A stretch of 64,000 nt of DNA from Fidelibacterota bacterium (lineage in GTDB: Bacteria > Pseudomonadota > Alphaproteobacteria > Rhodospirillales > Rhodospirillaceae), in assembly GCA_947475295.1 (NCBI GenBank), contig CANJLF010000005.1:62001-126000 (forward strand), read 5' to 3'. Positions 1-64,000 of the stretch are shown here, piece by piece. The translations under genes and the position numbers were made by a program. The notes under the pieces were generated by a model. That model ran no database searches and had not been told where the DNA came from. It saw nothing but the letters and a program-made list of their open reading frames with translations. Every line of letters starts with the position of its first letter. The first letter of the stretch is position 1.

Positions 1-1224
1 GTCATCGGTATCGAATTACCCAATGCCAGCCGCGAAACGGTCTACTTGCGCGAGCAGTTGGCCGCTGAAGAATTCGAGAAGAGCGACGGCAAATTGATTC
101 TTGCTCTGGGAAAGGACATCGGCGGTATGCCGGTCTACGCCGATCTCGCGCGCATGCCGCACTTACTCGTCGCCGGCACCACCGGCTCGGGCAAGTCGGT
201 GGCCATCAACACCATGATCATGTCGCTGCTTTATCGCAATACGCCGGCCGACGTGCGTCTGATCATGATCGATCCCAAGATGCTTGAACTTTCGGTCTAT
301 GACGGCATTCCGCATCTGTTGGCCCCGGTCGTCACCGAGCCCGGCAAAGCCGTGATGGCCTTGAAGTGGGTGGTGCGCGAGATGGAAAACCGCTACCGCG
401 CCATGAGCCAATTATCGGTGCGCAATATCGCCGGCTACAACCAGCGCCTTCAGGAAGCCGCCAAGAAAGGCACGGTCTTGAAGCGCACGGTTCAGACCGG
501 CTTCGAGCCCACCACCGGCAAGCCGATCTATGAAGAACAGGACCTTGATCTGACGACACTGCCTTACATCGTCGTGGTCATTGATGAGATGGCCGACCTG
601 ATGCTGGTGGCCGGCAAGGATGTTGAAGCCGCCGTACAGCGCCTGGCGCAGATGGCCCGCGCCGCCGGCATTCACGTCATCATGGCGACCCAGCGACCCA
701 GCGTTGACGTTATTACCGGCACCATCAAAGCCAACTTCCCGACGCGCATTAGCTTCCAGGTCACCAGCAAGATCGACAGCCGCACCATCTTGGGTGAACA
801 GGGCGCCGAGCAGCTGCTCGGCCAAGGCGACATGCTGTACATGGCCGCCGGTGGCCGCATCACCCGCGTGCACGGGCCTTTTGTCAGTGACAAGGAAGTC
901 GAGCAGGTCACGGCGCATCTCCGTGAGCAATCCTCGCCCGATTACGTCGACGAAGTGACCGAAGAGAACGACATGGAAGATGTGCCGGGCTTTGGCGGCC
1001 AGGTCGGGGGGAATAGCTCTACCGGCGACGGGCTGTTCGATCAGGCCGTGGCCTTAGTGGCGCGGGAACGCAAGGCGTCCACCAGCTTCATCCAACGGCA
1101 CTTGGCGATCGGCTACAACCGCGCTGCCAAGATCATCGAGGAAATGGAGCAGCAGAACATGATTACGCGGGCCAACCACGTCGGCAAACGCGAGGTTCTG
1201 CTGCCTCAGCATGGAGATATGTAA
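1..1224 (+). CDS. ftsK: DNA translocase FtsK, C-terminal part (5' end outside window)
   Basis: Septal DNA pump that moves chromosome termini through the closing division septum and activates XerCD at dif. The reading frame is open from the first base, so the membrane domain and part of the linker lie upstream. The visible 407 residues hold the RecA-like motor: Walker A GTTGSGKS near fragment residues 59-66, and Walker B ending in IDEMADLM near residue 195. After an acidic linker comes a C-terminal winged helix (gamma domain, about residues 345-400) of the type that reads KOPS polarity sequences. lolA follows 81 bp downstream on the same strand, a common alphaproteobacterial pairing. The domain set is diagnostic. 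Confidence 0.95.
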
Positions 1225-1305
1225 GCCCCTCGACTTTGGCCACAAGCCCGCCATAGTGTGCGTCCAACCTATGGGACTATTATCGGTTCCGAGCGTTGAG
1301 CACCC

Positions 1306-1929
1306 ATGACAATGTTGCGCAGAGTTTTCCTTTCCCTGTCGTTTGCTGCGGCGTGCGCCTTAAGTGCGCCGGCCTTCGCGCTGACCGACGCGGAAAACGC
1401 CGCCCTTCGTAAGGCTGAGGCCACGCTTAACAGCGTCAAAACCCTGAAGGCGCGCTTCCTGCAAGTGAACCCCGACGGCAGCAGCCACGAGGGCGACATC
1501 TACGTCTCGCGCCCGGGCCGCATGCGGCTGGTCTATGACCCGCCGACGCCCATGCTGATGGTGGCCGACGGCACTTTCCTGATCTACGTCGATACGGAGA
1601 TGAAGGATGCGAGCCACATCAGCCTGGATGACACACCCGCGGGCATCTTGCTGAAGGACAATCTGTCTTTCGCCGATCCGGCCGTTAAGCTGGGCGGCGT
1701 GAAACTGGGCGCCGGCACGGTCGAGATCACCGCCGCCATGGCCAAGGACCCTTCCGCCGGCAAGCTAACGCTGGTTTTCAGCGACGCACCCTTCGAGCTC
1801 AAGCAGTGGCGGGTGGTCGATGCCCAAAACAAAGAGGTGTCGGTCACCATCTACGAGGCCAAGACCGGCGTGGCCTTGGACAGAAATCTTTTCCGCTACG
1901 AAACCAGCAAAAGCGGCGACCGAGAATAG
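1306..1929 (+). CDS. lolA: Outer-membrane lipoprotein carrier protein LolA family
   Basis: Periplasmic chaperone that carries lipoproteins from LolCDE to the outer-membrane receptor. The 207-residue protein begins with a clear Sec signal peptide (basic MLRR, hydrophobic stretch, cleavage after APAFA near residue 25). The mature part shows LolA features: an early helix with LNSVKTLKARFLQVNPDG, then a beta-rich body with GRMRLVYDPPTPMLMVADG and a short DPSAGKLTLVF strand. The length is normal. It sits directly after ftsK, its usual neighbour. A 380-bp spacer containing an intrinsic terminator follows, so the ftsK-lolA transcript probably ends there. Confidence 0.85.
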   Translation: MTMLRRVFLSLSFAAACALSAPAFALTDAENAALRKAEATLNSVKTLKARFLQVNPDGSSHEGDIYVSRPGRMRLVYDPPTPMLMVADGTFLIYVDTEMKDASHISLDDTPAGILLKDNLSFADPAVKLGGVKLGAGTVEITAAMAKDPSAGKLTLVFSDAPFELKQWRVVDAQNKEVSVTIYEAKTGVALDRNLFRYETSKSGDRE

Positions 1930-2000
1930 CAGCCCAAATAGCAGTGCCCGGTAGTGCTGTTACAGTCACTCCCTCATAGGTCGAGTCGCTATTTTGGCCG

Positions 2001-2249
2001 TCAGCGCGAACTTTGATCCAAAAAAGCCGGTTTCGGCACGCCGATCACGATCTTGTGTTTGTCAGCCATCCGATTGTTTTTATTGATGGATTGCACGCCG
2101 CCCAGGTCTTGCAGGCGTTGCATGGCGGCTATGCAGTCCCACGGCTTTGCGAAAGCGAAAATGAGTCCTATATCGCTCTTACCAAGCATCGTCGTCGCAA
2201 TGACGTCAGATGCCTGCCTTGAGATGGTTTCCCCTACCATCCCTGGCAT
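2001..2249 (-). CDS. Possible small protein of unknown function (82 aa)
   Basis: A minus-strand frame of 82 residues starting at an ATG. Its second half looks protein-like (hydrophobic GLIFAFAKPW, then QRLQDLGGVQSI and KIVIGVPKPAFLD) and its codons there are closer to local usage than in the first half. I recognise no family. No convincing ribosome-binding site precedes the start, and overlapping plus-strand frames are also open. It could be a real small gene, a decayed gene or chance. Confidence 0.25.
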   Translation of the reverse strand: MPGMVGETISRQASDVIATTMLGKSDIGLIFAFAKPWDCIAAMQRLQDLGGVQSINKNNRMADKHKIVIGVPKPAFLDQSSR

Positions 2250-2256
2250 AGCGTTA

Positions 2257-2293
2257 GGCGCCCGGTGTCCCCCCACACCGGGCGCCATTTTTT
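2257..2293 (+). terminator. Rho-independent terminator upstream of xth
   Basis: A perfect 12-bp stem (GGCGCCCGGTGT at 2257-2268 with ACACCGGGCGCC at 2275-2286), a 6-nt C-rich loop and a run of six T (2288-2293). It reads on the plus strand, so it ends transcription from lolA. It lies only 16 bp before the xth start, so xth probably needs a promoter inside or beyond the hairpin, or readthrough. Confidence 0.8.
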
Positions 2294-2309
2294 GTGCGAC
2301 ACGTACGCC

Positions 2310-3110
2310 ATGCTGACCATCGCCTCCTGGAACATCAATTCGGTACGCAAACGGCTGGATCAGCTGGAGCACCTGGCTGAGCTTTCAGCGGCCGACGTGA
2401 TCTGCCTGCAAGAGACCAAAGCCAGTGATGAGGCCTTCCCGGCGGCGGCTATTGCCGCCATGGGTTATGGCCATCAGGCGATTTCAGGATTCGGCGGTTA
2501 CAACGGTGTGGCGATTCTCTCAAAGCAGCCGCTTACCGCCGTCAACCGCTATCCCCATTGCGGGCGCAATGATGCCCGCCACATCAGCGCGGCCGTCGGC
2601 GATTTGAGCGTGCATAGCCTCTACGTGCCGGCGGGCGGCGAGCTGCCCGACGTGGAGCGCAATCCAAAATTCGCTCACAAACTGAAGTTTGTCGACGCCG
2701 TGGCTGATCACTTCGCCGGCAATCACGGCTACCGCGATGCCGTGGTGGTCGCCGGCGATTTCAACATCGCGCCTTTGCCCGCCGATGTCTGGGATCACTT
2801 AAAGCTCTCGCGCATCGTCACCCATACGCCGATCGAGATCGCCGCACTGGAGCGCATGAAACGTTCGCTGCAATTCATCGACACCTTGCGCGAGGTGGTG
2901 CCGCCCGATGATCCGGTGTTCACCTGGTGGAGCTACCGCGCCGCTGATTGGCAAGCCGCCAACAAGGGCCGCCGGCTAGATCACATCTGGGTTACGCAGC
3001 CCTTGAAGGCGCGCATCGCCGGCGTCGAGGTGTTGACGGATATCCGTCACTGGACGCCGCCGTCGGATCATGTGCCGGTGATTTTGAAACTGCGCGACGA
3101 AACGGCTTAG
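2310..3110 (+). CDS. xth: Exodeoxyribonuclease III
   Basis: Mg-dependent 3'-5' exonuclease and AP endonuclease of base-excision repair. The start is the ATG at 2310 because the protein then opens with the family's MLTIASWNINSVRKRL. Catalytic motifs are all present: WNINS, LQETK with the metal-binding Glu near residue 35, GDFNIAP near residue 152, RLDHIWVT and the terminal SDHVPV. At 266 residues it is full length. A longer frame to 2265 would begin inside the terminator stem and is unlikely. Its 3' end overlaps the convergent smr gene by 4 bp. Confidence 0.93.
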   Translation: MLTIASWNINSVRKRLDQLEHLAELSAADVICLQETKASDEAFPAAAIAAMGYGHQAISGFGGYNGVAILSKQPLTAVNRYPHCGRNDARHISAAVGDLSVHSLYVPAGGELPDVERNPKFAHKLKFVDAVADHFAGNHGYRDAVVVAGDFNIAPLPADVWDHLKLSRIVTHTPIEIAALERMKRSLQFIDTLREVVPPDDPVFTWWSYRAADWQAANKGRRLDHIWVTQPLKARIAGVEVLTDIRHWTPPSDHVPVILKLRDETA

Positions 3111-3667
3111 CTGCGTTTGCGCTTGAGCAGCACATAGAGCGCGCCGGCGCCGCCGTGGCCGGTGCGGGCTTCGGTGACGGCGACAATCATGGACCGGAGC
3201 GGCGCTTGATTAAGCCAGTGCGGCGTTTCCTTGCGGATCTTGCCGACGCTATCGCCTTTTCCTTTGCCGGTCACCACGACAACACAACGGGCGCCGCGAG
3301 CATAGGCGCCGCGCATAAAAGCCGTCAAAGCGCCGTGGGCCTGATCGAGCGAGAGGCCATGCAGATCGATGCGGCCGTCCACGACCATCTCGCCGCGTTT
3401 GAAACGCTGCGCTGTCCGGCGATCCATATCCACCATCGATCCCAGCGCCAGCGGCTGGGGCGCACGCGGGGCAACTTGCTTTGGGCTGTCGGAAACCAGC
3501 GCGGGCGGATTGTGCGCGCGTGGCGGCGGATCGTCGGAAGTCTGGTCTTCAGCCGGATGACGCGGCATATCATGCAGCGGATTCACGTTCCGCGTGACAA
3601 AGCGCCAAACTTTTAAATCTTCGGAATTTAGATCACGGGAATTTAGATCACGACGGGGGCGGCTCAT
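3107..3667 (-). CDS. Smr/MutS2-type endonuclease-domain protein
   Basis: A 186-residue protein whose C-terminal half is an Smr domain: VDGRIDLHGL (DLHGL at residues 101-105), VVVVTGKGKG near 130-138, and GHGGAGALYVLLKR at the end. Smr domains cleave nucleic acid, and stand-alone bacterial versions are linked to ribosome rescue or RNA processing; the exact role here is unknown. The N-terminal 95 residues are low complexity and proline-rich. Residues 6-15 carry a duplicated RDLNS unit encoded by a perfect 15-bp tandem repeat (3623-3652). It follows the two-TM gene on the minus strand, near mltA and timA as in many alphaproteobacteria. Confidence 0.85.
   Translation of the reverse strand: MSRPRRDLNSRDLNSEDLKVWRFVTRNVNPLHDMPRHPAEDQTSDDPPPRAHNPPALVSDSPKQVAPRAPQPLALGSMVDMDRRTAQRFKRGEMVVDGRIDLHGLSLDQAHGALTAFMRGAYARGARCVVVVTGKGKGDSVGKIRKETPHWLNQAPLRSMIVAVTEARTGHGGAGALYVLLKRKRS
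3623..3652. repeat. Perfect 15-bp tandem duplication within smr
   Basis: Two adjacent identical copies of GGAATTTAGATCACG (3623-3637 and 3638-3652). They keep the reading frame and add five residues near the Smr protein N-terminus. A recent slippage or duplication event is the simplest explanation. Confidence 0.9.
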
Positions 3668-3675
3668 GTGCCGCG

Positions 3676-4227
3676 TTACATATTGAGGTCTTGCAGGCGC
3701 GCAGCTTCTTTATCCTCGGTCTCGGGTTTTTCCATGCGCTTGAAGTTGTTGTAGGCCTCGACGCCCTCCAACTCCATCTCCGGCAGATAGCGCGTGACAA
3801 AGGCGCGCCAGTCGCCATCGGGCGCGACACAGCGGGTCTTGTTCATGTAGTTGAGCGTGATGACGAGGCCGCCCAGTTTCCACAGAAGGTTCCAGTTGTG
3901 CAGATTCTCCGTGGCGGCTTCGATAGCGCGGCGGTAGACGCGCTGGGCGATCCATGGGCGCATCACGAAGAGATAGAATAACACACCCAGCAACATGGCG
4001 GCGACGCCGACCAGCATGTGCACGAACATCAGACCCAGAGAGCCGATGAGGATGACAAGCAGGGGACCGATGTTCTCCCACGGGCTCCACACCGGCGAGC
4101 GCGGGTGATTGAGGCGGTCGAAGTCGACAAAAACGCTGACGCGGTCGGCTTGATAGGATTCCACCAGGCGGGCGTACAAGGCCCTATCCCGTTTCTTTTC
4201 ACCGGCTTTTGCTGGCGCCTGACTCAT
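3676..4227 (-). CDS. Hypothetical protein with two transmembrane helices
   Basis: A 183-residue protein that I do not recognise. The N-terminus is basic and soluble (MSQAPAKAGEKKRDR). A segment with SPWENIGPLLVILIGSLG leads into two adjacent membrane helices around residues 55-95 with a very short turn. The C-terminal 80 residues are soluble, with NLHNWNLLWKLGG, CVAPDGDWRAFV and an acidic end. The ATG at 4227 is preferred over an upstream one at 4269 because GGGGT lies just before it. It sits between mltA and smr on the same strand, so an envelope role is possible but not shown. Confidence 0.7.
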   Translation of the reverse strand: MSQAPAKAGEKKRDRALYARLVESYQADRVSVFVDFDRLNHPRSPVWSPWENIGPLLVILIGSLGLMFVHMLVGVAAMLLGVLFYLFVMRPWIAQRVYRRAIEAATENLHNWNLLWKLGGLVITLNYMNKTRCVAPDGDWRAFVTRYLPEMELEGVEAYNNFKRMEKPETEDKEAARLQDLNM

Positions 4228-4331
4228 GCCGTAACCCCGTTCGGCGGGCGCGTATTTTGCGGCGCGCACCGTTCCACTCTCAAGCCTAGTTCAGAATGTT
4301 TACCCGAATCTAAACGGCCGGACTCTTAAAC

Positions 4332-5642
4332 TTATTTGGCAGTGTCGCCCGGGTTTTGGGGACTGGATACGGGAGCAGCGGTGGGCGCGAAGATGAAATA
4401 GCCCCCAGCGCTTTTCATGCGGCCCGCCTTGGCGAAGGCCTCCTCGCCGTGACCCCAGAAAATGTCGCCGCGCACAGGACCAGTGATGGCGGCACCCACG
4501 TCCTGCGCAACCATAAGGCGCTGCAGGGGAAGGCCGTCGGGATCGACGGTATCAAGCCAGATCGGCGCACCCAAGGGGATGAAATGCGGATCGACCGCCA
4601 TGGAGCGGAGTGGTGTCAGCGAAACGCCTTGCGCGCCCAAGGGGCCGTCTTCGGCCTCGGCAGGACCCAAGCGGCGGAAGAAGATATAGCGCGTGTTGCG
4701 GTTCATATAGTCGGCGGCTTCGGTGGGATGCTGGGCCAGCCATTCGCGGACCGCGACCATGGATGCGCCGCCGGGTTTCACGGCGCCGGCTTCCAATAAA
4801 ATGCTTCCAATGCCGCGGAAGACGCGTCCGTTGCTGCCGGCAAAGCCAACGCGCGTGATCTGACCATCGGGCAGGGTCACGCGGCCCGATCCCTGGATGT
4901 GCAGAATGTGGACGGCGACAGGGTCGTCGGCCCAGAGCAGCACATCGGCATCGTCGGCGATGGCGCCGTCGGCATCGATCTCGGCGCGCGTGTAATAGGG
5001 TTTCACTTGGCCATTCTCGATCACGCGGCCGACAAGACTGTTCGGAACGCCGCCGGGCAGCTGCACCGACGGAGGCAGAAAATCCTTGAGGTTGACGGTG
5101 ACAAGGTTGCGCGGACGGCCGTAGATCGGCACCTGATAGGCGCCGCCCCGTGTCAGCGACCCCTTGAGATCAGCCTCGTAATAGCCGGTGAAGGTGCCGC
5201 GATCATTGGATGCGACTTCAGCCCCCGCAGGCTGCGAGAGAGCGACACGATAGACGGTGAAGTCCCGCGCCAGGGCCGCGCGCAAGGCTGCGTCACCATC
5301 GCTCACTTGCTTGAGGGATTCGCAGGCGGCTTGCCAGGCACGGACACTGCGCGCGATAGCGTCACGCCCGACGATGGCTTCCGGTTCCTGATTGTCGAAT
5401 TGCGCGCATGAGCGTTTTAAAGCCGGCAGGCTTTGCGCAACGGAGTCTTGTGTCCAGCCTGGAAGTTCATTGACATCAACCGGCGTATAAACCGCCACGG
5501 GCTCGCCGCGCGGCGGCGGCGCGACATTCAAAGGTGCGGGTGCCGACGGCGACTGCATGCGTTTGACGAAGGCAGCACCCAGGCCCGCACCCATCAGCAT
5601 GGACACAAGCACGACCATGACGAAGCGGAAGAAGGGTGTCAC
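4332..5642 (-). CDS. mltA: Membrane-bound lytic murein transglycosylase A
   Basis: Cleaves peptidoglycan glycan strands to 1,6-anhydro-muramyl products. About 436 residues: an N-terminal membrane helix (FFRFVMVVLVSMLMGAG), a proline-rich linker, the MltA domain (FTGYYEADLKGS, YTRAEIDADGAI, HIQGSGRVTLPDG) and the C-terminal 3D domain with VAQDVGAAITGPVRGD, which carries the catalytic Asp. The start is uncertain: I chose the GTG at 5642; an ATG at 5618 would shorten the anchor. The frame stays open to 5702, but that extension lies inside a palindromic repeat and is unlikely to be translated. timA lies upstream on the same strand. Confidence 0.9.
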   Translation of the reverse strand: MTPFFRFVMVVLVSMLMGAGLGAAFVKRMQSPSAPAPLNVAPPPRGEPVAVYTPVDVNELPGWTQDSVAQSLPALKRSCAQFDNQEPEAIVGRDAIARSVRAWQAACESLKQVSDGDAALRAALARDFTVYRVALSQPAGAEVASNDRGTFTGYYEADLKGSLTRGGAYQVPIYGRPRNLVTVNLKDFLPPSVQLPGGVPNSLVGRVIENGQVKPYYTRAEIDADGAIADDADVLLWADDPVAVHILHIQGSGRVTLPDGQITRVGFAGSNGRVFRGIGSILLEAGAVKPGGASMVAVREWLAQHPTEAADYMNRNTRYIFFRRLGPAEAEDGPLGAQGVSLTPLRSMAVDPHFIPLGAPIWLDTVDPDGLPLQRLMVAQDVGAAITGPVRGDIFWGHGEEAFAKAGRMKSAGGYFIFAPTAAPVSSPQNPGDTAK

Positions 5643-5661
5643 GTCTTCTACGACGCGGGTA

Positions 5662-5739
5662 CTAGTGGAGCGGATTTGACATTCGCATCCAGTTTGCCAC
5701 AAGACGGCGAAGCGAATGTCAAATCCAAAGCTCCACTAG
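5662..5739. repeat. Paired palindromic element, copy A (upstream of mltA)
   Basis: A 78-bp inverted repeat. The outer arms CTAGTGGAGC (5662-5671) and GCTCCACTAG (5730-5739) match over 10 bp. The inner arms GGATTTGACATTCGC (5672-5686) and GCGAATGTCAAATCC (5712-5726) match over 15 bp. A 3-nt AAA bulge sits between inner and outer right arms, and the loop is 25 nt. It forms a tandem pair with copy B, separated by 11 AT-only bases. Confidence 0.9.
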
Positions 5740-5750
5740 ATAATATAATT

Positions 5751-5825
5751 CTAGTGGTCCTTAGATTCTAACATTCGCAAGACAGTACGCAGAGGGGGAA
5801 TGCGAATGTTAGAATTGGACCACTA
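5751..5825. repeat. Paired palindromic element, copy B (abuts timA stop)
   Basis: Same architecture as copy A with different sequence. Outer arms CTAGTGGTCC (5751-5760) and GGACCACTA (5817-5825); inner arms ATTCTAACATTCGCA (5765-5779) and TGCGAATGTTAGAAT (5801-5815), perfect over 15 bp; loop 21 nt. Its right end supplies the timA TAG stop codon (complement of 5823-5825). Confidence 0.9.
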
Positions 5826-6518
5826 TGATTCGATACTGCGGGTCGCGATCAGCGCCCAGTTGGGATCGGCGGTGGTGAGATCGCGCGCGAAGGTCCAAAC
5901 GTCGGTCACGCTGTCCACATGCTCGCGGTCGCCTTCAATGATCGCGCCGGCTTTGTCCTTGACCACGTTGACCTGTTCGCTTTGGAAGCGCACGTCGATG
6001 ATGGCGCGGTTATCGCGCACTTCGACGCTTTCAAGCCGCGGCGGCTTTAACACCACTAATTCGGTTTCCATGGTTTCGCCGCGCTCTTCGCGTTCCTGGA
6101 TCGCGCCGGCGAAACGCGCGTAGACGTCGGCGCTCAGCAGCGGTTTCAAGGTATCAGCGTCGTGTTTGGCATAAGCCGCGACAATCATTTCAAAAGCCTT
6201 GGCAGCGCCCGCTAGGAAGGTCGCGACGGAAAAGGAGTGATCGGCCATTTTGATCTGGACCAGACCGGCTTCCAGCGGCGTACCCTGATAGGCCGGCTCG
6301 ATATCCATCAAAATGCTTTCCCGCGAGCGACGCGGAATCGGTATGGGTAGCGGCACGACATTGTCGGGATTACGGGCCAAGGCTTCTTCGCGCGCATCGC
6401 GCGACTCAGGTGTCGGCTCATGGCCGGTGCGCCGGCCCAGCACGCTGCGCAGGCGCAGGACAATGAAGCCCGCCGCCATGGCCAGGATGATAATATCGAT
6501 AAATTGGACGCCTTCCAT
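5823..6518 (-). CDS. Tim44-like domain protein TimA
   Basis: A 231-residue protein with an N-terminal membrane anchor (FIDIIILAMAAGFIVLRL after the first five residues), a charged linker and a Tim44-like/Mba1 fold (FLAGAAKAFEMIVAAYAKHDADTLKPLL, then PRLESVEVRDNRAIIDVRF). Alphaproteobacterial members are the bacterial relatives of the mitochondrial import motor subunit; a cell-envelope or secretion role is presumed. The ATG at 6518 matches the usual N-terminus; the longer frame to 6629 is arginine-rich shadow. It is divergent from secB and upstream of mltA, a conserved arrangement. The stop codon overlaps palindromic copy B. Confidence 0.85.
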   Translation of the reverse strand: MEGVQFIDIIILAMAAGFIVLRLRSVLGRRTGHEPTPESRDAREEALARNPDNVVPLPIPIPRRSRESILMDIEPAYQGTPLEAGLVQIKMADHSFSVATFLAGAAKAFEMIVAAYAKHDADTLKPLLSADVYARFAGAIQEREERGETMETELVVLKPPRLESVEVRDNRAIIDVRFQSEQVNVVKDKAGAIIEGDREHVDSVTDVWTFARDLTTADPNWALIATRSIES

Positions 6519-6930
6519 CCTGGTCGCCGTATCCTTAAAATCTGTCCGCCGTCCCCGCGCGGGAGGCGCGAGAGCCCTGAGGGTTTGCATGCCGTTGGTG
6601 GGGCCGAAAAGCAGTGCCCGAAGCCCCACTCGTCAGCGCGCGGGCTTAGACAAAACGCTCAAGATGGAAAATAGGCCCTTGCCCCCTAAAGGGCAAGCGA
6701 GGGTGGCGGCTTTGTCATGTATTTCCGGAATGCCCGGCAAACGTTTGCGGGCCGTTTGAGGGCTGCCTCGCGCTCCTCCCCATACGCCCACCAGACGCCC
6801 ATCAGACGCCCACGGGGGGCCGCTTGTGTGGGGCGGCGAAGCATGTTAGTTCGCACGGCTTTTTGGCCAAAGCCCGCTTGGGGTTATTCCCTTGGGCTCA
6901 AGGGCTATCGCCCCTCGGACGGAGACTAAA
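6519..6930. other. 412-bp divergent promoter region timA/secB
   Basis: No gene supported. It must contain divergent promoters for timA and secB. Visible structure: a hairpin CTTGCCC/GGGCAAG (6678-6684 and 6691-6697) and three tandem copies of an 11-bp unit near 6784-6813. Confidence 0.55.
6784..6813. repeat. Short tandem repeat upstream of secB
   Basis: Unit ACGCCCAYCAG: ACGCCCACCAG at 6784-6794, ACGCCCATCAG at 6795-6805, then a partial ACGCCCAC to 6813. Function unknown; could be slippage or a regulator-binding array. Confidence 0.7.
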
Positions 6931-7452
6931 ATGAGCGACACGCCCCAAGATACCGCCCCGCCGGCAACGGACCTCGCGCCGGGGACCCCGACGCTCAATT
7001 TCCTGGGGCAGTACATCAAGGACATGTCCTTCGAAGCCCCCCTGGCGCCGGAGATCTTCAATGTTCTGCGCGAACAGTCGCCAGACATGGACGTTACGAT
7101 CGACGCCAATGTGCGCCAGGTCGAAGGAACTATCTTCGAGGTTACGATTGCGGTCACCCTGAACGCCAAGGTCGGTGAAAAAACCGCCTTTATCCTGGAG
7201 CTGGTTTACGGCTGTATCGCCCAAATCAATCCGCAGCTGGTGCCGCAGGAATACGCCCATTCGCTGCTGTTGATCGAAGTCCCGCGCCACATGTTCCCTT
7301 TTGTCCGCCAGATCATCGCAAATACCACCTCCACCGGCGGATTCCCGCCGGTCATGATGCAGATGGTCGATTTCGCCGATCTTTATCGCCGGAAGTTTGG
7401 CACTCCGGGCGAGCCTGGGCAGGCGCCGCCGCCAACGCCCGCCGTTCACTGA
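6931..7452 (+). CDS. secB: Protein-export chaperone SecB
   Basis: Tetrameric cytosolic chaperone that keeps preproteins unfolded and hands them to SecA. It has 173 residues, slightly long because of a Pro/Thr-rich N-terminus and a Pro-rich tail. Family segments are clear: LNFLGQYIKDMSFEAP, DVTIDANVRQVEG, KTAFILELVYGCIAQI, LLIEVPRHMFPFVRQIIA and GGFPPVMMQMVDFADLY. The ATG at 6931 follows a GGAG-type site at spacing about 6; the upstream in-frame codons from 6892 are not needed. It faces dnaQ convergently, as in the conserved origin-side cluster. Confidence 0.95.
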   Translation: MSDTPQDTAPPATDLAPGTPTLNFLGQYIKDMSFEAPLAPEIFNVLREQSPDMDVTIDANVRQVEGTIFEVTIAVTLNAKVGEKTAFILELVYGCIAQINPQLVPQEYAHSLLLIEVPRHMFPFVRQIIANTTSTGGFPPVMMQMVDFADLYRRKFGTPGEPGQAPPPTPAVH

Positions 7453-7478
7453 CGCTGCGGCGCGACCGTTCCAGCGCG

Positions 7479-8162
7479 CTAAGTGCTTGGAACTTGAAAC
7501 CAAATAGCTGTTTTCAGGGTGGCTACAAAAGCCGCGTGGGCGTCCAGTTCCGCGGGCGTCGGCGCGTGGGGCCGGGGCGGGCGCACCGTGCGGTCATTGG
7601 CGACGTTCTGATCGACGGTGATTTCGACGCTCGCTAAGGCCAGGCCGGGCTCGCGGCCGCCGATCAATTCCAGATAGACCTTGGACAGAAGCTTGGCATC
7701 CAAAAGCGCGCCGTGCTTATCGCGCGCCGAGATATCGATCTGGAACCGGCGGCAGAGCGCATCAAGGCTGGCTTGCGCACCCGGAAATTTGCGCCGCGCC
7801 AAAAGCACGGTGTCGATGGCCCGATCAGGCGACAGGGGCGCGCGGCCCGCCCGCTTCAATTCGGCATTGATGAAGTTCATATCGAAGCTGGCATTGTGGG
7901 CGATGATCGGAGAGTCGCCGATGAACTTCAGCAGGTTGTCGGCCACGGCGGTGAACAGCGGTTTGTCCGCGAGAAAGGCCACCGACAGCCCATGCACGGC
8001 TTCGGCTTCCGCCGGCATGTCGCGCTCGGGGTTGAGGTAGCTGTGAAACTCCTCGCCCGTTGCCATGTGATTGAAAAGTTCGATGCAACCGATCTCGACC
8101 ACGCGGTGGCCGGTAAGGGGATCGAAGCCCGTGGTTTCCGTATCCAGAACGATTTCACGCAT
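7479..8162 (-). CDS. dnaQ: DNA polymerase III epsilon subunit (proofreading exonuclease)
   Basis: 3'-5' exonuclease that proofreads replicative synthesis. It has 227 residues from the ATG at 8162. The DEDDh motifs are visible: Exo I LDTETTG (Asp7, Glu9), Exo II HNASFDMNF, and Exo III HGALLDAKLL with the catalytic His. A C-terminal tail of about 50 residues probably contacts the alpha subunit. The start overlaps the end of coaE by 8 bp, so translation is likely coupled. It is the last gene of the ppsR-maf-aroE-coaE-dnaQ operon. Confidence 0.94.
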   Translation of the reverse strand: MREIVLDTETTGFDPLTGHRVVEIGCIELFNHMATGEEFHSYLNPERDMPAEAEAVHGLSVAFLADKPLFTAVADNLLKFIGDSPIIAHNASFDMNFINAELKRAGRAPLSPDRAIDTVLLARRKFPGAQASLDALCRRFQIDISARDKHGALLDAKLLSKVYLELIGGREPGLALASVEITVDQNVANDRTVRPPRPHAPTPAELDAHAAFVATLKTAIWFQVPST

Positions 8163-8823
8163 GAGAGTTCGATATCCTTCGCTGCTCCGCGAGTACTTTG
8201 AGCAATAGCTTGAGTCGGCGCAAGGTCTCGCGTTTGCCAAGCCCCGAAGGAATGACCACGTCCGCTGCCGCGCGTTTCGCGGCATCGGGCCATTGGCGTT
8301 TGAGAACGCTTTCAAAACGTTCAGCCGTCATGCCGGGGCGGGCGAGGGCGCGCTGGCGCTGGAGGAACGCCGGCGCCGAGACCACGATCACCACGTCGCA
8401 CAGATCCTCGGTCTTGCCTTCAAACAGCAGCGGAATGTCGAGCACCACCAGGGGACGGCGGCCCATGGCGGCGCGGCGTAGGAAATGTTCACGCTCCAGG
8501 CGCACCAGTGGATGAAGGATGCTTTCAAGATCCCGGAGCGCCTTTGGATCGGCAAAGACTTTCGCGCCGAGCGTCTTGCGGTCCACACCGCGGCTTCCGA
8601 CGACGCCGGGAAACCGCGCGGCAACGGCTTTGAGCGCCTTGCCCTTAGGCCCCAAGAGGACATGCACCACGCCGTCGGCGTCGAAAACCGGTATGCCGAG
8701 ATTTTTCAAAAGCGCCGCCGCAGTGGATTTGCCCATGGCAACGGAGCCGGTGAGCCCCACCACCAGGCTGGGCCAACGAGGTGGCGGTTTGCGCTTAGTC
8801 CGCCGCACGAGTTTTGCTTCCAA
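8155..8823 (-). CDS. coaE: Dephospho-CoA kinase
   Basis: Last step of coenzyme A synthesis, phosphorylating the 3'-OH of dephospho-CoA. The P-loop GLTGSVAMGKST, the DADGVVHVLL segment, HPLVRLERE and VVLDIPLLFE match the family. There is no early ATG: the frame begins at TTG 8823, with GAGGGA about 9 bases upstream, or at GTG 8808. Both overlap or nearly overlap the end of aroE (stop at 8795), implying translational coupling. At 222 residues it is slightly longer than average because of a basic N-terminus (VRRTKRKPPPR). Confidence 0.9.
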   Translation of the reverse strand: MEAKLVRRTKRKPPPRWPSLVVGLTGSVAMGKSTAAALLKNLGIPVFDADGVVHVLLGPKGKALKAVAARFPGVVGSRGVDRKTLGAKVFADPKALRDLESILHPLVRLEREHFLRRAAMGRRPLVVLDIPLLFEGKTEDLCDVVIVVSAPAFLQRQRALARPGMTAERFESVLKRQWPDAAKRAAADVVIPSGLGKRETLRRLKLLLKVLAEQRRISNSHA

Positions 8824-9634
8824 GGACGTAGTCCCTCAAGGCCTTTGTCACCTCGGGGCGTTTGCCGAACCAACCTTCGAAGCCGGGCTGGGCCTGGTAG
8901 AGCAGCATGCCGAGGCCATCGACGATTGTATTTCCGCGCACGCGCGCGGCCGCCAGCAACGGCGTCTCGAGCGGCGTGTAAACGATATCGCTGACGACGG
9001 CCTCGAGCGGCAGGTTTTGCAGATCGATTTCGAGAGGCGGCTGACCTTGCATGCCTTGGGTCGTGGTGTTGACCAAAAGCGCCGCATTTTTGAGAGCAGC
9101 GGCGCGATTGTCCCAAGCCACGATACGAATATTGCCGCAAAGCGTCTTTGCAAGATTTTCGGCGCGATCCGTGGTGCGATTGATCAAAATGATTTCGGGT
9201 ACGCGGCTCATAAGCGCAAAGCATACAGCCCGAGCCGCACCACCGGCACCCAATACGATCGCAGGACCGCCTTGGTAATCAAGTTCGGGAGCACCGACTT
9301 CCAAATTAGTAATGAAGCCGTAAACGTCTGTATTATGGCCCGTCAGGCTCCCATCACTCTCAACAAAGATTGTATTGATCGCCTCAATATTCGCAGCCAC
9401 ACCCGATATTGAGTCTACTATCTTCATGGCAGCTTCTTTGTGCGGCACGGTAAGGTTGACCCCGGCAAAGCCCTTTTCCGGCAAAGCGCGCAGCGCCGCG
9501 GCCAGATCCTCTGGTTTTACCGCGAGCTTTTCGTAAGTACCGTCGATGCCGTAGGCTTTGAGCCAAAACCCGTGCAGCGCCGGCGAGCGCGAGTGCTCCA
9601 CCGGCCAGCCCATGACGCCCGCTTTAATCGTCAT
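8795..9634 (-). CDS. aroE: Shikimate dehydrogenase (NADP+)
   Basis: Reduces 3-dehydroshikimate to shikimate in chorismate synthesis. It has 279 residues. Substrate-binding HSRSPALH (residues 14-21) and NLTVPHKEAAM with the catalytic Lys are present, followed by the Rossmann motif VLGAGGAARAV, INRTTDRAE for NADP, and GMLLYQAQPGFEGWFG near the end. Its ATG overlaps the maf stop codon in an ATGA arrangement (9631-9634). Confidence 0.95.
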   Translation of the reverse strand: MTIKAGVMGWPVEHSRSPALHGFWLKAYGIDGTYEKLAVKPEDLAAALRALPEKGFAGVNLTVPHKEAAMKIVDSISGVAANIEAINTIFVESDGSLTGHNTDVYGFITNLEVGAPELDYQGGPAIVLGAGGAARAVCFALMSRVPEIILINRTTDRAENLAKTLCGNIRIVAWDNRAAALKNAALLVNTTTQGMQGQPPLEIDLQNLPLEAVVSDIVYTPLETPLLAAARVRGNTIVDGLGMLLYQAQPGFEGWFGKRPEVTKALRDYVLGSKTRAAD

Positions 9635-10236
9635 TGCTGCACAACGTTGTGCTCGCGTAGGAACGCGAGCAGCTCCAGAAGCGGAAGGCCCAGGATGGTG
9701 AAGAAATCGCCGTCGATGCGGCTGAACAGCTGAGCGCCCGGGCCTTCGAGCTGATAGGCGCCGACGGATGTCAGCACAGCCGGGCCGGCGAGCGCGAGAT
9801 AGCTGTCAATAAAGGCGTCGGTGAAGGGACGCATGGTGAGGCGGGGAATGGCCACGTGATGCCAGATGCGGGCGCCATTCAGAGCCACAGCAACAGCGGT
9901 GGGCAGGGCGTGGGTTTTGCCCCGTAAATTTACAAGGTGATCGCGCGCGCCGGCCATGTTGGCGGGTTTATCGAACCATACGCCGTCGCATTCCAGCATC
10001 TGATCGGCGCCGATGACGAGGGCATTGTGATGACGTTGCGAGACCTGGATGGCTTTGAGTTCCGCCAGGGTCTCGGCGCATTGCGCGGCCGTGGCGTCTT
10101 CAGCCTTCAAGGACGCTTTGACGGCGTCTTCGTCGGCATGGGCCGGAATGATTTCAACCGCGATACCGGCCGCCCGTAAAAGCGTCGCGCGGCTTTTGCT
10201 GGCCGAAGCCAGAATCAAGGTTTTGGCGGCGATCAT
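9631..10236 (-). CDS. maf: Maf-like nucleotide pyrophosphatase
   Basis: Hydrolyses non-canonical or modified nucleoside triphosphates to monophosphates. It has 201 residues. Family motifs are ILASASKSRATLLRAAGI near the N-terminus, a HADEDAVK segment, VIGADQML and the C-terminal IDGDFFTILGLPLLELLAFL. It is sandwiched between ppsR and aroE with 4-bp overlaps on both sides, the standard alphaproteobacterial arrangement next to the origin. Which subfamily substrate it prefers cannot be told from sequence alone. Confidence 0.9.
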   Translation of the reverse strand: MIAAKTLILASASKSRATLLRAAGIAVEIIPAHADEDAVKASLKAEDATAAQCAETLAELKAIQVSQRHHNALVIGADQMLECDGVWFDKPANMAGARDHLVNLRGKTHALPTAVAVALNGARIWHHVAIPRLTMRPFTDAFIDSYLALAGPAVLTSVGAYQLEGPGAQLFSRIDGDFFTILGLPLLELLAFLREHNVVQQ

Positions 10237-11060
10237 GGCGCGGGCGCCGTCCGTTGATTGTAGAGCTGGATAATGGTGGCAGCGGTTTCCTCAATCGAAC
10301 GGCGCGTCACATCGATGACCGGCCAGTTGTGTTTGACGAACAGCCGGCGCGCTTCGGCGATTTCCTCGCGTACGATATCGAGATCGGCGTAACCGCTGGT
10401 GCGCTCCTCGTTCATGATGCGCAGACGGCTTTGGCGTATGTCGGTCAGACTCTTAGGCTCGCGCGTCAGGCCCACGAACAAGGGTTTGCGCGCCGTCGCG
10501 ATCTCATCCGGCAGAGTGAATCCTGGCACGAGCGGAATGTTGGCCGCCTTGAAGCCGCGATTGGCGAGATACATGCAGGTCGGTGTTTTCGATGTGCGCG
10601 AAACGCCCACCAGAATCAGGTCGGCATCGCTCATGGACGCCATGGATTGGCCGTCATCGTGCTGAACCGCGAAGTGCATGGCATCGATGCGGTGAAAATA
10701 GTCATCATCGAGCACGTGCTGCTTACCGACCTCGGACATGGCTTGGCGTTCGAAGAAGCGCGAGAAGGCTTGCATCACGGGATCTATGGCAGAAACGTAA
10801 GGGATGCGCATCTCACGGCAGGCCTGCTCGAGCAAGTCGCGCACGCCCTTATCGAGCAATGTGAAAACCACCAGGCCCGGTGCGTTTCTGATGCCTTCGA
10901 TGACGCGGTTCATCTGCCCGGTTGTGCGCACCAGCCACCAGAAATGTTCGGTGACCTGGATGTTCTCGTACTGCACCAGGCAGGCGCGCGCGATGTTGGT
11001 GACGGTCTCGCCCGACGAGTCGGAAACCAAGTGCAGATTATAGACGTCGCGGGGGGTCAT
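10233..11060 (-). CDS. ppsR: Pyruvate, phosphate dikinase regulatory protein (DUF299)
   Basis: Bifunctional ADP-dependent kinase and Pi-dependent phosphorylase that switches PPDK or PEP synthase off and on. It has 275 residues, opening with YNLHLVSDSSGETV and carrying the P-loop-like GVSRTSKTPTCMYLANRG and PLVPGFTLP. In Caulobacter and Rickettsia the homologous gene (RP001) borders the chromosome origin. Here it is the first gene leftward of a 661-bp gene-free region and heads the maf-aroE-coaE-dnaQ operon. Confidence 0.93.
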   Translation of the reverse strand: MTPRDVYNLHLVSDSSGETVTNIARACLVQYENIQVTEHFWWLVRTTGQMNRVIEGIRNAPGLVVFTLLDKGVRDLLEQACREMRIPYVSAIDPVMQAFSRFFERQAMSEVGKQHVLDDDYFHRIDAMHFAVQHDDGQSMASMSDADLILVGVSRTSKTPTCMYLANRGFKAANIPLVPGFTLPDEIATARKPLFVGLTREPKSLTDIRQSRLRIMNEERTSGYADLDIVREEIAEARRLFVKHNWPVIDVTRRSIEETAATIIQLYNQRTAPAP

Positions 11061-11425
11061 GAGGGCACGGGAGAGATCGGTTTCAGGGCACGGTATAAGA
11101 AAAGGATAACGGGGAGCGTTTGGAACTTTTGCACAGGAGCCGCCGTTTTCACATCCTAGACCCCGTATTCATCCCCGACTTAGCGAGATGTGGACAATGG
11201 CGAATTCACAACGTGAATCCCATGTGTGGTTTCCGGCTTTTGCAACAATACCTCATTTTGCACGTTTTTCGCGAGGGGCCTCCAGGTTCTGAAATCACGG
11301 CAGGAAACGCGGTTTTGCACAATTCTATGCACAGACATCGCGATTGTGGGATTGGCCGTGCGTGTTCCTGGGAGGGATTTGGTGTGAGCGGTGATCCCCC
11401 GGACCCACAGGGCCAACCTCCTCCA

Positions 11426-11468
11426 TTACCTTTTAAGATTCTTTTTTATTATGGTGGGAAAAATACTC
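11426..11468. other. AT-rich candidate DNA-unwinding element
   Basis: This stretch is markedly AT-rich, including TTTTAAGATTCTTTTTTATT, in an otherwise GC-rich genome. It lies about 95 bp beyond the last DnaA-box-like site. Its placement beside the box cluster suits an origin melting region. Confidence 0.5.
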
Positions 11469-11501
11469 CGACCAGGAAAAGGCTTCGGCAAAACAAGGTA
11501 G

Positions 11502-11530
11502 TTGACTTAAAAAGCGCGTCGATGTATCGC
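11502..11530 (+). promoter_or_regulatory. Candidate sigma-70 promoter for rho
   Basis: TTGACT at 11502-11507, a 17-bp spacer and TATCGC at 11525-11530. The -35 matches five of six consensus positions, the -10 only weakly. It would give a leader of about 185 nt before rho, reasonable for a gene known to autoregulate in other bacteria. Confidence 0.35.
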
Positions 11531-11721
11531 TGGAACCGTCAGAACAGGGCGTTCGCCCGCAGATTTCCCGCTTCGCCTCTCTTCTCTGATATCACCTGTC
11601 CTACCACCTTCCTCCCGGACGACCACTTCGCAGTTTGTTGCCCAGCAGCGTTTTATCGCTGATTCCCGCACAACACTTCGGCCTTTCCCTCTCTAATCAA
11701 CAGTAGTTTCAGAACACTCAC

Positions 11722-12984
11722 ATGCATCTTCAGGAATTGAAGCGCAAAACCCCGGCAGAACTGCTGGCTTTTGCAGAAGAATACGGCATCGAAAACGCCT
11801 CGAACCTGCGCCGCCAGGATCTCATGTTCGGCATCCTCAAAATCATGGCCGACAAGGACACGGTCATCGACGGCGACGGTGTGCTGGAAATTCTTCAAGA
11901 CGGTTTCGGTTTCCTGCGCTCACCTGAAGCCAGCTATTTGCCGGGCCCCGACGATATCTATGTCAGCCCCAGCCAAGTGCGCCGCTTCGGCCTGCGCACC
12001 GGCGATACGGTCGAAGGCCAGATCCGTGGACCCAAGGACGGCGAACGGTATTTCGCCCTGCTCAAAGTCAATACCATCAACTTCGAGGATCCGGACAACG
12101 TCCGCCACCGCATCAATTTCGACAACCTGACGCCGCTCTATCCGGACGAAAAGCTCAAGCTCGAGATCGAGCAGAAAGACACCAAGGTCAAAGACATCAC
12201 ACAGCGCGTGCTTGAACTGGTAGCGCCGCTTGGCAAAGGCCAGCGTGCCGTGATCGTGGCGCCGCCGCGCACCGGCAAAACCATAATGTTGCAGAATATC
12301 GCGGCCGCCATCGCCGCCAACCATCCGGAAGTTTATTTGATCGTGCTGCTGATTGACGAACGCCCGGAAGAAGTCACCGACATGGACCGCACGGTAAAAG
12401 GCGAGGTTGTGAGCTCGACCTTCGACGAGCCGGCGTCGCGTCACGTCCAGGTGGCCGAGATGGTGATCGAAAAAGCCAAGCGCCTGGTGGAACACAAGCG
12501 CGACGTGGTGATCTTACTGGATTCCATTACGCGTCTCGCGCGCGCTTACAACACCGTTGTGCCGTCGTCGGGCAAAGTGCTGACCGGCGGCGTCGACGCC
12601 AACGCTCTGCAACGCCCCAAACGCTTTTTCGGTGCGGCGCGTAATATCGAGGAAGGCGGCTCGCTGACGATCATCGCGACGGCCTTGATTGATACCGGCA
12701 GCCGCATGGACGAAGTGATTTTCGAAGAGTTCAAAGGCACCGGCAACTCGGAAATCGTGCTGGACCGCAAGCTGTCGGACAAGCGCGTGTTCCCGTCCAT
12801 CGACATCACCAAATCCGGCACCCGCAAGGAAGAGCTGCTGGTCAATCCGGGGACCTTGTCGAAGATGTGGATCCTGCGCCGCATTCTGGATCCCATGGGC
12901 GTCCAGGACGGCATGGAGTTCTTGCTGGAAAAGCTGCGCGAGTCCAAGAACAACAACGACTTCTTTGATCGTATGAATAAGTAG
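11722..12984 (+). CDS. rho: Transcription termination factor Rho
   Basis: Hexameric RNA-dependent ATPase that terminates transcription. It has 420 residues: an N-terminal helix bundle ([22 protein letters not shown]), a cold-shock-like RNA-binding domain ([33 protein letters not shown] contains the RNP-like motifs), and a RecA-type motor with Walker A APPRTGKT, Walker [13 protein letters not shown]-loop [11 protein letters not shown] and R-loop GTGNSEI. Normal length with no insertion. It starts immediately right of the putative origin and is followed by a strong intrinsic terminator. Confidence 0.97.
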
Positions 12985-13025
12985 CGCATGAACATATAAG
13001 CCCAATACGACGGGCTGAAATGCGT

Positions 13026-13056
13026 AACGGGCCGGTTCAACACCGGCCCGTTTTTT
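13026..13056 (+). terminator. Intrinsic terminator of rho
   Basis: An 11-bp perfect stem (AACGGGCCGGT with ACCGGCCCGTT), loop TCAAC, then TTTTTTATT. It lies 41 bp after the rho stop and 13 bp before the end of the convergent oxidoreductase gene. Confidence 0.9.
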
Positions 13057-13068
13057 ATTGCGCTCTTA

Positions 13069-14055
13069 TCAGACGATGAGAATCGTCGAGCCGGTGGTCG
13101 TGCGCGATTCCAGATCGCTGTGGGCATGAGCCGCTTGGGCGAGGCCGTAAGATTGGCCTATGTCAATTTTGATGATGCCCTTGGTCACCAGATCGAACAG
13201 CTCGTTACTGGCCTGCACATATTCTTCGCGCTGCCCGACATAATCGCCGAGGCGCGGCCGCGTGAGAAACAGCGAACCCTTTGAGGCCAGCAGACCCGGC
13301 TCAATGGCGGGCGCGACACCGGAAGCGTTACCGAAACTCACCAGAAGGCCGCGTGTTGCCAGGCAGTCCAATGAGCCCATGGTCGTGTCTTTGCCGACGC
13401 TGTCATAAGCGACCGCCACGCCTTTGCCGCCGGTGAGCTCGCGCACTTTGGCGACCCAGTCCGTGGATTTATAAAGAACAGTGTGGGTGCAGCCGGCGGC
13501 GCGCGCGAGTTTGGCTTTTTCTTCGGAGCCGACTGTGCCGATAACTGTCGCGCCGATATGCCGCGCCCATTGGCAGAAGATCAAACCGACGCCGCCGGCA
13601 GCTGCATGCATCAGGACCGTTTCGCCGGCTTTCAATTCATGTAGCGCGCGTACGAGGTACCAGACCGTAAGCCCGCGCAGCATCATGCCGGCGACCTTTT
13701 CATCCTCGAGCTGCGCCGGATATTTCACAACCTTGGCCGCCGGAATCAGGCGCTCCTCGGCGTAGGCGCCCATGGGCCCATTGCAATAACAGACTTGATC
13801 GCCGACCTTGAGATCGGTGACGCCGGGGCCGACGGCATCGACACGGCCCACACCTTCCATGCCGGGAATGAAGTAACCTTCAGGGCCGGGCTTGACCGGG
13901 TAAACGCCGGAGCGGTGATAGGTGTCGATGAAATTCACACCGACGGCGCTTTGGCGCAGGCGGATTTCGCCCTCGCCGGGAGCGCCGACGTTGACGTCTT
14001 CAAAGTGAAGAACTTCCGGCCCGCCGAGCTGGCGTACGGTAATAGCTTTGACCAT
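13069..14055 (-). CDS. NADPH:quinone oxidoreductase (zeta-crystallin-like MDR family)
   Basis: Zinc-independent medium-chain dehydrogenase/reductase of 328 residues that reduces quinones or related enones with NADPH. Recognisable parts: VGVNFIDTYHRSGVYP, the PGMEGVGRVDAVGPGV substrate-side segment, the Rossmann motif HAAAGGVGLIFCQWA, and VAYDSVGKDT. The zinc-binding Cys and His of alcohol dehydrogenases are absent. Its ATG lies directly after the ogt stop codon (14056), so the two genes form a minus-strand unit convergent with rho. The physiological substrate is unknown. Confidence 0.88.
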   Translation of the reverse strand: MVKAITVRQLGGPEVLHFEDVNVGAPGEGEIRLRQSAVGVNFIDTYHRSGVYPVKPGPEGYFIPGMEGVGRVDAVGPGVTDLKVGDQVCYCNGPMGAYAEERLIPAAKVVKYPAQLEDEKVAGMMLRGLTVWYLVRALHELKAGETVLMHAAAGGVGLIFCQWARHIGATVIGTVGSEEKAKLARAAGCTHTVLYKSTDWVAKVRELTGGKGVAVAYDSVGKDTTMGSLDCLATRGLLVSFGNASGVAPAIEPGLLASKGSLFLTRPRLGDYVGQREEYVQASNELFDLVTKGIIKIDIGQSYGLAQAAHAHSDLESRTTTGSTILIV

Positions 14056-14532
14056 TCAAACCTCCAACGCGACTTGTTTGAGACCGATGATGTCCGCGTT
14101 TTCGAGCCGCAGCAAGGCAACTTTTGTTTCACGGCCGCCCTCGCCGGAATAGCCGCCGAGATGGCTGGCGGCCACGACCCGATGGCAGGGAATGATGATC
14201 GGGATGGGATTGCGCCCGCACCCCGTGCCGACAGCGCGGGCACCGGCCTCCAGGCGCTCGGCGATCTCGCCGTAGGTGCGCACCTTGCCGTAGGGAATGC
14301 GCACCATCTGACGCCAAATTTCCTTATGGAATGACGTGCCGTCCGGGCGCAGCAGCAAGTCGAACTTGGTCAACTTGCCGTCGAAATAGGCGTTGAGCTG
14401 TTTCACCGCTTCTTTGAGCAGGGGTGTGGAGTCCTGATCGCGGCCCCAGCCCCAATCAAGTGCGACGATCTTGCCGGCGTCTTCACTAATGCTGAGGTCC
14501 CCGACGGGCGAATGAAGAGAAAGTTGCGGCAT
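14056..14532 (-). CDS. ogt: Methylated-DNA--[protein]-cysteine S-methyltransferase
   Basis: Suicide repair protein that takes methyl groups from O6-methylguanine. It has 158 residues. The active-site motif IIPCHRVV is intact, preceded by PYGKVRTYGEIAERL (recognition helix) and GRNPIPI, and followed by LGGYSGEGGRETK. The start is the ATG at 14532, preceded by AGAGGAAT; the longer frame to 14634 lacks family similarity. No Ada-type N-terminal domain is attached. It runs directly into the oxidoreductase gene. Confidence 0.93.
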   Translation of the reverse strand: MPQLSLHSPVGDLSISEDAGKIVALDWGWGRDQDSTPLLKEAVKQLNAYFDGKLTKFDLLLRPDGTSFHKEIWRQMVRIPYGKVRTYGEIAERLEAGARAVGTGCGRNPIPIIIPCHRVVAASHLGGYSGEGGRETKVALLRLENADIIGLKQVALEV

Positions 14533-14675
14533 AAAGAATTCCTCTTGCGGCGGGCAACCGGCAAAGCGTGGACAGTCGCCGCCCCAGCCCTTAACCTTAT
14601 AAGCGTCATAGCGGGATTCATAGGCGCATCGCATATGGGCCCGGTCTTTAAAGATCAGAGAATCGGGAGCGCAGC

Positions 14676-14924
14676 ATGAAAGTCAATGTCGACATCGAGT
14701 GCACACCGGAAGAAGCCCGGGTCTTCCTAGGACTGCCCGATGTGGCGCCGCTGCAGGCCGCGATGATGGACCAGATGAAAAGCCAGATGCAGAAAGCCGC
14801 GGCCGCCTTGGAGCCCGAGACGATCTTCAAGACCTTGTTTCCCATGAACACTGAAGGTTTCGCCGATTTGCAGAAGACCTTCTGGGGTCAGTTCATGGGT
14901 AAAGCGGGCAAAACCGAAAAATAA
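14676..14924 (+). CDS. DUF6489-type small protein
   Basis: An 82-residue cytosolic protein opening MKVNVDIECTPEEARVFLGLPDV, the signature of a small alphaproteobacterial family I recall as DUF6489. The middle is a Met/Gln-rich amphipathic helix (MMDQMKSQMQKAAAAL). The function is unknown. It stands 13 bp upstream of mnmE on the same strand, so it is probably co-transcribed with it. The family name is from memory and should be treated as moderately certain. Confidence 0.7.
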   Translation: MKVNVDIECTPEEARVFLGLPDVAPLQAAMMDQMKSQMQKAAAALEPETIFKTLFPMNTEGFADLQKTFWGQFMGKAGKTEK

Positions 14925-14937
14925 TGGCTGAAACCTA

Positions 14938-16251
14938 ATGGCTGGCGAGACGATCTTTGCGCTGGCCTCGGCTGCGGGGCGCGCGGGCATCGCCGTCATT
15001 CGTCTGTCGGGCTCCCACACTAAAACCGCGCTGACGCGGATGGGATGTATTCTGCCGCCGGCACGCAAAGCCGCGCGCACGCGCTTCATTGATCCGTCGT
15101 CGCGTGAAGTTCTCGATGACGGCTTGCTGCTGTGGTTTCCCGCACCGCACAGTTTTACCGGCGAGGATGTCGCCGAGCTGCATGTTCACGGCGGCCGTGC
15201 TGTCATCGACAGTATTTTGACGGCGCTGAGTTCTATCGAAGGCTTGCGACCCGCCGAGCCCGGCGAGTTCACGCGCCGCGCCTTTGCCAACGACAAGATG
15301 GATCTCACGCAAGCTGAGGCACTGGCCGATCTCGTCGATGCCGAAACCCGCGCGCAAGCGAAGCAAGCTCTGCGTCAGATGGGCGGCGCGCTCAAAGAAC
15401 TCTACGACGACTGGCGTCATCGATTGGTGCAGGCGCTCGCGCATTTAGAAGCCGTGATCGATTTTCCCGACGAGGATTTGCCGCCGGCTGTAGCCGACAA
15501 AGTCTGGGGTGAAGTGGGCGAGCTGCGGCAGGGCATCGAGAAACATTTGGATGACGGCGGGCGCGGTGAGCGTATTCGCGAAGGTTTGGCCATTGCGATC
15601 ATCGGGCCGCCCAATGCCGGCAAATCGAGCTTGCTGAATGCGTTGGCGCGACGCGAGGCCGCGATTGTCTCGGCTATTCCAGGGACCACGCGCGACGTGG
15701 TCGAGGTGCACATGAATCTCGGCGGCTATGCGGTGATGCTGGCCGACACGGCCGGTTTGCGCGAAGCCGGCGATGTCATCGAAAATGAAGGCATCAAAAG
15801 GGCGAGAGCCCGCGCCGCAGATGCCGATCTCAAGATCGCGGTTTTCGACGGGGCGATGCACCCCGCGCGCGATGCCGCGACGGCGGCGCTGGTGGATGCC
15901 GATACCCTGGTCGTCGTCAACAAAGCCGATCTGATTTCAAGTCCGACAGGCAACGCCCAATTCGTCTCGGTCAAAACCGGTGCCGGCCTGGATGCATTTG
16001 TTGCGGAACTGCAGAGGCGGATTTGCAGCAAAGCTGACAGCGGCGCGGCCATGCCGCTGACCCGCGCCCGTCACCGCAAGGCGCTGAAAGAATGCGTTGA
16101 TGCTTTGGCGCGAGCTCGCGCCGCGTCTTTGCCGGAGCTGGCGGCGGAAGACTTGCGTCTGGCTGCCCGCGCTCTTGGACGACTCACAGGCCGCGTCGAG
16201 GTGGAAGAAATCCTCGATGTCGTGTTTCGGGACTTTTGTATTGGGAAATAA
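14938..16251 (+). CDS. mnmE: tRNA modification GTPase MnmE
   Basis: With MnmG it forms the complex that installs 5-carboxymethylaminomethyl on U34 of certain tRNAs. It has 437 residues: an N-terminal folate-binding domain (FTGEDVAELHVHGG, LRPAEPGEFTRRAFANDKMDL contains its core), a helical domain, an inserted G domain (GPPNAGKSSLLN, PGTTRDVVE, DTAGLREA, NKADL) and the C-terminal CIGK motif with the functional Cys. Complete. mnmG follows after a 228-bp gap that may hold a minus-strand peptide gene. Confidence 0.96.
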   Translation: MAGETIFALASAAGRAGIAVIRLSGSHTKTALTRMGCILPPARKAARTRFIDPSSREVLDDGLLLWFPAPHSFTGEDVAELHVHGGRAVIDSILTALSSIEGLRPAEPGEFTRRAFANDKMDLTQAEALADLVDAETRAQAKQALRQMGGALKELYDDWRHRLVQALAHLEAVIDFPDEDLPPAVADKVWGEVGELRQGIEKHLDDGGRGERIREGLAIAIIGPPNAGKSSLLNALARREAAIVSAIPGTTRDVVEVHMNLGGYAVMLADTAGLREAGDVIENEGIKRARARAADADLKIAVFDGAMHPARDAATAALVDADTLVVVNKADLISSPTGNAQFVSVKTGAGLDAFVAELQRRICSKADSGAAMPLTRARHRKALKECVDALARARAASLPELAAEDLRLAARALGRLTGRVEVEEILDVVFRDFCIGK

Positions 16252-16268
16252 TTTTCCGAGCTTAGCGG

Positions 16269-16388
16269 TCAGCGTCCCCAGAAGCTCCTGACCAAAAGAA
16301 GAATCGCCACAACCGCCAGCACAACAGTCCAGTGAAGGACTGAGTGGCTTCCCATGCCCCCCAGGTGTGGAACGACGAGATCGCGCAT
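16269..16388 (-). CDS. Possible 39-aa single-TM peptide resembling a TatA N-terminus
   Basis: A short minus-strand frame between mnmE and mnmG. From the internal Met (start at 16355) it reads MGSHSVLHWTVVLAVVAI, then three Leu, VRSFWGR and stop. TatA proteins start with a similar MGS-x-S-x-x-HW segment and a Val/Leu-rich helix, but the amphipathic helix and tail that TatA needs are missing. It may be a tiny membrane peptide, a truncated tatA-like remnant, or chance. A G-rich stretch precedes the internal Met; nothing else supports expression. Confidence 0.35.
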   Translation of the reverse strand: MRDLVVPHLGGMGSHSVLHWTVVLAVVAILLLVRSFWGR

Positions 16389-16479
16389 TCCGCCATTTTA
16401 GCGCCTCTGGAATCTGAACTGGAAATCACATCTGGCTAACCACTCGATCTAAAGGGGCGCTCGATATATAAGAACGCCC

Positions 16480-18366
16480 ATGAGCGCTGGGCCCAAACAT
16501 TCCTATGACGTGATCGTTGTCGGCGGCGGCCATGCCGGCACCGAGGCTGCGGCGGCTGCGGCTCGCACCGGTGCGCGCACGCTTTTGATCACCCATAAAG
16601 TCGAGACCATCGGCCAAATGTCCTGCAATCCCGCCATCGGTGGGCTGGCCAAGGGTCATCTGGTGCGCGAGATCGATGCGCTGGACGGCATCATGGGCCG
16701 GGCCATCGACCGGGGCGGAATCCAGTTTCGTATGCTGAACCGCTCCAAGGGCCCTGCCGTCCGGGGCCCCCGCGCCCAGGCCGACCGCAAGCTATATAAG
16801 CAGGCTGTCCAAAATCTGCTGGCGGAACAGGACAATCTCGAGATCCGCGCCGGCGGCATTGAAGACCTGCTGCTGGACGATACGAGGAAACGCATCACGG
16901 GGGTCGTAACCGGTTCCGGTGAAAAGGTTTTTGCCGCCGCCGTGGTACTGACCACGGGCACCTTTCTGAACGGCCTGATCCATCGTGGCGAAGCCCGCAT
17001 ACCCGCCGGCCGGATCGGCGAAGCGCCCGCGCTGGGTCTATCTAATACATTGAAATCAATAGAATTTACAGTTGGTCGCTTGAAGACCGGCACGCCGCCG
17101 CGCCTCGACGGCCGGACCATCGATTGGGCCAGCCTGGAGATGCAGCCCGGCGACAAACCGCCGGAGCCCTTCTCCTTTCTGACCGAGCGCATTGAAACTG
17201 CCCAGGTCCAATGCGGTATTACCTATACGACGCCTGAAAGCCATGCCCTCATCTTGGCCAATAAAAGCCGGGCGCCGATCTATAACGGCCAGATCCAGGG
17301 CGTCGGGCCGCGCTATTGCCCGTCCATAGAGGACAAAGTGGTGCGCTTCGCCGAACGCGAGCGGCACCAGATTTTCCTTGAGCCGGAAGGGCTTGACGAC
17401 AATACCGTCTATCCCAACGGCATTTCCACCTCCCTGCCCGAGGACGTCCAGCTGGACCTGCTCAAGACCATCCCAGGCCTTGAGCAAGCCATCATGCTGC
17501 AGGCGGGATATGCCATCGAATACGACTACGTGGACCCCCGCGAACTGCTGGCGAGCCTGGAGACCCGCAAAGTCGGCGGTCTCTATTTTGCCGGCCAGAT
17601 CAACGGCACTACCGGCTACGAAGAGGCCGGCGCCCAAGGACTTTTGGCCGGGCTGAACGCAGCGCGCCAGGCTGGCGGCGGCGAAGCCTTCACGGTCGAT
17701 CGGGCCGAGGGCTACATGGGGGTGATGGTCGATGACCTGACCACCTTGGGCACCATCGAGCCCTACCGTATGTTTACCTCCCGCGCCGAGTATCGCCTGC
17801 TGCTGCGGGCCGATAACGCCGACCTGCGGTTGACCGAAAAGGGCATCCAGGCGGGCTGTGTCGGGTCCGCTCGTCAGGGCCATTTCGAGGCTAAAAAGGC
17901 CGCGTTGGAAAATGCACGCAACTATATGAAATCAGTGCAATTTACGCCGTCAGAATTGACCAACCGTGGGCTGACCATCAACCGCGACGGCGTACGCCGC
18001 AGCGGCCTCGACCTGCTGGCCATGTCGGACATGACCTGGGAGCGCCTACGAGCCCTCTTGCCCGATATGCCCCCCTTCCGGAAAGACGTGGAGGAGCAGC
18101 TGGAGATTGACGGCCGCTACGCCGGCTACGTGGGCCGCCAGGAGGCTGACATCCGTGCCTTCCGCAAGGACGAGTCCCTACACCTGCCCGTGGACCTGGA
18201 CTATGGCCAGGTCGGTGGTCTGTCCACCGAAGTGCGCTTGAAACTGCAAGCGGGCCGCCCAGCAACCCTCGGTGCAGCTTCACGGATTCCGGGTATCACG
18301 CCTGCCGCCCTGACCGCCCTTTTGAAGTATGTCCACCGCGACAAGGCTCAGGCTAAGGCCAGTTAA
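16480..18366 (+). CDS. mnmG: tRNA uridine 5-carboxymethylaminomethyl modification enzyme MnmG
   Basis: FAD-dependent partner of MnmE in wobble-uridine modification. It has 628 residues. The dinucleotide-binding [12 protein letters not shown] sits at residues 12-23, followed by [54 protein letters not shown], the [12 protein letters not shown] block and [17 protein letters not shown]. The C-terminal helical domain ends with [21 protein letters not shown]-type and [10 protein letters not shown] elements. Full length. The stop lies 5 bp before the first rsmG codon, and the downstream parS site begins 6 bp after the stop. Confidence 0.97.
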
Positions 18367-18371
18367 TTGGA

Positions 18372-19022
18372 TTGTTTCACGTGAAACAATCCCCCGTCTA
18401 TGGTCCCGAGGCCTTCGCCAAGGACACCGGCGTTTCACGTGAAACATTGGCCCGCCTCAAGGCTTACGCCGATCTTCTGGCCCTCTGGAATAAAAAAATA
18501 AATTTGGTCGGCCGGTCCACGGAGCCCGAAGTCTGGCAACGCCATATGTTGGATTCGGCCCAGCTTTTCCCCCTGATTCCGGCCGGAACCCGGACGCTTC
18601 TGGACATGGGGTCTGGGGCCGGCTTCCCCGGTCTGGTCCTGGCGATCCTGGGCGTTCCCCAGGTCCATCTGGTGGAGTCAGACCAGCGCAAATGCGCCTT
18701 TCTGCGCGAGGCGGCGCGCATGACCCAGGCCCCCGCCACCATCTACGCCAAGCGGATCGAAGCCCTGGCCGCCTTCCCGGTGGACGTTGTCACTGCCCGA
18801 GCCTTGGCGCCCGTTGCCGAACTTCTGGACTGGAGCGCGCGTTTTATCTCTGAAAAAACCACCTGCATTTTCCCCAAGGGACAAAATGTAGAGGTTGAAT
18901 TGACGGAAGCACACAAAAGGTGGAGAATCACGGTAGATCAGCGACCCAGTCGAACTGATTCCCGTGGGACCATCCTTTGTATAAGTGAGGTGCGCCGTGT
19001 CCAATCCGAACAATCAAGTTAG
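18372..19022 (+). CDS. rsmG: 16S rRNA (guanine(527)-N(7))-methyltransferase RsmG
   Basis: SAM-dependent methylation of G527 in 16S rRNA. It has 216 residues from a TTG start at 18372; a GTG at 18381 is the alternative. Motifs: VSRETLARLKAYADLLALWN and KINLVGRST near the N-terminus, the SAM loop LLDMGSGAGFPGLVLAI, VESDQRKCAFLREAAR and VTARALAPVAELL. Both parS copies lie within its first 25 codons and are read as FHVKQ and VSRET, so the start of the protein doubles as a ParB-binding region. The 3' end overlaps parA. Confidence 0.93.
   Translation: MFHVKQSPVYGPEAFAKDTGVSRETLARLKAYADLLALWNKKINLVGRSTEPEVWQRHMLDSAQLFPLIPAGTRTLLDMGSGAGFPGLVLAILGVPQVHLVESDQRKCAFLREAARMTQAPATIYAKRIEALAAFPVDVVTARALAPVAELLDWSARFISEKTTCIFPKGQNVEVELTEAHKRWRITVDQRPSRTDSRGTILCISEVRRVQSEQSS
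18373..18388. other. parS centromere site 1 (perfect)
   Basis: TGTTTCACGTGAAACA, the exact 16-bp consensus palindrome bound by chromosomal ParB. It overlaps the first codons of rsmG and lies 6 bp after the mnmG stop, about 1.5 kb upstream of parB and 7 kb from the putative origin. Confidence 0.97.
18431..18446. other. parS centromere site 2 (one mismatch)
   Basis: CGTTTCACGTGAAACA, identical to the consensus except the first base. It lies inside rsmG, 58 bp after site 1, encoding the conserved VSRET motif. Two close sites would help nucleate ParB spreading. Confidence 0.93.
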
Positions 19023-19842
19023 CCCCGAAATCACGGGATTAAACACGCGTCCCAGAATTCTCGCGGTGTCCAATCAGAAGGGCGGCGTCGGCAAGACCAC
19101 CACGACGGTGAATCTGGCCACGGCCATGGCCGCAGTGAACAAGCGGGTTCTGGTCATCGATATGGACCCTCAGGGCAATGCCTCAACCAGCCTCGGCATC
19201 GACCATAAGCACCGCAATACCAATATCTATCATGTGCTGACCGGCGACGCGTCTCTGGACTCGGCTATCACCCCGACCGCCATCCCTAACCTCAGCGTCA
19301 TCACTTCGGGCGTTGACTTGGCCGCGGCCGAGATCGAACTGATCGACCTCCCGAATCGTCAGGCGCGACTTAAAGAAGCCCTAATAAATCAAGGCTCTGG
19401 CTGGGATTTCATTCTCATCGATTGCCCGCCGTCCCTTGGCCTTTTGACGCTAAATGCCCTGGTGGCCGCCGATGCGGTCATGGTGCCGTTGCAGGCCGAG
19501 TTCCTGGCTCTGGAAGGCATCAGCCATCTCGTACGCACCATCGAGCGGGTCAAAAAGAGCTTCAATCCCAGCCTGGAAATCCAGGGCATTGTCCTGACTA
19601 TGGTCGACAAGCGCAACAATCTGTCAGAGATGGTTGAAAGCGACGTGCGCAAGTTCTTCGGCGCCAAGGTCTACACCACCACCATCCCCCGCAATGTCCG
19701 CATCTCCGAGGCGCCGTCCCACGGCAAGCCGGTGCTGATCTATGATCTCCAGTCCAAGGGCAGCCGGGCCTATCTGGACCTGGCCGGCGAAGTGCTGAAA
19801 CGTGAACAGATTATCAATGAAAATCATGGGGTTGCAGCATGA
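18997..19842 (+). CDS. parA: Chromosome-partitioning ATPase ParA
   Basis: Deviant-Walker ATPase that forms nucleoid-bound gradients and pulls ParB-parS complexes apart. It has 281 residues from the GTG at 18997, chosen because GTGAGG lies six bases upstream; a GTG at 18985 is possible. Key features: ILAVSNQKGGVGKTTT near residues 21-36, the VIDMDPQGNAS motif, ILIDCPPSLGLLTLNAL and EFLALEGISHL. The start overlaps the rsmG end and the stop overlaps the parB start (ATGA), so the three genes are translationally linked. Confidence 0.96.
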   Translation: MSNPNNQVSPEITGLNTRPRILAVSNQKGGVGKTTTTVNLATAMAAVNKRVLVIDMDPQGNASTSLGIDHKHRNTNIYHVLTGDASLDSAITPTAIPNLSVITSGVDLAAAEIELIDLPNRQARLKEALINQGSGWDFILIDCPPSLGLLTLNALVAADAVMVPLQAEFLALEGISHLVRTIERVKKSFNPSLEIQGIVLTMVDKRNNLSEMVESDVRKFFGAKVYTTTIPRNVRISEAPSHGKPVLIYDLQSKGSRAYLDLAGEVLKREQIINENHGVAA

Positions 19843-20780
19843 ACACGGATCCCGGAAAGCGTAAGAATCTCGGCCGGGGCTTGAGCGCCCTCTTCGGCGA
19901 ACAGGAGCCCGATGCTGCGGCCGCGGCGGCCCCAGCGCCCATTGTGCCGGTTGCCGGCATGCCGATCACCCGCTTGCCCCTCGATCTGCTTGCGCCGTCG
20001 TCGCTGCAGCCGCGGCGGCATTTCGATGAAACCAGCCTCGACGAGCTGGCGGCGTCCATTTCTGAAAAGGGTGTGCTGCAGCCGCTTTTGGTCCGTCCCG
20101 ATCCGAACCATGCCGGCCGCTATGAAATCATCGCCGGCGAACGCCGCTGGCGGGCGTCCCAACGAGCCCAAGTCCACGAGGTGCCGGTCCATGTGACCAA
20201 CCTCTCCGACGCCGAGGTTCTGGAAGTCGCCTTGATCGAAAACCTCCAGCGCCAGGACCTGACGGCGGTGGAAGAAGCCCGTGGTTACAAGCGCTTGCTG
20301 GAAGATTTTGGCCATACCCAGGAGCGCGTCGCCGAGGTGGTCGGTAAAAGCCGCGCCCATGTGGCCAATACCTTGCGCCTCTTGTCCCTGCCGCGCGCCG
20401 TCCAGGATTTGCTGGATAACGGCCAGATCAGCGTCGGCCAGGCGCGGCCGCTCATTGGCCTCAACGATGCCGAAACTGTGGCCAAACTCATTGTAAAACG
20501 CGGGCTTAGCGCGCGCCAAGCCGAGCGGCTGGCCAAGGGCTTCGGGCGCAAACGCCGCCTCGCTTTGGTCGCCAAGGACACCGACACCGTCGCCCTGGAG
20601 CAAAGCCTCGCCCAAGCCACAGGCTATAAGGTCAGCATTGCCTTCGACGGCAAAGGCGGAGCCGTGACCGTGGCCTATAATAGTCTCGAGCAACTGGACG
20701 ACATCGTCCGGCGGCTGTCCAGCGGCGGACGCGTCAAGGCGCAGACCGAAGCGGAAACCGATCTGCAGCAAGCGTCATAA
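19839..20780 (+). CDS. parB: Chromosome-partitioning protein ParB
   Basis: CTP-dependent DNA clamp that loads at parS. It has 313 residues: an N-terminal ParA-stimulating basic segment (RKNLGRGLSALFGE), the ParB/Srx CTPase domain with LAPSSLQPRRHFDE and the box-II motif GERRWRASQRA, then a helix-turn-helix with VGKSRAHVANTLRLLSLP that reads parS, and a C-terminal dimerisation domain (LEQLDDIVRRLSSGG). All catalytic CTP-binding motifs look intact. It is coupled to parA by a 4-bp overlap. Confidence 0.96.
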   Translation: MNTDPGKRKNLGRGLSALFGEQEPDAAAAAAPAPIVPVAGMPITRLPLDLLAPSSLQPRRHFDETSLDELAASISEKGVLQPLLVRPDPNHAGRYEIIAGERRWRASQRAQVHEVPVHVTNLSDAEVLEVALIENLQRQDLTAVEEARGYKRLLEDFGHTQERVAEVVGKSRAHVANTLRLLSLPRAVQDLLDNGQISVGQARPLIGLNDAETVAKLIVKRGLSARQAERLAKGFGRKRRLALVAKDTDTVALEQSLAQATGYKVSIAFDGKGGAVTVAYNSLEQLDDIVRRLSSGGRVKAQTEAETDLQQAS

Positions 20781-20853
20781 GCAGTTGGTTTCAATCGGCT
20801 ATCTGGCGCTTTCTGTTTAAAGTGCATATGCATCGTTTTTGTGGAGATCGGGC

Positions 20854-21450
20854 ATGCTGACGCCCGTACCGTTTTACTTTCTGCGCCACGGTGAAACCGA
20901 TTGGAACCGCCGCAGCATCATCCAGGGCCAGACCGACACGCCGCTCAATGAAACGGGCCGGCACCAGGCCGAAGCCGTCGTCGCCGAAGTCGCCAAGATT
21001 TTCTTTCGCAGCATATGTTGCAGCTCACTGCAGCGCGCGCGCAGCACGGCCGAAATCGTCAACCGCGGCCTGGGCAAACCGGTGCACGCGCTTCCCGACC
21101 TCATGGAGTGCGGCCTTGGCCAAATCCAGGGCCAGTCCAGCACTGGCGAATGGCGGCAGTCCTGGAAAAACGGCGGTCCCATGCCGGGTGGCGAAACCTA
21201 CGGCGAATATTGCGCGCGGGTGATCAGGGGCTTCAATGAGGCGCTGGCCTACCCCGGCCCGGTGCTGATCGTCGGCCACGGCGGAAACTTCTGGGCGCTC
21301 GAAAACTTTGGTCTGATCGCCGAGACCCGCGTGCCCAACTGCGCGCTGTTTTATCTGGAGCCGCCGCGCAGTGGGAAATTCTGGAGCGTGAAACAATTAA
21401 GCACGCCGGTTGGCGAATCGCTGGCTATCGGCGAAGCCGCCGCGCTCTAG
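20854..21450 (+). CDS. Histidine phosphatase family protein (phosphoglycerate-mutase-like)
   Basis: A 198-residue member of the RHG superfamily. The nucleophile motif FLRHGETDWNRR has its catalytic His near residue 12, followed by IQGQTDTPLNETG, the SLQRARSTAEIV segment and the second catalytic His in VLIVGHGGN. The ATG at 20854 is favoured over the GTG at 20839 because GGAG lies between them. Most small members dephosphorylate sugar phosphates, nucleotides or cofactors; the substrate cannot be predicted. The stop codon TAG at 21448-21450 is the first three bases of the following palindromic repeat. Confidence 0.85.
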   Translation: MLTPVPFYFLRHGETDWNRRSIIQGQTDTPLNETGRHQAEAVVAEVAKIFFRSICCSSLQRARSTAEIVNRGLGKPVHALPDLMECGLGQIQGQSSTGEWRQSWKNGGPMPGGETYGEYCARVIRGFNEALAYPGPVLIVGHGGNFWALENFGLIAETRVPNCALFYLEPPRSGKFWSVKQLSTPVGESLAIGEAAAL

Positions 21451-21555
21451 AGCGCGATCGGTTTTAATCGAATCGCGATCGCGCTCTATGTTTTTGTTTT
21501 GTCGCGTTTTGTCCGGGGAAAACCGGTATCCACTTTTCCCTAAAATGCTCTAGAG
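21448..21555. repeat. Composite palindromic intergenic repeat (alphaproteobacterial RIME-like)
   Basis: A roughly 108-bp block between the phosphatase and holA stops. The left part is a perfect 13-bp inverted repeat TAGAGCGCGATCG (21448-21460) and CGATCGCGCTCTA (21476-21488). The right part reads AAAACCGGTATCCACTTTTC and ends in TGCTCTAGAG. This arrangement closely resembles dispersed palindromic repeats I recall from Rhizobiales genomes; the family name is from memory. It lies between convergent genes and could act as a bidirectional terminator. Confidence 0.75.
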
Positions 21556-21556
21556 A

Positions 21557-22597
21557 TTATTTCCGGCCCGCGCCGCGACCCACTTGTGCCAGTTGCATCA
21601 GCGCGCGCTCGACGGCGGCTTCGGTGGGAATGTCCGTGGACTTGGCCGCCATCTCGGCTTCCATCAAAATATCAAGGCTGCGCGCGAGCAAGGCTTCGTT
21701 CCAGCGTCGCGCTTGGCCTTGAAAGCGATCCTTCAATTTAAAGAACACCGGCGGGCGCAACATGGCGGCGGCCTGGTCGGCGCTTTTGCCTTCCGCCAGG
21801 CGCCCGCGCGTTTCGTGCAAGCGCATGAAATGCCGCGCCACGGCCGTAAGAATACTCACCGATGATGTGCCCTCGGCGGTGAGACGACCAAAGACGCGCT
21901 GCACGGTGACCTGATCACCATCGCCTAACGCATAAGTGAGATCATCCAGACTCAGCGCTGCCGTATCACCAATGCAAGCCAACACATCTTCTTCCGTCAC
22001 CGTGCCGCCGGTGGTTTTGGTATCGGCGCCCATATATAGCGTGAGCTTCTCCAATTCGCGGCGGCTCAGCTCACGGTCGCCGCCCAAACGATCGACAAGC
22101 CACGCCAGCGCATCGGGCGTGATCTGAAGGCCCGCCGCCTTCAAGGTGCCGCGGATGACGGAATCCAAAGAGTCCGTATCGTCGGCATAACACGCGATAG
22201 CGGCGCCGTTGTCGGCTTGCTCGAACAAGACCCGCAGCTTGGATCGTGGGCTTAACTCACCGGCGGTGACCAGCACCAGCGAATCACCCAAGGGATTTTC
22301 CAGAAAGCTCTCAAAAAGCGCCGCCACCGTATCGCCGGCATCGCGGATACGCACAACACGCCGGCCACCGGTGAAAGTGAGCGCCGCCGCTTCATCGCCG
22401 AGCCGCGCCGGATCTTCGCCCAAGACATCGGCGCTGAATTCACTAACGCGGAACGGATCGTCGACGGCGCCGGCGACAGCCTTGGTCATGGTGTTCAAGC
22501 GTTCGCGGATCAACCCGGCATCGGGTCCGTAGATCAAGGCGGCCCTGATCTTGGGATCTGGCTTAGCGACGAATCCATCGGCGCGGGTGATCTTCAT
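21557..22597 (-). CDS. holA: DNA polymerase III delta subunit
   Basis: Clamp-loader subunit that opens the beta clamp. It has 346 residues. Features include ALIYGPDAGLIRERLNTM near the N-terminus, a degenerate AAA fold (LVLVTAGELSPRSKLRVLFEQ), DALAWLVDRLGGDRELSRRELEKLTLY and a helical C-terminal collar domain with VSILTAVARHFMRLHETR. The start overlaps the lptE stop by 4 bp (ATGA), and leuS-lptE-holA is the conserved order. Confidence 0.93.
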   Translation of the reverse strand: MKITRADGFVAKPDPKIRAALIYGPDAGLIRERLNTMTKAVAGAVDDPFRVSEFSADVLGEDPARLGDEAAALTFTGGRRVVRIRDAGDTVAALFESFLENPLGDSLVLVTAGELSPRSKLRVLFEQADNGAAIACYADDTDSLDSVIRGTLKAAGLQITPDALAWLVDRLGGDRELSRRELEKLTLYMGADTKTTGGTVTEEDVLACIGDTAALSLDDLTYALGDGDQVTVQRVFGRLTAEGTSSVSILTAVARHFMRLHETRGRLAEGKSADQAAAMLRPPVFFKLKDRFQGQARRWNEALLARSLDILMEAEMAAKSTDIPTEAAVERALMQLAQVGRGAGRK

Positions 22598-23145
22598 GGT
22601 TTTGCGGCGGAAGCAACCTTCGCGTGCTCATGAAAATACACGGCCAAGCGGGTCTTGATTTCCTCGCTGATCTGCCTGATGCCGCGATTTTCGGCGTCGG
22701 CCTGGGCGGCCACCGTCGCGAACTGATCGTCAAGAATGTTGTAGCTGACGATGGACTGCACGCGATCGCCGTAAATAGGCGCTCCACTTTCGTTGAGCTT
22801 GAAGGTCGCCAGAAGAATCAGATTGGCTCGGCTGCTGGTGGCGTCGGGCCGGATGCCCAGTTCCTCGACGCGGGTCGCGAGAACGACCTCAAGATCGTAA
22901 ACCGCTCGCGTGACCCCGCGCGGCTGCAGGCCTTCGCGCAAGGCCCGATGCAGCTTCAAGCCCTCGCGGTTCGGCAAAGGCCGGATGGCGACCGTGGCCA
23001 GGGCATCAACCACATCGGGCGATGCCGCCGTGCTACGATCGCCGTACAGCGGCGTGAACCCGCAAGCGCTTAAGGCCACACTCGCGACGGCCACGCCTAA
23101 AAGCCGGCGCCTTGCGATCGATGACTTCTGGACCACGTGTTTCAT
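22594..23145 (-). CDS. lptE: LPS-assembly lipoprotein LptE
   Basis: Outer-membrane lipoprotein that plugs LptD during LPS insertion. It has 183 residues from the ATG at 23145, which lies 4 bp after the leuS stop and follows TAGGGC; a TTG at 23163 inside leuS is less likely. The signal peptide has a basic start (SSIARRRLLG) and a lipobox LSACGFTPLYG; CGFTPLYG right after the lipidated Cys is typical of LptE. The rest is alpha/beta with long hydrophilic helices. Confidence 0.9.
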   Translation of the reverse strand: MKHVVQKSSIARRRLLGVAVASVALSACGFTPLYGDRSTAASPDVVDALATVAIRPLPNREGLKLHRALREGLQPRGVTRAVYDLEVVLATRVEELGIRPDATSSRANLILLATFKLNESGAPIYGDRVQSIVSYNILDDQFATVAAQADAENRGIRQISEEIKTRLAVYFHEHAKVASAAKP

Positions 23146-23149
23146 TGCC

Positions 23150-25741
23150 CTAGGCCGCGACAATATTGACGATCTTGCCCGGCACTATAATGACTTTCTT
23201 GGGCGGCTTGCCGTCCAATTGTTTTTGCACCGCGGGCAAGGCTAGTGCCGCGGCCTCGAAGACGTCGTTGGCCGCGGCCTTTGCCACGGTGATAGTGCCG
23301 CGCAGCTTGCCATTGACCTGCACGCCGATGGTCACCGTGTCGTCCTCCAGCAGCGCCGGATCGAAAGTCGGCCACGGGGTTTCGGTGAGAATTGTGGTGT
23401 GACCCAGGCTCTGCCAGATCTCCTCCGACAGATGCGGCGTCAGGGGATTGATCAGCTGCGCCACGGCCGCAACGCCAAAGCGGAAAACCGCGTTACCGCC
23501 ACCGACGCCGCGATCCATGTCGGCGAGCGCATTGGTCAACTCGCGCGTGCGCGCCACGGCGGAGTTGAAGCGGAATTTCTCCAGATCGTCGCTGACCGCC
23601 GAAATGGTGCGGTGAATCTGGCGCAGCACGACGGCCGCTGCCGGATCCAGCACGGCAGGCAGGGGGCCTTCTGGAATTTCCACGGCCGCCGTCGCCAAAC
23701 GCCACAGCCGGTTCAGATAGCGCCACGCGCCCTCGATGCCGGCGTCGGTCCATTCCAGGTCGCGATCGGGCGGGGAGTCGGACAGCATGAACAGCCGGGC
23801 GGCATCGGCGCCGTAGGTGTCGAGGATGCTCTGCGGGTCGACGGTGTTCTTCTTGGACTTCGACATTTTCTCGGAGCGGCCGATGGTCACCGGCTGGCCG
23901 TTGTAGGTGGCGGTCTCGCCGGTCTTGGCAACGGCGCCCGGCTCCAGCCACGCGCCGTCGGCGGCGCGGTAGGTCTCGTGGCACACCATGCCTTGGGTGA
24001 ACATGCCGGCGAAGGGTTCCTTCAAGTTCAAGTATCCGCAGGCCGACATGGCGCGCGTGAAGAAGCGCGAGTACAGCAGATGCAAGACGGCGTGCTCGAC
24101 CCCGCCGATATATTGATCCACCGGCAGCCAGTTCATCGCCGCGGTTTCGCTGAAGGGACGGTCGGCAAGATGGGGCGAACAGAAGCGCGCGAAGTACCAC
24201 GACGATTCAAAGAACGTGTCGAAAGTGTCGGTCTCACGCTGGGCGTTCTTGCCGCAGGCGGGACATTTGACATGCTTCCAAGTGGGATGCCGCGCCAGCG
24301 GATTTCCCGGTGTGTCGAAAGTGACGTCCTCAGGCAGCGTCACCGGCAAATCTTTGTCGGGCACCGGCACAGTGCCGCAGGTTTCGCAGTAAATGATCGG
24401 AATCGGGCATCCCCAATAGCGCTGGCGCGAAACACCCCAGTCGCGCAGGCGGTACTGTACCGTGCCCGTGCCGAGCTTCAAGGATTCCAACTTCGCAATG
24501 GCGGCGCGCTTGGCTGCATCGACCGCGAGGCCGTTGAGGAATTCGGAATTGATCGCCACGCCATCGTCGACATAAGCAACATTTCCGGCTTCCAGCGCGG
24601 CGGCAAAGGCGTTGGGATCTTCGCCGGCGGGGGCGACCACGCAGCGCACGGGCAAGCCGTATTTGCGGGCGAATTCCATGTCGCGTTCGTCGTGACCCGG
24701 GCAGCCAAAGATCGCGCCGGAGCCGTAAGCCATCAGCACAAAGTTGGCGACATAAACCGGCACGGTCTTGCCCGCGACAAATGGATGACGCGCTTTGAGC
24801 CCGGTGTCATAGCCCTTCTTTTCGGCGGTCTCGATGGCCGCGGTGGAGGTGCCGCCCCGGCTGCACTCGGCGATGAACTCGGCCAAGGCCGGGTCGTTCT
24901 CGGCGGCTTTTGCGGCTAAAGGATGTTGCGCCGAGATCGCACAGAAAGACGCCCCAAACAATGTGTCGGGCCGGGTCGTGAAAACTTCCAGGGTTTCGCC
25001 TGTGTCCTTGCCGGCTTTGTCGGTCAGCGGCCATGTCACACGCGCACCTTCGGACCGGCCGATCCAGTTGTGCTGCATCAGGCGGACTTTGTCGGGCCAG
25101 CGGTCTAGACCTTCGATGGCCTGCAGCAGGTCCTCGGCGAAGTGCGTGATCTTCAGGAACCACTGATTGAGCTTGCGTTGTTCGACGTCGACGCCCGACC
25201 GCCAGCCTTTGCCGTCGATGACCTGTTCGTTGGCGAGCACCGTGTGTTCCACCGGATCCCAATTGACCCAGGACTCCTTGCGGTAGGCCAGGCCGACCTT
25301 GAGGAAGTCCAGGAACATCTTCTGCTCGTGTTTGTAGTATTCCGGCTCGCAGCTGGTGATCTCGCGGCTCCAGTCCAGCGAGAGACCGAGCGGCTGAAAC
25401 TGTGCGCGCATGACGCCGATGTTCTGGCGCGTCCAGGCGCCGGGATGAACGCCGCGCTCCAGCGCCGCGTTTTCCGCGGGCAGGCCAAAGGCGTCCCAGC
25501 CCATGGGATGCATAACGTTGAAGCCTCTGGCTTTCTTGTAGCGCGCCACCACATCGCCAAGCGTGTAGTTGCGCACGTGGCCCATGTGCAGGCGTCCCGA
25601 CGGATAGGGAAACATTTCGAGCACATAATATTTGGGCTTGGACGAGGGCTCTTCGACCCGAAAGCTGTTCTGGGCCGCCCAAGTCTTCTGCCACTTGGTT
25701 TCGGCCTCGCGAAAATTATAGCGTTCTTCGGGTGATGCCAT
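23150..25741 (-). CDS. leuS: Leucyl-tRNA synthetase
   Basis: Charges tRNA-Leu. It has 863 residues: the HIGH-type motif [16 protein letters not shown], an editing domain (the [16 protein letters not shown] region and GCPGHDERD), a zinc-type pair of CPAC and CETC knuckles, the catalytic EKMSKSKKN signature, an anticodon-binding helical domain and a C-terminal domain ending in [10 protein letters not shown]. The ATG at 25741 follows AGGGAT; upstream in-frame codons to 25768 are not family-like. The large plus-strand open frame opposite it is a codon-bias shadow. Confidence 0.97.
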
Positions 25742-25846
25742 CGCGATCCCTAACGGCGGATGCAGCACAACGCGGGCTCGGTGATCTCTGACGCGAGCCG
25801 CGGCGGCCTTCTTTCAATCAAATTACAATCTTATGGAATTGCCGGG

Positions 25847-26401
25847 CTAGTTATCTTGTGCGGTGGCCCGAAGTCGAAGCTCGCGCGCCTGACTCAGGAC
25901 CGCGTTCTCGAATTCCGTTGCGACCTGCGGCCCGACGTTGACGTCGTTCCAGTTGCCCGCGGAGCGCTGTTGGCGGAAGACCGAAATCTTCAAGCCGTCG
26001 GCGCGCAGCATGCGTCCAAGAATGTAGACGTTGACCTTGAAGCGCTCGTCGGGTGTTTCCGGGGGCGAATACCAATCGGTGATAATCACGCCGCCGAAGG
26101 GATCGGCCGAGGCCAAAGGCAAGAAGGCGATGGTGTCCAAAGACGCGCGCCACAGGAAGGCATTGACGGCAATGGCGCCTTCACTGCCGCCTTTTGTCGC
26201 GTCGCCCGTGAAGAGATTGGCGCCCGTGCCGCCGGGAACGAACAGGCCGGCCTTGGCCGCCGAAGGATCCCGGTCAGCTCTTGGCGCCGCCTGGTAATTC
26301 GAGCTGCCGCAGCCGCCGAGCGCCAGCGAAAGGGCTAAAGCGACGCCAGTCTTTACCCCAGCCGTCGTGAACCCGAAAATCCCTTGGCCTCTCGGTACCA
26401 T
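25847..26401 (-). CDS. DUF3576 domain lipoprotein
   Basis: A 184-residue predicted lipoprotein. The hydrophobic signal ends in a lipobox ALGGCGSS near residue 31. The body holds the DUF3576 family segment GAIAVNAFLWRASLDTIAFLPLASADPFGGVIITDWYSP, then KVNVYILGRMLRADGLKISVFRQ. Function unknown, but this family conservatively sits upstream of leuS in alphaproteobacteria, as here. AGGAGC precedes the ATG at good spacing. An envelope role alongside lptE is plausible. Confidence 0.88.
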   Translation of the reverse strand: MVPRGQGIFGFTTAGVKTGVALALSLALGGCGSSNYQAAPRADRDPSAAKAGLFVPGGTGANLFTGDATKGGSEGAIAVNAFLWRASLDTIAFLPLASADPFGGVIITDWYSPPETPDERFKVNVYILGRMLRADGLKISVFRQQRSAGNWNDVNVGPQVATEFENAVLSQARELRLRATAQDN

Positions 26402-26761
26402 TGCCGTGCTCCTAAAATACCGGCGCCGCCGGCAACGTGAGTGTGTCTATCTGGTGGGATAGGGCGCCGTTTATAGCCAATCTCCTTACGCTTGCGAAGG
26501 GTCGCCGAAGGCCGGCCTAAACCCTGACGCCGATGTAATTTTTACGTCGCGAATCCGGCCAAAAAGGCCGCCGGAAACGCGACTTTCACAAAATGGTAAA
26601 ATTACTGTCACTAAATTCATCACATTGGCTACCTATGGTCGCCTTCGTGCCGTGGGGGTGCTATGTCCCTGGTAATAAATGATGATCGCGACCCGACAGG
26701 GCATTTCGGCGGCGCAAAAAGCCGCGGCGATCATGAAACGAGGGGCCTTCAGGAGCAAATA
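26402..26761. promoter_or_regulatory. 360-bp divergent regulatory region (DUF3576 / porin)
   Basis: No gene supported. It must hold divergent promoters. A 38-bp imperfect palindrome at 26546-26583 stands out: outer arms GTCGCG/CGCGAC and inner arms CGGCC/GGCCG around AAAAA. An AT-rich stretch follows (26589-26630). The palindrome may be an operator or an mRNA leader structure for the porin. Confidence 0.5.
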
Positions 26762-28345
26762 ATGAAAAAATCAATCCTCGCGACGACGGCTTTAACATTC
26801 GCTCTTCTGGCTGCGCCATCCTTCGCGGCGGATAACACGGCCGACCTCTCCCGCCAAATTCAGGCTTTGCAAGACCAGCTGCGCGCCATGCAGCAGCAGT
26901 TGGACGCCATAAAAGCCAGCGACGAAACGCAGCGCGAGGCCATCGCCAAGGAAACCGCCGCCCGTGAAGCCACTGAGAAGGCTGCCCGCGACGCCAATCT
27001 GGAAGCCGGCGGCCGCAACTCCATCGAAAACGGCACCGTTAAGCTGATCCCGCCCTCCAATCCGAAGGTTGTCGAATCCGCCGCCCACAGCTTTGTGCTG
27101 TCCAGCCCCGACGGCAATTGGACGATCCAACCCACGGGGCGCATTCATATGGATATGGGCGCCTACATCAGCCAGAAGCCTGAAGGCACCACCGGTCCCG
27201 GCACGGTCGCCGGCGGCAAACTCACCAGCGGCGTCAACGCGCGCCGCCTGCGCTTCGGCGTCACTGGCCGGGCTGCCCAGGATTTCACCTATGACTTTAT
27301 TTATGAAGCCGGCGGCACCAACGACGGCGTGCCGGCTTTGGGCGCGCAAGGCATCAACGCCGCCAAGATCGGCTACACCGGCATTCGTAACACGATCATC
27401 GAAGTTGGCTACGGCGCGCAATTTTTTACCTTGGAAGAGGCCACCAGCTCCAACAACATCATGTTCATGGAGCGCAGCACGCCGACGACGCTGGCGACGA
27501 GCTTCAACAGCGGCGATCCGCGCTTCGCCGCCGGGTTCCGCACGTGGGAAGCCAATTGGTGGTTCGGCGCTTATATGACCAGCTCGGTTCCGGGCGCGGT
27601 CAAGAACCTCACCAACCGCGGCTTCGGCGCTTACCAGCGCGCCACATACCAGCCCATTCAGAACGACCTCGAGTCTCTGCACATCGGCGTCGGCGCCGCC
27701 GAGGTTTTCGATATTCCCGACTCAGGTCCCGGCACGGCCAGAAGCTTCACCATGGCCGACCGGCCGGAAGTGCGCATCGACGGCACCAACATCTTGAGCA
27801 CCGGAGCACTTGGCACTGTCGCCAACCCGGTCACCGGCGTCGTGGTTTACAACGTCGAGAGCGCGGCGGCTTTCGGTCAGTTCTTCTATGAAGGCGAGTA
27901 TTTCCACTACGTCGTGGACCGCCGCGGCAAAACGGCTGCGCAGTTCGACGCCGGCTATGTCGAAGCCAGCTACGCCATCGGCGGCCGCCGCCAGTACACA
28001 GCGAACTGCGGTTGCTATAGCGGCATCACGCCGATTGAAAATTTCTCGCCGCGCTTCGGCGGCATGGGCGCCTTCGAACTCGCGGCGCGCGTCAGCTACG
28101 CCAACCTGGTCGACCAGTACAGTTCCGGCATTCCGACGGCCGTCGCCCAGCCCAACGCGGTCAACGGCGGCCGCCAGATCAACTACACCCTCGGCCTGAA
28201 TTGGTTCTGGAACTCCAACATGCTGTGGAAACTCGACTACATCCACAGCCACTTCGACAAAGCCAACGCGGTCGCTTCGGGCGTAGCCGTCGGCACTGGC
28301 CTCGATATCGATGCCCTCGCGGCCCGCTTCCAGGTGATGTTCTAG
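26762..28345 (+). CDS. Outer-membrane porin (OprO/OprP phosphate-selective type)
   Basis: A 527-residue porin. A Sec signal peptide (MKKSILATTALTFALLAAPSFA) is followed by a coiled coil rich in Gln and Ala (residues about 25-75, trimerisation region), then a large beta-barrel with YDFIYEAGGTNDG and FFYEGEYFHYVV strands and a terminal Phe (FQVMF). The ATG at 26762 has AGGAGC ahead of it, and the frame upstream to 26663 is not signal-like. It belongs to the Porin_O_P family; phosphate or polyphosphate selectivity is a family property not provable here. Confidence 0.87.
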   Translation: MKKSILATTALTFALLAAPSFAADNTADLSRQIQALQDQLRAMQQQLDAIKASDETQREAIAKETAAREATEKAARDANLEAGGRNSIENGTVKLIPPSNPKVVESAAHSFVLSSPDGNWTIQPTGRIHMDMGAYISQKPEGTTGPGTVAGGKLTSGVNARRLRFGVTGRAAQDFTYDFIYEAGGTNDGVPALGAQGINAAKIGYTGIRNTIIEVGYGAQFFTLEEATSSNNIMFMERSTPTTLATSFNSGDPRFAAGFRTWEANWWFGAYMTSSVPGAVKNLTNRGFGAYQRATYQPIQNDLESLHIGVGAAEVFDIPDSGPGTARSFTMADRPEVRIDGTNILSTGALGTVANPVTGVVVYNVESAAAFGQFFYEGEYFHYVVDRRGKTAAQFDAGYVEASYAIGGRRQYTANCGCYSGITPIENFSPRFGGMGAFELAARVSYANLVDQYSSGIPTAVAQPNAVNGGRQINYTLGLNWFWNSNMLWKLDYIHSHFDKANAVASGVAVGTGLDIDALAARFQVMF

Positions 28346-28459
28346 GCGAAGGCGGTTTTCTTTCGGTATTGAGGGGGCGATATTAAGGGGTTCTCCCTCG
28401 CCCGCAATCTCGCTTAAGGTGTCCCCCGGTTTGGTGAGGGCCTCGAGGGACTCTGCGGC

Positions 28460-29542
28460 ATGCGGCGCGGCGCGGCTTTTATAGTTTCCACTATAGCTTT
28501 CACGGGCATGGCGGCTGGGCTGGCGCCGGTCTCGGCGTGGGCCGCGGACGCCATCACCCTCACGCTCGGCGGCCGCATCAAGGAGTACTTTTTTGTCGCG
28601 AGCCAAGCCCAGGCGCCGGCTGAGAGTCTCAACTCCACCGGTATGTTCAACGACACGCGCATTTCGGTCGACGGGCGGACCGTGCTCGACAATGGCATCA
28701 CCTTGCGGACTTTCATCCGTTTCAACGCCGTCGCGCGCGGCACGTCGGACGTCGACGAAGCTTACGTCGATGTGATCAGCAGCTTCGGCCGCTTGCGCAT
28801 GGGCGAGAAAGCCGGCCTCAACACCACCACCATCGGCGATCCGGTGCCGGAAGCGTTCCTGACGGTCGATGAAGAAATTCTCGGCGACGCCCTGAAGACC
28901 CGCACCGGAATCACCCTGCGCGACGGATTCACCTTCAAGCGGTTTACCGGAAATGCGCTCGGTGTTTCTTACCAATCGCCGGACGTGTTCGGATTCAAAG
29001 TAGGTGTCGCCTATCACCCGACAATCACATCCATCGTCGGCACGATCGACGGGCGCACCACGCCCCATGATGCTGTCGATATCACCGCCGGCTATGACGG
29101 CGATTTTTCCGGCGGCACTTATCGCTTCGCCGGCGGCTACTTCCGGCTCGCCTCGCGCACCGGCGGCAAGGATGGCGTGCACGCCTGGAACATGTCTGCC
29201 GGAGCCACTTACGGCGGTTTCGAAGTGGCCGCGGCCTATATCAATACGCAACCGGCCAGCGGCCTCGATGAGGATGCCTGGACGGTGGGTGCGCTTTATG
29301 GCATCGGCCCGTTTCAGATCTCGGCGGACTATCGCTCCGCCAAGCGTCGTCCATTACCGCTGCCGGTTTTGCCCGCAGGCGTTTTCAAAGAGCACATCGA
29401 CCGCGCGACGTTGCAAACCGCCTATAAGCTCGCGCCCGGGATCACGGTAGGTCTGGCTGGCTTCTACGCCGACCAAAGCGATGGCACCGGCCATGATTGG
29501 GACGGCGGCGGCGTTCTCGGCGGTGTCAAGATCGAGTTCTAA
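28460..29542 (+). CDS. Gram-negative porin
   Basis: A 360-residue outer-membrane barrel. The signal peptide has basic MRRG, a hydrophobic core and cleavage near VSAWA. The mature protein starts ADAITLTLGGRIKEYFF, typical of general porins. Repeated strand patterns such as GFKVGVAYHPTITSI, GTYRFAGGYFRLAS, GGFEVAAAYINTQP and FQISADYRSAKRR follow, and it ends in Phe (GGVKIEF). GAGGGA precedes the ATG. It lies 114 bp after the first porin without an obvious terminator between them, so the two may be co-transcribed. Confidence 0.82.
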   Translation: MRRGAAFIVSTIAFTGMAAGLAPVSAWAADAITLTLGGRIKEYFFVASQAQAPAESLNSTGMFNDTRISVDGRTVLDNGITLRTFIRFNAVARGTSDVDEAYVDVISSFGRLRMGEKAGLNTTTIGDPVPEAFLTVDEEILGDALKTRTGITLRDGFTFKRFTGNALGVSYQSPDVFGFKVGVAYHPTITSIVGTIDGRTTPHDAVDITAGYDGDFSGGTYRFAGGYFRLASRTGGKDGVHAWNMSAGATYGGFEVAAAYINTQPASGLDEDAWTVGALYGIGPFQISADYRSAKRRPLPLPVLPAGVFKEHIDRATLQTAYKLAPGITVGLAGFYADQSDGTGHDWDGGGVLGGVKIEF

Positions 29543-29566
29543 CCGAGCGGCAGTCTTCAAACCAAT

Positions 29567-30079
29567 ATGGTCATAAAGCGGAAAAAGATCGCCGAGAAAA
29601 ATGCCACAGCAGATTCAGCGCTGCCGAAAAAACGCGTCAAGAAAGTCATCGGCTGGCGTGAATGGGTGCGGCTGCCGGATTTGAACGTCGGGCGCATTAA
29701 AGCCAAAATCGATACCGGCGCGCGCACCTCGGCGCTGCATGCTTTCAAGATCACGCCCTTCACCAAGGACGGCGCGGCTTATGTGCGCTTTCAGGTGCAT
29801 CCGCTGCAGCGCCTTCGCAAACCGGAGATCACTTGCGTTGCGCTGGTGATCGATCATCGCGGCATCACGGATTCCAGCGGGCGCGTGGAACAGCGTTACG
29901 TTATCCGCACCACACTTAAGCTCGGAAAATTGCGCTGGCCCATCGAGCTGACGCTGACCAACCGCGATCAGATGGGCTTTCGCATGTTAATCGGCCGGCA
30001 GGCCTTGCGGCGGCGTTATCTTGTCGATACCGGCCGTTCCTTTATTGCGCGCAAGAAGAAAAAAATCAGCGCGGCCTGA
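29567..30079 (+). CDS. rimB: RimB-like retropepsin-fold zinc protease
   Basis: A 170-residue protein with the aspartic-protease-like motif IDTGARTSALHA (Asp49) of the putative ATP-dependent zinc protease family. ERR-type strands follow: RGITDSSGRVEQRYVIRTTL and the conserved MGFRMLIGRQALRRRYLVDTGRSF. In Pseudomonas, RimB cooperates with RimK in poly-glutamate modification of ribosomal protein S6. Here it precedes a rimK gene, supporting the same pairing. Very basic N- and C-termini (KRKK, ARKKKK) are notable. Confidence 0.85.
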   Translation: MVIKRKKIAEKNATADSALPKKRVKKVIGWREWVRLPDLNVGRIKAKIDTGARTSALHAFKITPFTKDGAAYVRFQVHPLQRLRKPEITCVALVIDHRGITDSSGRVEQRYVIRTTLKLGKLRWPIELTLTNRDQMGFRMLIGRQALRRRYLVDTGRSFIARKKKKISAA

Positions 30080-30301
30080 TATTTTCCAGCGGAATCATAG
30101 TGGACGCTAGGCAATCACCCCCCATGTATGGTGGAACAAATCAGCACATGTCTGTGTTAAAGGCTCCGCCCTTCGACCCTCTCTTTAAACTCTTGTGAAT
30201 GTTGGGAATGCTTCGAATCTCGGTTTGCGCCATCACGCCGAGCGGATAAGCTATTCCTTCTTCACCCCTCATTGTCTTGTCTGAATTGGGAGCGACGTTC
30301 C

Positions 30302-31207
30302 TTGAAACTGGCGATGCTTGCCCGTAACGCGGGCCTTTATTCGCACAAGCGTCTCGTGACGGCGGCGCGCGCGCGCGGCCACGAAATCGAAGTGGTCGAT
30401 ACGCTCAAGTGTTATATGAACATCGCCTCGCACCGCCCCGAAGTGCGGTACAAGGGCCGCAGCTTAGAGGGCTTCGACGCCGTTATCCCGCGTATCGGTG
30501 CATCGATCACTTTTTACGGCCTCGCGGTGTTGCGCCAATTCGAAATGATGGGCGTCTATCCGCTCAATGAATCCGTCGCCATCGGCCGTAGCCGCGACAA
30601 ATTGCGCGGTCTGCAGCTGCTGTCGCGCAAGGGCATCGGCTTGCCGGTAACGGCTTTCGCGCACGTCACAAGCCAGGCCGATGATCTGATCGACATGGTT
30701 GGCGGCACGCCGCTGATCATCAAACTGCTCGAAGGGACGCAAGGCATCGGCGTGGTGCTTGCCGAAACGCGCACCTCGGCGAAGAGCATGATCGAAGCCT
30801 TCGGCGGTGTTGAAGCCAACATCATGGTGCAGGAGTTCATCAAGGAGGCCAACAGCACGGACGTGCGCGCCTTCGTCATCGGCGGCAAAGTCGTGGCGGC
30901 CATGCAGCGCAAAGGTGCGCCCGGCGACTTCCGTTCCAATCTTCATCGCGGCGGCAAGGCGCAGTCCATCAAGATCACGCCGGAGGAGCGCTCCACGGCC
31001 GTGCGCGCTGCCAAAATTCTCGGCCTCAATGTCTGCGGCGTCGATATGCTGCGCTCAAATCACGGCCCGGTGGTGATGGAGGTCAACTCGACGCCCGGTC
31101 TCGAAGGCATCGAGACCGCCACCGGCAAAGACATCGCCGGCATGATCATCGAATTCCTGGAAAAAAATGCCGCGCCGAACAAAACCAAGACCCGCGGTGA
31201 AGGTTGA
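30302..31207 (+). CDS. rimK: RimK-family alpha-L-glutamate ligase
   Basis: ATP-grasp ligase that adds glutamate to the C-terminus of ribosomal protein S6 or related acceptors. It has 301 residues from a TTG at 30302, chosen because the protein then starts [19 protein letters not shown] as RimK proteins do, with GGGAGCG just upstream; the frame begins at 30272. The ATP-grasp core is intact: [54 protein letters not shown] and [14 protein letters not shown]. Paired with rimB. Confidence 0.9.
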
Positions 31208-31488
31208 TTTTCTGGGCCTAGATTTGCTCCTAGGTTTTTGGGCGTCATGAACGCCCGAGTCGCAAATTCCCGGTTGCGTTTCTGCATACAGCGACCTTGG
31301 GACGCGCCGCACGGCATAAGCATTCAAAAGGCTGGCTTTTTTACAACAGTTTCGCCCTTAAACCTGCGGCAAGTGTGGACTTCCTGCCACAATTGGGGGG
31401 ATTCAGGGACGGTGACATAGCCGTATATTGACCCCCCCTACCTCCGGTGCAAAGTTGCCGGAAAGCACCAAGGAAAAGCGCACAAATC

Positions 31489-32220
31489 ATGTGCCCCATG
31501 TCAACCTGGACGCGTCTTCTGACAACGGCTGCAGCCGTTGATCTATTTGCCTGCGCGCTCAATCCGGCAGTCGCTGCCGATTTGCGTATGGGCCGGGCCT
31601 CGGCCTTTTCGTCGACCGCCTTTTCAGACAGCACGCTGACCATCGGTTATTTCACGCCGGCCTACGGCGCCATGACTTTGGGTGTCTCGCCCACCGAGCC
31701 CCTGATGGCTCATTCCTTCAGCGGGATGACCAGCAGCCTCGCTCCAACTTTCGATATAGGCGGCAGTGACACGACGCCGGTTTCCGTCGGCCGGGTCGGT
31801 GTTTTCGGCGCCTATGACGAGCGCCCGTCGATTTTAGCGCTGACGCCCACCACCGCGTGGAACTTCGGCGCCTCGGTCGGCTATGCCGGTTTCTATGTGC
31901 GCGGCGGCGTCAACGAAGCCACCCCCATGGGGCCGCTGATGGGCACGCAAGGCCTGGAAGCCGGCTTCGGCTACGAGCTCGGCGCGTTTGATCTGCGGTT
32001 GACCTACCTTGCCTCGCAATCCGTCGGCCTGGCGGAACACGAGATCGACAGCAAACAATGGGCCGTCGGCGGCATCTATCAGATCACACCGCGCATCCGC
32101 GTTAACGCCGATGCGTTCTACGGCGTCGGCGAGAACAGTCGCGCGGCGCTGGCGGTTCAGCCGCCCATGACCTCGCCGCCCGGCACCGGCGCCCGCGTCG
32201 GCGTCCAACTCCGCTTCTAA
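31489..32220 (+). CDS. Small outer-membrane beta-barrel protein, unknown function
   Basis: A 243-residue secreted protein. A signal peptide (TWTRLLTTAAAVDLFACALNPAVAA) is followed by alternating strands (LTIGYFTPAYGAMTLGV, NFGASVGYAGFYVRGGV, GFGYELGAFDLRLTYLAS, WAVGGIYQITPRIRVNADAFYG) and a C-terminal GVQLRF ending in Phe, the hallmark of outer-membrane barrels. No family is recognised. The start may be the ATG at 31489 or 31498; AGGAAAAG is the best upstream site. Position after rimK suggests nothing specific. Confidence 0.72.
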   Translation: MCPMSTWTRLLTTAAAVDLFACALNPAVAADLRMGRASAFSSTAFSDSTLTIGYFTPAYGAMTLGVSPTEPLMAHSFSGMTSSLAPTFDIGGSDTTPVSVGRVGVFGAYDERPSILALTPTTAWNFGASVGYAGFYVRGGVNEATPMGPLMGTQGLEAGFGYELGAFDLRLTYLASQSVGLAEHEIDSKQWAVGGIYQITPRIRVNADAFYGVGENSRAALAVQPPMTSPPGTGARVGVQLRF

Positions 32221-32245
32221 ACGCTCGCACACAAGACACCGAATT

Positions 32246-32899
32246 TTAAAGCTGGGAAACGGCGAAGCTGATTCCAGCCATGCCCACACATCCGCTCGCG
32301 CGCAGGCGTCCGATCGTGGCCGCGGTGATACCGCCCAGCGCCAGCACAGGAAGCGAGGTCTCGCGCACAAGCGCCGCCGTGCGCAAGGCTCCCAAGGGGT
32401 GGCGTCCGGGATGACTCGCGGTGACGAAGACCGGCGCCAGGATCGCGGCCGACGCTTGACGCGCGCGCGCCCGGCGCAGACCCGCGCCGCCGTGGGCGGC
32501 CACGGTCAGAAATTTTGCGCCTCTGTGCTTGTGAAAGTTGCGCAACCACAGCCGCGCGCCCGGCGGTGGACCGGGCCGCGCCATATGTTCGGCCAAGTGC
32601 AATCCCGCTGCACCGACGCTCGCCGCCAGACGCCAATCGCCGGCAATCACCAGCACTACGCCGCGCCGCCGGCACAGGATCGAAAGGCGTTTCGCCAGGA
32701 CCGCGCGGTCTGCACCCTCATAGTGGCGCAAGATCAAGCCGGCGCCGCGCGGCAACAGCGCCACCGCCGTGGCCGGATCGGGCAGACGCTGGGCATCGCT
32801 CATGAGCCAAATCGCCGGCAAGCCGCGCGCACGCGCTTTGGCCGCTTTCCTGGCGCGGCGTTTGAGATTGGCGGCGGCGTTTGTTAGCCTAGGATTCAT
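32246..32899 (-). CDS. Thiamine-phosphate-synthase-like (ThiE/TenI fold) protein
   Basis: A 217-residue TIM-barrel protein. After an Arg/Ala-rich N-terminus (LKRRARKAAKARARG) the ThiE-like signatures appear: LPAIWLMSDAQRLPDP, VLVIAGDWRLAASVGAAGLHLAE, LTVAAHGGAGLRRAR, LAPVFVTASHPGR and the phosphate-binding LPVLALGGITAATI. Divergences from true ThiE suggest either a paralogue or the TenI-type subfamily. Start: ATG 32899 (an upstream GTG at 32908 is possible). It is divergent from the yggS-type gene. Confidence 0.8.
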   Translation of the reverse strand: MNPRLTNAAANLKRRARKAAKARARGLPAIWLMSDAQRLPDPATAVALLPRGAGLILRHYEGADRAVLAKRLSILCRRRGVVLVIAGDWRLAASVGAAGLHLAEHMARPGPPPGARLWLRNFHKHRGAKFLTVAAHGGAGLRRARARQASAAILAPVFVTASHPGRHPLGALRTAALVRETSLPVLALGGITAATIGRLRASGCVGMAGISFAVSQL

Positions 32900-32932
32900 A
32901 GTTTCCACCGTTCATAGCCGCCATCTTAGCAA

Positions 32933-33637
32933 GTGATTTTGACCGTGTCCGATCCCGACGCAGCCTCAGGTTCTACAGAAGTCGGCGGTGCGCTGGCTGC
33001 GGTGCGCGACGGTATCGCGGCGAAATGCCGTGCGGTTGGACGCGATCCCGCGGGCGTGGCGCTCATCGCCGTCTCCAAAACGCACGGGCCGGAACCTATC
33101 GCCGCAGCTATAGCCGCCGGTCAACGGCATTTTGGCGAGAACCGCGTGCAAGAGGCCGCCGCCAAATGGCCGGCGATACGCGCAACGAGCTCCGACATCC
33201 GCCTTCACCTCATAGGTCCGCTGCAAACGAATAAAGTGTCCGACGCGGTGGCTTTGTTCGACGTCATCCATACGCTTGATCGCCCGCGCCTCGCGGAAAA
33301 ATTGGCCGAGGAAATGGCGCGCCAAGCGCGCCGCCTGCCGTGTTTCATTCAGATCAACACGGGCCGCGAGGCGCAGAAAGCCGGCATTGATCCCGCCGAG
33401 GCCGACGCTTTTATCGCCGTCGCGCGCGAGACGTGGAAGCTCGATGTGACCGGCCTCATGTGCATCCCGCCGCTGAACGAGCAAGCGGCCATACATTTTG
33501 CCTTCCTGCGCGAGATCGCGGCGCGCAACGGCCTCGCGCAGCTTAGCATGGGCATGAGCGACGACTTTGAAACCGCGATTGCTTTTGGCGCCACGCATAT
33601 TCGCGTCGGTAGCGCAATCTTCGGCATGCGCGTTTAA
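32933..33637 (+). CDS. YggS-type pyridoxal-phosphate homeostasis protein
   Basis: A PLP-binding TIM-barrel protein of 234 residues that buffers free PLP. VALIAVSKTHG holds the PLP-binding Lys, then AAGQRHFGENRVQEAAAKW, LHLIGPLQTNKV, DVIHTLDRPRLAEKL, FIQINTGREAQKAGI, LMCIPPL and LSMGMSDDFETAIAFGATHIRVGSAIFG. Intact over its length. It begins at a GTG (32933 or 32945) without a clear Shine-Dalgarno site, and its stop overlaps the convergent L,D-transpeptidase gene by 4 bp. Confidence 0.93.
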   Translation: MILTVSDPDAASGSTEVGGALAAVRDGIAAKCRAVGRDPAGVALIAVSKTHGPEPIAAAIAAGQRHFGENRVQEAAAKWPAIRATSSDIRLHLIGPLQTNKVSDAVALFDVIHTLDRPRLAEKLAEEMARQARRLPCFIQINTGREAQKAGIDPAEADAFIAVARETWKLDVTGLMCIPPLNEQAAIHFAFLREIAARNGLAQLSMGMSDDFETAIAFGATHIRVGSAIFGMRV

Positions 33638-34167
33638 GGAATGCGAATCTCGATCATCGCGCCGGGTTGAATCGCCTTCAGAACCTCCCGCAGATCCGCC
33701 GGCTCTAGCGCCACACAGCCCGCCGTAGGTTTGCCGCCCGCTGGCGCCACGTGCATGAAGATGGCGCTGCCCATGCCGGCAATCACGGGATCGTCATTGT
33801 GGCCCAGGACCACCACCACGTCGTAAAGACTGTCGTCACGCCACAGGGACTCAGCGCTGGCGGGATAGGGCAACGTCACCGGTTGATTGTAGCGCGCGTC
33901 GTCCGGCGCATCGCACCAGCCGGCGCTGCGGCCAATGATCTCGACCGGCAGCGATGTTTCCGGGGCTGGTCCGCGGTCGGCGCGGTACAAGACGCGCCGC
34001 AGAGGAAACCGGCCCACCGGTGTGGCGCCGTCGCCTTCATGTTTATGCGTAACGACTCCGGCGCGGCCCAGCACGCAAGCGAAAGTCCGCTCACCAAGGC
34101 GCAACGTGCCGCGCTCGGGGTGAAGCGGATCAGGCGTGACGAGGAGTTCGCAAGCCGAAGGACTCAT
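33634..34167 (-). CDS. L,D-transpeptidase (YkuD) family protein
   Basis: A 177-residue YkuD-fold protein. The catalytic region reads VIAGMGSAIFMHVAPAGGKPT then AGCVAL, with the His and the active Cys in the spacing expected for the HxxxxG...GC signature. N-terminal strands LLVTPDPLHPERGTLRLG and FACVLGRAGVVTHKHEGDGATPVGRF fit the fold. No signal peptide is visible, as in a cytosol-start subgroup common in alphaproteobacteria, so export is unclear. Presumed to form 3-3 peptidoglycan cross-links or to anchor proteins. Confidence 0.85.
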   Translation of the reverse strand: MSPSACELLVTPDPLHPERGTLRLGERTFACVLGRAGVVTHKHEGDGATPVGRFPLRRVLYRADRGPAPETSLPVEIIGRSAGWCDAPDDARYNQPVTLPYPASAESLWRDDSLYDVVVVLGHNDDPVIAGMGSAIFMHVAPAGGKPTAGCVALEPADLREVLKAIQPGAMIEIRIP

Positions 34168-34176
34168 CAGTCCATT

Positions 34177-34794
34177 CTAATGCGCTTGGGCTTTCATCGC
34201 GTCGTATTTATCCAGGGCGTTTTGCACGGCCCCGTCGAACCAGGGTGGTACATCGCTGGGTTTATTCTCCGACGCCGCGCGCAAGCCAAAAGCATAAGCT
34301 TCGACGGCCTTTGGCGCGGCCGCCTTTACGGGCTCGGCGTTGCCGGCAGTGCGTTTAATGGTCTCGGCGACGGCCGGAACGGCCTGCTTCAAATTGGGAT
34401 TGACCACGGGGCCCGGTGCGAACTTGGTCGTCGCCCGCAAGGCTTCGACGGTATTGGCTGAGCCGCTGGGCGAAGAGCTAAAGGTGCGCGCGGCGCCCGG
34501 GCCCTGACGCAGGGGCATGAAGCGGTCAGAGGCGACCGCGGGCGCTGCGGGGGCGGTTGTGTCCATGCCTGTCCAAACGTGGTCGCGTTTGACGCCGGCA
34601 TTCACATTGGCTTTAGAGGCGATTTGCGCCGCCGTGATCTGAGCCTCGGCGGCGGTTTTGGGCGGGCGCACGCCTTCCATTTCCAGCATGGCGCGGAAGT
34701 CTCCAGAACTGGGGGCCGGGTCGCGGGTGCCCCGCTGCGGCATGGGCGGCAGAGGAATCGACGACGAGGCCGTCAAAGGAGATGTATTGTCCAT
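34177..34794 (-). CDS. Hypothetical Ala/Pro-rich protein
   Basis: A 205-residue protein with no family that I recognise. It is low complexity and mostly disordered by eye (repeated Ala, Pro, Ser and Thr), with a short helical stretch AAEAQITAAQIASKANV and a more ordered C-terminus (VPPWFDGAVQNALDKYDAMKAQ). No signal peptide or membrane segment. It is close to the L,D-transpeptidase gene (9 bp apart) on the same strand, so they may share a transcript. Confidence 0.6.
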   Translation of the reverse strand: MDNTSPLTASSSIPLPPMPQRGTRDPAPSSGDFRAMLEMEGVRPPKTAAEAQITAAQIASKANVNAGVKRDHVWTGMDTTAPAAPAVASDRFMPLRQGPGAARTFSSSPSGSANTVEALRATTKFAPGPVVNPNLKQAVPAVAETIKRTAGNAEPVKAAAPKAVEAYAFGLRAASENKPSDVPPWFDGAVQNALDKYDAMKAQAH

Positions 34795-34959
34795 GGCACT
34801 TACTTTGTTTGTTTTGCGTCTTGCTACGCAAGATCGGTGCCAAGTAAAATATGACCATATTTCAATGGGTTACGTTTGAAGCCGCCGGGAAAATCGTGGC
34901 CTCGCGGCAGTTTCTTCCCAGGCCGCTGGGCGGGCTTTGCCGATTAAGCGGGGCCGCCT

Positions 34960-36156
34960 CTAAAACAGGTGCCCTGACCGCTTGGCCTTGGTCTGCAGGT
35001 AGGTCCAGTTGTGGGTATTGGACGGGAAGGCGTGGGGCACCCGTTCGGTCACATCGATGCCGTGGCGCACGAGTGCGCCGACCTTGGCGGGATTATTTGT
35101 CAGCAGGCGCACGCGCGTGAACCCCAAATGCCGCAGCATGCGCACCGCCGGAAGATAGACGCGTTCGTCGTCGTCGAAGCCCAACTGCTCGTTGGCGTCG
35201 ACCGTATCGAAGCCCTGATCTTGCAGCGTGTAGGCGCGCAATTTGTTGACAAGGCCGATGCCGCGGCCTTCCTGGGCGAGATACAACAGCACGCCGCCGC
35301 CCTCTTTGGCGATGGCCGCCACAGCGCCGCGCAACTGATCGCCGCAATCGCAGCGCAAGGAGGCGAGCAGGTCGCCGGTAAAACATTCCGAATGCAGGCG
35401 CGCGAGCACCGGTTGCGCCGGATCCGGCTGGCCGATGACAATCGCCAGATGTTCGGCGCCGCCGTCGCTGGGGCGGAACGAAATGATGCGCGTATCGGGC
35501 GCGCCGGCCAAGGGAACATGTGCCTCGCTGATAGGCCGCAAATCATCGGCATGATTGCGCTCGTAAGCCTCGATGGCCCGCGCCGTCACGACAAGTCGTT
35601 CCGCGGCCCGCGCCCAGGTGATGGCGGCTTCGTGTGCTGTTTGATGAGTTAGCGGCGCGATCACCGCCGCCGGCAAAAGCCGCGCGATCTTGGTCAACAA
35701 TACAGCCGCGTCACCGGCGCTATGCAACGCCAGCGCCGCCGCCGCAACACCCGGCGGCGGAATGCGCCCGCTCTCGGTTTGAGGATCGATCAGCGCGCGC
35801 ACATCATCGGCCGTGAAGGCGCGCGCGGCATTTAACTGAACAGCGCGGGTATCGGGCTGGCTCAAGCCTAGGATGGAAGCGCGGCGTCCCGTTATCGCCA
35901 AGGAAATCGCGCCCACGCCCGCGGCATCGAAAAACGCCGGCGGCCAGGCATCGACGGTCTCCGCCGCGCGCATCAGAACGGCGGGACCGTCGCCGGCCCC
36001 ATCACTCGACAAGACCACGACCGCACCGCCGCGCCGCACTTCCGCTACAGCACGCTCGACGGATTCCATCAGCTGTTCCGCGCCCGCTTCAGACCTTGGG
36101 CGCTCTGCCTTTGAGCGGTTGGCCTCCCGGGGGCCGGATTGCGATTGCATCACCAT
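34960..36156 (-). CDS. ribA: GTP cyclohydrolase II with degenerate N-terminal RibB-like domain
   Basis: First committed enzyme of riboflavin synthesis, opening the GTP imidazole ring. It has 398 residues. The C-terminal RibA domain is intact: zinc ligands in HSECFTGDLLASLRCDCGDQ, YLAQEGRGIGLVNKL, and RLLTNNPAKVGAL. The N-terminal 190 residues align by pattern with DHBP synthase, but the acidic catalytic DDEDREN motif is replaced by LSSDGAGDG, so this half is probably not catalytic. If so, a separate ribB must exist elsewhere. Confidence 0.87.
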   Translation of the reverse strand: MVMQSQSGPREANRSKAERPRSEAGAEQLMESVERAVAEVRRGGAVVVLSSDGAGDGPAVLMRAAETVDAWPPAFFDAAGVGAISLAITGRRASILGLSQPDTRAVQLNAARAFTADDVRALIDPQTESGRIPPPGVAAAALALHSAGDAAVLLTKIARLLPAAVIAPLTHQTAHEAAITWARAAERLVVTARAIEAYERNHADDLRPISEAHVPLAGAPDTRIISFRPSDGGAEHLAIVIGQPDPAQPVLARLHSECFTGDLLASLRCDCGDQLRGAVAAIAKEGGGVLLYLAQEGRGIGLVNKLRAYTLQDQGFDTVDANEQLGFDDDERVYLPAVRMLRHLGFTRVRLLTNNPAKVGALVRHGIDVTERVPHAFPSNTHNWTYLQTKAKRSGHLF

Positions 36157-36330
36157 GTCTCTTATATAGACCCGGGCTCGCGCGAGCGTAAGGGAGCCGG
36201 GAACAAGGGCTTGGCGGCTTAAGAATTCATCAGTGTTGCCAATATCATAGCTTTAGGGGACAAAGGCCGTCGGTCACGGTTTGGGTTTGGGGCTTAAGCT
36301 CAAGCCTGGGCCCGAGGGGAGGATGGCGAA

Positions 36331-37023
36331 GTGTCTGGCGCGCGGACCTTGCTGATTGTCGAGGATGACGACCTCTTGCGTCATGCGCTCAAGGAGCAGC
36401 TGGCAGCCCAAGGCGATTTTGCCGCCATCGACGAGGCGGCCGACGGCGCGGCGGCCTTGGACAGCGTCAAAGACAAAGTCTTCGACGTTATCCTGTTGGA
36501 CATCGGCCTGCCGGACATGGACGGGCGCGCGGTGTGTCAGCGTATGCGCGACGCCGGTGTGCGATCGCCCATCATCATGCTTACGGCGGCCGATTCAGAG
36601 GACGATACCGTCACCGGCCTCGACGCCGGCGCCAACGATTACGTCACGAAGCCCTTCCGCATGGCGGTGCTTCTGGCCCGCGTGCGCGCGCACTTGCGCC
36701 AGCACAATCAGTCGGACGATGCGATTTTTCTGGTGGGGCCTTACAAATTCCAGCCGGCGGCAAAGATGCTCGTGATCGGCGACGGCCAGAAAAAAGTCCG
36801 CCTCACCGAAAAAGAAACCGCGATTCTCAAATACCTGTATCGCGTCGGTAATAAAACGGTCTCGCGCGAAACCCTCTTGGGCGAAGTATGGGGATATAAT
36901 GCCGCGGTAACGACGCATACGCTGGAGACGCATATTTATCGCTTGCGTCAGAAGATCGAACCGGACCCGTCGACGGCCCGGCTTTTGATCACCGAGCCCG
37001 GCGGATACCGCCTTAATCCGTAA
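36331..37023 (+). CDS. cenR: CenR-type OmpR-family response regulator
   Basis: A 230-residue two-component regulator: a receiver domain with phospho-acceptor Asp57 in VILLDIGLPDMDG, IIMLTAADS, DYVTKPFRM, then a winged-helix DNA-binding domain with VRLTEKETAILKYLYR and TTHTLETHIYRLRQKIE. The VGPY-K-F-x-PA-K linker and the C-terminus closely match CenR, an envelope-homeostasis regulator widely conserved in alphaproteobacteria. It begins at a GTG. No sensor kinase is adjacent, consistent with an orphan. Confidence 0.83.
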   Translation: MSGARTLLIVEDDDLLRHALKEQLAAQGDFAAIDEAADGAAALDSVKDKVFDVILLDIGLPDMDGRAVCQRMRDAGVRSPIIMLTAADSEDDTVTGLDAGANDYVTKPFRMAVLLARVRAHLRQHNQSDDAIFLVGPYKFQPAAKMLVIGDGQKKVRLTEKETAILKYLYRVGNKTVSRETLLGEVWGYNAAVTTHTLETHIYRLRQKIEPDPSTARLLITEPGGYRLNP

Positions 37024-37041
37024 AACCTGTCCGCAAAAGCT

Positions 37042-37069
37042 GCGGGCCCGATATCGCTACCGGGCCCGC
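37042..37069. terminator. Bidirectional hairpin between cenR and the XRE regulator
   Basis: Perfect 9-bp arms GCGGGCCCG (37042-37050) and CGGGCCCGC (37061-37069), loop 10 nt, between two convergent genes. No T-run follows on the plus strand, so termination strength is unclear. Confidence 0.55.
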
Positions 37070-37088
37070 GTTATCTATTCGAAAGATG

Positions 37089-37568
37089 CTATTCGCGCTT
37101 GGAGATGTTGCTCAAGAGCTCGAGCACATTGCGGCGCAGCTCGGCGTTGTGCAGCCGCCAATAGGCGCGCACGAGTTCCAAGGTCTCCGTGCGCTGCATC
37201 GGATCGGCGTCAAAATCGGCCGCCTCTTCCGCCAGATCATCGGGGCTGCGGGCCGCCGGCGTTGTGCGAACGCCCGTGGTCTCGGGGCCAATGTCTTCGA
37301 AGAAATAAGCGATCGGGCAATTCAGCACGCGCGAAATGTCGAACAAGCGGCTGGCGCTCACGCGGTTATGGCCGCTTTCGTACTTCTGCACCTGCTGGAA
37401 CGTCACGCCGATATCGCCGGCCAACTGTTCCTGGCTGATATGCAGCAACGTGCGGCGCAATTTAATCCGCTTGCCGACGTGAATATCAATCGGATCCGGA
37501 CCGCCGCCTCGGGTACCTGGTTGCCGGCCTCTGCCACGGGATTTCATTGGGATGACTGTCGACTCCAT
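37089..37568 (-). CDS. XRE-family (Cro/C1 HTH) transcriptional regulator
   Basis: A 159-residue regulator. A basic N-terminus (MKSRGRGRQPGTRGGG) precedes a lambda-repressor-like HTH: GKRIKLRRTLLHISQEQLAGDIGVTFQQVQKYESGHNRVSASRLFDISRVL. The C-terminal 70 residues are acidic (AEEAADFDAD) and then helical (LVRAYWRLHNAELRRNVLELL), probably for dimerisation. This architecture is common in alphaproteobacteria as a stand-alone regulator. It is divergent from hisB with a 353-bp gap. Confidence 0.85.
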   Translation of the reverse strand: MESTVIPMKSRGRGRQPGTRGGGPDPIDIHVGKRIKLRRTLLHISQEQLAGDIGVTFQQVQKYESGHNRVSASRLFDISRVLNCPIAYFFEDIGPETTGVRTTPAARSPDDLAEEAADFDADPMQRTETLELVRAYWRLHNAELRRNVLELLSNISKRE

Positions 37569-37921
37569 AACACATCTCTTTTTTTACTAAGGTTAATCGC
37601 AAGCTTTAATTGTTTGATCTGCAGTTATAACGCCGCGACCCTCATTTATGTTGCCCTACATGGAAAAAAGGCAATTTTAAACCTTCTTGTCTATGATGTC
37701 GCCCGGCATGGTAAGCCCCCATACCTCTTTACAATTAAAGCGTACATTGGGCGGCGGCATACCAGGGGACGTTGACTTAGCCGGTGGCGAGTCGGGGACC
37801 GACCTGTTAGAAGGTCCGCGAAATTGGACTGGGCTTTCGGCGGCTTAGGCTGATTTCCCAATGATTTAATTGAGTGCAATCCGACGGGCGGCGCCCGGGA
37901 TTGTACTCGGATGGAGTGGCG
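37569..37921. promoter_or_regulatory. 353-bp divergent region XRE regulator / hisB
   Basis: No gene supported. An AT-rich segment (37581-37680) lies next to the regulator, typical of a promoter. Close to hisB, a 37-nt hairpin (37872-37908) has arms GAGTGCAATCC and GGATTGTACTC, with an inner CGGGC/GCCCG stem. The G.T mismatch in the outer arm would pair in RNA. It ends 13 bp before the hisB ATG and may control translation or be an operator. Confidence 0.5.
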
Positions 37922-38521
37922 ATGCGTCAGGCAAGCGTTGAGCGCAAGACCAAGGAAACCAGCATAAAGGTTACCGTCGATCTGGACGGGACCGGCCAAT
38001 ATGCCGTGGCCACGGGCATAGGCTTTCTCGACCACATGCTCGAGCAGCTCTCCCGTCACAGCCTTATGGACCTAAAGGTCGAGGCCAAAGGCGATATCCA
38101 TATCGACTTCCATCACACCACCGAGGACGTGGCGATTTGCATCGGCGAAGCTGTGGCAAAGGCGCTCGGCGAGCGTAAGGGCATTTCTCGCTACGGCGTC
38201 GGCGTCATCCCCATGGACGAGACTCTGACGGAAGTCGCCATCGACCTGTCCAATCGGCCCTACCTGATCTGGAAGGTCGCCTTCAGCAAACCCAAGCTGG
38301 GCGACATGGACACCGAACTCTTTAAAGAGTGGTTCCAGGCTTTTGCCCAGGCCGCGGGTGCTACGCTGCACGTGTGGAATAAATACGGCGAGAACAACCA
38401 TCACATTGTGGAATCTTGCTACAAGGGCCTCGCCCGCGCGCTGCGCCAGGCGGCGGAAATTGATTCCCGCAAGGCCGACGCCGTGCCTTCCACAAAAGGG
38501 GTGCTCGGCGGCAGCCTCTAA
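37922..38521 (+). CDS. hisB: Imidazoleglycerol-phosphate dehydratase
   Basis: Sixth step of histidine synthesis, IGP to imidazole acetol phosphate. It has 199 residues: [60 protein letters not shown] and [17 protein letters not shown] contain the manganese-binding His/Glu clusters. It lacks the phosphatase domain of enterobacterial fusions. The ATG at 37922 follows a GGAG-containing site. First gene of hisB-hisH-hisA-hisF-hisE-hit. Confidence 0.96.
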
Positions 38522-38550
38522 GAGTTGCCAGTATCGAGTACGTTCCAGGT

Positions 38551-39213
38551 ATGACCGTCGCAATCATCGACTACGGATCGGGCAACTTACGCTCCGCCGC
38601 CAAGGCTTTTGAGCGGGCGGCGCGCGAGACCGGCTTTCGCGGCGACATTGTCGTGACCAACGACGCGGCGCGCGTTGCCGCTGCCGACCGTATCGTACTG
38701 CCGGGCGTGGGCGCCTTCGCCGACTGCCGCCGTGGTCTTGACGCCGTTCCCGGCATGGTCGACGCCCTCTCAGAGTCTGTTATCGTCAAAGGCCGGCCGT
38801 TTCTTGGTATTTGTGTCGGCATGCAATTGCTGGCCGAGCGCGGCCTCGAACATGGCGAGCACGCCGGGCTTGGCTGGCTGCAGGGAAGCGTCGTGGCGCT
38901 GACACCGGAAGGCGTTGATAGTCCCGGTGGCATCGGCTTTCGCGTGCCGCACATGGGCTGGAACGAACTCAATATCGCCGTCGCCAACCATCCGGTTTTC
39001 GCTGGGATTCCTGCCGGCGGTCACGCGTATTTTGTACACAGCTATCACATGCAGTGCCACAACCCCGGCCATGTGCTGGCGACTGTTGCCTATGGGCAGA
39101 CGGTTACGGCCGTCGTCGGTCGCGACAATATCGTGGGCACGCAGTTCCATCCCGAAAAAAGCCAGGACGTCGGCTTGCGGTTCATCGCTAATTTTCTGGC
39201 CTGGCGTCCTTAA
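38551..39213 (+). CDS. hisH: Imidazole glycerol phosphate synthase glutaminase subunit
   Basis: Supplies ammonia to HisF by hydrolysing glutamine. It has 220 residues of class-I amidotransferase fold: [27 protein letters not shown] (oxyanion region), the nucleophile motif [10 protein letters not shown] and the catalytic His-Glu in [13 protein letters not shown]. Complete. 29 bp after hisB and 9 bp before hisA. Confidence 0.95.
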
Positions 39214-39222
39214 GGTGACACA

Positions 39223-39948
39223 GTGATCTTCTTTCCCGCCATCGACCTGAAAGACGGCAGCTGTGTGCGCCTGATCAAAGGCGACATGAATCAAGCCACG
39301 GTTTTCAATGAGTCCGCTGCCGATCAGGCCGGACAATTCGCCGCTGCCGGATGCCGGTGGATTCACGTGGTCGATCTCAACGGCGCTTTCGCCGGCGCCC
39401 CGGTCAATGCCGCGGCGGTGAAATCCATTCTTGCGGCGGTCGGCGTTCCTGTACAGCTCGGCGGCGGCATTCGCGACATGGCGACGGTTGCGGCCTGGAT
39501 CGAAGCCGGCGTTGCGCGCGTGATCCTCGGCACGGCGGCGGTCAAAAATCCGGCTTTGGTGCGCGAAGCATGCAAAGCCTTTCCGGGAAAAGTCGCGGTA
39601 GGCATTGATGCCCGCGGCGGCAAGGTCGCCACCGAAGGCTGGGCCGAGACTGGAGATCTGACGGTTGTCGATCTCGCCAAACGTTTTGTCGATGCGGGCG
39701 TCGCGGCGGTCATCCATACCGACATCGACCGCGACGGCATCCTGGCCGGGCCCAATGTGGCGGCCTCGGCGGCCCTGGCCCGAGCTGTGCCGATTCCGGT
39801 GATCGTCTCAGGCGGGGTGTCCTCGCTCGACGACCTCGCGGCAGTCAAAGCCGAAGCCGCCTCGGGCATCGCCGGGGTGATATCGGGCCGCGCCATCTAC
39901 GATGGCCGCATTGACCTTAAGCAAGCGGTGGCTTTGTTGGCCAGTTGA
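39223..39948 (+). CDS. hisA: ProFAR isomerase HisA
   Basis: Isomerises ProFAR to PRFAR. It has 241 residues in a TIM barrel with [54 protein letters not shown] (catalytic Asp), [14 protein letters not shown] and [17 protein letters not shown]. It starts at a GTG; the spacing is 9 bp after hisH. Full length. Confidence 0.95.
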
Positions 39949-39979
39949 ACCGACAAGGCATCTGCGCCATACAGGGCCT

Positions 39980-40753
39980 ATGCTGAAGATCCGCATCATT
40001 CCGTGTCTCGACGTCAAGGACGGCCGCGTCGTCAAAGGCGTCAACTTCGTTGACCTCAAGGACGCCGGCGATCCGGTCGAACAAGCGCGGCTTTACGACG
40101 CCGAAGGAGCCGACGAGCTGTGTTTCCTCGACATCACCGCCAGCCACGAGAATCGCGACACTCTCTATGACGTGGTCTCGCGCACGGCCGAGCAATGCTT
40201 CATGCCCTTAACCGTTGGCGGCGGCGTGCGCACGGTCGAGGATATCCGCAAACTTCTTCTGGCCGGCGCCGACAAGGTGTCGATCAACACCGCGGCGGTC
40301 AACACGCCGGAGTTCGTGCGCGAAGCCGCCGAGAAGTTCGGCAGCCAATGTATCGTCGTGGCGCTGGACGCAAAACAAACGGCTCCCGGATGCTTTGAGA
40401 TCTTCACCCACGGCGGCCGCAACGCCACGGGCATCGACGCGGTCGCCTGGGCCAAGCGCATGACCATGTACGGCGCCGGGGAAATTTTGCTGACCTCCAT
40501 GGACCGGGACGGCACCCGCGCCGGCTACGACATTCCGCTGACCCGCGCCGTCGCCGATGCAGTCGGTGTTCCGATCATCGCCTCGGGTGGTGTAGGCACG
40601 TTGGACCACATGGTGGCCGGGGTGCGCCAAGGCCACGCCACGGCCGTTCTGGCGGCATCGATTTTTCACTTCGGCCAATATACCATACGTCAGGCCAAGG
40701 AACATTTGGGCGCGGCTGGGATTCCTGTTCGTCTCACGCGCGCTGCTGCTTGA
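39980..40753 (+). CDS. hisF: Imidazole glycerol phosphate synthase cyclase subunit
   Basis: Condenses PRFAR and ammonia to IGP and AICAR. It has 257 residues; ATG at 39980. The barrel carries [20 protein letters not shown] (catalytic Asp11), [61 protein letters not shown] and [12 protein letters not shown]. Full length. The frame upstream to 39902 is not coding. Confidence 0.96.
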
Positions 40754-40771
40754 AGCGGGGCAGAGGGCATC

Positions 40772-41110
40772 ATGAGTATCGATGAAAGCATTCTGTTGAA
40801 GCTGTACGAGGTTCTCAAGGAACGCAAGTTGGCCGATCCCGAGACCTCCTACACCGCGCGGCTCTATGCCAAGGGCATCAACAAGATCGCCCAGAAGCTT
40901 GGCGAAGAAGCCGTCGAGACCGCTATCGCCGCCGTGGTGGAAGGCAATGATCGTTTGGTTCGGGAAAGTGCGGACTTGCTCTATCACCTTCTCGTTCTGT
41001 GGAGCGCCAAGGGCGTCGCGCCGCAAGAGGTCTGGGAAGAGCTTGACCGCCGCTTCGGGACTTCCGGTGTTGCCGTGAAGGAAGCGCGGAAGAAACCGGG
41101 CGGTAGCTAA
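40772..41110 (+). CDS. hisE: Phosphoribosyl-ATP pyrophosphatase
   Basis: Second step of histidine synthesis, PR-ATP to PR-AMP. It has 112 residues: SYTARLYAKGINKIAQKLGEEAVETAIAAVV and ESADLLYHLLVLW contain the conserved Glu and Asp metal ligands of the all-alpha PRA-PH fold. It is not fused to HisI. Its stop overlaps the next ATG by one base (TAATG), so hit is translationally linked. Confidence 0.94.
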   Translation: MSIDESILLKLYEVLKERKLADPETSYTARLYAKGINKIAQKLGEEAVETAIAAVVEGNDRLVRESADLLYHLLVLWSAKGVAPQEVWEELDRRFGTSGVAVKEARKKPGGS

Positions 41111-41469
41111 TGTACGACGACGACAATATCTTCGCCAAAATCCTGCGCGGCGAGATTCCCTGTAAGAAGGTTTACGAGGATAGCCATGTCCTCGCCTTCG
41201 ACGACATCAATCCACAGGCGCCTGTACATACGCTGGTGATCCCCAAAGGCAAATACGTGTCCATGCAGGACTTCGCTGAAAAAGCGTCCGAGGCGGAGAT
41301 CACCGCCTTGACGCGCGCCGTCGGCAAGGTCGCCGAGATCAAAGGCATCAAGGACTCCGGCTTTCGCATTCTCGCCAACGCCGGCGGCGATGCGCACCAA
41401 GAGGTGCCGCATCTGCATATTCACGTTTTCGGCGGCCGGCCCTTGGGGCCCATGCTGGTCAGGAAATAG
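41110..41469 (+). CDS. HIT-family purine nucleoside phosphoramidase (HinT-like)
   Basis: A 119-residue HIT protein: DDNIFAKILRGEIPCKKVYE near the start, HTLVIPKGKYVSMQDF, and the catalytic HLHIHVFGGR (HxHxH). It probably cleaves nucleoside phosphoramidates such as AMP-NH2. The position directly after hisE is conserved in alphaproteobacteria. Complete. Confidence 0.94.
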   Translation: MYDDDNIFAKILRGEIPCKKVYEDSHVLAFDDINPQAPVHTLVIPKGKYVSMQDFAEKASEAEITALTRAVGKVAEIKGIKDSGFRILANAGGDAHQEVPHLHIHVFGGRPLGPMLVRK

Positions 41470-41475
41470 CGCCCG

Positions 41476-41859
41476 CTATTCTGGACAGGGACTCTGTTTG
41501 GAGTTCGCATCGCAAACGACGGAAGACGTGAGGAACGCCACGGCGCCGTCGATCTCCCGGGGCAAAATGTTAGGCCCCTGTTTGCCGTAAGCCGGCGTTC
41601 GCCAAATCCGACTTAAAATATAGAGCGCGCCGGCGCCCTGGATGGCTTTGGTGTAATGGGTTTCGCCGAGGCCGGAGGCCTTGTTGTGTTCGCAGCCCAA
41701 AGTCCAGAAGGCCGACGGATAGCCGTTATTGAGGCCCGACTGGAATTTGCCTTCCACGACGCCGGTGCAGGTGGGCAGGCCGCCTGAAATAGCGACTTGC
41801 GCCTCAATGGGCAGTGCGTCGATTCCGGCAAAGGCAACGGTATTGACCTGCGCGACCAC
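41476..41859 (-). pseudogene. comM/yifB 5' remnant joined to unknown sequence
   Basis: A 127-residue frame starting at a GTG. Residues 1-29 (VAQVNTVAFAGIDALPIEAQ then VAISGGLP) match the N-terminus of YifB/ComM Mg-chelatase-like ATPases, which run about 500 residues. After GLP the similarity stops abruptly: no VGLPDKAV, no Walker motifs. The remaining 98 residues (including TLGCEHNKASGLGETHYTKA) match nothing I know, though codon usage stays coding-like for a stretch. In related genomes comM follows gshB, so this is most likely a deletion remnant joined to another partial frame. Confidence 0.6.
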
Positions 41860-41876
41860 GCGGCTTCTGAAGTCCC

Positions 41877-42755
41877 CTACGACTTTGGCGCACCCTGCGG
41901 TGCGGCCACGTAAATCTGGCGGCTCGCCAAGGGCCCGGCGATGCCTTTGCGCTCGAAGGCTTCTTTGATGCGCTTGTTGAGGTCGTATCTGGCGTTGACC
42001 AGGTGCTCAGTCTGCACCGAGACCTCCACCGTCAGCATCACGGCGGTCTCGGCCAGACGTGCCACACCCACCACCGGCGGCGGCGCCTTCAGGACGCGCG
42101 GATCGTCTGAAATAATGCCATCGATGACTTCCATGGCCGCTTCGATGTCGGCGGTATAGGCGATCCCAACCTCGACGGCGAAGCGCCGGGTTGCATGACC
42201 GCTCAAGTTCCTGATCACACCGCTCCAGATGGCGCTGTTGGGAATCACGATCTTGATATTGTCGGCGGTGTCGATTTCCGTGGTGAACAAGGAAATCTCG
42301 GTGACGACCCCGGCGACCCCGGCGGTCTCGACACTGTCGCCAACCCGAAAGGGGCGGAACAGGATCAGCATGATGCCCGACGCCACATGACCCAGCGCGC
42401 CCTGCAATGCCAAGCCAATCGCTAACCCCATGGCGCCCAGCACAGCAACGAAGCTCGTGGTCTCGACGCCGAAGCTCGACAGCATGGCCACGAGCGTGAA
42501 CACCATCACGGTGTATTTCGCCAAGGACGCCATAAAGGCCAACAATGTTACGTCCACGCGCGGCGAACGCCTGCCGGCCTTGAGGATGGCGTTCCGCACC
42601 ATGCCCGAGATCGTCCAGCCAACGACGAGGATGATCACGGCGCCGATCATCTTGAGGCCATAAGTGGTGATCACGGCCATGGCGACTTTCACGGCGGCAT
42701 CGACCTGGCCTTCAAGCAGAGCCGGGTTCAGTACAATTCTTTCAATGTCTTCCAT
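41877..42755 (-). CDS. Small-conductance mechanosensitive channel (MscS family)
   Basis: A 292-residue channel that opens under membrane tension during osmotic downshock. Three transmembrane helices are visible (residues about 22-50, 65-85 and 90-110); the pore helix carries the Gly/Ala-rich VAVLGAMGLAIGLALQGALGH. The cytosolic beta domain follows with FRPFRVGDSVETAG, VVTEISLFTTEI and IPNSAIWSGVIRNLSG. Normal length for the short MscS type. It lies between gshB and the comM remnant. Confidence 0.93.
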   Translation of the reverse strand: MEDIERIVLNPALLEGQVDAAVKVAMAVITTYGLKMIGAVIILVVGWTISGMVRNAILKAGRRSPRVDVTLLAFMASLAKYTVMVFTLVAMLSSFGVETTSFVAVLGAMGLAIGLALQGALGHVASGIMLILFRPFRVGDSVETAGVAGVVTEISLFTTEIDTADNIKIVIPNSAIWSGVIRNLSGHATRRFAVEVGIAYTADIEAAMEVIDGIISDDPRVLKAPPPVVGVARLAETAVMLTVEVSVQTEHLVNARYDLNKRIKEAFERKGIAGPLASRQIYVAAPQGAPKS

Positions 42756-42792
42756 GAGCGCTGTTTACTTTCCCGTCTATTTCCCTGGCCAC

Positions 42793-43740
42793 TTATTTTC
42801 CAGGGAGGCGCCGCTCGATGGCATCCCAGACATCGACTTCGAGGGTGGTGCCTTCGAAGCGATTGATTTCCTGTAGGCCCGTGGGCGAGGTGACGTTGAT
42901 CTCGGTGAGATAATCGCCGATGACGTCGATGCCGGTAAAAATCAGGCCGCGCTCCTTTAAAGCCGGGCCGATGATCTCGCAGATTTCCTGCTCGCGCTTG
43001 GTCAGAGTGGTTTTCTCGGGCCGCCCGCCCACGTGCATGTTTGAACGCGCTTCGCCGTCCGCCGGCACACGATTGATGGCGCCGACGGCTTTGCCGTCCA
43101 CCAGGATGATGCGCTTATCGCCTTTGCGCACTTCAGGCACATAGCGCTGCACGATCACCGGTTCGCGCCAGGTGGTCGTGAACATCTCGAGCAGCGAGCC
43201 CAAGTTCGTGTCGTCCGGGCGGATGTGGAAGACGCCGGCGCCGCCGTTGCCGTACAAGGGCTTGACGATGATGTCCTTGTGGTCGCGGCGGAAAGCTTTG
43301 ATGTCCTCGACATCGGCCGAGATCAGCGTCGGCGGCATGACACCTTCGAAATGCGTGACGAACAGCTTCTCCGGCGCATTTCGCACGCTCACGGGATCGT
43401 TGACCACCAGTGTCTTCGGATGGATGTGCTCGAGGATATGTGTGGCGGTGATATAGGCCATGTCGAAGGGCGGATCCTGGCGCATCAGCACCACATCCAT
43501 CTTCGAAAGATCGAGCTCCTCTTCCGGGCCCAGCTCAAAGTGCTTGCCCAGCTCGCGCTTGACCTTGAGCCGCCTCGCCCGCGCCGTGACGCGGCCTTCG
43601 CGGAAACTCAGCTTGCGCGGGCCGTAGTGATACAGCGTATAGCCGCGCTTCTGGGCTTCGAGGGCCAGGACGAAAGTAGAATCGGCGTTGATATTGACGG
43701 ACTCGATCGGGTCCATCTGGAGTGCGACCTTCAATGTCAT
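42793..43740 (-). CDS. gshB: Glutathione synthetase
   Basis: Joins gamma-glutamylcysteine and glycine. It has 315 residues, ATP-grasp fold: [25 protein letters not shown] at the start, [37 protein letters not shown], the grasp loop [34 protein letters not shown] and [20 protein letters not shown]. Complete. Confidence 0.96.
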
Positions 43741-43782
43741 CGCGTGTGCTTTCCGTCCCCTAATGATGCGCCTTACACTATC

Positions 43783-44643
43783 TTAGTGTAGACGCTCGCG
43801 CAGCTCTTCCACCACTTGGCCGATCTTGCGCCGGTCTGGTCCTTCCGGCGCCCTGGCCACAAAGCCCTCGAAGGATTCCACCGCGTGTTTGATACGGCCG
43901 AGGCGCATGTGCATAACGCCGGCTTCGCGCCATAAGGTGGCGTTGTCGGGGTCCAGAACCTGCATGCTGGCCACGGCTTCCAAGGCGCCGTCGACTTCGT
44001 TCAGCTCCATGCGCCGGGTCTTGACGTTGTTTTGCAAGCGCATCAGCACCTCGCGGTTCGAGACCGGCTTGTAATGGGCGGCTTCCAATTCGGCACTGTT
44101 ATCCTGGATGACGACCTTCAATAGCTCGCGCAGAGCTTGGGTTTCCATAAGCCGGCCGCTGTGGAAAGGGTCGATGATGATGCGCCGCCCGTCGCGGGTC
44201 TCAAGGCGAACCAGAAAATGGCCGGGGAAACTTAAGCCCGCAGCGCCCCAGCCTTGAGCCCGGGCCGCGAAGATATAAAGAATGCCCAGCGCCACCGGCA
44301 GGCCGCGGCGGCGTTCAATCACCCGCATCAGATTGGCGTTGTCCAGATCGTCATAGGTATCTTCGTCGCCGGCGTAGCGAAATTCCTCCACCAGAACCTT
44401 GTTGAGCGCGCGCGCCATATCTTCCGGCGCGGGATTTTCCGCATCGATGCCCGCAGCAGCGGTCGTAGCGGCGTCATGCACGGCTTCGGCGATGGCTTTC
44501 AGGTGCTCGCGATATATCTGCAAATCCGACGCTGGGTGGTCAAAGGACGCGAGCAGCAGCGCGGCTTCGGCCACGTCGATGGCCTCGTCCGCCTGGGCGG
44601 CGATCCGCGCGAGGGCTTTCTTGATGGTATCGGGCGATGCCAC
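43783..44643 (-). CDS. SirB1-type transglutaminase-like / TPR protein
   Basis: A 286-residue protein of the SirB1 family. The start is a GTG at 44643 with AGGAA ahead of it; the frame continues to 44775 but the extra part is unlike the family. The transglutaminase-like core reads NANLMRVIERRRGLPVALGILYIFAARAQGWGAAGLSFPGHFLVRLE, followed by a C-terminal tetratricopeptide helix pair (VASMQVLDPDNATLWREAGVMHMRLGRIKHAVESFE). The usual catalytic Cys of transglutaminases is not evident. Function unknown. Confidence 0.82.
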   Translation of the reverse strand: MASPDTIKKALARIAAQADEAIDVAEAALLLASFDHPASDLQIYREHLKAIAEAVHDAATTAAAGIDAENPAPEDMARALNKVLVEEFRYAGDEDTYDDLDNANLMRVIERRRGLPVALGILYIFAARAQGWGAAGLSFPGHFLVRLETRDGRRIIIDPFHSGRLMETQALRELLKVVIQDNSAELEAAHYKPVSNREVLMRLQNNVKTRRMELNEVDGALEAVASMQVLDPDNATLWREAGVMHMRLGRIKHAVESFEGFVARAPEGPDRRKIGQVVEELRERLH

Positions 44644-44752
44644 GACATTCGTTCCTATGAGCTCGACTTGCGCATAATTATGTACGCCATCCGCCCAACT
44701 TTTTCCAACGGGCCTTTCCAACGCCCGCCAACTCACTCTTAGGGCCGCCCCG

Positions 44753-45125
44753 CTATGGTCGCCAAGCATCGACAATACGGCGCGGAATCAGGCCGCCAGC
44801 CAGAATCATCACATCAAAGCGCACATTACAGTCGGCCAGGTCCGGTCGACGTTGGAGATAGACTTCGGCGCTGCGTGCGATGCGGGCGCGCTGCGCCGCC
44901 GTGACGGATTCGGCGCCAGTGTCCCATATCCGCCCGGGCTTTGACTTCGACGAAGGCGATCGTGCGGCCACGCCGCGCAACAATATCGACTTCCCCAAGC
45001 CCGCTTCCCTTTTTTGCCTTCATGCGCCGCGCCAGGATGCGCCAGCCTGTGAGCCGCAAGGCAATCACGCTCAGCGTCTCCGCCCATCGTCCGCGTTTTT
45101 CGGCGTGCGTGTGGGCGGCGGTCAT
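44753..45125 (-). pseudogene. YraN-family (UPF0102) nuclease-like protein, frameshifted
   Basis: The N-terminal part (from the ATG at 45125: [45 protein letters not shown]) is classic YraN. The family's C-terminal half ([38 protein letters not shown]) lies in the next frame, ending at 44753. The two join near 44905-44925, where one surplus base in the TGGCGCC stretch would restore the frame. Either a recent single-base lesion or a sequencing error. The start overlaps the rsmI stop by 4 bp (ATGA). Confidence 0.8.
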
Positions 45126-46111
45126 TTTTTCGCCAAGGCGAGCGCGCGCGCATAGACCGTGCGGCGCGGTTGATTGAGGGCCGTGGCCACGGCCGCCGCG
45201 GCGTCGCGCACGCTCATGGTTTTAAAGGCATCGCATAAAGACTGGTCGATGTCGGCATCGTCGGTGGCGGCTTGCGCCGCGGGTGCGCCGGCCACGACAA
45301 CCACCACCTCGCCCTTGGGCGTGGCTTCCCCCGCGTAAGCCGCGGCCAGATCGGCCAGGGATGCGCGGCGCACCTCTTCGTGCAATTTGGTCAGCTCGCG
45401 GCACACGGCGGCATCACGTGGCCCTAAGACCGCCGTCATATCCGCCAGGCTGTCGGCCAGGCGTTGGGGTGATTCGTAAAACACGAGGGTCGCTTGCAAG
45501 GCTTTGAGGGCCATAAGCGCGTCGCGGCGCGCGCCGGACTTTGAAGGTAGAAACCCGGCGAATAGCACCCGGTCCGTGGGCAGCGCCGCTACCGCCAAAG
45601 CCGCCAGCAAAGCCGAAGGCCCCGGCAAAGGAATGGCGGCGATTCCCGCTTCAGCGCAGGCACGCACCAACTTGTAACCCGGATCGGAAATCAGCGGCGT
45701 GCCGGCGTCGCTGACCAGCGCCACGGCTTCACCGGCCAACAAGCGTGCGATGATCTGCGGGCGCACGCGGTCGGCGTTATGGTCGTGATAGGGCGTCATG
45801 GGTGTGGCGATGCCAAAGCGCTGCAACAAAACCCCGGTCACGCGCGTATCTTCACAAGCGATGACGTTGACGCCGCGCAAGGTCTCGATGGCGCGCTGGG
45901 TCATATCGCCCAGATTGCCGATGGGCGTTGCCACAATGTAAAGACCCGCTGGATAAAGACTGGCGGGAAGACCCGATTTACTTGCCACATTGCCGACGTT
46001 AGGTTGGCGCGCTGCTGTCTTCTGGTCCTTGGAGTACGCCTTTGCGCCCGGTTTTACCGATTTCCCAGCGTCGTCTTGCGGCTTTAAACGTCGCCCATTT
46101 GAACTTGTCAT
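45122..46111 (-). CDS. rsmI: 16S rRNA (cytidine(1402)-2'-O)-methyltransferase RsmI
   Basis: SAM-dependent ribose methylation of C1402. It has 329 residues from the ATG at 46111; the frame to 46276 is antisense to the LpoA gene. A 55-residue low-complexity, basic N-terminus precedes the core: [85 protein letters not shown] and ELTKLHEEV. Its 5' end overlaps the start region of the divergent lipoprotein gene, an unusually tight arrangement. Confidence 0.92.
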
Positions 46112-47523
46112 GGATCGGACCTGCGGTTCCGCGCATAATTGCGATACTGGGCGTCCTGGTTTTGGCCGCCTGCGGCTCGCAGCCAGACTTAGCACCCAAA
46201 GGGCCCGCAACCCAACAGGTGCAAGCCGCCAAGCCCCAATCCACCCAGCCGACCTCGACACTTCAGGCCGCGCCACAAGGACGGGCGGGCATCCTCGCGC
46301 CTAACCAGCTTATTCCCGGTCTAGCGCCCGGCGCGACCATTACGATCGGGCCTGGCGTCGCGCAGCGCCCATCGCCCGATGCCTCGGGGCTGGTGCGTGT
46401 CGGGCTGCTTGTGCCCTTGAGCGGACAGTCGGCGCCCATCGGCCAGGCCCTGCTCAATGCCGCCCAGATGGCGCTGTTTGATATCGGCGATGAACGTTTT
46501 GTGCTCCAGGCCTATGACACCAAAGGCACCGCCGAAGGTGCGGTGGCGGCTTGCAACACGGCGCTGGGCCACGGCGCGCAACTGCTTCTGGGGCCGCTAT
46601 TCTCCGCCGAGGTCAAGGCCATCGCGCCCCAGGCCGCCGCCGCCGGCGTCAATGTGGTGGCTTTTTCCACGGACCCTGCCATCGCCGGTCCCCATGTCTT
46701 TGTCATGGGCTTTCTGGTGCAGGAGCAGGTGCGCCAGATCGTGGCCTATGCCAATGCCAAGGGCCTGAAACGTTTCGCGGTGCTGGCGCCGGATTCGCCC
46801 TATGGCCAGTCGGTGGTCGAAGCCTTGAAGCAAACTGTGCCCACCCACGGCGGCGAGATGGCCCAAGTCGCTTTCTATCAGCCCGACGGCAAGGACTTAA
46901 ACGAAGTGGTCCGGAACCTCGCGTCCTTCGACCGGCGCAAGGAAGCGCTCGAGCTGCAAAAGGCCGAGCTGGCCGCCAAGGACGATGAAATTTCGCAATT
47001 GGCGTTAAAGCGCCTGGAGCGCCTCGAGACCATCGGCGAAGTGGATTTCGACACTATCCTTTTGCCCGACCAGGGCACGCGCCTAACCCAGGCCGCGACC
47101 TTGCTGCCGTTCTTCGACATCGATCCGGGCCGCGTGCAGCTTTTGGGCACGTTGTTGTGGAACACGCCGGGCCTGGGCCGCGAGCCGGTCATGATCGGCG
47201 GCGTATTCCCCGCCCCGCCACCCGACACGACGCGTCAGTTTTTCACGCGCTACCGCGAATTCTACGGCCAGGCGCCGCCGACCATCGCCACCAACGGCTA
47301 CGATGCGGTTGCTCTGGCGGCGGTTTTGTCGCGCACCGTTGCCGCCAATTCATTCTCGGTCGAAGCCATCACCGCCACCACGGGTTTCGCCGGCGTCGAC
47401 GGGATTATGCGGTTTCGGCCCGATGGTTTGTCGGAACGTGGCTTCGCGGTCATGCAAGTGACTCGTGACGGCACGACCATGGTGCAGCCCGCGCCTACGA
47501 CCTTCGAAGGGCTGCAGTTCTAG
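46099..47523 (+). CDS. LpoA-like penicillin-binding-protein activator lipoprotein
   Basis: About 474 residues, with a lipoprotein signal (VPRIIAILGVLVLAACGSQ) and a Pro/Gln linker, then a periplasmic-binding-protein type-I fold: VRVGLLVPLSGQSAPIGQALLNAAQMALFD, LLLGPLFSAEVKAIAP, GVNVVAFSTDPAIAG and VAYANAKGLKRFAVLAPDSPYG. This class activates peptidoglycan synthases, known best in gamma-proteobacteria. The start is uncertain: no ATG is in frame before the signal peptide, and TTG codons at 46099 or 46105 are the best candidates. The 5' end overlaps rsmI (antisense). Confidence 0.78.
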   Translation: MNLSWIGPAVPRIIAILGVLVLAACGSQPDLAPKGPATQQVQAAKPQSTQPTSTLQAAPQGRAGILAPNQLIPGLAPGATITIGPGVAQRPSPDASGLVRVGLLVPLSGQSAPIGQALLNAAQMALFDIGDERFVLQAYDTKGTAEGAVAACNTALGHGAQLLLGPLFSAEVKAIAPQAAAAGVNVVAFSTDPAIAGPHVFVMGFLVQEQVRQIVAYANAKGLKRFAVLAPDSPYGQSVVEALKQTVPTHGGEMAQVAFYQPDGKDLNEVVRNLASFDRRKEALELQKAELAAKDDEISQLALKRLERLETIGEVDFDTILLPDQGTRLTQAATLLPFFDIDPGRVQLLGTLLWNTPGLGREPVMIGGVFPAPPPDTTRQFFTRYREFYGQAPPTIATNGYDAVALAAVLSRTVAANSFSVEAITATTGFAGVDGIMRFRPDGLSERGFAVMQVTRDGTTMVQPAPTTFEGLQF

Positions 47524-47529
47524 AAGAAA

Positions 47530-48258
47530 TTATTGCGCGGCAGGTGCTGGGGTATCTGCCGGCGGAACCTTGGCCAAGGCATCTTTCAAATTCACGGCCG
47601 TGCGCAACTGATTGCGCTGAACAATCGCTTTGGGATTGTCGTTATCGACGCCGTAGACCGCCGCATTCCAATCTTTCCGCGGCTTAATTGCAGCGCCTTC
47701 AAAAGCTCCGCCCGCGAACAATCCGGCGGCTTTAGAATAGGCGACAATGTCTTTGCCGACATTGGTGGTCGTCGCCGCTTCCGCGCCGACGCCCAGGGTG
47801 CCGATCGTCATGCCGACGTTAGCGCCTAATTTGAATTCGTCGTCGAGCACAGCGCTCAGGCCCTTCTCGGTCAAGATCATGAAAATGATCTCAGCCGACT
47901 GCATGCCGATTTGCAGGCCGACGGAGCCCGAGGTCATGCGATAGAACGCCGGATCACCGAAGCCGCCGTCGGGAAGGCGGCTCACGAGGACGCCGTCGCC
48001 GTAGGCGCCGCCCAGGATGAATCCCGCTTTATAATATGACGGAACGATCAGAATGCCTTTGGAGCGTGCGAGCAGGTTGTCCACGTTCGGCTCGTTGTGC
48101 AGCTCCTCGCGCACGCGTTCGACGGTAATGGCGGCTTCTTCGAGCACATGCCGCGCATCGAGCACCGCATCGGCGCGGGCCGGGCTTGAAAGGGCAAGGG
48201 CCACCGGGACAAGCAGTAAGCCGCCCGTGATAGCGCGTCGTGAAAGGGATGAAGTCAT
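47530..48258 (-). CDS. SYLF/YSC84-domain protein with Tat-like signal
   Basis: A 242-residue protein of the Ysc84/SYLF lipid-binding family: VDNLLARSKGILIVPSYYKAGFILGGAYGDGVLV, FYRMTSGSVGLQIGMQSAEIIFMIL, LGANVGMTIGTLGVGAEA and AYSKAAGLFAGGAFEGAAI. The N-terminus SLSRRAITGGLLLVPVALAL has a twin-arginine motif and cleavage near SSPARA, so export by Tat is likely. Function in bacteria is unknown; phosphoinositide binding is known for eukaryotic members. Confidence 0.88.
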   Translation of the reverse strand: MTSSLSRRAITGGLLLVPVALALSSPARADAVLDARHVLEEAAITVERVREELHNEPNVDNLLARSKGILIVPSYYKAGFILGGAYGDGVLVSRLPDGGFGDPAFYRMTSGSVGLQIGMQSAEIIFMILTEKGLSAVLDDEFKLGANVGMTIGTLGVGAEAATTTNVGKDIVAYSKAAGLFAGGAFEGAAIKPRKDWNAAVYGVDNDNPKAIVQRNQLRTAVNLKDALAKVPPADTPAPAAQ

Positions 48259-48711
48259 TGCTCGGCCTCCGATGATTTTCTGCTTAGCCCAGGCTGTCCG
48301 GTAAGGCTGGGATTGCGGCGCATCCGGTCGAGCGTGTCGACCAGAAGCGTTTCCTGATAGCCTTTGGCGCCTTGATTATACATTCCCACAGCTACACAAC
48401 TATTACGAGTTCCAGCCCGGCCTTGTGGTCCGGTGCCCGTTCATTGCAAAAACACGCCAATCGGGCCGTTGTTGTACGGCCTGACCAAGCCCACATCCAA
48501 GTGAGTATATTTCATGCCACGCCATGGTGCACGGTAACCATTTGGAAAAGATTAATAAATATTCTAATTCTGGCGGCCCGACGCTAAGGAATACGTGGTT
48601 TTGGGCCGGCGCCCTTTCCGGAGCGGCCCAGGACGGCCCAAGGCCCCGGCGGGGGCGGCGGGAAGCCGCCATTTTACCACCGGCCATAACCACGCAAGGC
48701 GAGGGGATTCA
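48259..48711. other. 453-bp intergenic region
   Basis: No gene supported. A minus-strand promoter for the SYLF gene must lie at its left and a plus-strand one for the sugar-nucleotide gene at its right. A conspicuously AT-rich core (48544-48570) sits mid-way, and the right 110 bp are very GC-rich. Open frames crossing it have no family features. Confidence 0.5.
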
Positions 48712-49650
48712 GTGAAACGTATCATCGTGACAGGCGGCGCGGGGTTCATCGGCTCTCACCTCTGCGAACGGCTTCTCGCCGACGGTAACGAGGTCCTGTG
48801 CGTCGATAACTTTTTCACCGGCCGGCGCCAGAATGTCGCCAAGCTCCTGGCCAACCCGGCCTTTGAGCTGATGCGCCATGACGTCACGTTCCCGCTCTAT
48901 GTGGAAACCGACGAGATTTATAACCTCGCCTGCCCGGCCTCGCCCGTGCATTACCAATTCGATCCCGTGCAGACCACCAAGACCAGCGTGCATGGCGCCA
49001 TCAACATGCTGGGACTGGCCAAGCGCACCCGCGCCAAAATTCTGCAGGCGTCCACCAGCGAGGTTTACGGAGACCCGGCCGTCCATCCACAGGTGGAAAG
49101 CTATTGGGGCAACGTCAATCCGATCGGCCCTCGCGCCTGTTACGACGAAGGCAAGCGCTGCGCCGAAACTTTGTTCTTCGACTATTTCCGTCAGCACAAG
49201 ACGCGTATCCGCGTCGCGCGTATTTTCAATACCTACGGCCCACGCATGTTACCCAACGACGGCCGCGTGGTCTCCAACTTCATCGTTCAAGCGCTGCAGA
49301 ACCAGGACATCACCATCTACGGCAAAGGCGATCAGACCCGCTCGTTCTGTTATGCCGACGATTTGCTAGAGGGTTTTTTGCGCCTCATGGCCGCGCCCGA
49401 TGCCGTCACGGGGCCTGTGAACCTCGGCAATCCCGTGGAAAATACAATTCTGGAACTGGCCGAAAAGGTCATCGCACTATCCAAGTCTTCATCGAAGCTG
49501 GTCTATAAACCGCTTCCGCAAGACGATCCTACGCGCCGCCGTCCGGATATCACCGTGGCGCGCGAAACTTTGAAATGGGAACCGAAGACGCCGTTGGATG
49601 AAGGCCTCTCACGCACCATCCAATATTTCCGCACACTTCTGAACGCGTGA
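48712..49650 (+). CDS. UDP-glucuronate decarboxylase (UDP-xylose synthase) family
   Basis: Short-chain NAD-dependent sugar-nucleotide enzyme of 312 residues that oxidises and decarboxylates UDP-glucuronate to UDP-xylose. [21 protein letters not shown], then [50 protein letters not shown], the [10 protein letters not shown] catalytic Tyr-Lys and [20 protein letters not shown] are hallmark UXS sequences. It begins at a GTG with GAGGGG ahead. hldE follows 31 bp later, so the pair may serve LPS or exopolysaccharide sugars. Confidence 0.9.
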
Positions 49651-49681
49651 GACAAGCCCCCGCCATGCGCAGCAAACTCAC

Positions 49682-51184
49682 ATGACCGCCCCTGGCGTTG
49701 AATCTGGCGACGACGATCTGTCCAGTTTCACGACGCTGCTGGCGGGTTTTGCCGGCCGGCGAGTGCTTTGCGTGGGCGACGTCATGGTCGACCGCTCGCT
49801 TTATGGTGATGTTAAACGCATCTCGCCCGAAGCGCCGGTGCCGGTGGTGCGCATCACGCGCGAAACCAGTGAATTGGGTGGCGCCGGAAACGTCGTGCGC
49901 AATTTGGCGGCCCTCGGCGCGCGCTGCGCTTTTGTCACCGCGGTCGGCGATGATCGGGCCGGGCGCGAGGTCGTCGACATGCTCGCCCGCCTTTCCAGCG
50001 TCGAGCCGTACTTGCGTGTTTCGCGCCAGCGCGAGACCACCGTCAAAAGCCGCTTCTTCAGTCTCGACGGCCACCATCTGCTGCGCGCCGACCGTGAAAC
50101 CGTCGCGGCCGTGTCGCGTGAGGATCTTGCCGACCTGGAGCGCGCCGTTGCGTCGCAGATCGGCGAGTTCGACGCCGTTATTCTGTCGGATTACGGCAAA
50201 GGTGTGCTGACCGGTACGCTGGCCGGAACCGCCATCGCCGCGGCGCGCAAAGCCGGAAAGCCCGTCGTGGTTGATCCCAAAGGCGCCGATTACACGCGCT
50301 ACGCCGGGGCAACTGTCATTACGCCAAACCGCACCGAGCTGGCCGAAGCCATGAATATGCCCGTGGATGGCGACGACGCCATTGTCGCCGCCGCGCAGGC
50401 TTTGCGCAAAAAGATCAGCGCCGGCGCGGTGCTGGTCACGCGTTCGGGCGAAGGCATGACCTTGGTCACCGGCGAGGACGTCCGCCATCTGCCGGCCGAA
50501 ACCCGTGAGGTGGCCGATGTCACCGGCGCCGGCGATACAGTGGTTGCGACCTTGACGCTGGCCTTGGCCGGCGGCGCGCCGTTGCCCTCGGCGGCGCGCC
50601 TTGCCAATCTTGCCGCCGGTATCGTTGTCGGCCGTCATGGGACGGCGGTCGCGACGCCCCAGGATATTGCCGCCGCCTGCCGTCAAAGCGAGCATACCAA
50701 TGCCGATCAGAAGATTGGCGACCGCACCGGCGCAATCGCCCGCGTCATGGATTGGCGGCGGCAGGGGTTAAGGGTCGGCTTCACAAACGGTTGTTTCGAC
50801 TTGCTGCATCCGGGTCACATTTCGCTTCTGCGCCAGGCGCGCGGCGCCTGCGACCGGCTTGTGGTCGGCTTGAACAGTGACGCTTCGGTCATGCGGCTGA
50901 AGGGCCCGGACCGGCCGGTGCAGAACGAAGCGGCGCGCGCCGCCGTCATGGCCTCGTTGTCGCCCGTCGACCTGGTAGTGATTTTCGGCGAAGATACGCC
51001 GCTGGCCCTGATTGAAGCGCTCAGGCCCGACGTGCTGGTCAAAGGCGCCGACTACACCCGGGCGCAAGTCGTGGGCGCTGATGTGGTAGAAAGTTACGGT
51101 GGGCGCGTCATTCTGGCGGATGTGGTGGCTTCTCATTCCACCACGGCAACCATCGCCGCCATGAAAACGGCGCGAAAGAGCTGA
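49682..51184 (+). CDS. hldE: Bifunctional heptose kinase / ADP-heptose synthase HldE
   Basis: Makes ADP-D-glycero-beta-D-manno-heptose for LPS core. It has 500 residues. The N-terminal PfkB-type kinase (about residues 1-330) shows CVGDVMVDRSLYGDVKRISPEAPVPVV, GGAGNVVRNLAALG, and the catalytic DVTGAGDTVVATL. The C-terminal nucleotidyltransferase (about 365-500) shows VGFTNGCFDLLHPGHISLL, the HxGH motif, LNSDASVMRLKG and VKGADY. Both halves look active. Confidence 0.95.
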   Translation: MTAPGVESGDDDLSSFTTLLAGFAGRRVLCVGDVMVDRSLYGDVKRISPEAPVPVVRITRETSELGGAGNVVRNLAALGARCAFVTAVGDDRAGREVVDMLARLSSVEPYLRVSRQRETTVKSRFFSLDGHHLLRADRETVAAVSREDLADLERAVASQIGEFDAVILSDYGKGVLTGTLAGTAIAAARKAGKPVVVDPKGADYTRYAGATVITPNRTELAEAMNMPVDGDDAIVAAAQALRKKISAGAVLVTRSGEGMTLVTGEDVRHLPAETREVADVTGAGDTVVATLTLALAGGAPLPSAARLANLAAGIVVGRHGTAVATPQDIAAACRQSEHTNADQKIGDRTGAIARVMDWRRQGLRVGFTNGCFDLLHPGHISLLRQARGACDRLVVGLNSDASVMRLKGPDRPVQNEAARAAVMASLSPVDLVVIFGEDTPLALIEALRPDVLVKGADYTRAQVVGADVVESYGGRVILADVVASHSTTATIAAMKTARKS

Positions 51185-51209
51185 AGCGGAAAAAAGAGGG
51201 ACGGGCATT

Positions 51210-51608
51210 ATGACCCGTATTCTCAGAATCATCTGTGGCGCCACTTTGGTTTCCGCGCTCGCGGGTTGCGAACACAATGGCAAGACCTTTCCCGATTTTC
51301 AGTGCACCGGCAAAGTCCCAGCGGTCGCCAAGATCTTTGCGGAAGATCCGCCGGCCATTCGCCAGCCTGTGCTTCCGGAAATGCTCGTCAACTGCCGCGG
51401 TCACGTATATGTGCCCGCTCTCGGCATGGTCTTCGTTCCGCGCGGCAAAGAGGTGCCCAAGAGCGGCCAATTCCTGCGGGAAGAACGCTTGACGCCGCCG
51501 TATCGCATTATTCCGGCGGGGGCTCGCGTCAGCACGGATCAAAGCCCGACGCGCCTCAATGTCGAACTGGACAAGCTCAACCGCATCATCGGCTTTTATT
51601 GCGGCTGA
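51210..51608 (+). CDS. Lipoprotein with peptidase-inhibitor I78-like C-terminus
   Basis: A 132-residue predicted lipoprotein: signal ILRIICGATLVSALAGC with a lipobox ending in Cys20. The first half is unfamiliar (a CTGKVPAVAKIF segment and NCRGHVYVPALGMVFV). The C-terminal 35 residues resemble I78-family elastase inhibitors: YRIIPAGARVSTDQSPTRLN, VELDKLNRIIGFYCG, including the terminal Cys-Gly. Family length is usually similar, so the inhibitor fold is plausible, but the N-terminal half differs. It may defend against extracellular proteases. Confidence 0.7.
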   Translation: MTRILRIICGATLVSALAGCEHNGKTFPDFQCTGKVPAVAKIFAEDPPAIRQPVLPEMLVNCRGHVYVPALGMVFVPRGKEVPKSGQFLREERLTPPYRIIPAGARVSTDQSPTRLNVELDKLNRIIGFYCG

Positions 51609-51615
51609 TTAAGCT

Positions 51616-52102
51616 CTAGGCGCGCGGATTAATCACCGACGACAATCGCTGGCCGGCGGCTAGAGCGAAGCGCAAAGTCAGCGCCTTGCGCCGGCTGGCG
51701 TGCAGTGGATGATGGGGTGCTTCGCGTAAGACCGCCGCCGAATGGGCGTCGGCCACGACCACGCCGCAGGTCACGGGAAGGATCTGCCAGGGAAATGCGG
51801 CGGCACGGCGAAAGAAAATCCGTCGCAGTACGGCACACATACTCCAGCCACTTGGCATCGCCGCGAAAATCCTCCGGCGTGCTTTTGACTTCCACCATCA
51901 GAATCGTCCCGGCGCTGTTGAGGCCCACCACGTCGGCGCGCCGGTCATTACCCAGCTTGAACTCGGTCAGGCTGGCAAAGCCCCTGGACCTCGAACCAGC
52001 GCGCCACACCCCCCGGGTCACTGCGGCTATAACAGCCGCCCGCGGGGGTCTAACTTGCGCAGGTTTGCGCTGAAATGGCGGGCTAGAGCTAGAAATGTTC
52101 AT
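51616..52102 (-). pseudogene. mmcB: MmcB-family DNA-repair protein with several frame disruptions
   Basis: The MmcB fold is recognisable but spread over frames. From the ATG at 52102: RPPRAAVIAAVTRG, TEFKLGNDRRADVVG, TILMVEVKSTPEDFRGDAKW. The phrase RWFEVQG sits out of frame near 51985-52000, CDGFSFAVPPHFP near 51800-51830 is in another frame, and the end (PWQILPVTCGVVVADAHSAAVLREAP) is in a third. Likely lesions fall at short repeats (GTGTG twice, GGGG, CCC). Either a very recent pseudogene or a stretch of poor sequence. Confidence 0.78.
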
Positions 52103-52295
52103 CTAATGTTCTCCTCCCAGGCGCTTTACGTCTGTCGTTGGAAGAGTGCAAGACAGCCCTGGGCCGGGGTCGCTGCGACCGGGCCGCAAGGCAGCCATGC
52201 ACAGCCCGGCTTTATTTCGGCAGCCAAATCAGTATGGTAGCGCCGCATTGCACAGCCCGGCCCAGCATAATGCCGGATTTGCCAAAGGTAGCAGC

Positions 52296-52835
52296 GTGGT
52301 CAAAGTAATCCGGGCAAAGCTTCACGGCATCAGGGTGACTGGCGCCGATCTGCATTACCACGGCTCCATCACGCTCGATCCCGACCACGCTGTGGCCGCC
52401 GGACTTTACCCCACCGAGTTCGTCGATATCTGGAACAAGAATTCCGGCGCGCGGCTTTCCACCTACATCATTTACGGCGCGCCCGGTTCGCGCTGCTGTG
52501 TGCTCAACGGCGCCGCGGCCCGCACCTGCCAGGTCGGCGACGAGCTGATTATCGCGGCCTCGGCCCACGTGTCGCCGGCCGAGCTTTATCAATTGAAGCC
52601 CCGCATCCTGACCTTTACGCCGGACAACGAAGTCGACCAGATGCTCTACTACGAGGTCTTCAAGAGCGAGGCGCGGGAGTTCGATTTCCGCATTGTCGAT
52701 ACCACCAAGAACCGTCCCGCCAGCGCACACAATTATGCCAACGTCGATGTCCGCGCAATTTGCGCCGCTCTGAAGGACAAGGGCTTCTCCGACGTCGATG
52801 TCGCATCTTTCGTCGAGAAGTTCCTGAGCCGCTAG
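52296..52835 (+). CDS. panD: Aspartate 1-decarboxylase with C-terminal extension
   Basis: Makes beta-alanine for pantothenate synthesis, with a pyruvoyl cofactor formed by self-cleavage. It has 179 residues from a GTG at 52296 with AAAGG ahead. The core (about residues 1-125) has KVIRAKLHGIRVTGADLHYHGSITLD (cleavage at Gly23-Ser24), VDIWNKNSGARLSTYIIYG and NGAAARTCQVGDELII. Residues 126-179 (KNRPASAHNYANVDVRAI and so on) are an extension not in the standard enzyme of about 126 residues; its role is unknown. Confidence 0.9.
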   Translation: MVKVIRAKLHGIRVTGADLHYHGSITLDPDHAVAAGLYPTEFVDIWNKNSGARLSTYIIYGAPGSRCCVLNGAAARTCQVGDELIIAASAHVSPAELYQLKPRILTFTPDNEVDQMLYYEVFKSEAREFDFRIVDTTKNRPASAHNYANVDVRAICAALKDKGFSDVDVASFVEKFLSR

Positions 52836-52880
52836 CCGTTCCGTAGGCAGTTTGGCCTCGCGCGCGTTACGCTTTAGGCC

Positions 52881-53429
52881 ATGTCGACGCTCGTCCTCAC
52901 GCCTCTGCTGCTGCCCATCGCCACCCGGCGACTTATCATCCGCGATTACACCGTGGACGACGCCGGCGCAGTTTTTTCCTATGTTCAGGACCCGGCCTAT
53001 TGGCAATACCAAAGCGCCAACGCGCCCACAGCGGCGCAGATCGAAGCCCTGATGCAGTGGGTAGTGAAAAATCAGGGCGTAAGCCCGCGCCTGATGCATT
53101 TCCTTGCCGTCGTCCGCAAGGACACCGGTGAAATCGTCAGCGAGGCGGTGCTGAAGATCATCAATCCGGGCGAACGTCAGGGCGAGATCGGTTTCGGTGT
53201 GGCGCCCAAGTCCTGGAAGCAGGGCTTTGGCAGCGAAATCGCCGGGGCGATTCTCGATGCCGCTTTCCAGCATTTCAAGCTCCACCGCGTCGCCGGCCAG
53301 TGCAGCCCCGACAACAAAGGCTCCATCCGCGTCATCCATTTCGCCCGCGGCAAATGGTGGAGCACGCTGATCTACGACATCCTTGATCAGGAATACGCCA
53401 AGATCAAAAGCGTGATGAAGAAGGCCTAG
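52881..53429 (+). CDS. GNAT N-acetyltransferase, RimJ/RimL type, with internal deletion
   Basis: A 182-residue acetyltransferase-like protein: TRRLIIRDYTVDDAGAVFSYVQDPAYW, IGFGVAPKSWKQGFGSEIAGAI (acetyl-CoA region), FKLHRVAGQCSPDNKGSIRVI. In the family SIRVM is followed by an EKLG-M-x-x-EG-x-LR segment of about 15 residues; here SIRVI runs directly into HFARGKWWSTLIYDILDQEY. The reading frame is kept, so this looks like a precise in-frame deletion. It may impair activity. The stop overlaps the convergent aminotransferase gene by 4 bp. Confidence 0.8.
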   Translation: MSTLVLTPLLLPIATRRLIIRDYTVDDAGAVFSYVQDPAYWQYQSANAPTAAQIEALMQWVVKNQGVSPRLMHFLAVVRKDTGEIVSEAVLKIINPGERQGEIGFGVAPKSWKQGFGSEIAGAILDAAFQHFKLHRVAGQCSPDNKGSIRVIHFARGKWWSTLIYDILDQEYAKIKSVMKKA

Positions 53430-54601
53430 GCCCGCCCCGGCCAGCCGATGCGGTCCAAGGTCGCCGCGAAGTGCCGCAGGTCATCTTGTGTAACGTAAAC
53501 CTGTGCCGAAATGCGAATCACCAGCTTGCCGTCCAAGGTGTTGGCGGCGATCTGAATGTGCTCGTCTGTCCAAAGTCGGCGCATAAGCGCCGGGCCTTCG
53601 TCTGCTGCGGCGGGGCGCGTCTGCGGCAGGATGAAAGAGCGCATGGCGGCGCTCATCGTGGCAGGACCAACCGGCGCCGCGCCGATAGCAGATAGAAGGT
53701 CACTGCCCGTTGCGATCAAGCGCTTTTGATAGGTCCGCACATCATCCGGTCCCAAGTCCTGAAAGAATTTCAAGGCCGCCGGTGTTGCCAGCCAAGCCGT
53801 ATTGTCCCGCGTCCCGATGTAGTCGAAGGACCACGGGAAACCCATGTGGACAAAGTGGCTGATGAGGTTGGGTTGCGTCTCGCGCGCTGCTGTGGGCGAC
53901 GCATATAAAAAAGCGCTGCCCTTGGGCGCAAACAGCCATTTGTGGGCATTGGAGACGTACCAGTCCGCGCCCAGCTTCGGTACGTCCAAGGGGATTTGCC
54001 CGACCCCGTGGGCGCCGTCCACCAGCACGCGCGCGCCGTTCTGCCGCAGCAAGGCGATGATCTCCTCCAACGGGAAGATCAATGCCGTCGGCGAGGTGAT
54101 GTGGTCGATGATGGCGAGCTTTACGTTCGGTGTTAACGCTTCCCGGAAGCGCGATAGAATGTCATCGCGGTTCACCGGCAGCGGAATTTGCACGACCAGG
54201 GGCTCCGCGCCGGTCTCGGCACAGCGCGTCTCGACCATGAGTCGCATGGCGTTATAGGTGTGATTGGTGATCAAGATCCGGTCGCCGGGCGAAAAGGCCA
54301 AGGACCGCAGCACAGCTTGAATGCCGACGCTGGCATTTTCGACAAAGGCTAGGTTGTCGCCCGTCGCCTTCACAAAGGTTGCGAGGTGACCGATGGCGGT
54401 GCGCAAAGCGGTTCCGCCGGGCTGGGGCAAAATCTTGTCCCGGAAAAAGACGTCGGGCTGGTATTCCATTTCGCGGCGCAGAATGTCTTGCGCCTTCAAG
54501 ACTTCTAGCGGACAGGCGCCGAAGGATCCGTGGTTCAAGAGTGTGGCGTCGTCTGCCAAGCCCCACAGCTTACGGATCGGGCGGCCGAAGGCGGGCGTCA
54601 T
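53426..54601 (-). CDS. Class-V aminotransferase-like PLP enzyme (isopenicillin-N epimerase type)
   Basis: A 391-residue fold-type-I PLP enzyme: LLNHGSFGACPLEVLKAQDIL near the start, VENASVGIQAVLRSL, DHITSPTALIFPLEEIIALL, VLVDGAHGVGQIPLDV (PLP Asp) and VSNAHKWLFAPKGSAFLYA with the Schiff-base Lys. The closest family is epimerase-like or cysteine-desulfurase-like aminotransferase class V; the substrate is unknown. The start overlaps the upstream membrane-protein gene stop by 4 bp, so the two are probably co-translated. Confidence 0.86.
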   Translation of the reverse strand: MTPAFGRPIRKLWGLADDATLLNHGSFGACPLEVLKAQDILRREMEYQPDVFFRDKILPQPGGTALRTAIGHLATFVKATGDNLAFVENASVGIQAVLRSLAFSPGDRILITNHTYNAMRLMVETRCAETGAEPLVVQIPLPVNRDDILSRFREALTPNVKLAIIDHITSPTALIFPLEEIIALLRQNGARVLVDGAHGVGQIPLDVPKLGADWYVSNAHKWLFAPKGSAFLYASPTAARETQPNLISHFVHMGFPWSFDYIGTRDNTAWLATPAALKFFQDLGPDDVRTYQKRLIATGSDLLSAIGAAPVGPATMSAAMRSFILPQTRPAAADEGPALMRRLWTDEHIQIAANTLDGKLVIRISAQVYVTQDDLRHFAATLDRIGWPGRA

Positions 54602-56121
54602 GGCGGGGGCCTGGGCGAAGTCCTGGGACGATAGAAATATGCGCCGGCGCTAAGGAACGCCAGAAGCAAAGCCGCGGTACCCAGCGTCGGCCAGGCGAGA
54701 AGCGCCAGATGCTCCGGCACAATCAAGCATTCACCGGCTTGAACATATTTGTAGTCCGGGCTCTTAAAAGCGCAGCCGCTGAAAAGTGAAAGCTGTAACG
54801 CCCAGCAAGCGGCGTGAAAAATCCCGGCATAAGCGGCGAGCGGCCAAAAGGATTTTCGCCAGCCCAGGGCCAGCGCCAAAGCCAAGGGTCCCGCAAGAAT
54901 GTGAAGGTACCAGCCCGCGGTGGCATTGCCGTGGCCGGGCAAAGTCATCTGTGTCACCCAATGCGCCACAAGGCCCAGCACCATGGGCGCGGCGATAAAA
55001 AGCGGCGCCACGGTCACATCGCGCGCGCGGCGCAACTGCATCATCCAGATCATCAGCGGCAAGGCCACGAGCAACACAACCGGCGCGGTGTAGATCGGAT
55101 CAAAGCGCCCGAAGGACCAAGTTCCGGCCCAGGCAAAACTTACGGCAATGCCGCCGAGACCGTGCAGGAACGTCCCAAGGTCGAAGCCGCGCAAGGTGTC
55201 ACCCAGAACATCGGGCGCTTTGTCGGCTTGCAGGAAATCGAGCGAACCGGTGGAGGCCCACCCACTCACATACCATCCGCTGCCGATCACCGCCGCGACG
55301 ATCAAAACGAAACCTGCGCTTTGCATCAGCTCCCGGCTCCGGCCCCGCAAGGCGGCGAAGACAAGGAACGCGCCGATGCCGGCAGCGATAGCTATGAAGA
55401 ACGCCTTGGTCCACAAGCCGAGTCCCAGCGCTAGGCCCAGCATCGCGGCGGTGTTAACGTCGCGTCGCTCAAAAAGCCGCAACAGCAGCATCCAGGCGAG
55501 TCCCATAAGCAAGAGGCACAAGCTGTCGTTGCCCAGGCGCGCCATCTCGGGAAAGAACTCGGGAAATAAAAACGGCCAAGCGGTCACCACCCAGGGTGAA
55601 GTGGGCCAAACCGAGGCGGGCGAAAGTGTGCCTACGGCGCGCAACGTCGCAAGGGCGCCAATGGCAAAACCCGCGAAAGCCAGGGCCCATGACACGCTCC
55701 TCAAGAGCAGAAACAAACTCGGCCAGCTCCAGTCCCGCGCCAGTTTGTAAAACGGCGTCATCAGGAGGTAGTAAAGCGGCGGGTGCTGCGCTTGCCAGTT
55801 TGGAATCTCTCCCGCGCGGTACATGCGCGACGGAGGAAAATCCAAGGTCGGCGCAGGCTCGGAAAAAAACGCCCAGTAAGTCCGGTCCTCATTGGCTGCG
55901 CGGCCATAGGGCAAGGGCCCGGGATATTCTTCGACATCGGTGGAAAGCATATCGCGCCCCAGGCGCGGGAACGTGCCGGTGTCTGCGACTTGCTGGATGT
56001 AAGACAGATGGGCGGTTTCGTCGAAACCCTCAAAGGGCGGCAGGAAAGCGATATGGGCGAAGCCCAACAGCGCCACCGCCAGCAGCGTGAGTGTCGTTGC
56101 CCGTGAAGCCAAAGGCACCAC
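54598..56121 (-). CDS. GT-C-type integral membrane glycosyltransferase-like protein
   Basis: A 507-residue membrane protein with roughly a dozen hydrophobic segments. The first loop after helix 1 contains FLPPFEGFDETAHLSYIQQV (Asp34-Glu35), a pattern seen in lipid-linked-sugar glycosyltransferases (ArnT/DUF2142-like). A long periplasmic loop with PGPLPYGRAANEDRTYW follows, then paired helices. Donor and acceptor are unknown. Its stop overlaps the aminotransferase gene start. Confidence 0.75.
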   Translation of the reverse strand: MVPLASRATTLTLLAVALLGFAHIAFLPPFEGFDETAHLSYIQQVADTGTFPRLGRDMLSTDVEEYPGPLPYGRAANEDRTYWAFFSEPAPTLDFPPSRMYRAGEIPNWQAQHPPLYYLLMTPFYKLARDWSWPSLFLLLRSVSWALAFAGFAIGALATLRAVGTLSPASVWPTSPWVVTAWPFLFPEFFPEMARLGNDSLCLLLMGLAWMLLLRLFERRDVNTAAMLGLALGLGLWTKAFFIAIAAGIGAFLVFAALRGRSRELMQSAGFVLIVAAVIGSGWYVSGWASTGSLDFLQADKAPDVLGDTLRGFDLGTFLHGLGGIAVSFAWAGTWSFGRFDPIYTAPVVLLVALPLMIWMMQLRRARDVTVAPLFIAAPMVLGLVAHWVTQMTLPGHGNATAGWYLHILAGPLALALALGWRKSFWPLAAYAGIFHAACWALQLSLFSGCAFKSPDYKYVQAGECLIVPEHLALLAWPTLGTAALLLAFLSAGAYFYRPRTSPRPPP

Positions 56122-56130
56122 CCCAGTCGT

Positions 56131-57528
56131 TCACCAACCTGTGGTGATGCGCTCCACCAATTGCTTCACGCTTGGCACGAAGCCGTTTTTGTACCAGGGG
56201 TCCTGGCTGAAGCGATAGGCATTGTGCCCGGCGAACATCAACTCCGAATCGATGCTGCCGTCGTGGGCAATGTTCTGCAATGTCTTCTGAATGCAGAAGC
56301 TGCGCGGATCGGCCTTGCGGCCGGTGGAGCCTTCTTCGTTCTGCGACCAGTTGGAGAAGGCGCAGGCCGACAAACATCCCATGCACGCGATTTGATCGGT
56401 GCGGATTTGCTCGGCATCCTCAGGCGTCACGAAAATCAGCGTGGCATCGGGGGTTTTCATGGTCTCAGTGAAACCGTGGTCCATCCAGCTTTGGGCGCGG
56501 AACTTGTCGGCGGCGGTGACGTAGACCTCGCGCTTGCGCGCGCCGATGTTGAGCGCCGTGTCGTGAGCGCCCACGGGCTCGGGTATGAAAGGAATCTGGC
56601 GTTCGCTGCGATGCTCGAGATGCTCGAGGAAGCCGTTATGCACGGCAGATGAGTAAAAGCCCGTCGGGCTGAAGCGCTGCAAATCGACGTCGCCGGGCTG
56701 CAGGCCGACCAGGCGTTTTTTCCAGGCGGCTGAAATTGGGCTCTCCTGGGTCAAGAGCGGGCGCGTACCGAATTGGAACGCCACGGGACCGATTTCAGGA
56801 TTGTCGAGCCAGTGCTCCCACTCGGATAGCCACCAGACACCGCCTGCCATAATGATCGGCGTGTTCTGCAGGCCGGCTTCATTCATCACCGCGCGCAAAG
56901 CGGCGACACGTGGGTAGGGATCTTCCGGCTTGCGCGGGTCTTCGGAATTGGAAAGACCGTTATGGCCGCCGGCCAGCCACGGATCTTCATAGACCACGCC
57001 GCCCAGCAGCTCCGCGAACCTGTGATAGGCGCGCTTCCACAAAGCGCGGAAGGCGCGGCTCGAAGAGATGATCGGGTAGTAGTGAATGCCGTAGTGGGCC
57101 GCGATCTCGGCCAGGCGATAGGGCATGCCGGCGCCGCAGGTCACGCCCTGGATGATGCCTTTGCACTTATCCATGATGCCTTCGAGCACACGTTCGGCGC
57201 CGCCCATTTCCCAAAGGATGTTGATATGCAGGCGGCCGTTGTTGCCGCGGGTCTCGTGAGCGATGCGCGCCTGGGTGATGCCGCCGTCGATGGCGTACTT
57301 CACCAGCTCTTCGTGGCGGTCTTTGCGCGTGCGCCCGTAATACAGCTGCGGGATATGATGACCGGCGGTGTCATAGGAATCGGCGTTCACACCGGAAAAG
57401 GTGCCGATGCCCCCGGCGGCGGCCCAGGCGCCCGAACTCATGCCGTTGGAAACAGCGACGCCTTTGCCGCCCTCGACGATGGGCAGCACTTCGTGGCCGG
57501 CAATGACGATAGAATTAAGCGCTTTCAC
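56131..57528 (-). CDS. Nitronate monooxygenase / 2-nitropropane dioxygenase family flavoprotein
   Basis: A 465-residue FMN TIM-barrel protein: IVEGGKGVAVSNGMSSGAWAAAGGIGTFSG, the IQGVTCGAGMP motif, PIIMAGGVWWLSEWEHWL and VAFQFGTRPLLTQESPIS fit the NPD group. A Cys-rich C-terminal stretch IACMGCLSACAFSNW, with four Cys, could bind iron-sulfur or zinc, which classic enzymes lack. Substrate unknown; I infer only an FMN-dependent oxidoreductase. It ends 9 bp before the membrane-protein gene. Confidence 0.82.
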   Translation of the reverse strand: MKALNSIVIAGHEVLPIVEGGKGVAVSNGMSSGAWAAAGGIGTFSGVNADSYDTAGHHIPQLYYGRTRKDRHEELVKYAIDGGITQARIAHETRGNNGRLHINILWEMGGAERVLEGIMDKCKGIIQGVTCGAGMPYRLAEIAAHYGIHYYPIISSSRAFRALWKRAYHRFAELLGGVVYEDPWLAGGHNGLSNSEDPRKPEDPYPRVAALRAVMNEAGLQNTPIIMAGGVWWLSEWEHWLDNPEIGPVAFQFGTRPLLTQESPISAAWKKRLVGLQPGDVDLQRFSPTGFYSSAVHNGFLEHLEHRSERQIPFIPEPVGAHDTALNIGARKREVYVTAADKFRAQSWMDHGFTETMKTPDATLIFVTPEDAEQIRTDQIACMGCLSACAFSNWSQNEEGSTGRKADPRSFCIQKTLQNIAHDGSIDSELMFAGHNAYRFSQDPWYKNGFVPSVKQLVERITTGW

Positions 57529-57713
57529 GCAGCCTGCTTTGTTCGAGTGGACTTAGGTGTGGCAATGGCCGTGCCCGGTTCGGAACCCTCTGTGAAACCA
57601 AGGTTCCCCTCACACTTCGGGCGATTCGCCCGCAATATAGGGGGAGCGGCGACCCGAACCAAGCAAACTTGGGCCAGCTTCGCCAAAATACGGCCTAATT
57701 TATTGAAATATCA

Positions 57714-58454
57714 CTATAATTTGTCAACGGCCTTTAACATTTCGCCGGGAATATCGGTGAAAATCGCGTCAACACCCCAGCCAAATAGCGTCTCGGCCCG
57801 TGCCGGTTCATTGACGGTATAGGCCAGTACCGCATAGCCAGCCCCGCGCACTTCCATGACCTGTTCGCGGGTCAGATGTTTGTGGTTGGCGTTGAGGGTG
57901 GCCAGACCCAGGCTCTTGCCGAGCTCGGCCCAGTCGCTGGGGAGGCGATCGAAGATTAACCCGCGCGGCCACTGCGGCGCGATGTCCTTGGCGGCCGCCA
58001 CGGCCTGTCGCGAGAAGCTGGAAATCAACGGCGTCGGTGCGTTGTCGGACCAGATGGCCACGGCGATCGGTAAAGCGATGGTCGCCAGCTCCACTTCCCG
58101 GCCGTGGTCGGTTTTCAGCTCCATGTTGAAGCCGAGGCCCAGGGTCGCGAACAGCTCCAAGGCTTCTTCAAGTGTGGGCACCATCTCGCCTTTGAAGGCC
58201 GGATCGAACCAGGACCCTGCGTCCAGTGCCGCCACGGACTCGAAAGGGGCTTCCGCCAGCAGACCCGCGCCGTCGCTGGTGCGGTCCAAGGCGTCATCGT
58301 GAAAAATCACAACGCGGCTGTCGAGTGTCAGCGCCGCGTCGAACTCCACCCACTTCGCGCCATCGGCGGCAGCCTGTCGGAACGACGCCAGAGTATTCTC
58401 TGGCGCCGCCCTGGGGCTGCCGCGATGACCGATAATGCGTGGAACCGAGATCAC
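57714..58454 (-). CDS. Glycerophosphodiester phosphodiesterase
   Basis: A 246-residue GDPD TIM barrel: IIGHRGSPRAAPENTLASFRQAAADG (catalytic His and Glu), WVEFDAALTLDSRVVIFHDDALDRTSDG, NMELKTDHGREVE and YAVLAYTVNEPARAETLFGWGVDAIFTDIP. It releases glycerol-3-phosphate from glycerophosphodiesters. The GTG at 58454 is the probable start, 14 bp after the pnp stop; the open frame further upstream overlaps pnp and is out of context. Cytosolic, no signal. Confidence 0.9.
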   Translation of the reverse strand: MISVPRIIGHRGSPRAAPENTLASFRQAAADGAKWVEFDAALTLDSRVVIFHDDALDRTSDGAGLLAEAPFESVAALDAGSWFDPAFKGEMVPTLEEALELFATLGLGFNMELKTDHGREVELATIALPIAVAIWSDNAPTPLISSFSRQAVAAAKDIAPQWPRGLIFDRLPSDWAELGKSLGLATLNANHKHLTREQVMEVRGAGYAVLAYTVNEPARAETLFGWGVDAIFTDIPGEMLKAVDKL

Positions 58455-58468
58455 GGCGAACTTTAAGA

Positions 58469-60595
58469 CTAACCGTTGGCCGCTTCGGCCGACTCGATCT
58501 CTTTGCCGGTGGCCTGATCGATCCGCTTCATGGACAACTTGACCTTGCCGCGGTCGTCGATACCCAAGCACTTCACCTTCACGATGTCGCCTTCCTTGAC
58601 GACGTCGGCAACGCTCTGCACGCGTTTAGAGGCGAGTTCAGAGATGTGCACCAAGCCGTCGCGCTTGCCGAGGAAGTTCACGAAGGCGCCGAAGTCCATG
58701 ATCTTGACGACGGTGCCGGTATAGATCGCGCCCAGTTCAGGCTCGGCGACGATGTCTTTGATCCGGCGAACGGCTTCTTCCATCATTTCCTGATCGGCCG
58801 AAGCGACGCGCACGGTGCCGTCGTCCTCGATGTCGATCTTGGTGCCGGTGGACTCCTGCAGTTCGCGGATGATCTTGCCGCCGGTGCCGATGATTTCGCG
58901 GATTTTGTCTTTCGGAACCATCAGCGTCGTGATGCGCGGTGCATGCTGGGCCACGGAATCGCGCGCGCCCGTCATGGCCTTCGCCATTTCGCCCAGGATG
59001 TGCAGACGGCCGTCACGCGCTTGGCGCAGGGCGATCTCCATGATCTCCGAGGTGATAGACGTGATCTTGATGTCCATCTGCAGCGAGGTCACGCCGACAT
59101 CTGTGCCGGCAACCTTGAAGTCCATGTCGCCCAGGTGATCTTCGTCACCCAGGATGTCCGACAGAACCGCGAAGTCGTTGCCTTCCTTGATCAGACCCAT
59201 GGCGATACCGGCCACGGGGCGCACCAGTGGCACGCCGGCATCCATCAGCGCCAGCGAGCTGCCGCAGACGGTCGCCATGGATGAGGAGCCGTTGGACTCG
59301 GTGATTTCCGAAACCAGACGCAGTGTGTACGGGAAAGTCTCCTTGCCCGGGATCAACGGATGCAGCGCGCGCCAGGCCAGCTTGCCGTGGCCGATTTCGC
59401 GGCGACCGGGGCTACCCATGCGGCCGGCTTCACCGACGGAGTAGGGCGGGAAGTTATAATGCAGCATGAAGTTCTGGCGGTATTCGCCTTCCAGGGCGTC
59501 GATGATCTGTTCGTCCTGGCCGGTGCCCAGCGTCGTGGTGACCAGCGCCTGGGTTTCGCCGCGGGTGAACAGAGCCGAGCCGTGGGTGCGCGGCAGAAAG
59601 CCGACTTCTATTTCGATGGGGCGCACGGTCTTGGTGTCGCGGCCGTCGATACGCACGCCGGTCTTCAAGATGTTGCCGCGGACAACGTCGGCTTCCATGT
59701 GCTTGAAGATTCCGCCGGCAACCGCCACTTCGGCAGCATTGTCGCCGAGGCTGGCGATAGCTTTCTTCTTCACGTCGCCGACGGCGGCGTAACGGTCCTG
59801 CTTCACCTGGTTTTTATAAGCAGTCGAAAGTTCGCCCGCGAAAGACGCGAGCTTGCTTTTGACGGCGACGACTTCCGGCGCTTCGACCGGAATGTCGCGC
59901 GGGTCTTTCGCACAAGCCTGAGCCAGCGCGATGATCATCTGGATCACCGGCATCATCTGTTCGTGACCGAACTTGACGGCGCCGAGCATGATGTCTTCCG
60001 ACAATTCCTTGGCTTCGGATTCGACCATCAACACCCCTTCGCGGGTCGCGGCCAGCACCAGATCAAGCGACGACTTGTTGAGTTCGTCCATTTTCGGATT
60101 CAGCACGTACTGGCCTTCGACGTAACCAACGCGGGCCGCGGCGATGGGCCCCAGGAACGGAATGCCGGAGATGGTCAGGGCCGCCGACGCGCCGATCATG
60201 GCAATGACGTCGGGATCGTTCTTGAGGTCGTGCGACAACACGGTGCAAACCACTTGGGTCTCGTTGCGGTAGCCCGCGTGGAACAGCGGACGGATCGGAC
60301 GGTCGATGAGGCGCGAGGTCAGCACTTCCTTTTCCGTGGGGCGGCCTTCACGCTTGAAGAAGCCACCGGGAATTTTGCCTGCGGCAAAAGTCTTTTCCTG
60401 GTAATTGACGGTCAGCGGAAAGAAATCGATCCCGGGCTTCGGCGACTTGGCGCCGACGGCGGTGCAGAGCACAGTGGTATCGCCGTAGGTGGCCATCACC
60501 GCGCCGTCAGCCTGACGCGCGACCTTGCCGGTTTCCAGAACCAGCTTGCGGCCGCCCCATTCGATTTCCTTGCGTGTAACTTTGAACATAGACAT
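58469..60595 (-). CDS. pnp: Polyribonucleotide nucleotidyltransferase (PNPase)
   Basis: Phosphorolytic 3'-5' RNA exonuclease and degradosome component. It has 708 residues: two RNase-PH-like domains ([38 protein letters not shown] region, [34 protein letters not shown]), an all-alpha linker, a KH domain ([14 protein letters not shown]-like [11 protein letters not shown]) and an S1 domain ([20 protein letters not shown]). Complete. AGGA sits before the ATG. rpsO lies upstream with a 513-bp leader between them. Confidence 0.97.
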
Positions 60596-61108
60596 TTCAG
60601 TTTTTCCTTCTCATACCCCATGGACCGGCACCGTATTGTGCGCCCGGCTCACCGTTGGATGCCCACCGCTTCTTTTTCCTGAGTGGGCGCATACGGTCAG
60701 AGGTTAGCGAGCCGGGATTTCGATCCCCGCGTGGAACTAAAAATTCCACGCTCCTCAATGGATGGTCCGCACATGCAGTCCATCCGCAACTCACGCTTTG
60801 GCGCACCTGCGCTCTCGCGTGAACAACAGCGATAAAAAAAATCTCCAGCCACCGCAGCTGTTTTTGGAAAGCGCCGAACGCGCCCCTCTTCTTATGACAA
60901 GGGACGTTCAACGATCTCCAACGGCGTTTGGAACATCGTCCGTGGCACAAATGTGGGAATTTGAAATTCCTCCGGTCCCTTGCGGCATACACTCATGAGG
61001 AATTTCAAATTCGAACCACATTTGATTCAATGGAGTCTAGTGTCGCTTTGAATTCAAAGTTCGCATAAGTGCCGGCAGCGAAAGTTTGCGAACTTTGAAA
61101 TCGCGACA
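60596..61108. other. 513-bp rpsO-pnp spacer (pnp leader)
   Basis: No gene supported. In the minus-strand direction it starts with two large palindromes (copies C and D), then a smaller hairpin GCGTGGAA/TTCCACGC (60729-60736 and 60744-60751, loop 7) and a low-structure run up to pnp. In other bacteria this spacer controls pnp through RNase III processing, so structured elements here could play a similar part. Confidence 0.6.
60949..61023. repeat. Paired palindromic element, copy D (rpsO-pnp spacer)
   Basis: Outer arms AAATGTGG (60949-60956) and CCACATTT (61016-61023), inner arms GAATTTGAAATTCC (60957-60970) and GGAATTTCAAATTC (60999-61012), both perfect; 3-nt GAA bulge at 61013-61015; loop 28 nt. 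Same plan as copies A-C. It sits 13 bp from copy C. Confidence 0.85.
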
Positions 61109-61112
61109 CTAG
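61037..61112. repeat. Paired palindromic element, copy C (abuts rpsO stop)
   Basis: Outer arms CTAGTGTCGC (61037-61046) and GCGACACTAG (61103-61112), perfect 10 bp; inner arms TTCAAAGTTCGCA (61053-61065) and TGCGAACTTTGAA (61087-61099), perfect 13 bp; internal loop of 6 and 3 nt; terminal loop 21 nt. The right arm contributes the rpsO TAG stop codon (complement of 61109-61111). Confidence 0.9.
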
Positions 61113-61378
61113 CGCCGCAGGCCGAGGCGGCCGATCAAAGCCTCGTAACGGCCGTTGTCGGTCTTTTTGAGATAGTCGAGCAGACGGCGGCGTTTGCCGA
61201 CCATCACGAGAAGGCCACGGCGGGAATGGTTGTCCTTGTTGTGGCCTTTAAGGTGTTCGGTGAGATTCTTGATGCGTTCGCTCAAGACGGCCACCTGCAC
61301 GTCGGCCGAACCGGTATCGCCGGCCTTGATCGCATACTCAGTAACAAGCGCTTGTTTGCGCTCTGGGCTAATCGACAT
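61109..61378 (-). CDS. rpsO: 30S ribosomal protein S15
   Basis: Small-subunit protein binding the central 16S domain. It has 89 residues, the normal size: [57 protein letters not shown] contains the family core, and [20 protein letters not shown] ends it. AGGAG precedes the ATG. The stop TAG lies inside the arm of palindromic copy C. truB lies 16 bp upstream on the same strand. Confidence 0.98.
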
Positions 61379-61394
61379 CGGGAACTCCTATATG

Positions 61395-62327
61395 TCAGTG
61401 GTTCAAAACACGGACGGGACGGATCATGCCGTTCCCGACCTCGGCCACCGCAATCAGCTTGTCCCCGCACAGGGCCTGTACGGCAGTTCCCTGCTCAAGA
61501 CCGGTCTGGGGATTTCGCTTTACCACCGGCCAAAGCGCTACGGCTTGGCCAAGGGTCATGCGGCGAGCCTCTTCCTCCGTCAGGGCCAGAGCCGGGATGT
61601 CGTCCAGCACGGTCCCAACCGGGAGAAGATACTCAGAATCGGCGGCTTTATGGCCTAAAGCCTCCAAATTTTCCAGGGAAATCGCCCTATTCTCCGCAAA
61701 AGCGCCGCAGCGCGTGCGCCTTAGGACCGAAATATGCCCCAGGGTGCCGAGGGCTTGGGCCAGGTCCCGGACCAGGGCGCGGATGTAGGTGCCTTTGCCG
61801 CAGTCGACCCGGAAACGGTCCCGGTCGGGGCCCGAGTCGGGTTTGGCCAGCAGGGTAAAGCTATGGACATGGACTGGCCGGGCGGCCAACTCGACGGCTT
61901 CTTTCCGCCGGGCCAAGTCATAGGCCCGCTGGCCGCCAATTTTGATGGCCGAATAGTCCGGCGGCACCTGCTGAATGATGCCCGTAAACGCCGGCAAGGC
62001 GGCGTTGATGGAGTCGGCGTTGGGCCGAACGTCGGAGGTGGCCGTGACGGTTCCGTCGCGGTCATCGGTATCCGTGGACGCGCCCCAGGTGACTTCGAAT
62101 TCGTAGGTCTTGGCGCTGTCCATGACGAAGCTGACGGTCTTGGTGGCTTCGCCAAGCGCCAACGGGAGTATGCCGGTTGCCAGCGGGTCCAGCGTGCCGC
62201 CGTGCCCGGCCTTGGCGGCATCGAGCGCGCGCTTGACGCGGGCGACCACCGTGGCGGCGGTCATGCCGGCGGGTTTGTCGACCGCGATCCATCCGCTGAT
62301 GGGCCGGCCGGTTTTTTTACGTCCCAC
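61395..62327 (-). CDS. truB: tRNA pseudouridine(55) synthase TruB
   Basis: Isomerises U55 in the T loop of tRNAs. It has 310 residues from a GTG at 62327: SGWIAVDKPAGMTAATVVARVKR, HGGTLDPLATGILPLALGEATK with the catalytic Asp47, TYEFEVTWGASTDTDDRDG, PPDYSAIKIGGQRAYDLAR, and CGKGTYIRALVRDLAQALG. Full-length alphaproteobacterial form. Its start lies 3 bp after the rbfA stop. Confidence 0.96.
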   Translation of the reverse strand: MGRKKTGRPISGWIAVDKPAGMTAATVVARVKRALDAAKAGHGGTLDPLATGILPLALGEATKTVSFVMDSAKTYEFEVTWGASTDTDDRDGTVTATSDVRPNADSINAALPAFTGIIQQVPPDYSAIKIGGQRAYDLARRKEAVELAARPVHVHSFTLLAKPDSGPDRDRFRVDCGKGTYIRALVRDLAQALGTLGHISVLRRTRCGAFAENRAISLENLEALGHKAADSEYLLPVGTVLDDIPALALTEEEARRMTLGQAVALWPVVKRNPQTGLEQGTAVQALCGDKLIAVAEVGNGMIRPVRVLNH

Positions 62328-62330
62328 GCC

Positions 62331-62777
62331 CTAGACCTCGTCGGGCGCGTCGTCGCCGTCACTGCCGCCGTTACTGTCCACGTCACTGTCTCCGGGCCAG
62401 ATGTCGCGGGCAACTTCGGGTTTGTGCAAAAGCCGCGAAATATGTTCGGCCTCGTCGAACGTCGTGTCGGCGGAAAAAATCAGATCGGGAATGAATCTGA
62501 TCTGCACGCGATTGGCCAATTCGCGGCGCAGGAAAGGTTTTACGCGCTTTAGGCCTTCAAGAATTTTCGGAAGGTCGCCGCCGCCGAGCGGCACGATGTA
62601 AACGCGCGCATGACGCAAATCGGGGCTGGGACGTACTTCGGTCACGGTCAGGCGAACGTCGACCAATGCGGGATCACGAAAGCTCTCGCGCTCGAAGATC
62701 GCCGCTAGGGCGTGGCGCAGCTCTTCGCCGATCCGCAATTGCCTTTGGCCCGGCGCTTTAGGCCGCTGTCTCGCCAT
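62331..62777 (-). CDS. rbfA: 30S ribosome-binding factor RbfA
   Basis: KH-like assembly factor for the 30S subunit. It has 148 residues: RQLRIGEELRHALAAIFERESFRDPAL, VTVTEVRPSPDLRHARVYIVPLG-like stretch, RRELANRVQIRFIPDLIFSADTTFDEAEHI. The C-terminal 25 residues are acidic and repetitive (DSDVDSNGGSDGDDAPDEV), a feature of several alphaproteobacterial RbfA proteins. Confidence 0.94.
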   Translation of the reverse strand: MARQRPKAPGQRQLRIGEELRHALAAIFERESFRDPALVDVRLTVTEVRPSPDLRHARVYIVPLGGGDLPKILEGLKRVKPFLRRELANRVQIRFIPDLIFSADTTFDEAEHISRLLHKPEVARDIWPGDSDVDSNGGSDGDDAPDEV

Positions 62778-62831
62778 GGAAGTTTCCTTGCAACGGACCC
62801 GACCGGAACCGAGCGCCTCGGGTGTCCGTTT

Positions 62832-64000
62832 TTAGAGGACACCCGCGAAGCGCTCAATCTCGAAGCACTCGATGACGTCGCCCTTCTGGATGTCCTGATA
62901 GTTGGCCAGCGCGATGCCGCACTCGTAGCCTTCGCGCACTTCCTTGACATCGTCCTTGAAGCGCTTGAGTTGCGACAGGTCGCCTTCGTGAATGACGACG
63001 TTGTCGCGCAAGAGGCGGACTTTACAGCCGCGCTTGATGACGCCCTCGGTGACCATGCAGCCGGCGACCTTGCCGACCTTCGTGACGTTGAAGACTTCGC
63101 GAATGTTGGCGTAGCCGATGAAGTTTTCCTTGAACGTCGGCGCGAGCATACCCGTCAGCAGCTTCTTCATGTCGTCGGAGACATCGTAGATGATCGAGTA
63201 GTACCGGATATCAATGTTGTCGCGCTTGGCGATCTCGCGGGCTTGCGCGTTGGCGCGCACGTTGAAGCCGATGATGACCGCGCCGGACGCTTTGGCCAAG
63301 GTTACGTCGGCTTCGCTGATGGGGCCCACGGCGCCGTGAATCACGTTGACCTTCACTTCGTCGGCGCCAAGTTTGGTCAATGTACCTGAGAGCGCTTCGA
63401 CCGAGCCCTGCACGTCGCCTTTGACCACGATTGCCAATTCCTTGGCGATGCCGGCTTTGATCCGGGCAAACATCTGTTCCATGGTCGAGCCGCCGACGCT
63501 GGCGACATGTTCCTTATCGCGCAGCTTGCGGCGGCGGAATTCAGCGACTTCACGTGCTTTTGCTTCATCGGTGACGACCACAAAGTCATCGCCCGCGGCG
63601 GGTGTGCCGGCAAAGCCCACGACTTCCACCGGCGCCGACGGCATGGCCGACTTCACCTGTTTGCCGTGTTCGTTGACCAGCGCGCGCACGCGGCCCCACT
63701 CGGCGCCGGCCACGAAAATATCGCCGATGTGCAAAGTACCGCGCTGCACGAGCACGGTGCCCACGGAACCGACACCTTTTTCCATCTTAGCTTCGATGAC
63801 CGCGCCTTCGGCGGTGCGGTCCGGATTGGCCTTTAAATCCAGCACTTCTGCTTGCAGCAGAATGGCTTCTTCGAGCTTGTCGAGGTTGGTTTTCTTGGTG
63901 GCGGAAACTTCGATGGCCAGGGTTTCGCCGCCCATATCTTCGACAACGACCTCATGACTCAGCAGGTCGGTCTTGACGCGCTGCGGATTGGCGCCGGGCT
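62832..64000 (-). CDS. infB: Translation initiation factor IF-2, C-terminal part (5' end outside window)
   Basis: GTPase that places initiator tRNA. The frame is open through the right window edge; 389 codons are visible. The G domain is mostly missing, with only its last part at the edge (VEDMGGETLAIEVSATKKTNLDKLEEAILLQAEVLDLKANP). The present domains are the beta-barrel (GVGSVGTVLVQRGTLHIGDIFVAG), domain 3 (EQMFARIKAGIAKELAIVVKGDVQGSVEAL) and the C-terminal fMet-tRNA-binding C2 domain (KVGKVAGCMVTEGVIKRG). rbfA follows after 54 bp. Confidence 0.96.
   Translation of the reverse strand, partial: PGANPQRVKTDLLSHEVVVEDMGGETLAIEVSATKKTNLDKLEEAILLQAEVLDLKANPDRTAEGAVIEAKMEKGVGSVGTVLVQRGTLHIGDIFVAGAEWGRVRALVNEHGKQVKSAMPSAPVEVVGFAGTPAAGDDFVVVTDEAKAREVAEFRRRKLRDKEHVASVGGSTMEQMFARIKAGIAKELAIVVKGDVQGSVEALSGTLTKLGADEVKVNVIHGAVGPISEADVTLAKASGAVIIGFNVRANAQAREIAKRDNIDIRYYSIIYDVSDDMKKLLTGMLAPTFKENFIGYANIREVFNVTKVGKVAGCMVTEGVIKRGCKVRLLRDNVVIHEGDLSQLKRFKDDVKEVREGYECGIALANYQDIQKGDVIECFEIERFAGVL

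Follow-up and report, generated by a model that had tools for sequence, protein, structure and literature searches.

A double-hairpin mobile element of Alphaproteobacteria with outer arms similar to IS630-family ends

Anatomy of the two hairpin pairs

What kind of sequence can vary in both arms of a palindrome and still keep the two arms matched? The question arises from an earlier note on the 64-kb stretch of DNA analysed here (the window), which described a tandem pair of co-varying palindromes between two genes. We find that the pair is a real mobile element, found in many Alphaproteobacteria, and most probably a double-hairpin form of IS630-family MITE or two-armed repeat. The window contains two such pairs.

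5662-5739, + strand: hairpin A, left-end type, bulge on the right (fold and structure-only finder)
5662-5671 and 5730-5739: outer arms of hairpin A, 10 bp
5672-5686 and 5712-5726: inner arms of hairpin A, with the loop between them
5727-5729: 3-nt bulge AAA of hairpin A
5740-5750, no strand: AT-only spacer of 11 bases between A and B
5751-5826, - strand: hairpin B, right-end type, equivalent to A inverted (fold and structure-only finder)
5761-5763: bulge of hairpin B, on the spacer side
5765-5779 and 5801-5815: inner arms of hairpin B
5662-5686, + strand: outer arm of A, CTAG plus 21 nt, like an IS630-family left end (end comparison)
5802-5826, - strand: outer arm of B, 25 nt, like an IS630-family right end (end comparison)
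60948-61024, + strand: hairpin C of the second pair, another subfamily, outer ends not CTAG
61025-61036, no strand: spacer of the second pair
61037-61112, - strand: hairpin D of the second pair, terminal CTAG at 61109-61112

The window hairpins have outer arms of 10 bp, inner arms of 15-16 bp, loops of 21-25 nt and a one-sided bulge of about 3 nt. A and C have this bulge on their right side and B and D on their left, and thus it always faces the spacer. Because it changes sides between A and B, the second hairpin is an inverted form of the first, and the two mirror each other. In this copy the outer arm of B starts with ATAG, not CTAG, and has AATTC where the family has GANTC.

A structure-only finder with no knowledge of sequence recovered exactly four units (A, B, C and D) in the window, and a total of two appeared when the window was dinucleotide-shuffled 20 times. 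The motif CTAGTG alone was uninformative (6 matches in the window, 7.7 expected). The layout given in the earlier note, with its 11-base AT-only spacer, is confirmed with B ending at 5826, one base further on, and so is the recurrence of the arrangement at the second site (60948-61112). The description of one plan with different arm sequences also holds. The word tandem does not: the copies are inverted, and inward bulges, empty sites and nesting (below) show them behaving as a single unit.

Elsewhere in the window, two TGTTTCACGTGAAAC-type palindromic arms lie at 18373-18387 and 18432-18446, 44 nt apart; they resemble the consensus of parS centromere sites.

Copies in the source genome and covariation of the arms

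The source genome contains at least 19 hairpin pairs by BLAST, a covariance model and the structure-only finder. BLAST with pair 1 returned 13 full copies including itself (79-100% identity), and pair 2 has three relatives there; a lone piece at C9:3074 was seen by BLAST alone. The covariance model, R1, was built from 33 units and found at least 36, with 150 of 713 first-look candidates scored. Thirty-four of these units fall into 17 pairs; the other two (on contig C8 and at C1:28059) have partners with other arms, which the structure-only finder detected and R1 missed. A fixed hairpin pattern run across the genome gave no match. Units in this genome are 75-81 nt long, and their CTAG ends are paired within the stem.

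We aligned 33 of these units (13 A, 13 B, 3 C and 4 D types), leaving outside the C-type unit C7:43524, which the pattern missed, and the units of the C8 and C1:28059 pairs. Standard pairing occupies 97.7% of 824 cells, against 81.2% after shuffling, and cells changed on both sides number 140 against 43.7, in shuffles that take no account of shared descent among copies. Two-sided change is present at 18 of 25 base pairs, and sliding the partners by one column lowers pairing to 35-40%. The compensatory arm changes that had been proposed are thus true two-sided covariation. Further copies and paired occurrence were borne out as well, by the 19 pairs of this genome and by relatives across the Alphaproteobacteria.

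The pair as one mobile unit

We collected 187 de-duplicated loci (1.14 Mb), fetched largely by the A/B arm pattern; the set leans to the A/B subfamily and its copies share descent. The structure-only finder located 363 units in it, forming 159 adjacent pairs. The bulges face inward in 155 pairs, point the same way in two pairs for each direction, and face outward in none; shuffles of the same 1.14 Mb gave one hairpin and no pairs. Of the 155 inward pairs, 153 have a spacer of 12-16 nt, and in 87 its length is 13 nt. Element length ranges from 118 to 171 bp (163-171 bp in 153 pairs, 118-119 bp in two pairs of genome G202). The element is short, non-coding and dispersed, and the window copies are intergenic.

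Insertion can be read directly at one Afipia locus. The empty sites of genomes G435 and G439 read CAACTCTAGCG (CAACT-CTAG-CG), and L072 and genome G438 have the same flanks with CTAG-element-CTAG. This empty-site evidence comes from one element, readable in two genomes, and the duplicated target is either CTAG or TA alone. A second element at the locus is absent from G438, G435 and G439, but divergence of the flanks makes that junction unreadable. Nesting was seen in L136, L104 and L085, each with a complete inward pair inside another pair, exactly at a hairpin-end CTAG, and all eight abutting hairpin junctions that we found share CTAG. An autonomous form might appear as wide-spaced hairpins flanking a gene, and none were seen among the 49 unpaired units. 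Most of these units lie close to the end of a locus, have decayed or were separated by nesting, and a few are hairpins that arose by chance. These features indicate that the pair is one mobile unit and not two tandem palindromes.

The finder also picked up an unrelated 84-nt palindrome at L172:2919-3002 (ATTGCGAGCGAAGCGAAGCAATCC..).

Arms apparently matched as DNA

Strong covariation, together with a position often directly 3' of genes, is what a structured RNA conserved for its fold (an mRNA stabiliser, a terminator or a small RNA) would be expected to display. An RNA helix tolerates G-U and not A-C. In the 155 inward pairs (310 units), departures from Watson-Crick pairing comprise 38 G-T and 58 A-C among 7130 paired positions, found with a structure-only finder that scores Watson-Crick pairs only and so treats the two alike. 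Wobble is therefore no better tolerated than its mirror, and the palindrome is apparently kept as DNA, both strands alike. Insertion polymorphism and nesting, a loop that can shrink to 3-4 nt, and the lack of any Rfam match at gathering score in the window also speak against an RNA, and we regard this explanation as very improbable. A secondary effect of the element on neighbouring mRNAs is possible. Conservation of the fold, offered before as the reason for the covariation, is thus not sufficient: there is no G-U excess and the outer arms are like IS630 ends (below), so a transposase probably determines the arm sequences, at least in part. Strong two-sided covariation is usually read as evidence of a functional RNA, yet a DNA transposon with arms that copy transposase ends can produce it too, and the discriminating test here is that G-T mismatches are no commoner than A-C.

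Among L020, L022, L028 and L038, three copies have CTAG changed to CTCG/CGAG on both sides of hairpin A and one has it changed to ATCG/CGAT on both sides. These altered ends could reflect hairpin-templated correction, with the three CTCG/CGAG copies perhaps related by shared descent.

Resemblance to IS630-family ends

The IS630 family was chosen as the candidate for its use of CTAG as a target; a 1993 title by Fournier, listed among the references of PMC6471742, reportedly concerns IS870 and CTAG, with a stop codon completed by the target. Our comparison of transposase ends took in IS630-family ends. We found them by scanning loci with a DDE_3 domain (PF13358) for inverted ends starting with TA, without consulting the hairpins. 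The proteins of L321, L325, L329 and L319 are IS630 by NCBIfam NF033545 and carry DDE_3.

The Nitrobacter winogradskyi IS630 (L321) has ends that start CTAGTGGATCGCGTCTGACATTTGA and CTAGTGGATGGAATCTAACACTTGG, and hairpin arms A and B start CTAGTGGAGCGGATTTGACATTCGC and CTAGTGGTCCGATTCTAACATTCGC; after CTAG they agree at 15/21 and 14/21 positions. Genome G213 has a single readable IS end, which agrees with a hairpin arm of the same genome (L226) at 17/21, and the right ends of Sphingobium and Roseovarius IS630 copies match elements starting CTAGTCACC (L222, G289) at 18/21. None of 20000 letter shuffles, which ignore shared descent, reaches any of these matches, each of which is the best of 11 arms. 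The ends of an IS630 on Sinorhizobium meliloti pSymA are similar by eye. Distant IS630 copies (Methylobacterium, Caballeronia, G038, G128) match the arms at 9-12 of 21, as would be the case if each arm tracks a particular IS lineage. Even in the closest matches, arm and IS end agree at 67-86% and never exactly.

CTAG stands on both sides of 22 of the 24 IS630 copies with both ends read, a count that includes L333, L336 and L337, where the CTAG-ended pair ranked second and was picked knowing the answer; without them it is 19 of 21, the exceptions being L329 and L339 with CTAT at one end. CTAG ends could be read in four (L319, L321, L325, L329) of eighteen DDE_3 loci (L314-L331), and the others, mostly short frames, yielded none. 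Plasmid IS630 copies were read in 18 among the 60 listed of 604 matching records. In one set of 17 stretches the ends were unreadable in 12, one end was read in L374, and both were read in L375, L377, L385 and L386. End-to-end similarity exceeds the best of 20 shuffles in 6 of 18 IS (L329, L332, L340, L341, L375, L385), and ends such as those of L377 and L386 were accepted because both start with CTAG beside the frame.

The IS630 genes themselves show no positive co-occurrence with the element. A DDE_3 search found a gene in 6 of 24 element-bearing genomes, and IS ends matching the arms were read in G440 and G213. No IS630/DDE_3 gene was found in the source genome, in 4 of 5 Afipia genomes or in 18 of the 24 element-bearing genomes searched. 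Among 148 relatives a DDE_3 gene is present in 3 of 19 element-bearing genomes and in 52 of 129 others, so co-occurrence is, if anything, negative. With no IS630 gene found in the source genome, its elements are likely relics or dependent on a lost or visiting IS. We found no autonomous IS with these hairpin ends, and five folded IS630 end stretches form no such hairpins.

The same lack of co-occurrence leaves room for a MITE of another DDE family that uses CTAG or YTAR (the IS5 family or the IS427/IS711 group). MITEPsy1 of Pseudomonas syringae has CTAG or YTAA as its insertion site and is linked to an IS5-type element (PMC3189936), and IS711 uses YTAR (PMC2266754). Against this, the agreement between IS630 ends and the arms extends to several subfamilies and to the left/right GANTC asymmetry (below), and the printed MITEPsy1 ends (GGAAGGTCTGA..) are unlike the arms (PMC3189936). 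From this comparison of IS630-family ends and the MITEPsy1 ends, we consider an IS5-type origin unlikely, with a small chance of being correct.

GANTC asymmetry, inner arms and spacer

A further correspondence concerns the motif GANTC about 11 nt into the end. It occurs at one end and not both in 13 of 18 IS (12 right, 1 left), against 2.9 of 18 in shuffles that take no account of shared descent. In the hairpins it is found at this place in 91 of 100 B arms and in 0 of 102 A arms, and 130 of the 155 pairs have GANTC near it in one outer arm and not in the other. By this shared asymmetry, A is the counterpart of the left end and B that of the right end.

GANTC is present in 148 of 155 elements (mean 2.2 each), and so a methylation-linked repeat that places CcrM sites, as speculated for the CIR repeats, has to be weighed. 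Of 345 GANTC sites, however, 274 are in arms and only 21 in loops. The IS630 end itself has the motif about 11 nt in. Many alphaproteobacterial copies (L321, L333-L341, L374-L386, L389-L396) carry it at position 11 of one end, and among six non-alphaproteobacterial copies a Streptomyces and a Rhodococcus IS630 carry it at both ends. To our knowledge these two genera are without CcrM, which suggests that the motif is a feature of the IS end and unconnected with CcrM control. A role in methylation as the origin of the element is, in our view, scarcely credible.

Outer and inner arms were compared with IS ends in the 104 of 155 pairs that belong to the TGGAG/TGGTC (A/B) subfamily. Without gaps, outer arms match at a mean of 13.2/21, with 175 of 208 at 13 or more; inner arms in the same register match at a mean of 5.7/21, with 1 of 208 at 13 or more, which is about chance. 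The 3-nt insertion (the bulge) breaks the register of the inner arm. Transposases of the Tc1/mariner superfamily read their end with two helix-turn-helix parts and would be unable to use such inner copies, so that probably only the outer ends are cut.

The spacer has the consensus AAWCWTATAYTTG, read from A to B, which resembles a degenerate IHF site. Scored against the IHF consensus, 34 of 155 spacers fit at 8 or more of 9 positions (three perfectly), against 4.0 in letter shuffles that ignore shared descent (largest value 9 in 200). The presence of an IHF site in the spacer is suggestive only.

Proposed mechanism of movement

From these sequence comparisons we consider it highly probable that the pair is a non-autonomous element (MITE) of about 165 bp, moved in trans, now or formerly, by IS630-family transposases (Tc1/mariner superfamily, DDE). 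Hairpin A would represent the left end of the IS and hairpin B its right end, with an AT-rich spacer of 10-16 nt between them. Three steps have support in the sequences: the element inserts at CTAG and has CTAG on both ends afterwards, the mobile unit is the whole pair, and the outer arms are similar to IS630 ends without gaps. In the other steps, the transposase would bind both outer arms and cut there; the inverted inner copies of the ends, put out of register by the 3-nt bulge, would stay uncut, so that the pair moves whole (their loss of function is predicted from the register only); and an IHF-like bend in the spacer may bring the ends together. The arms would then co-vary because each copies one transposase end and because upkeep of the palindrome acts on the DNA, with no need for an RNA fold. 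Such upkeep may come from descent from perfect master copies, from hairpin-templated correction, or from both. Thus, an unexplained covarying palindrome may become a mobile element whose anatomy predicts its own mechanism.

The Y1 transposase and REP-like repeats

A REP/REPIN-like element would instead move as single-stranded DNA by a Y1 transposase (TnpA-REP/RAYT) that recognises the hairpins directly. The palindromes do have bulges, and inverted hairpin doublets with a spacer are the form of REPINs (PMC3116915). We searched 65 genomes for a Y1 gene, leaving out the element-bearing G425; 19 of the 33 element-bearing genomes have one, as do 13 of the remaining 32. Y1_Tnp is thus missing from 14 of 33 element-bearing genomes, including G156, G161 and G289, which are in single or few contigs, and it is missing from G202 despite many near-identical copies of the element. 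It is present in all nine congeners in which no element was detected. In the source genome the only Y1 gene (L033, contig C11) is flanked by an unrelated 21-bp palindrome (TTCGTACCTGGTAC..).

L033:1410-1458 and 2146-2190, contig C11: palindromes flanking the Y1 gene

The units end in paired CTAG, not in an unpaired GTAG-type tag. The suggested link to a REP-associated tyrosine transposase therefore finds no support, and movement of the element by a Y1 enzyme appears very unlikely.

By definition, a REP is a palindrome of 20-40 nt with an unpaired GTAG or CGTC tag (PMC3733652). Membership of the REP/REPIN class is ruled out, as far as this definition goes, by the unit size of 75-81 nt, the paired CTAG ends and the transposase (PMC3733652).

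Neighbouring genes and stop codons

Three genes of the window lie at the pairs.

4332-5648, - strand: MltA (murein transglycosylase) gene, downstream of pair 1 on the same strand, start codon approximate (Pfam MltA)
5823-6629, - strand: Tim44-domain protein gene, called timA in the earlier note (Pfam Tim44)
61109-61378, - strand: rpsO, ribosomal protein S15 (Pfam S15 domain)

The TAG stop codon of the Tim44 gene is the terminal TAG of hairpin B (5823-5826), and the TAG stop codon of rpsO lies within the terminal CTAG of hairpin D (61109-61112). We surveyed 235 of 310 element ends for this arrangement (62 without TAG and 13 with a short flank were dropped). An open frame of at least 100 codons ends at the edge TAG in 71 of the 235, against 90 summed over the two other frames. 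Among 134 ends with a named longest frame of this kind, that frame is in frame with the TAG at 68 (one-sided binomial test against an expectation of one third, 2.4e-5). The transposase frames of L321 and L325 likewise have a stop codon completed by the CTAG at the IS end. Since CTAG contains TAG, insertion at a stop codon keeps the gene intact, and this may explain why the element is tolerated beside genes such as rpsO.

Comparison with known repeats

The earlier note knew of no named family with this layout. We found no description of the element in the open-licence literature, and there may be an entry in ISfinder or in a subscription journal. Four long arm strings were absent from open-licence papers among the matches listed, where two 10-mers were the only hits. 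The absence of a named family stands in part, since the layout is shared in outline by the two-armed CIR repeats. CIR (CcrM/CerM-associated intergenic repeats) are said to have been described by Chen and Shapiro in 2003. They are two-armed, intergenic, GANTC-bearing repeats of about 110 bp in Caulobacter and Brucella, according to the available part of a review (PMC2229807), in which the mechanism of their mobility is stated to need more information. Like the element, CIR are alphaproteobacterial and intergenic, with two long hairpin arms, a linker and GANTC. CIR are, however, about 110 bp where the element is 163-171 bp in 153 of 155 pairs, and their GANTC is at the terminal loop of one arm where that of the element is mainly in the arms; the available text of the review does not mention an inward-bulge register, a CTAG target or IS630 ends (PMC2229807). 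The element is built like a CIR. Because it departs from two stated CIR features (length and GANTC in the loop) and the likeness is known from descriptions, we do not file it as CIR.

Other systems share single features. Bru-RS1 and Bru-RS2 of Brucella are also alphaproteobacterial palindromic intergenic repeats (103-106 bp), but differ, in a comparison made by description, as possible hot spots for IS711, with a YTAR target and TA duplicated (PMC10800456, PMC2266754). REPINs and BIMEs have an inverted palindrome pair with a spacer, compensatory changes and the doublet as the replicative unit, but short REP units, a GTAG-type tag and linkage to a RAYT gene; tag and linkage were not found here (PMC3116915). 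MITEPsy1 is a short MITE inserted at CTAG or YTAA with the target duplicated, but it is 100 nt long, has a single pair of terminal repeats, is tied to an IS5-type element and has another end sequence (PMC3189936). Correia/NEMIS and RUP share TA-related insertion, an IHF site in long Correia and a link of RUP to IS630-Spn1; they differ in forming stem loops by pairing of the 5' end with the 3' end and not two separate hairpins (PMC2229807). Br-REP1 and Br-REP2 of Bradyrhizobium are palindromic intergenic repeats of Nitrobacteraceae whose printed consensus sequences are unlike the arms (PMC5082802). IS630/IS870 elements share the CTAG ends, the stop completed by CTAG (L321, L325) and ends like the outer arms, but their copies are about 1.15 kb, encode a transposase and have single ends that are not palindromic.

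The IS630 transposase provides a testable engine for two-armed alphaproteobacterial repeats, the mobility of which is called unresolved in the available part of the review (PMC2229807). We tentatively propose, with nearly as much for the idea as against it, an unrecognised class of MITEs made of two mirror-image hairpins, in which active outer IS630 ends are combined with out-of-register inner decoy copies that force movement of the whole pair. Short-loop forms of this class would include CIR, Bru-RS and perhaps RIME. If this is true, repeats long known in Alphaproteobacteria (CIR, Bru-RS and perhaps RIME) would gain their missing engine.

Distribution in other genomes

DNA of pair 1 is present in 19 of 148 relatives (the source genome counted). 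With stricter filters and 16 candidates scored per genome, R1 has matches at E <= 1e-4 in 16 of 289 genomes of the class (again with the source genome counted). The exact arm pattern occurs in at least 117 stretches of the GTDB collection, and among the 80 listed, 78 have alphaproteobacterial names. The listed matches include Afipia, Bradyrhizobium, Nitrobacter, Rhodoplanes, Sphingomonas, Rhodospirillaceae and Xanthobacteraceae. Different genomes have different arm sequences on a common plan.

Phages gave no match to the element. The window pair was found in 2 of 72,556 plasmid records and the G202 form in one. A search of S. meliloti pSymB, aimed at tying in the repeat RIME1, did not do so: it gave no R1 match, and the structure-only finder saw one weak hairpin in 50 kb.

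The form in G202, with loops shortened to 3-4 nt, measures 118-119 bp overall and occurs in many near-identical copies (L219, L232, L295-L313), apparently a recent burst. The G202 genome is without a Y1 transposase and has one short DDE_3 frame.

Two elements (L090 and L134) are on contigs labelled Betaproteobacteria and Marinimicrobia, which reflects either mis-binning or horizontal transfer.
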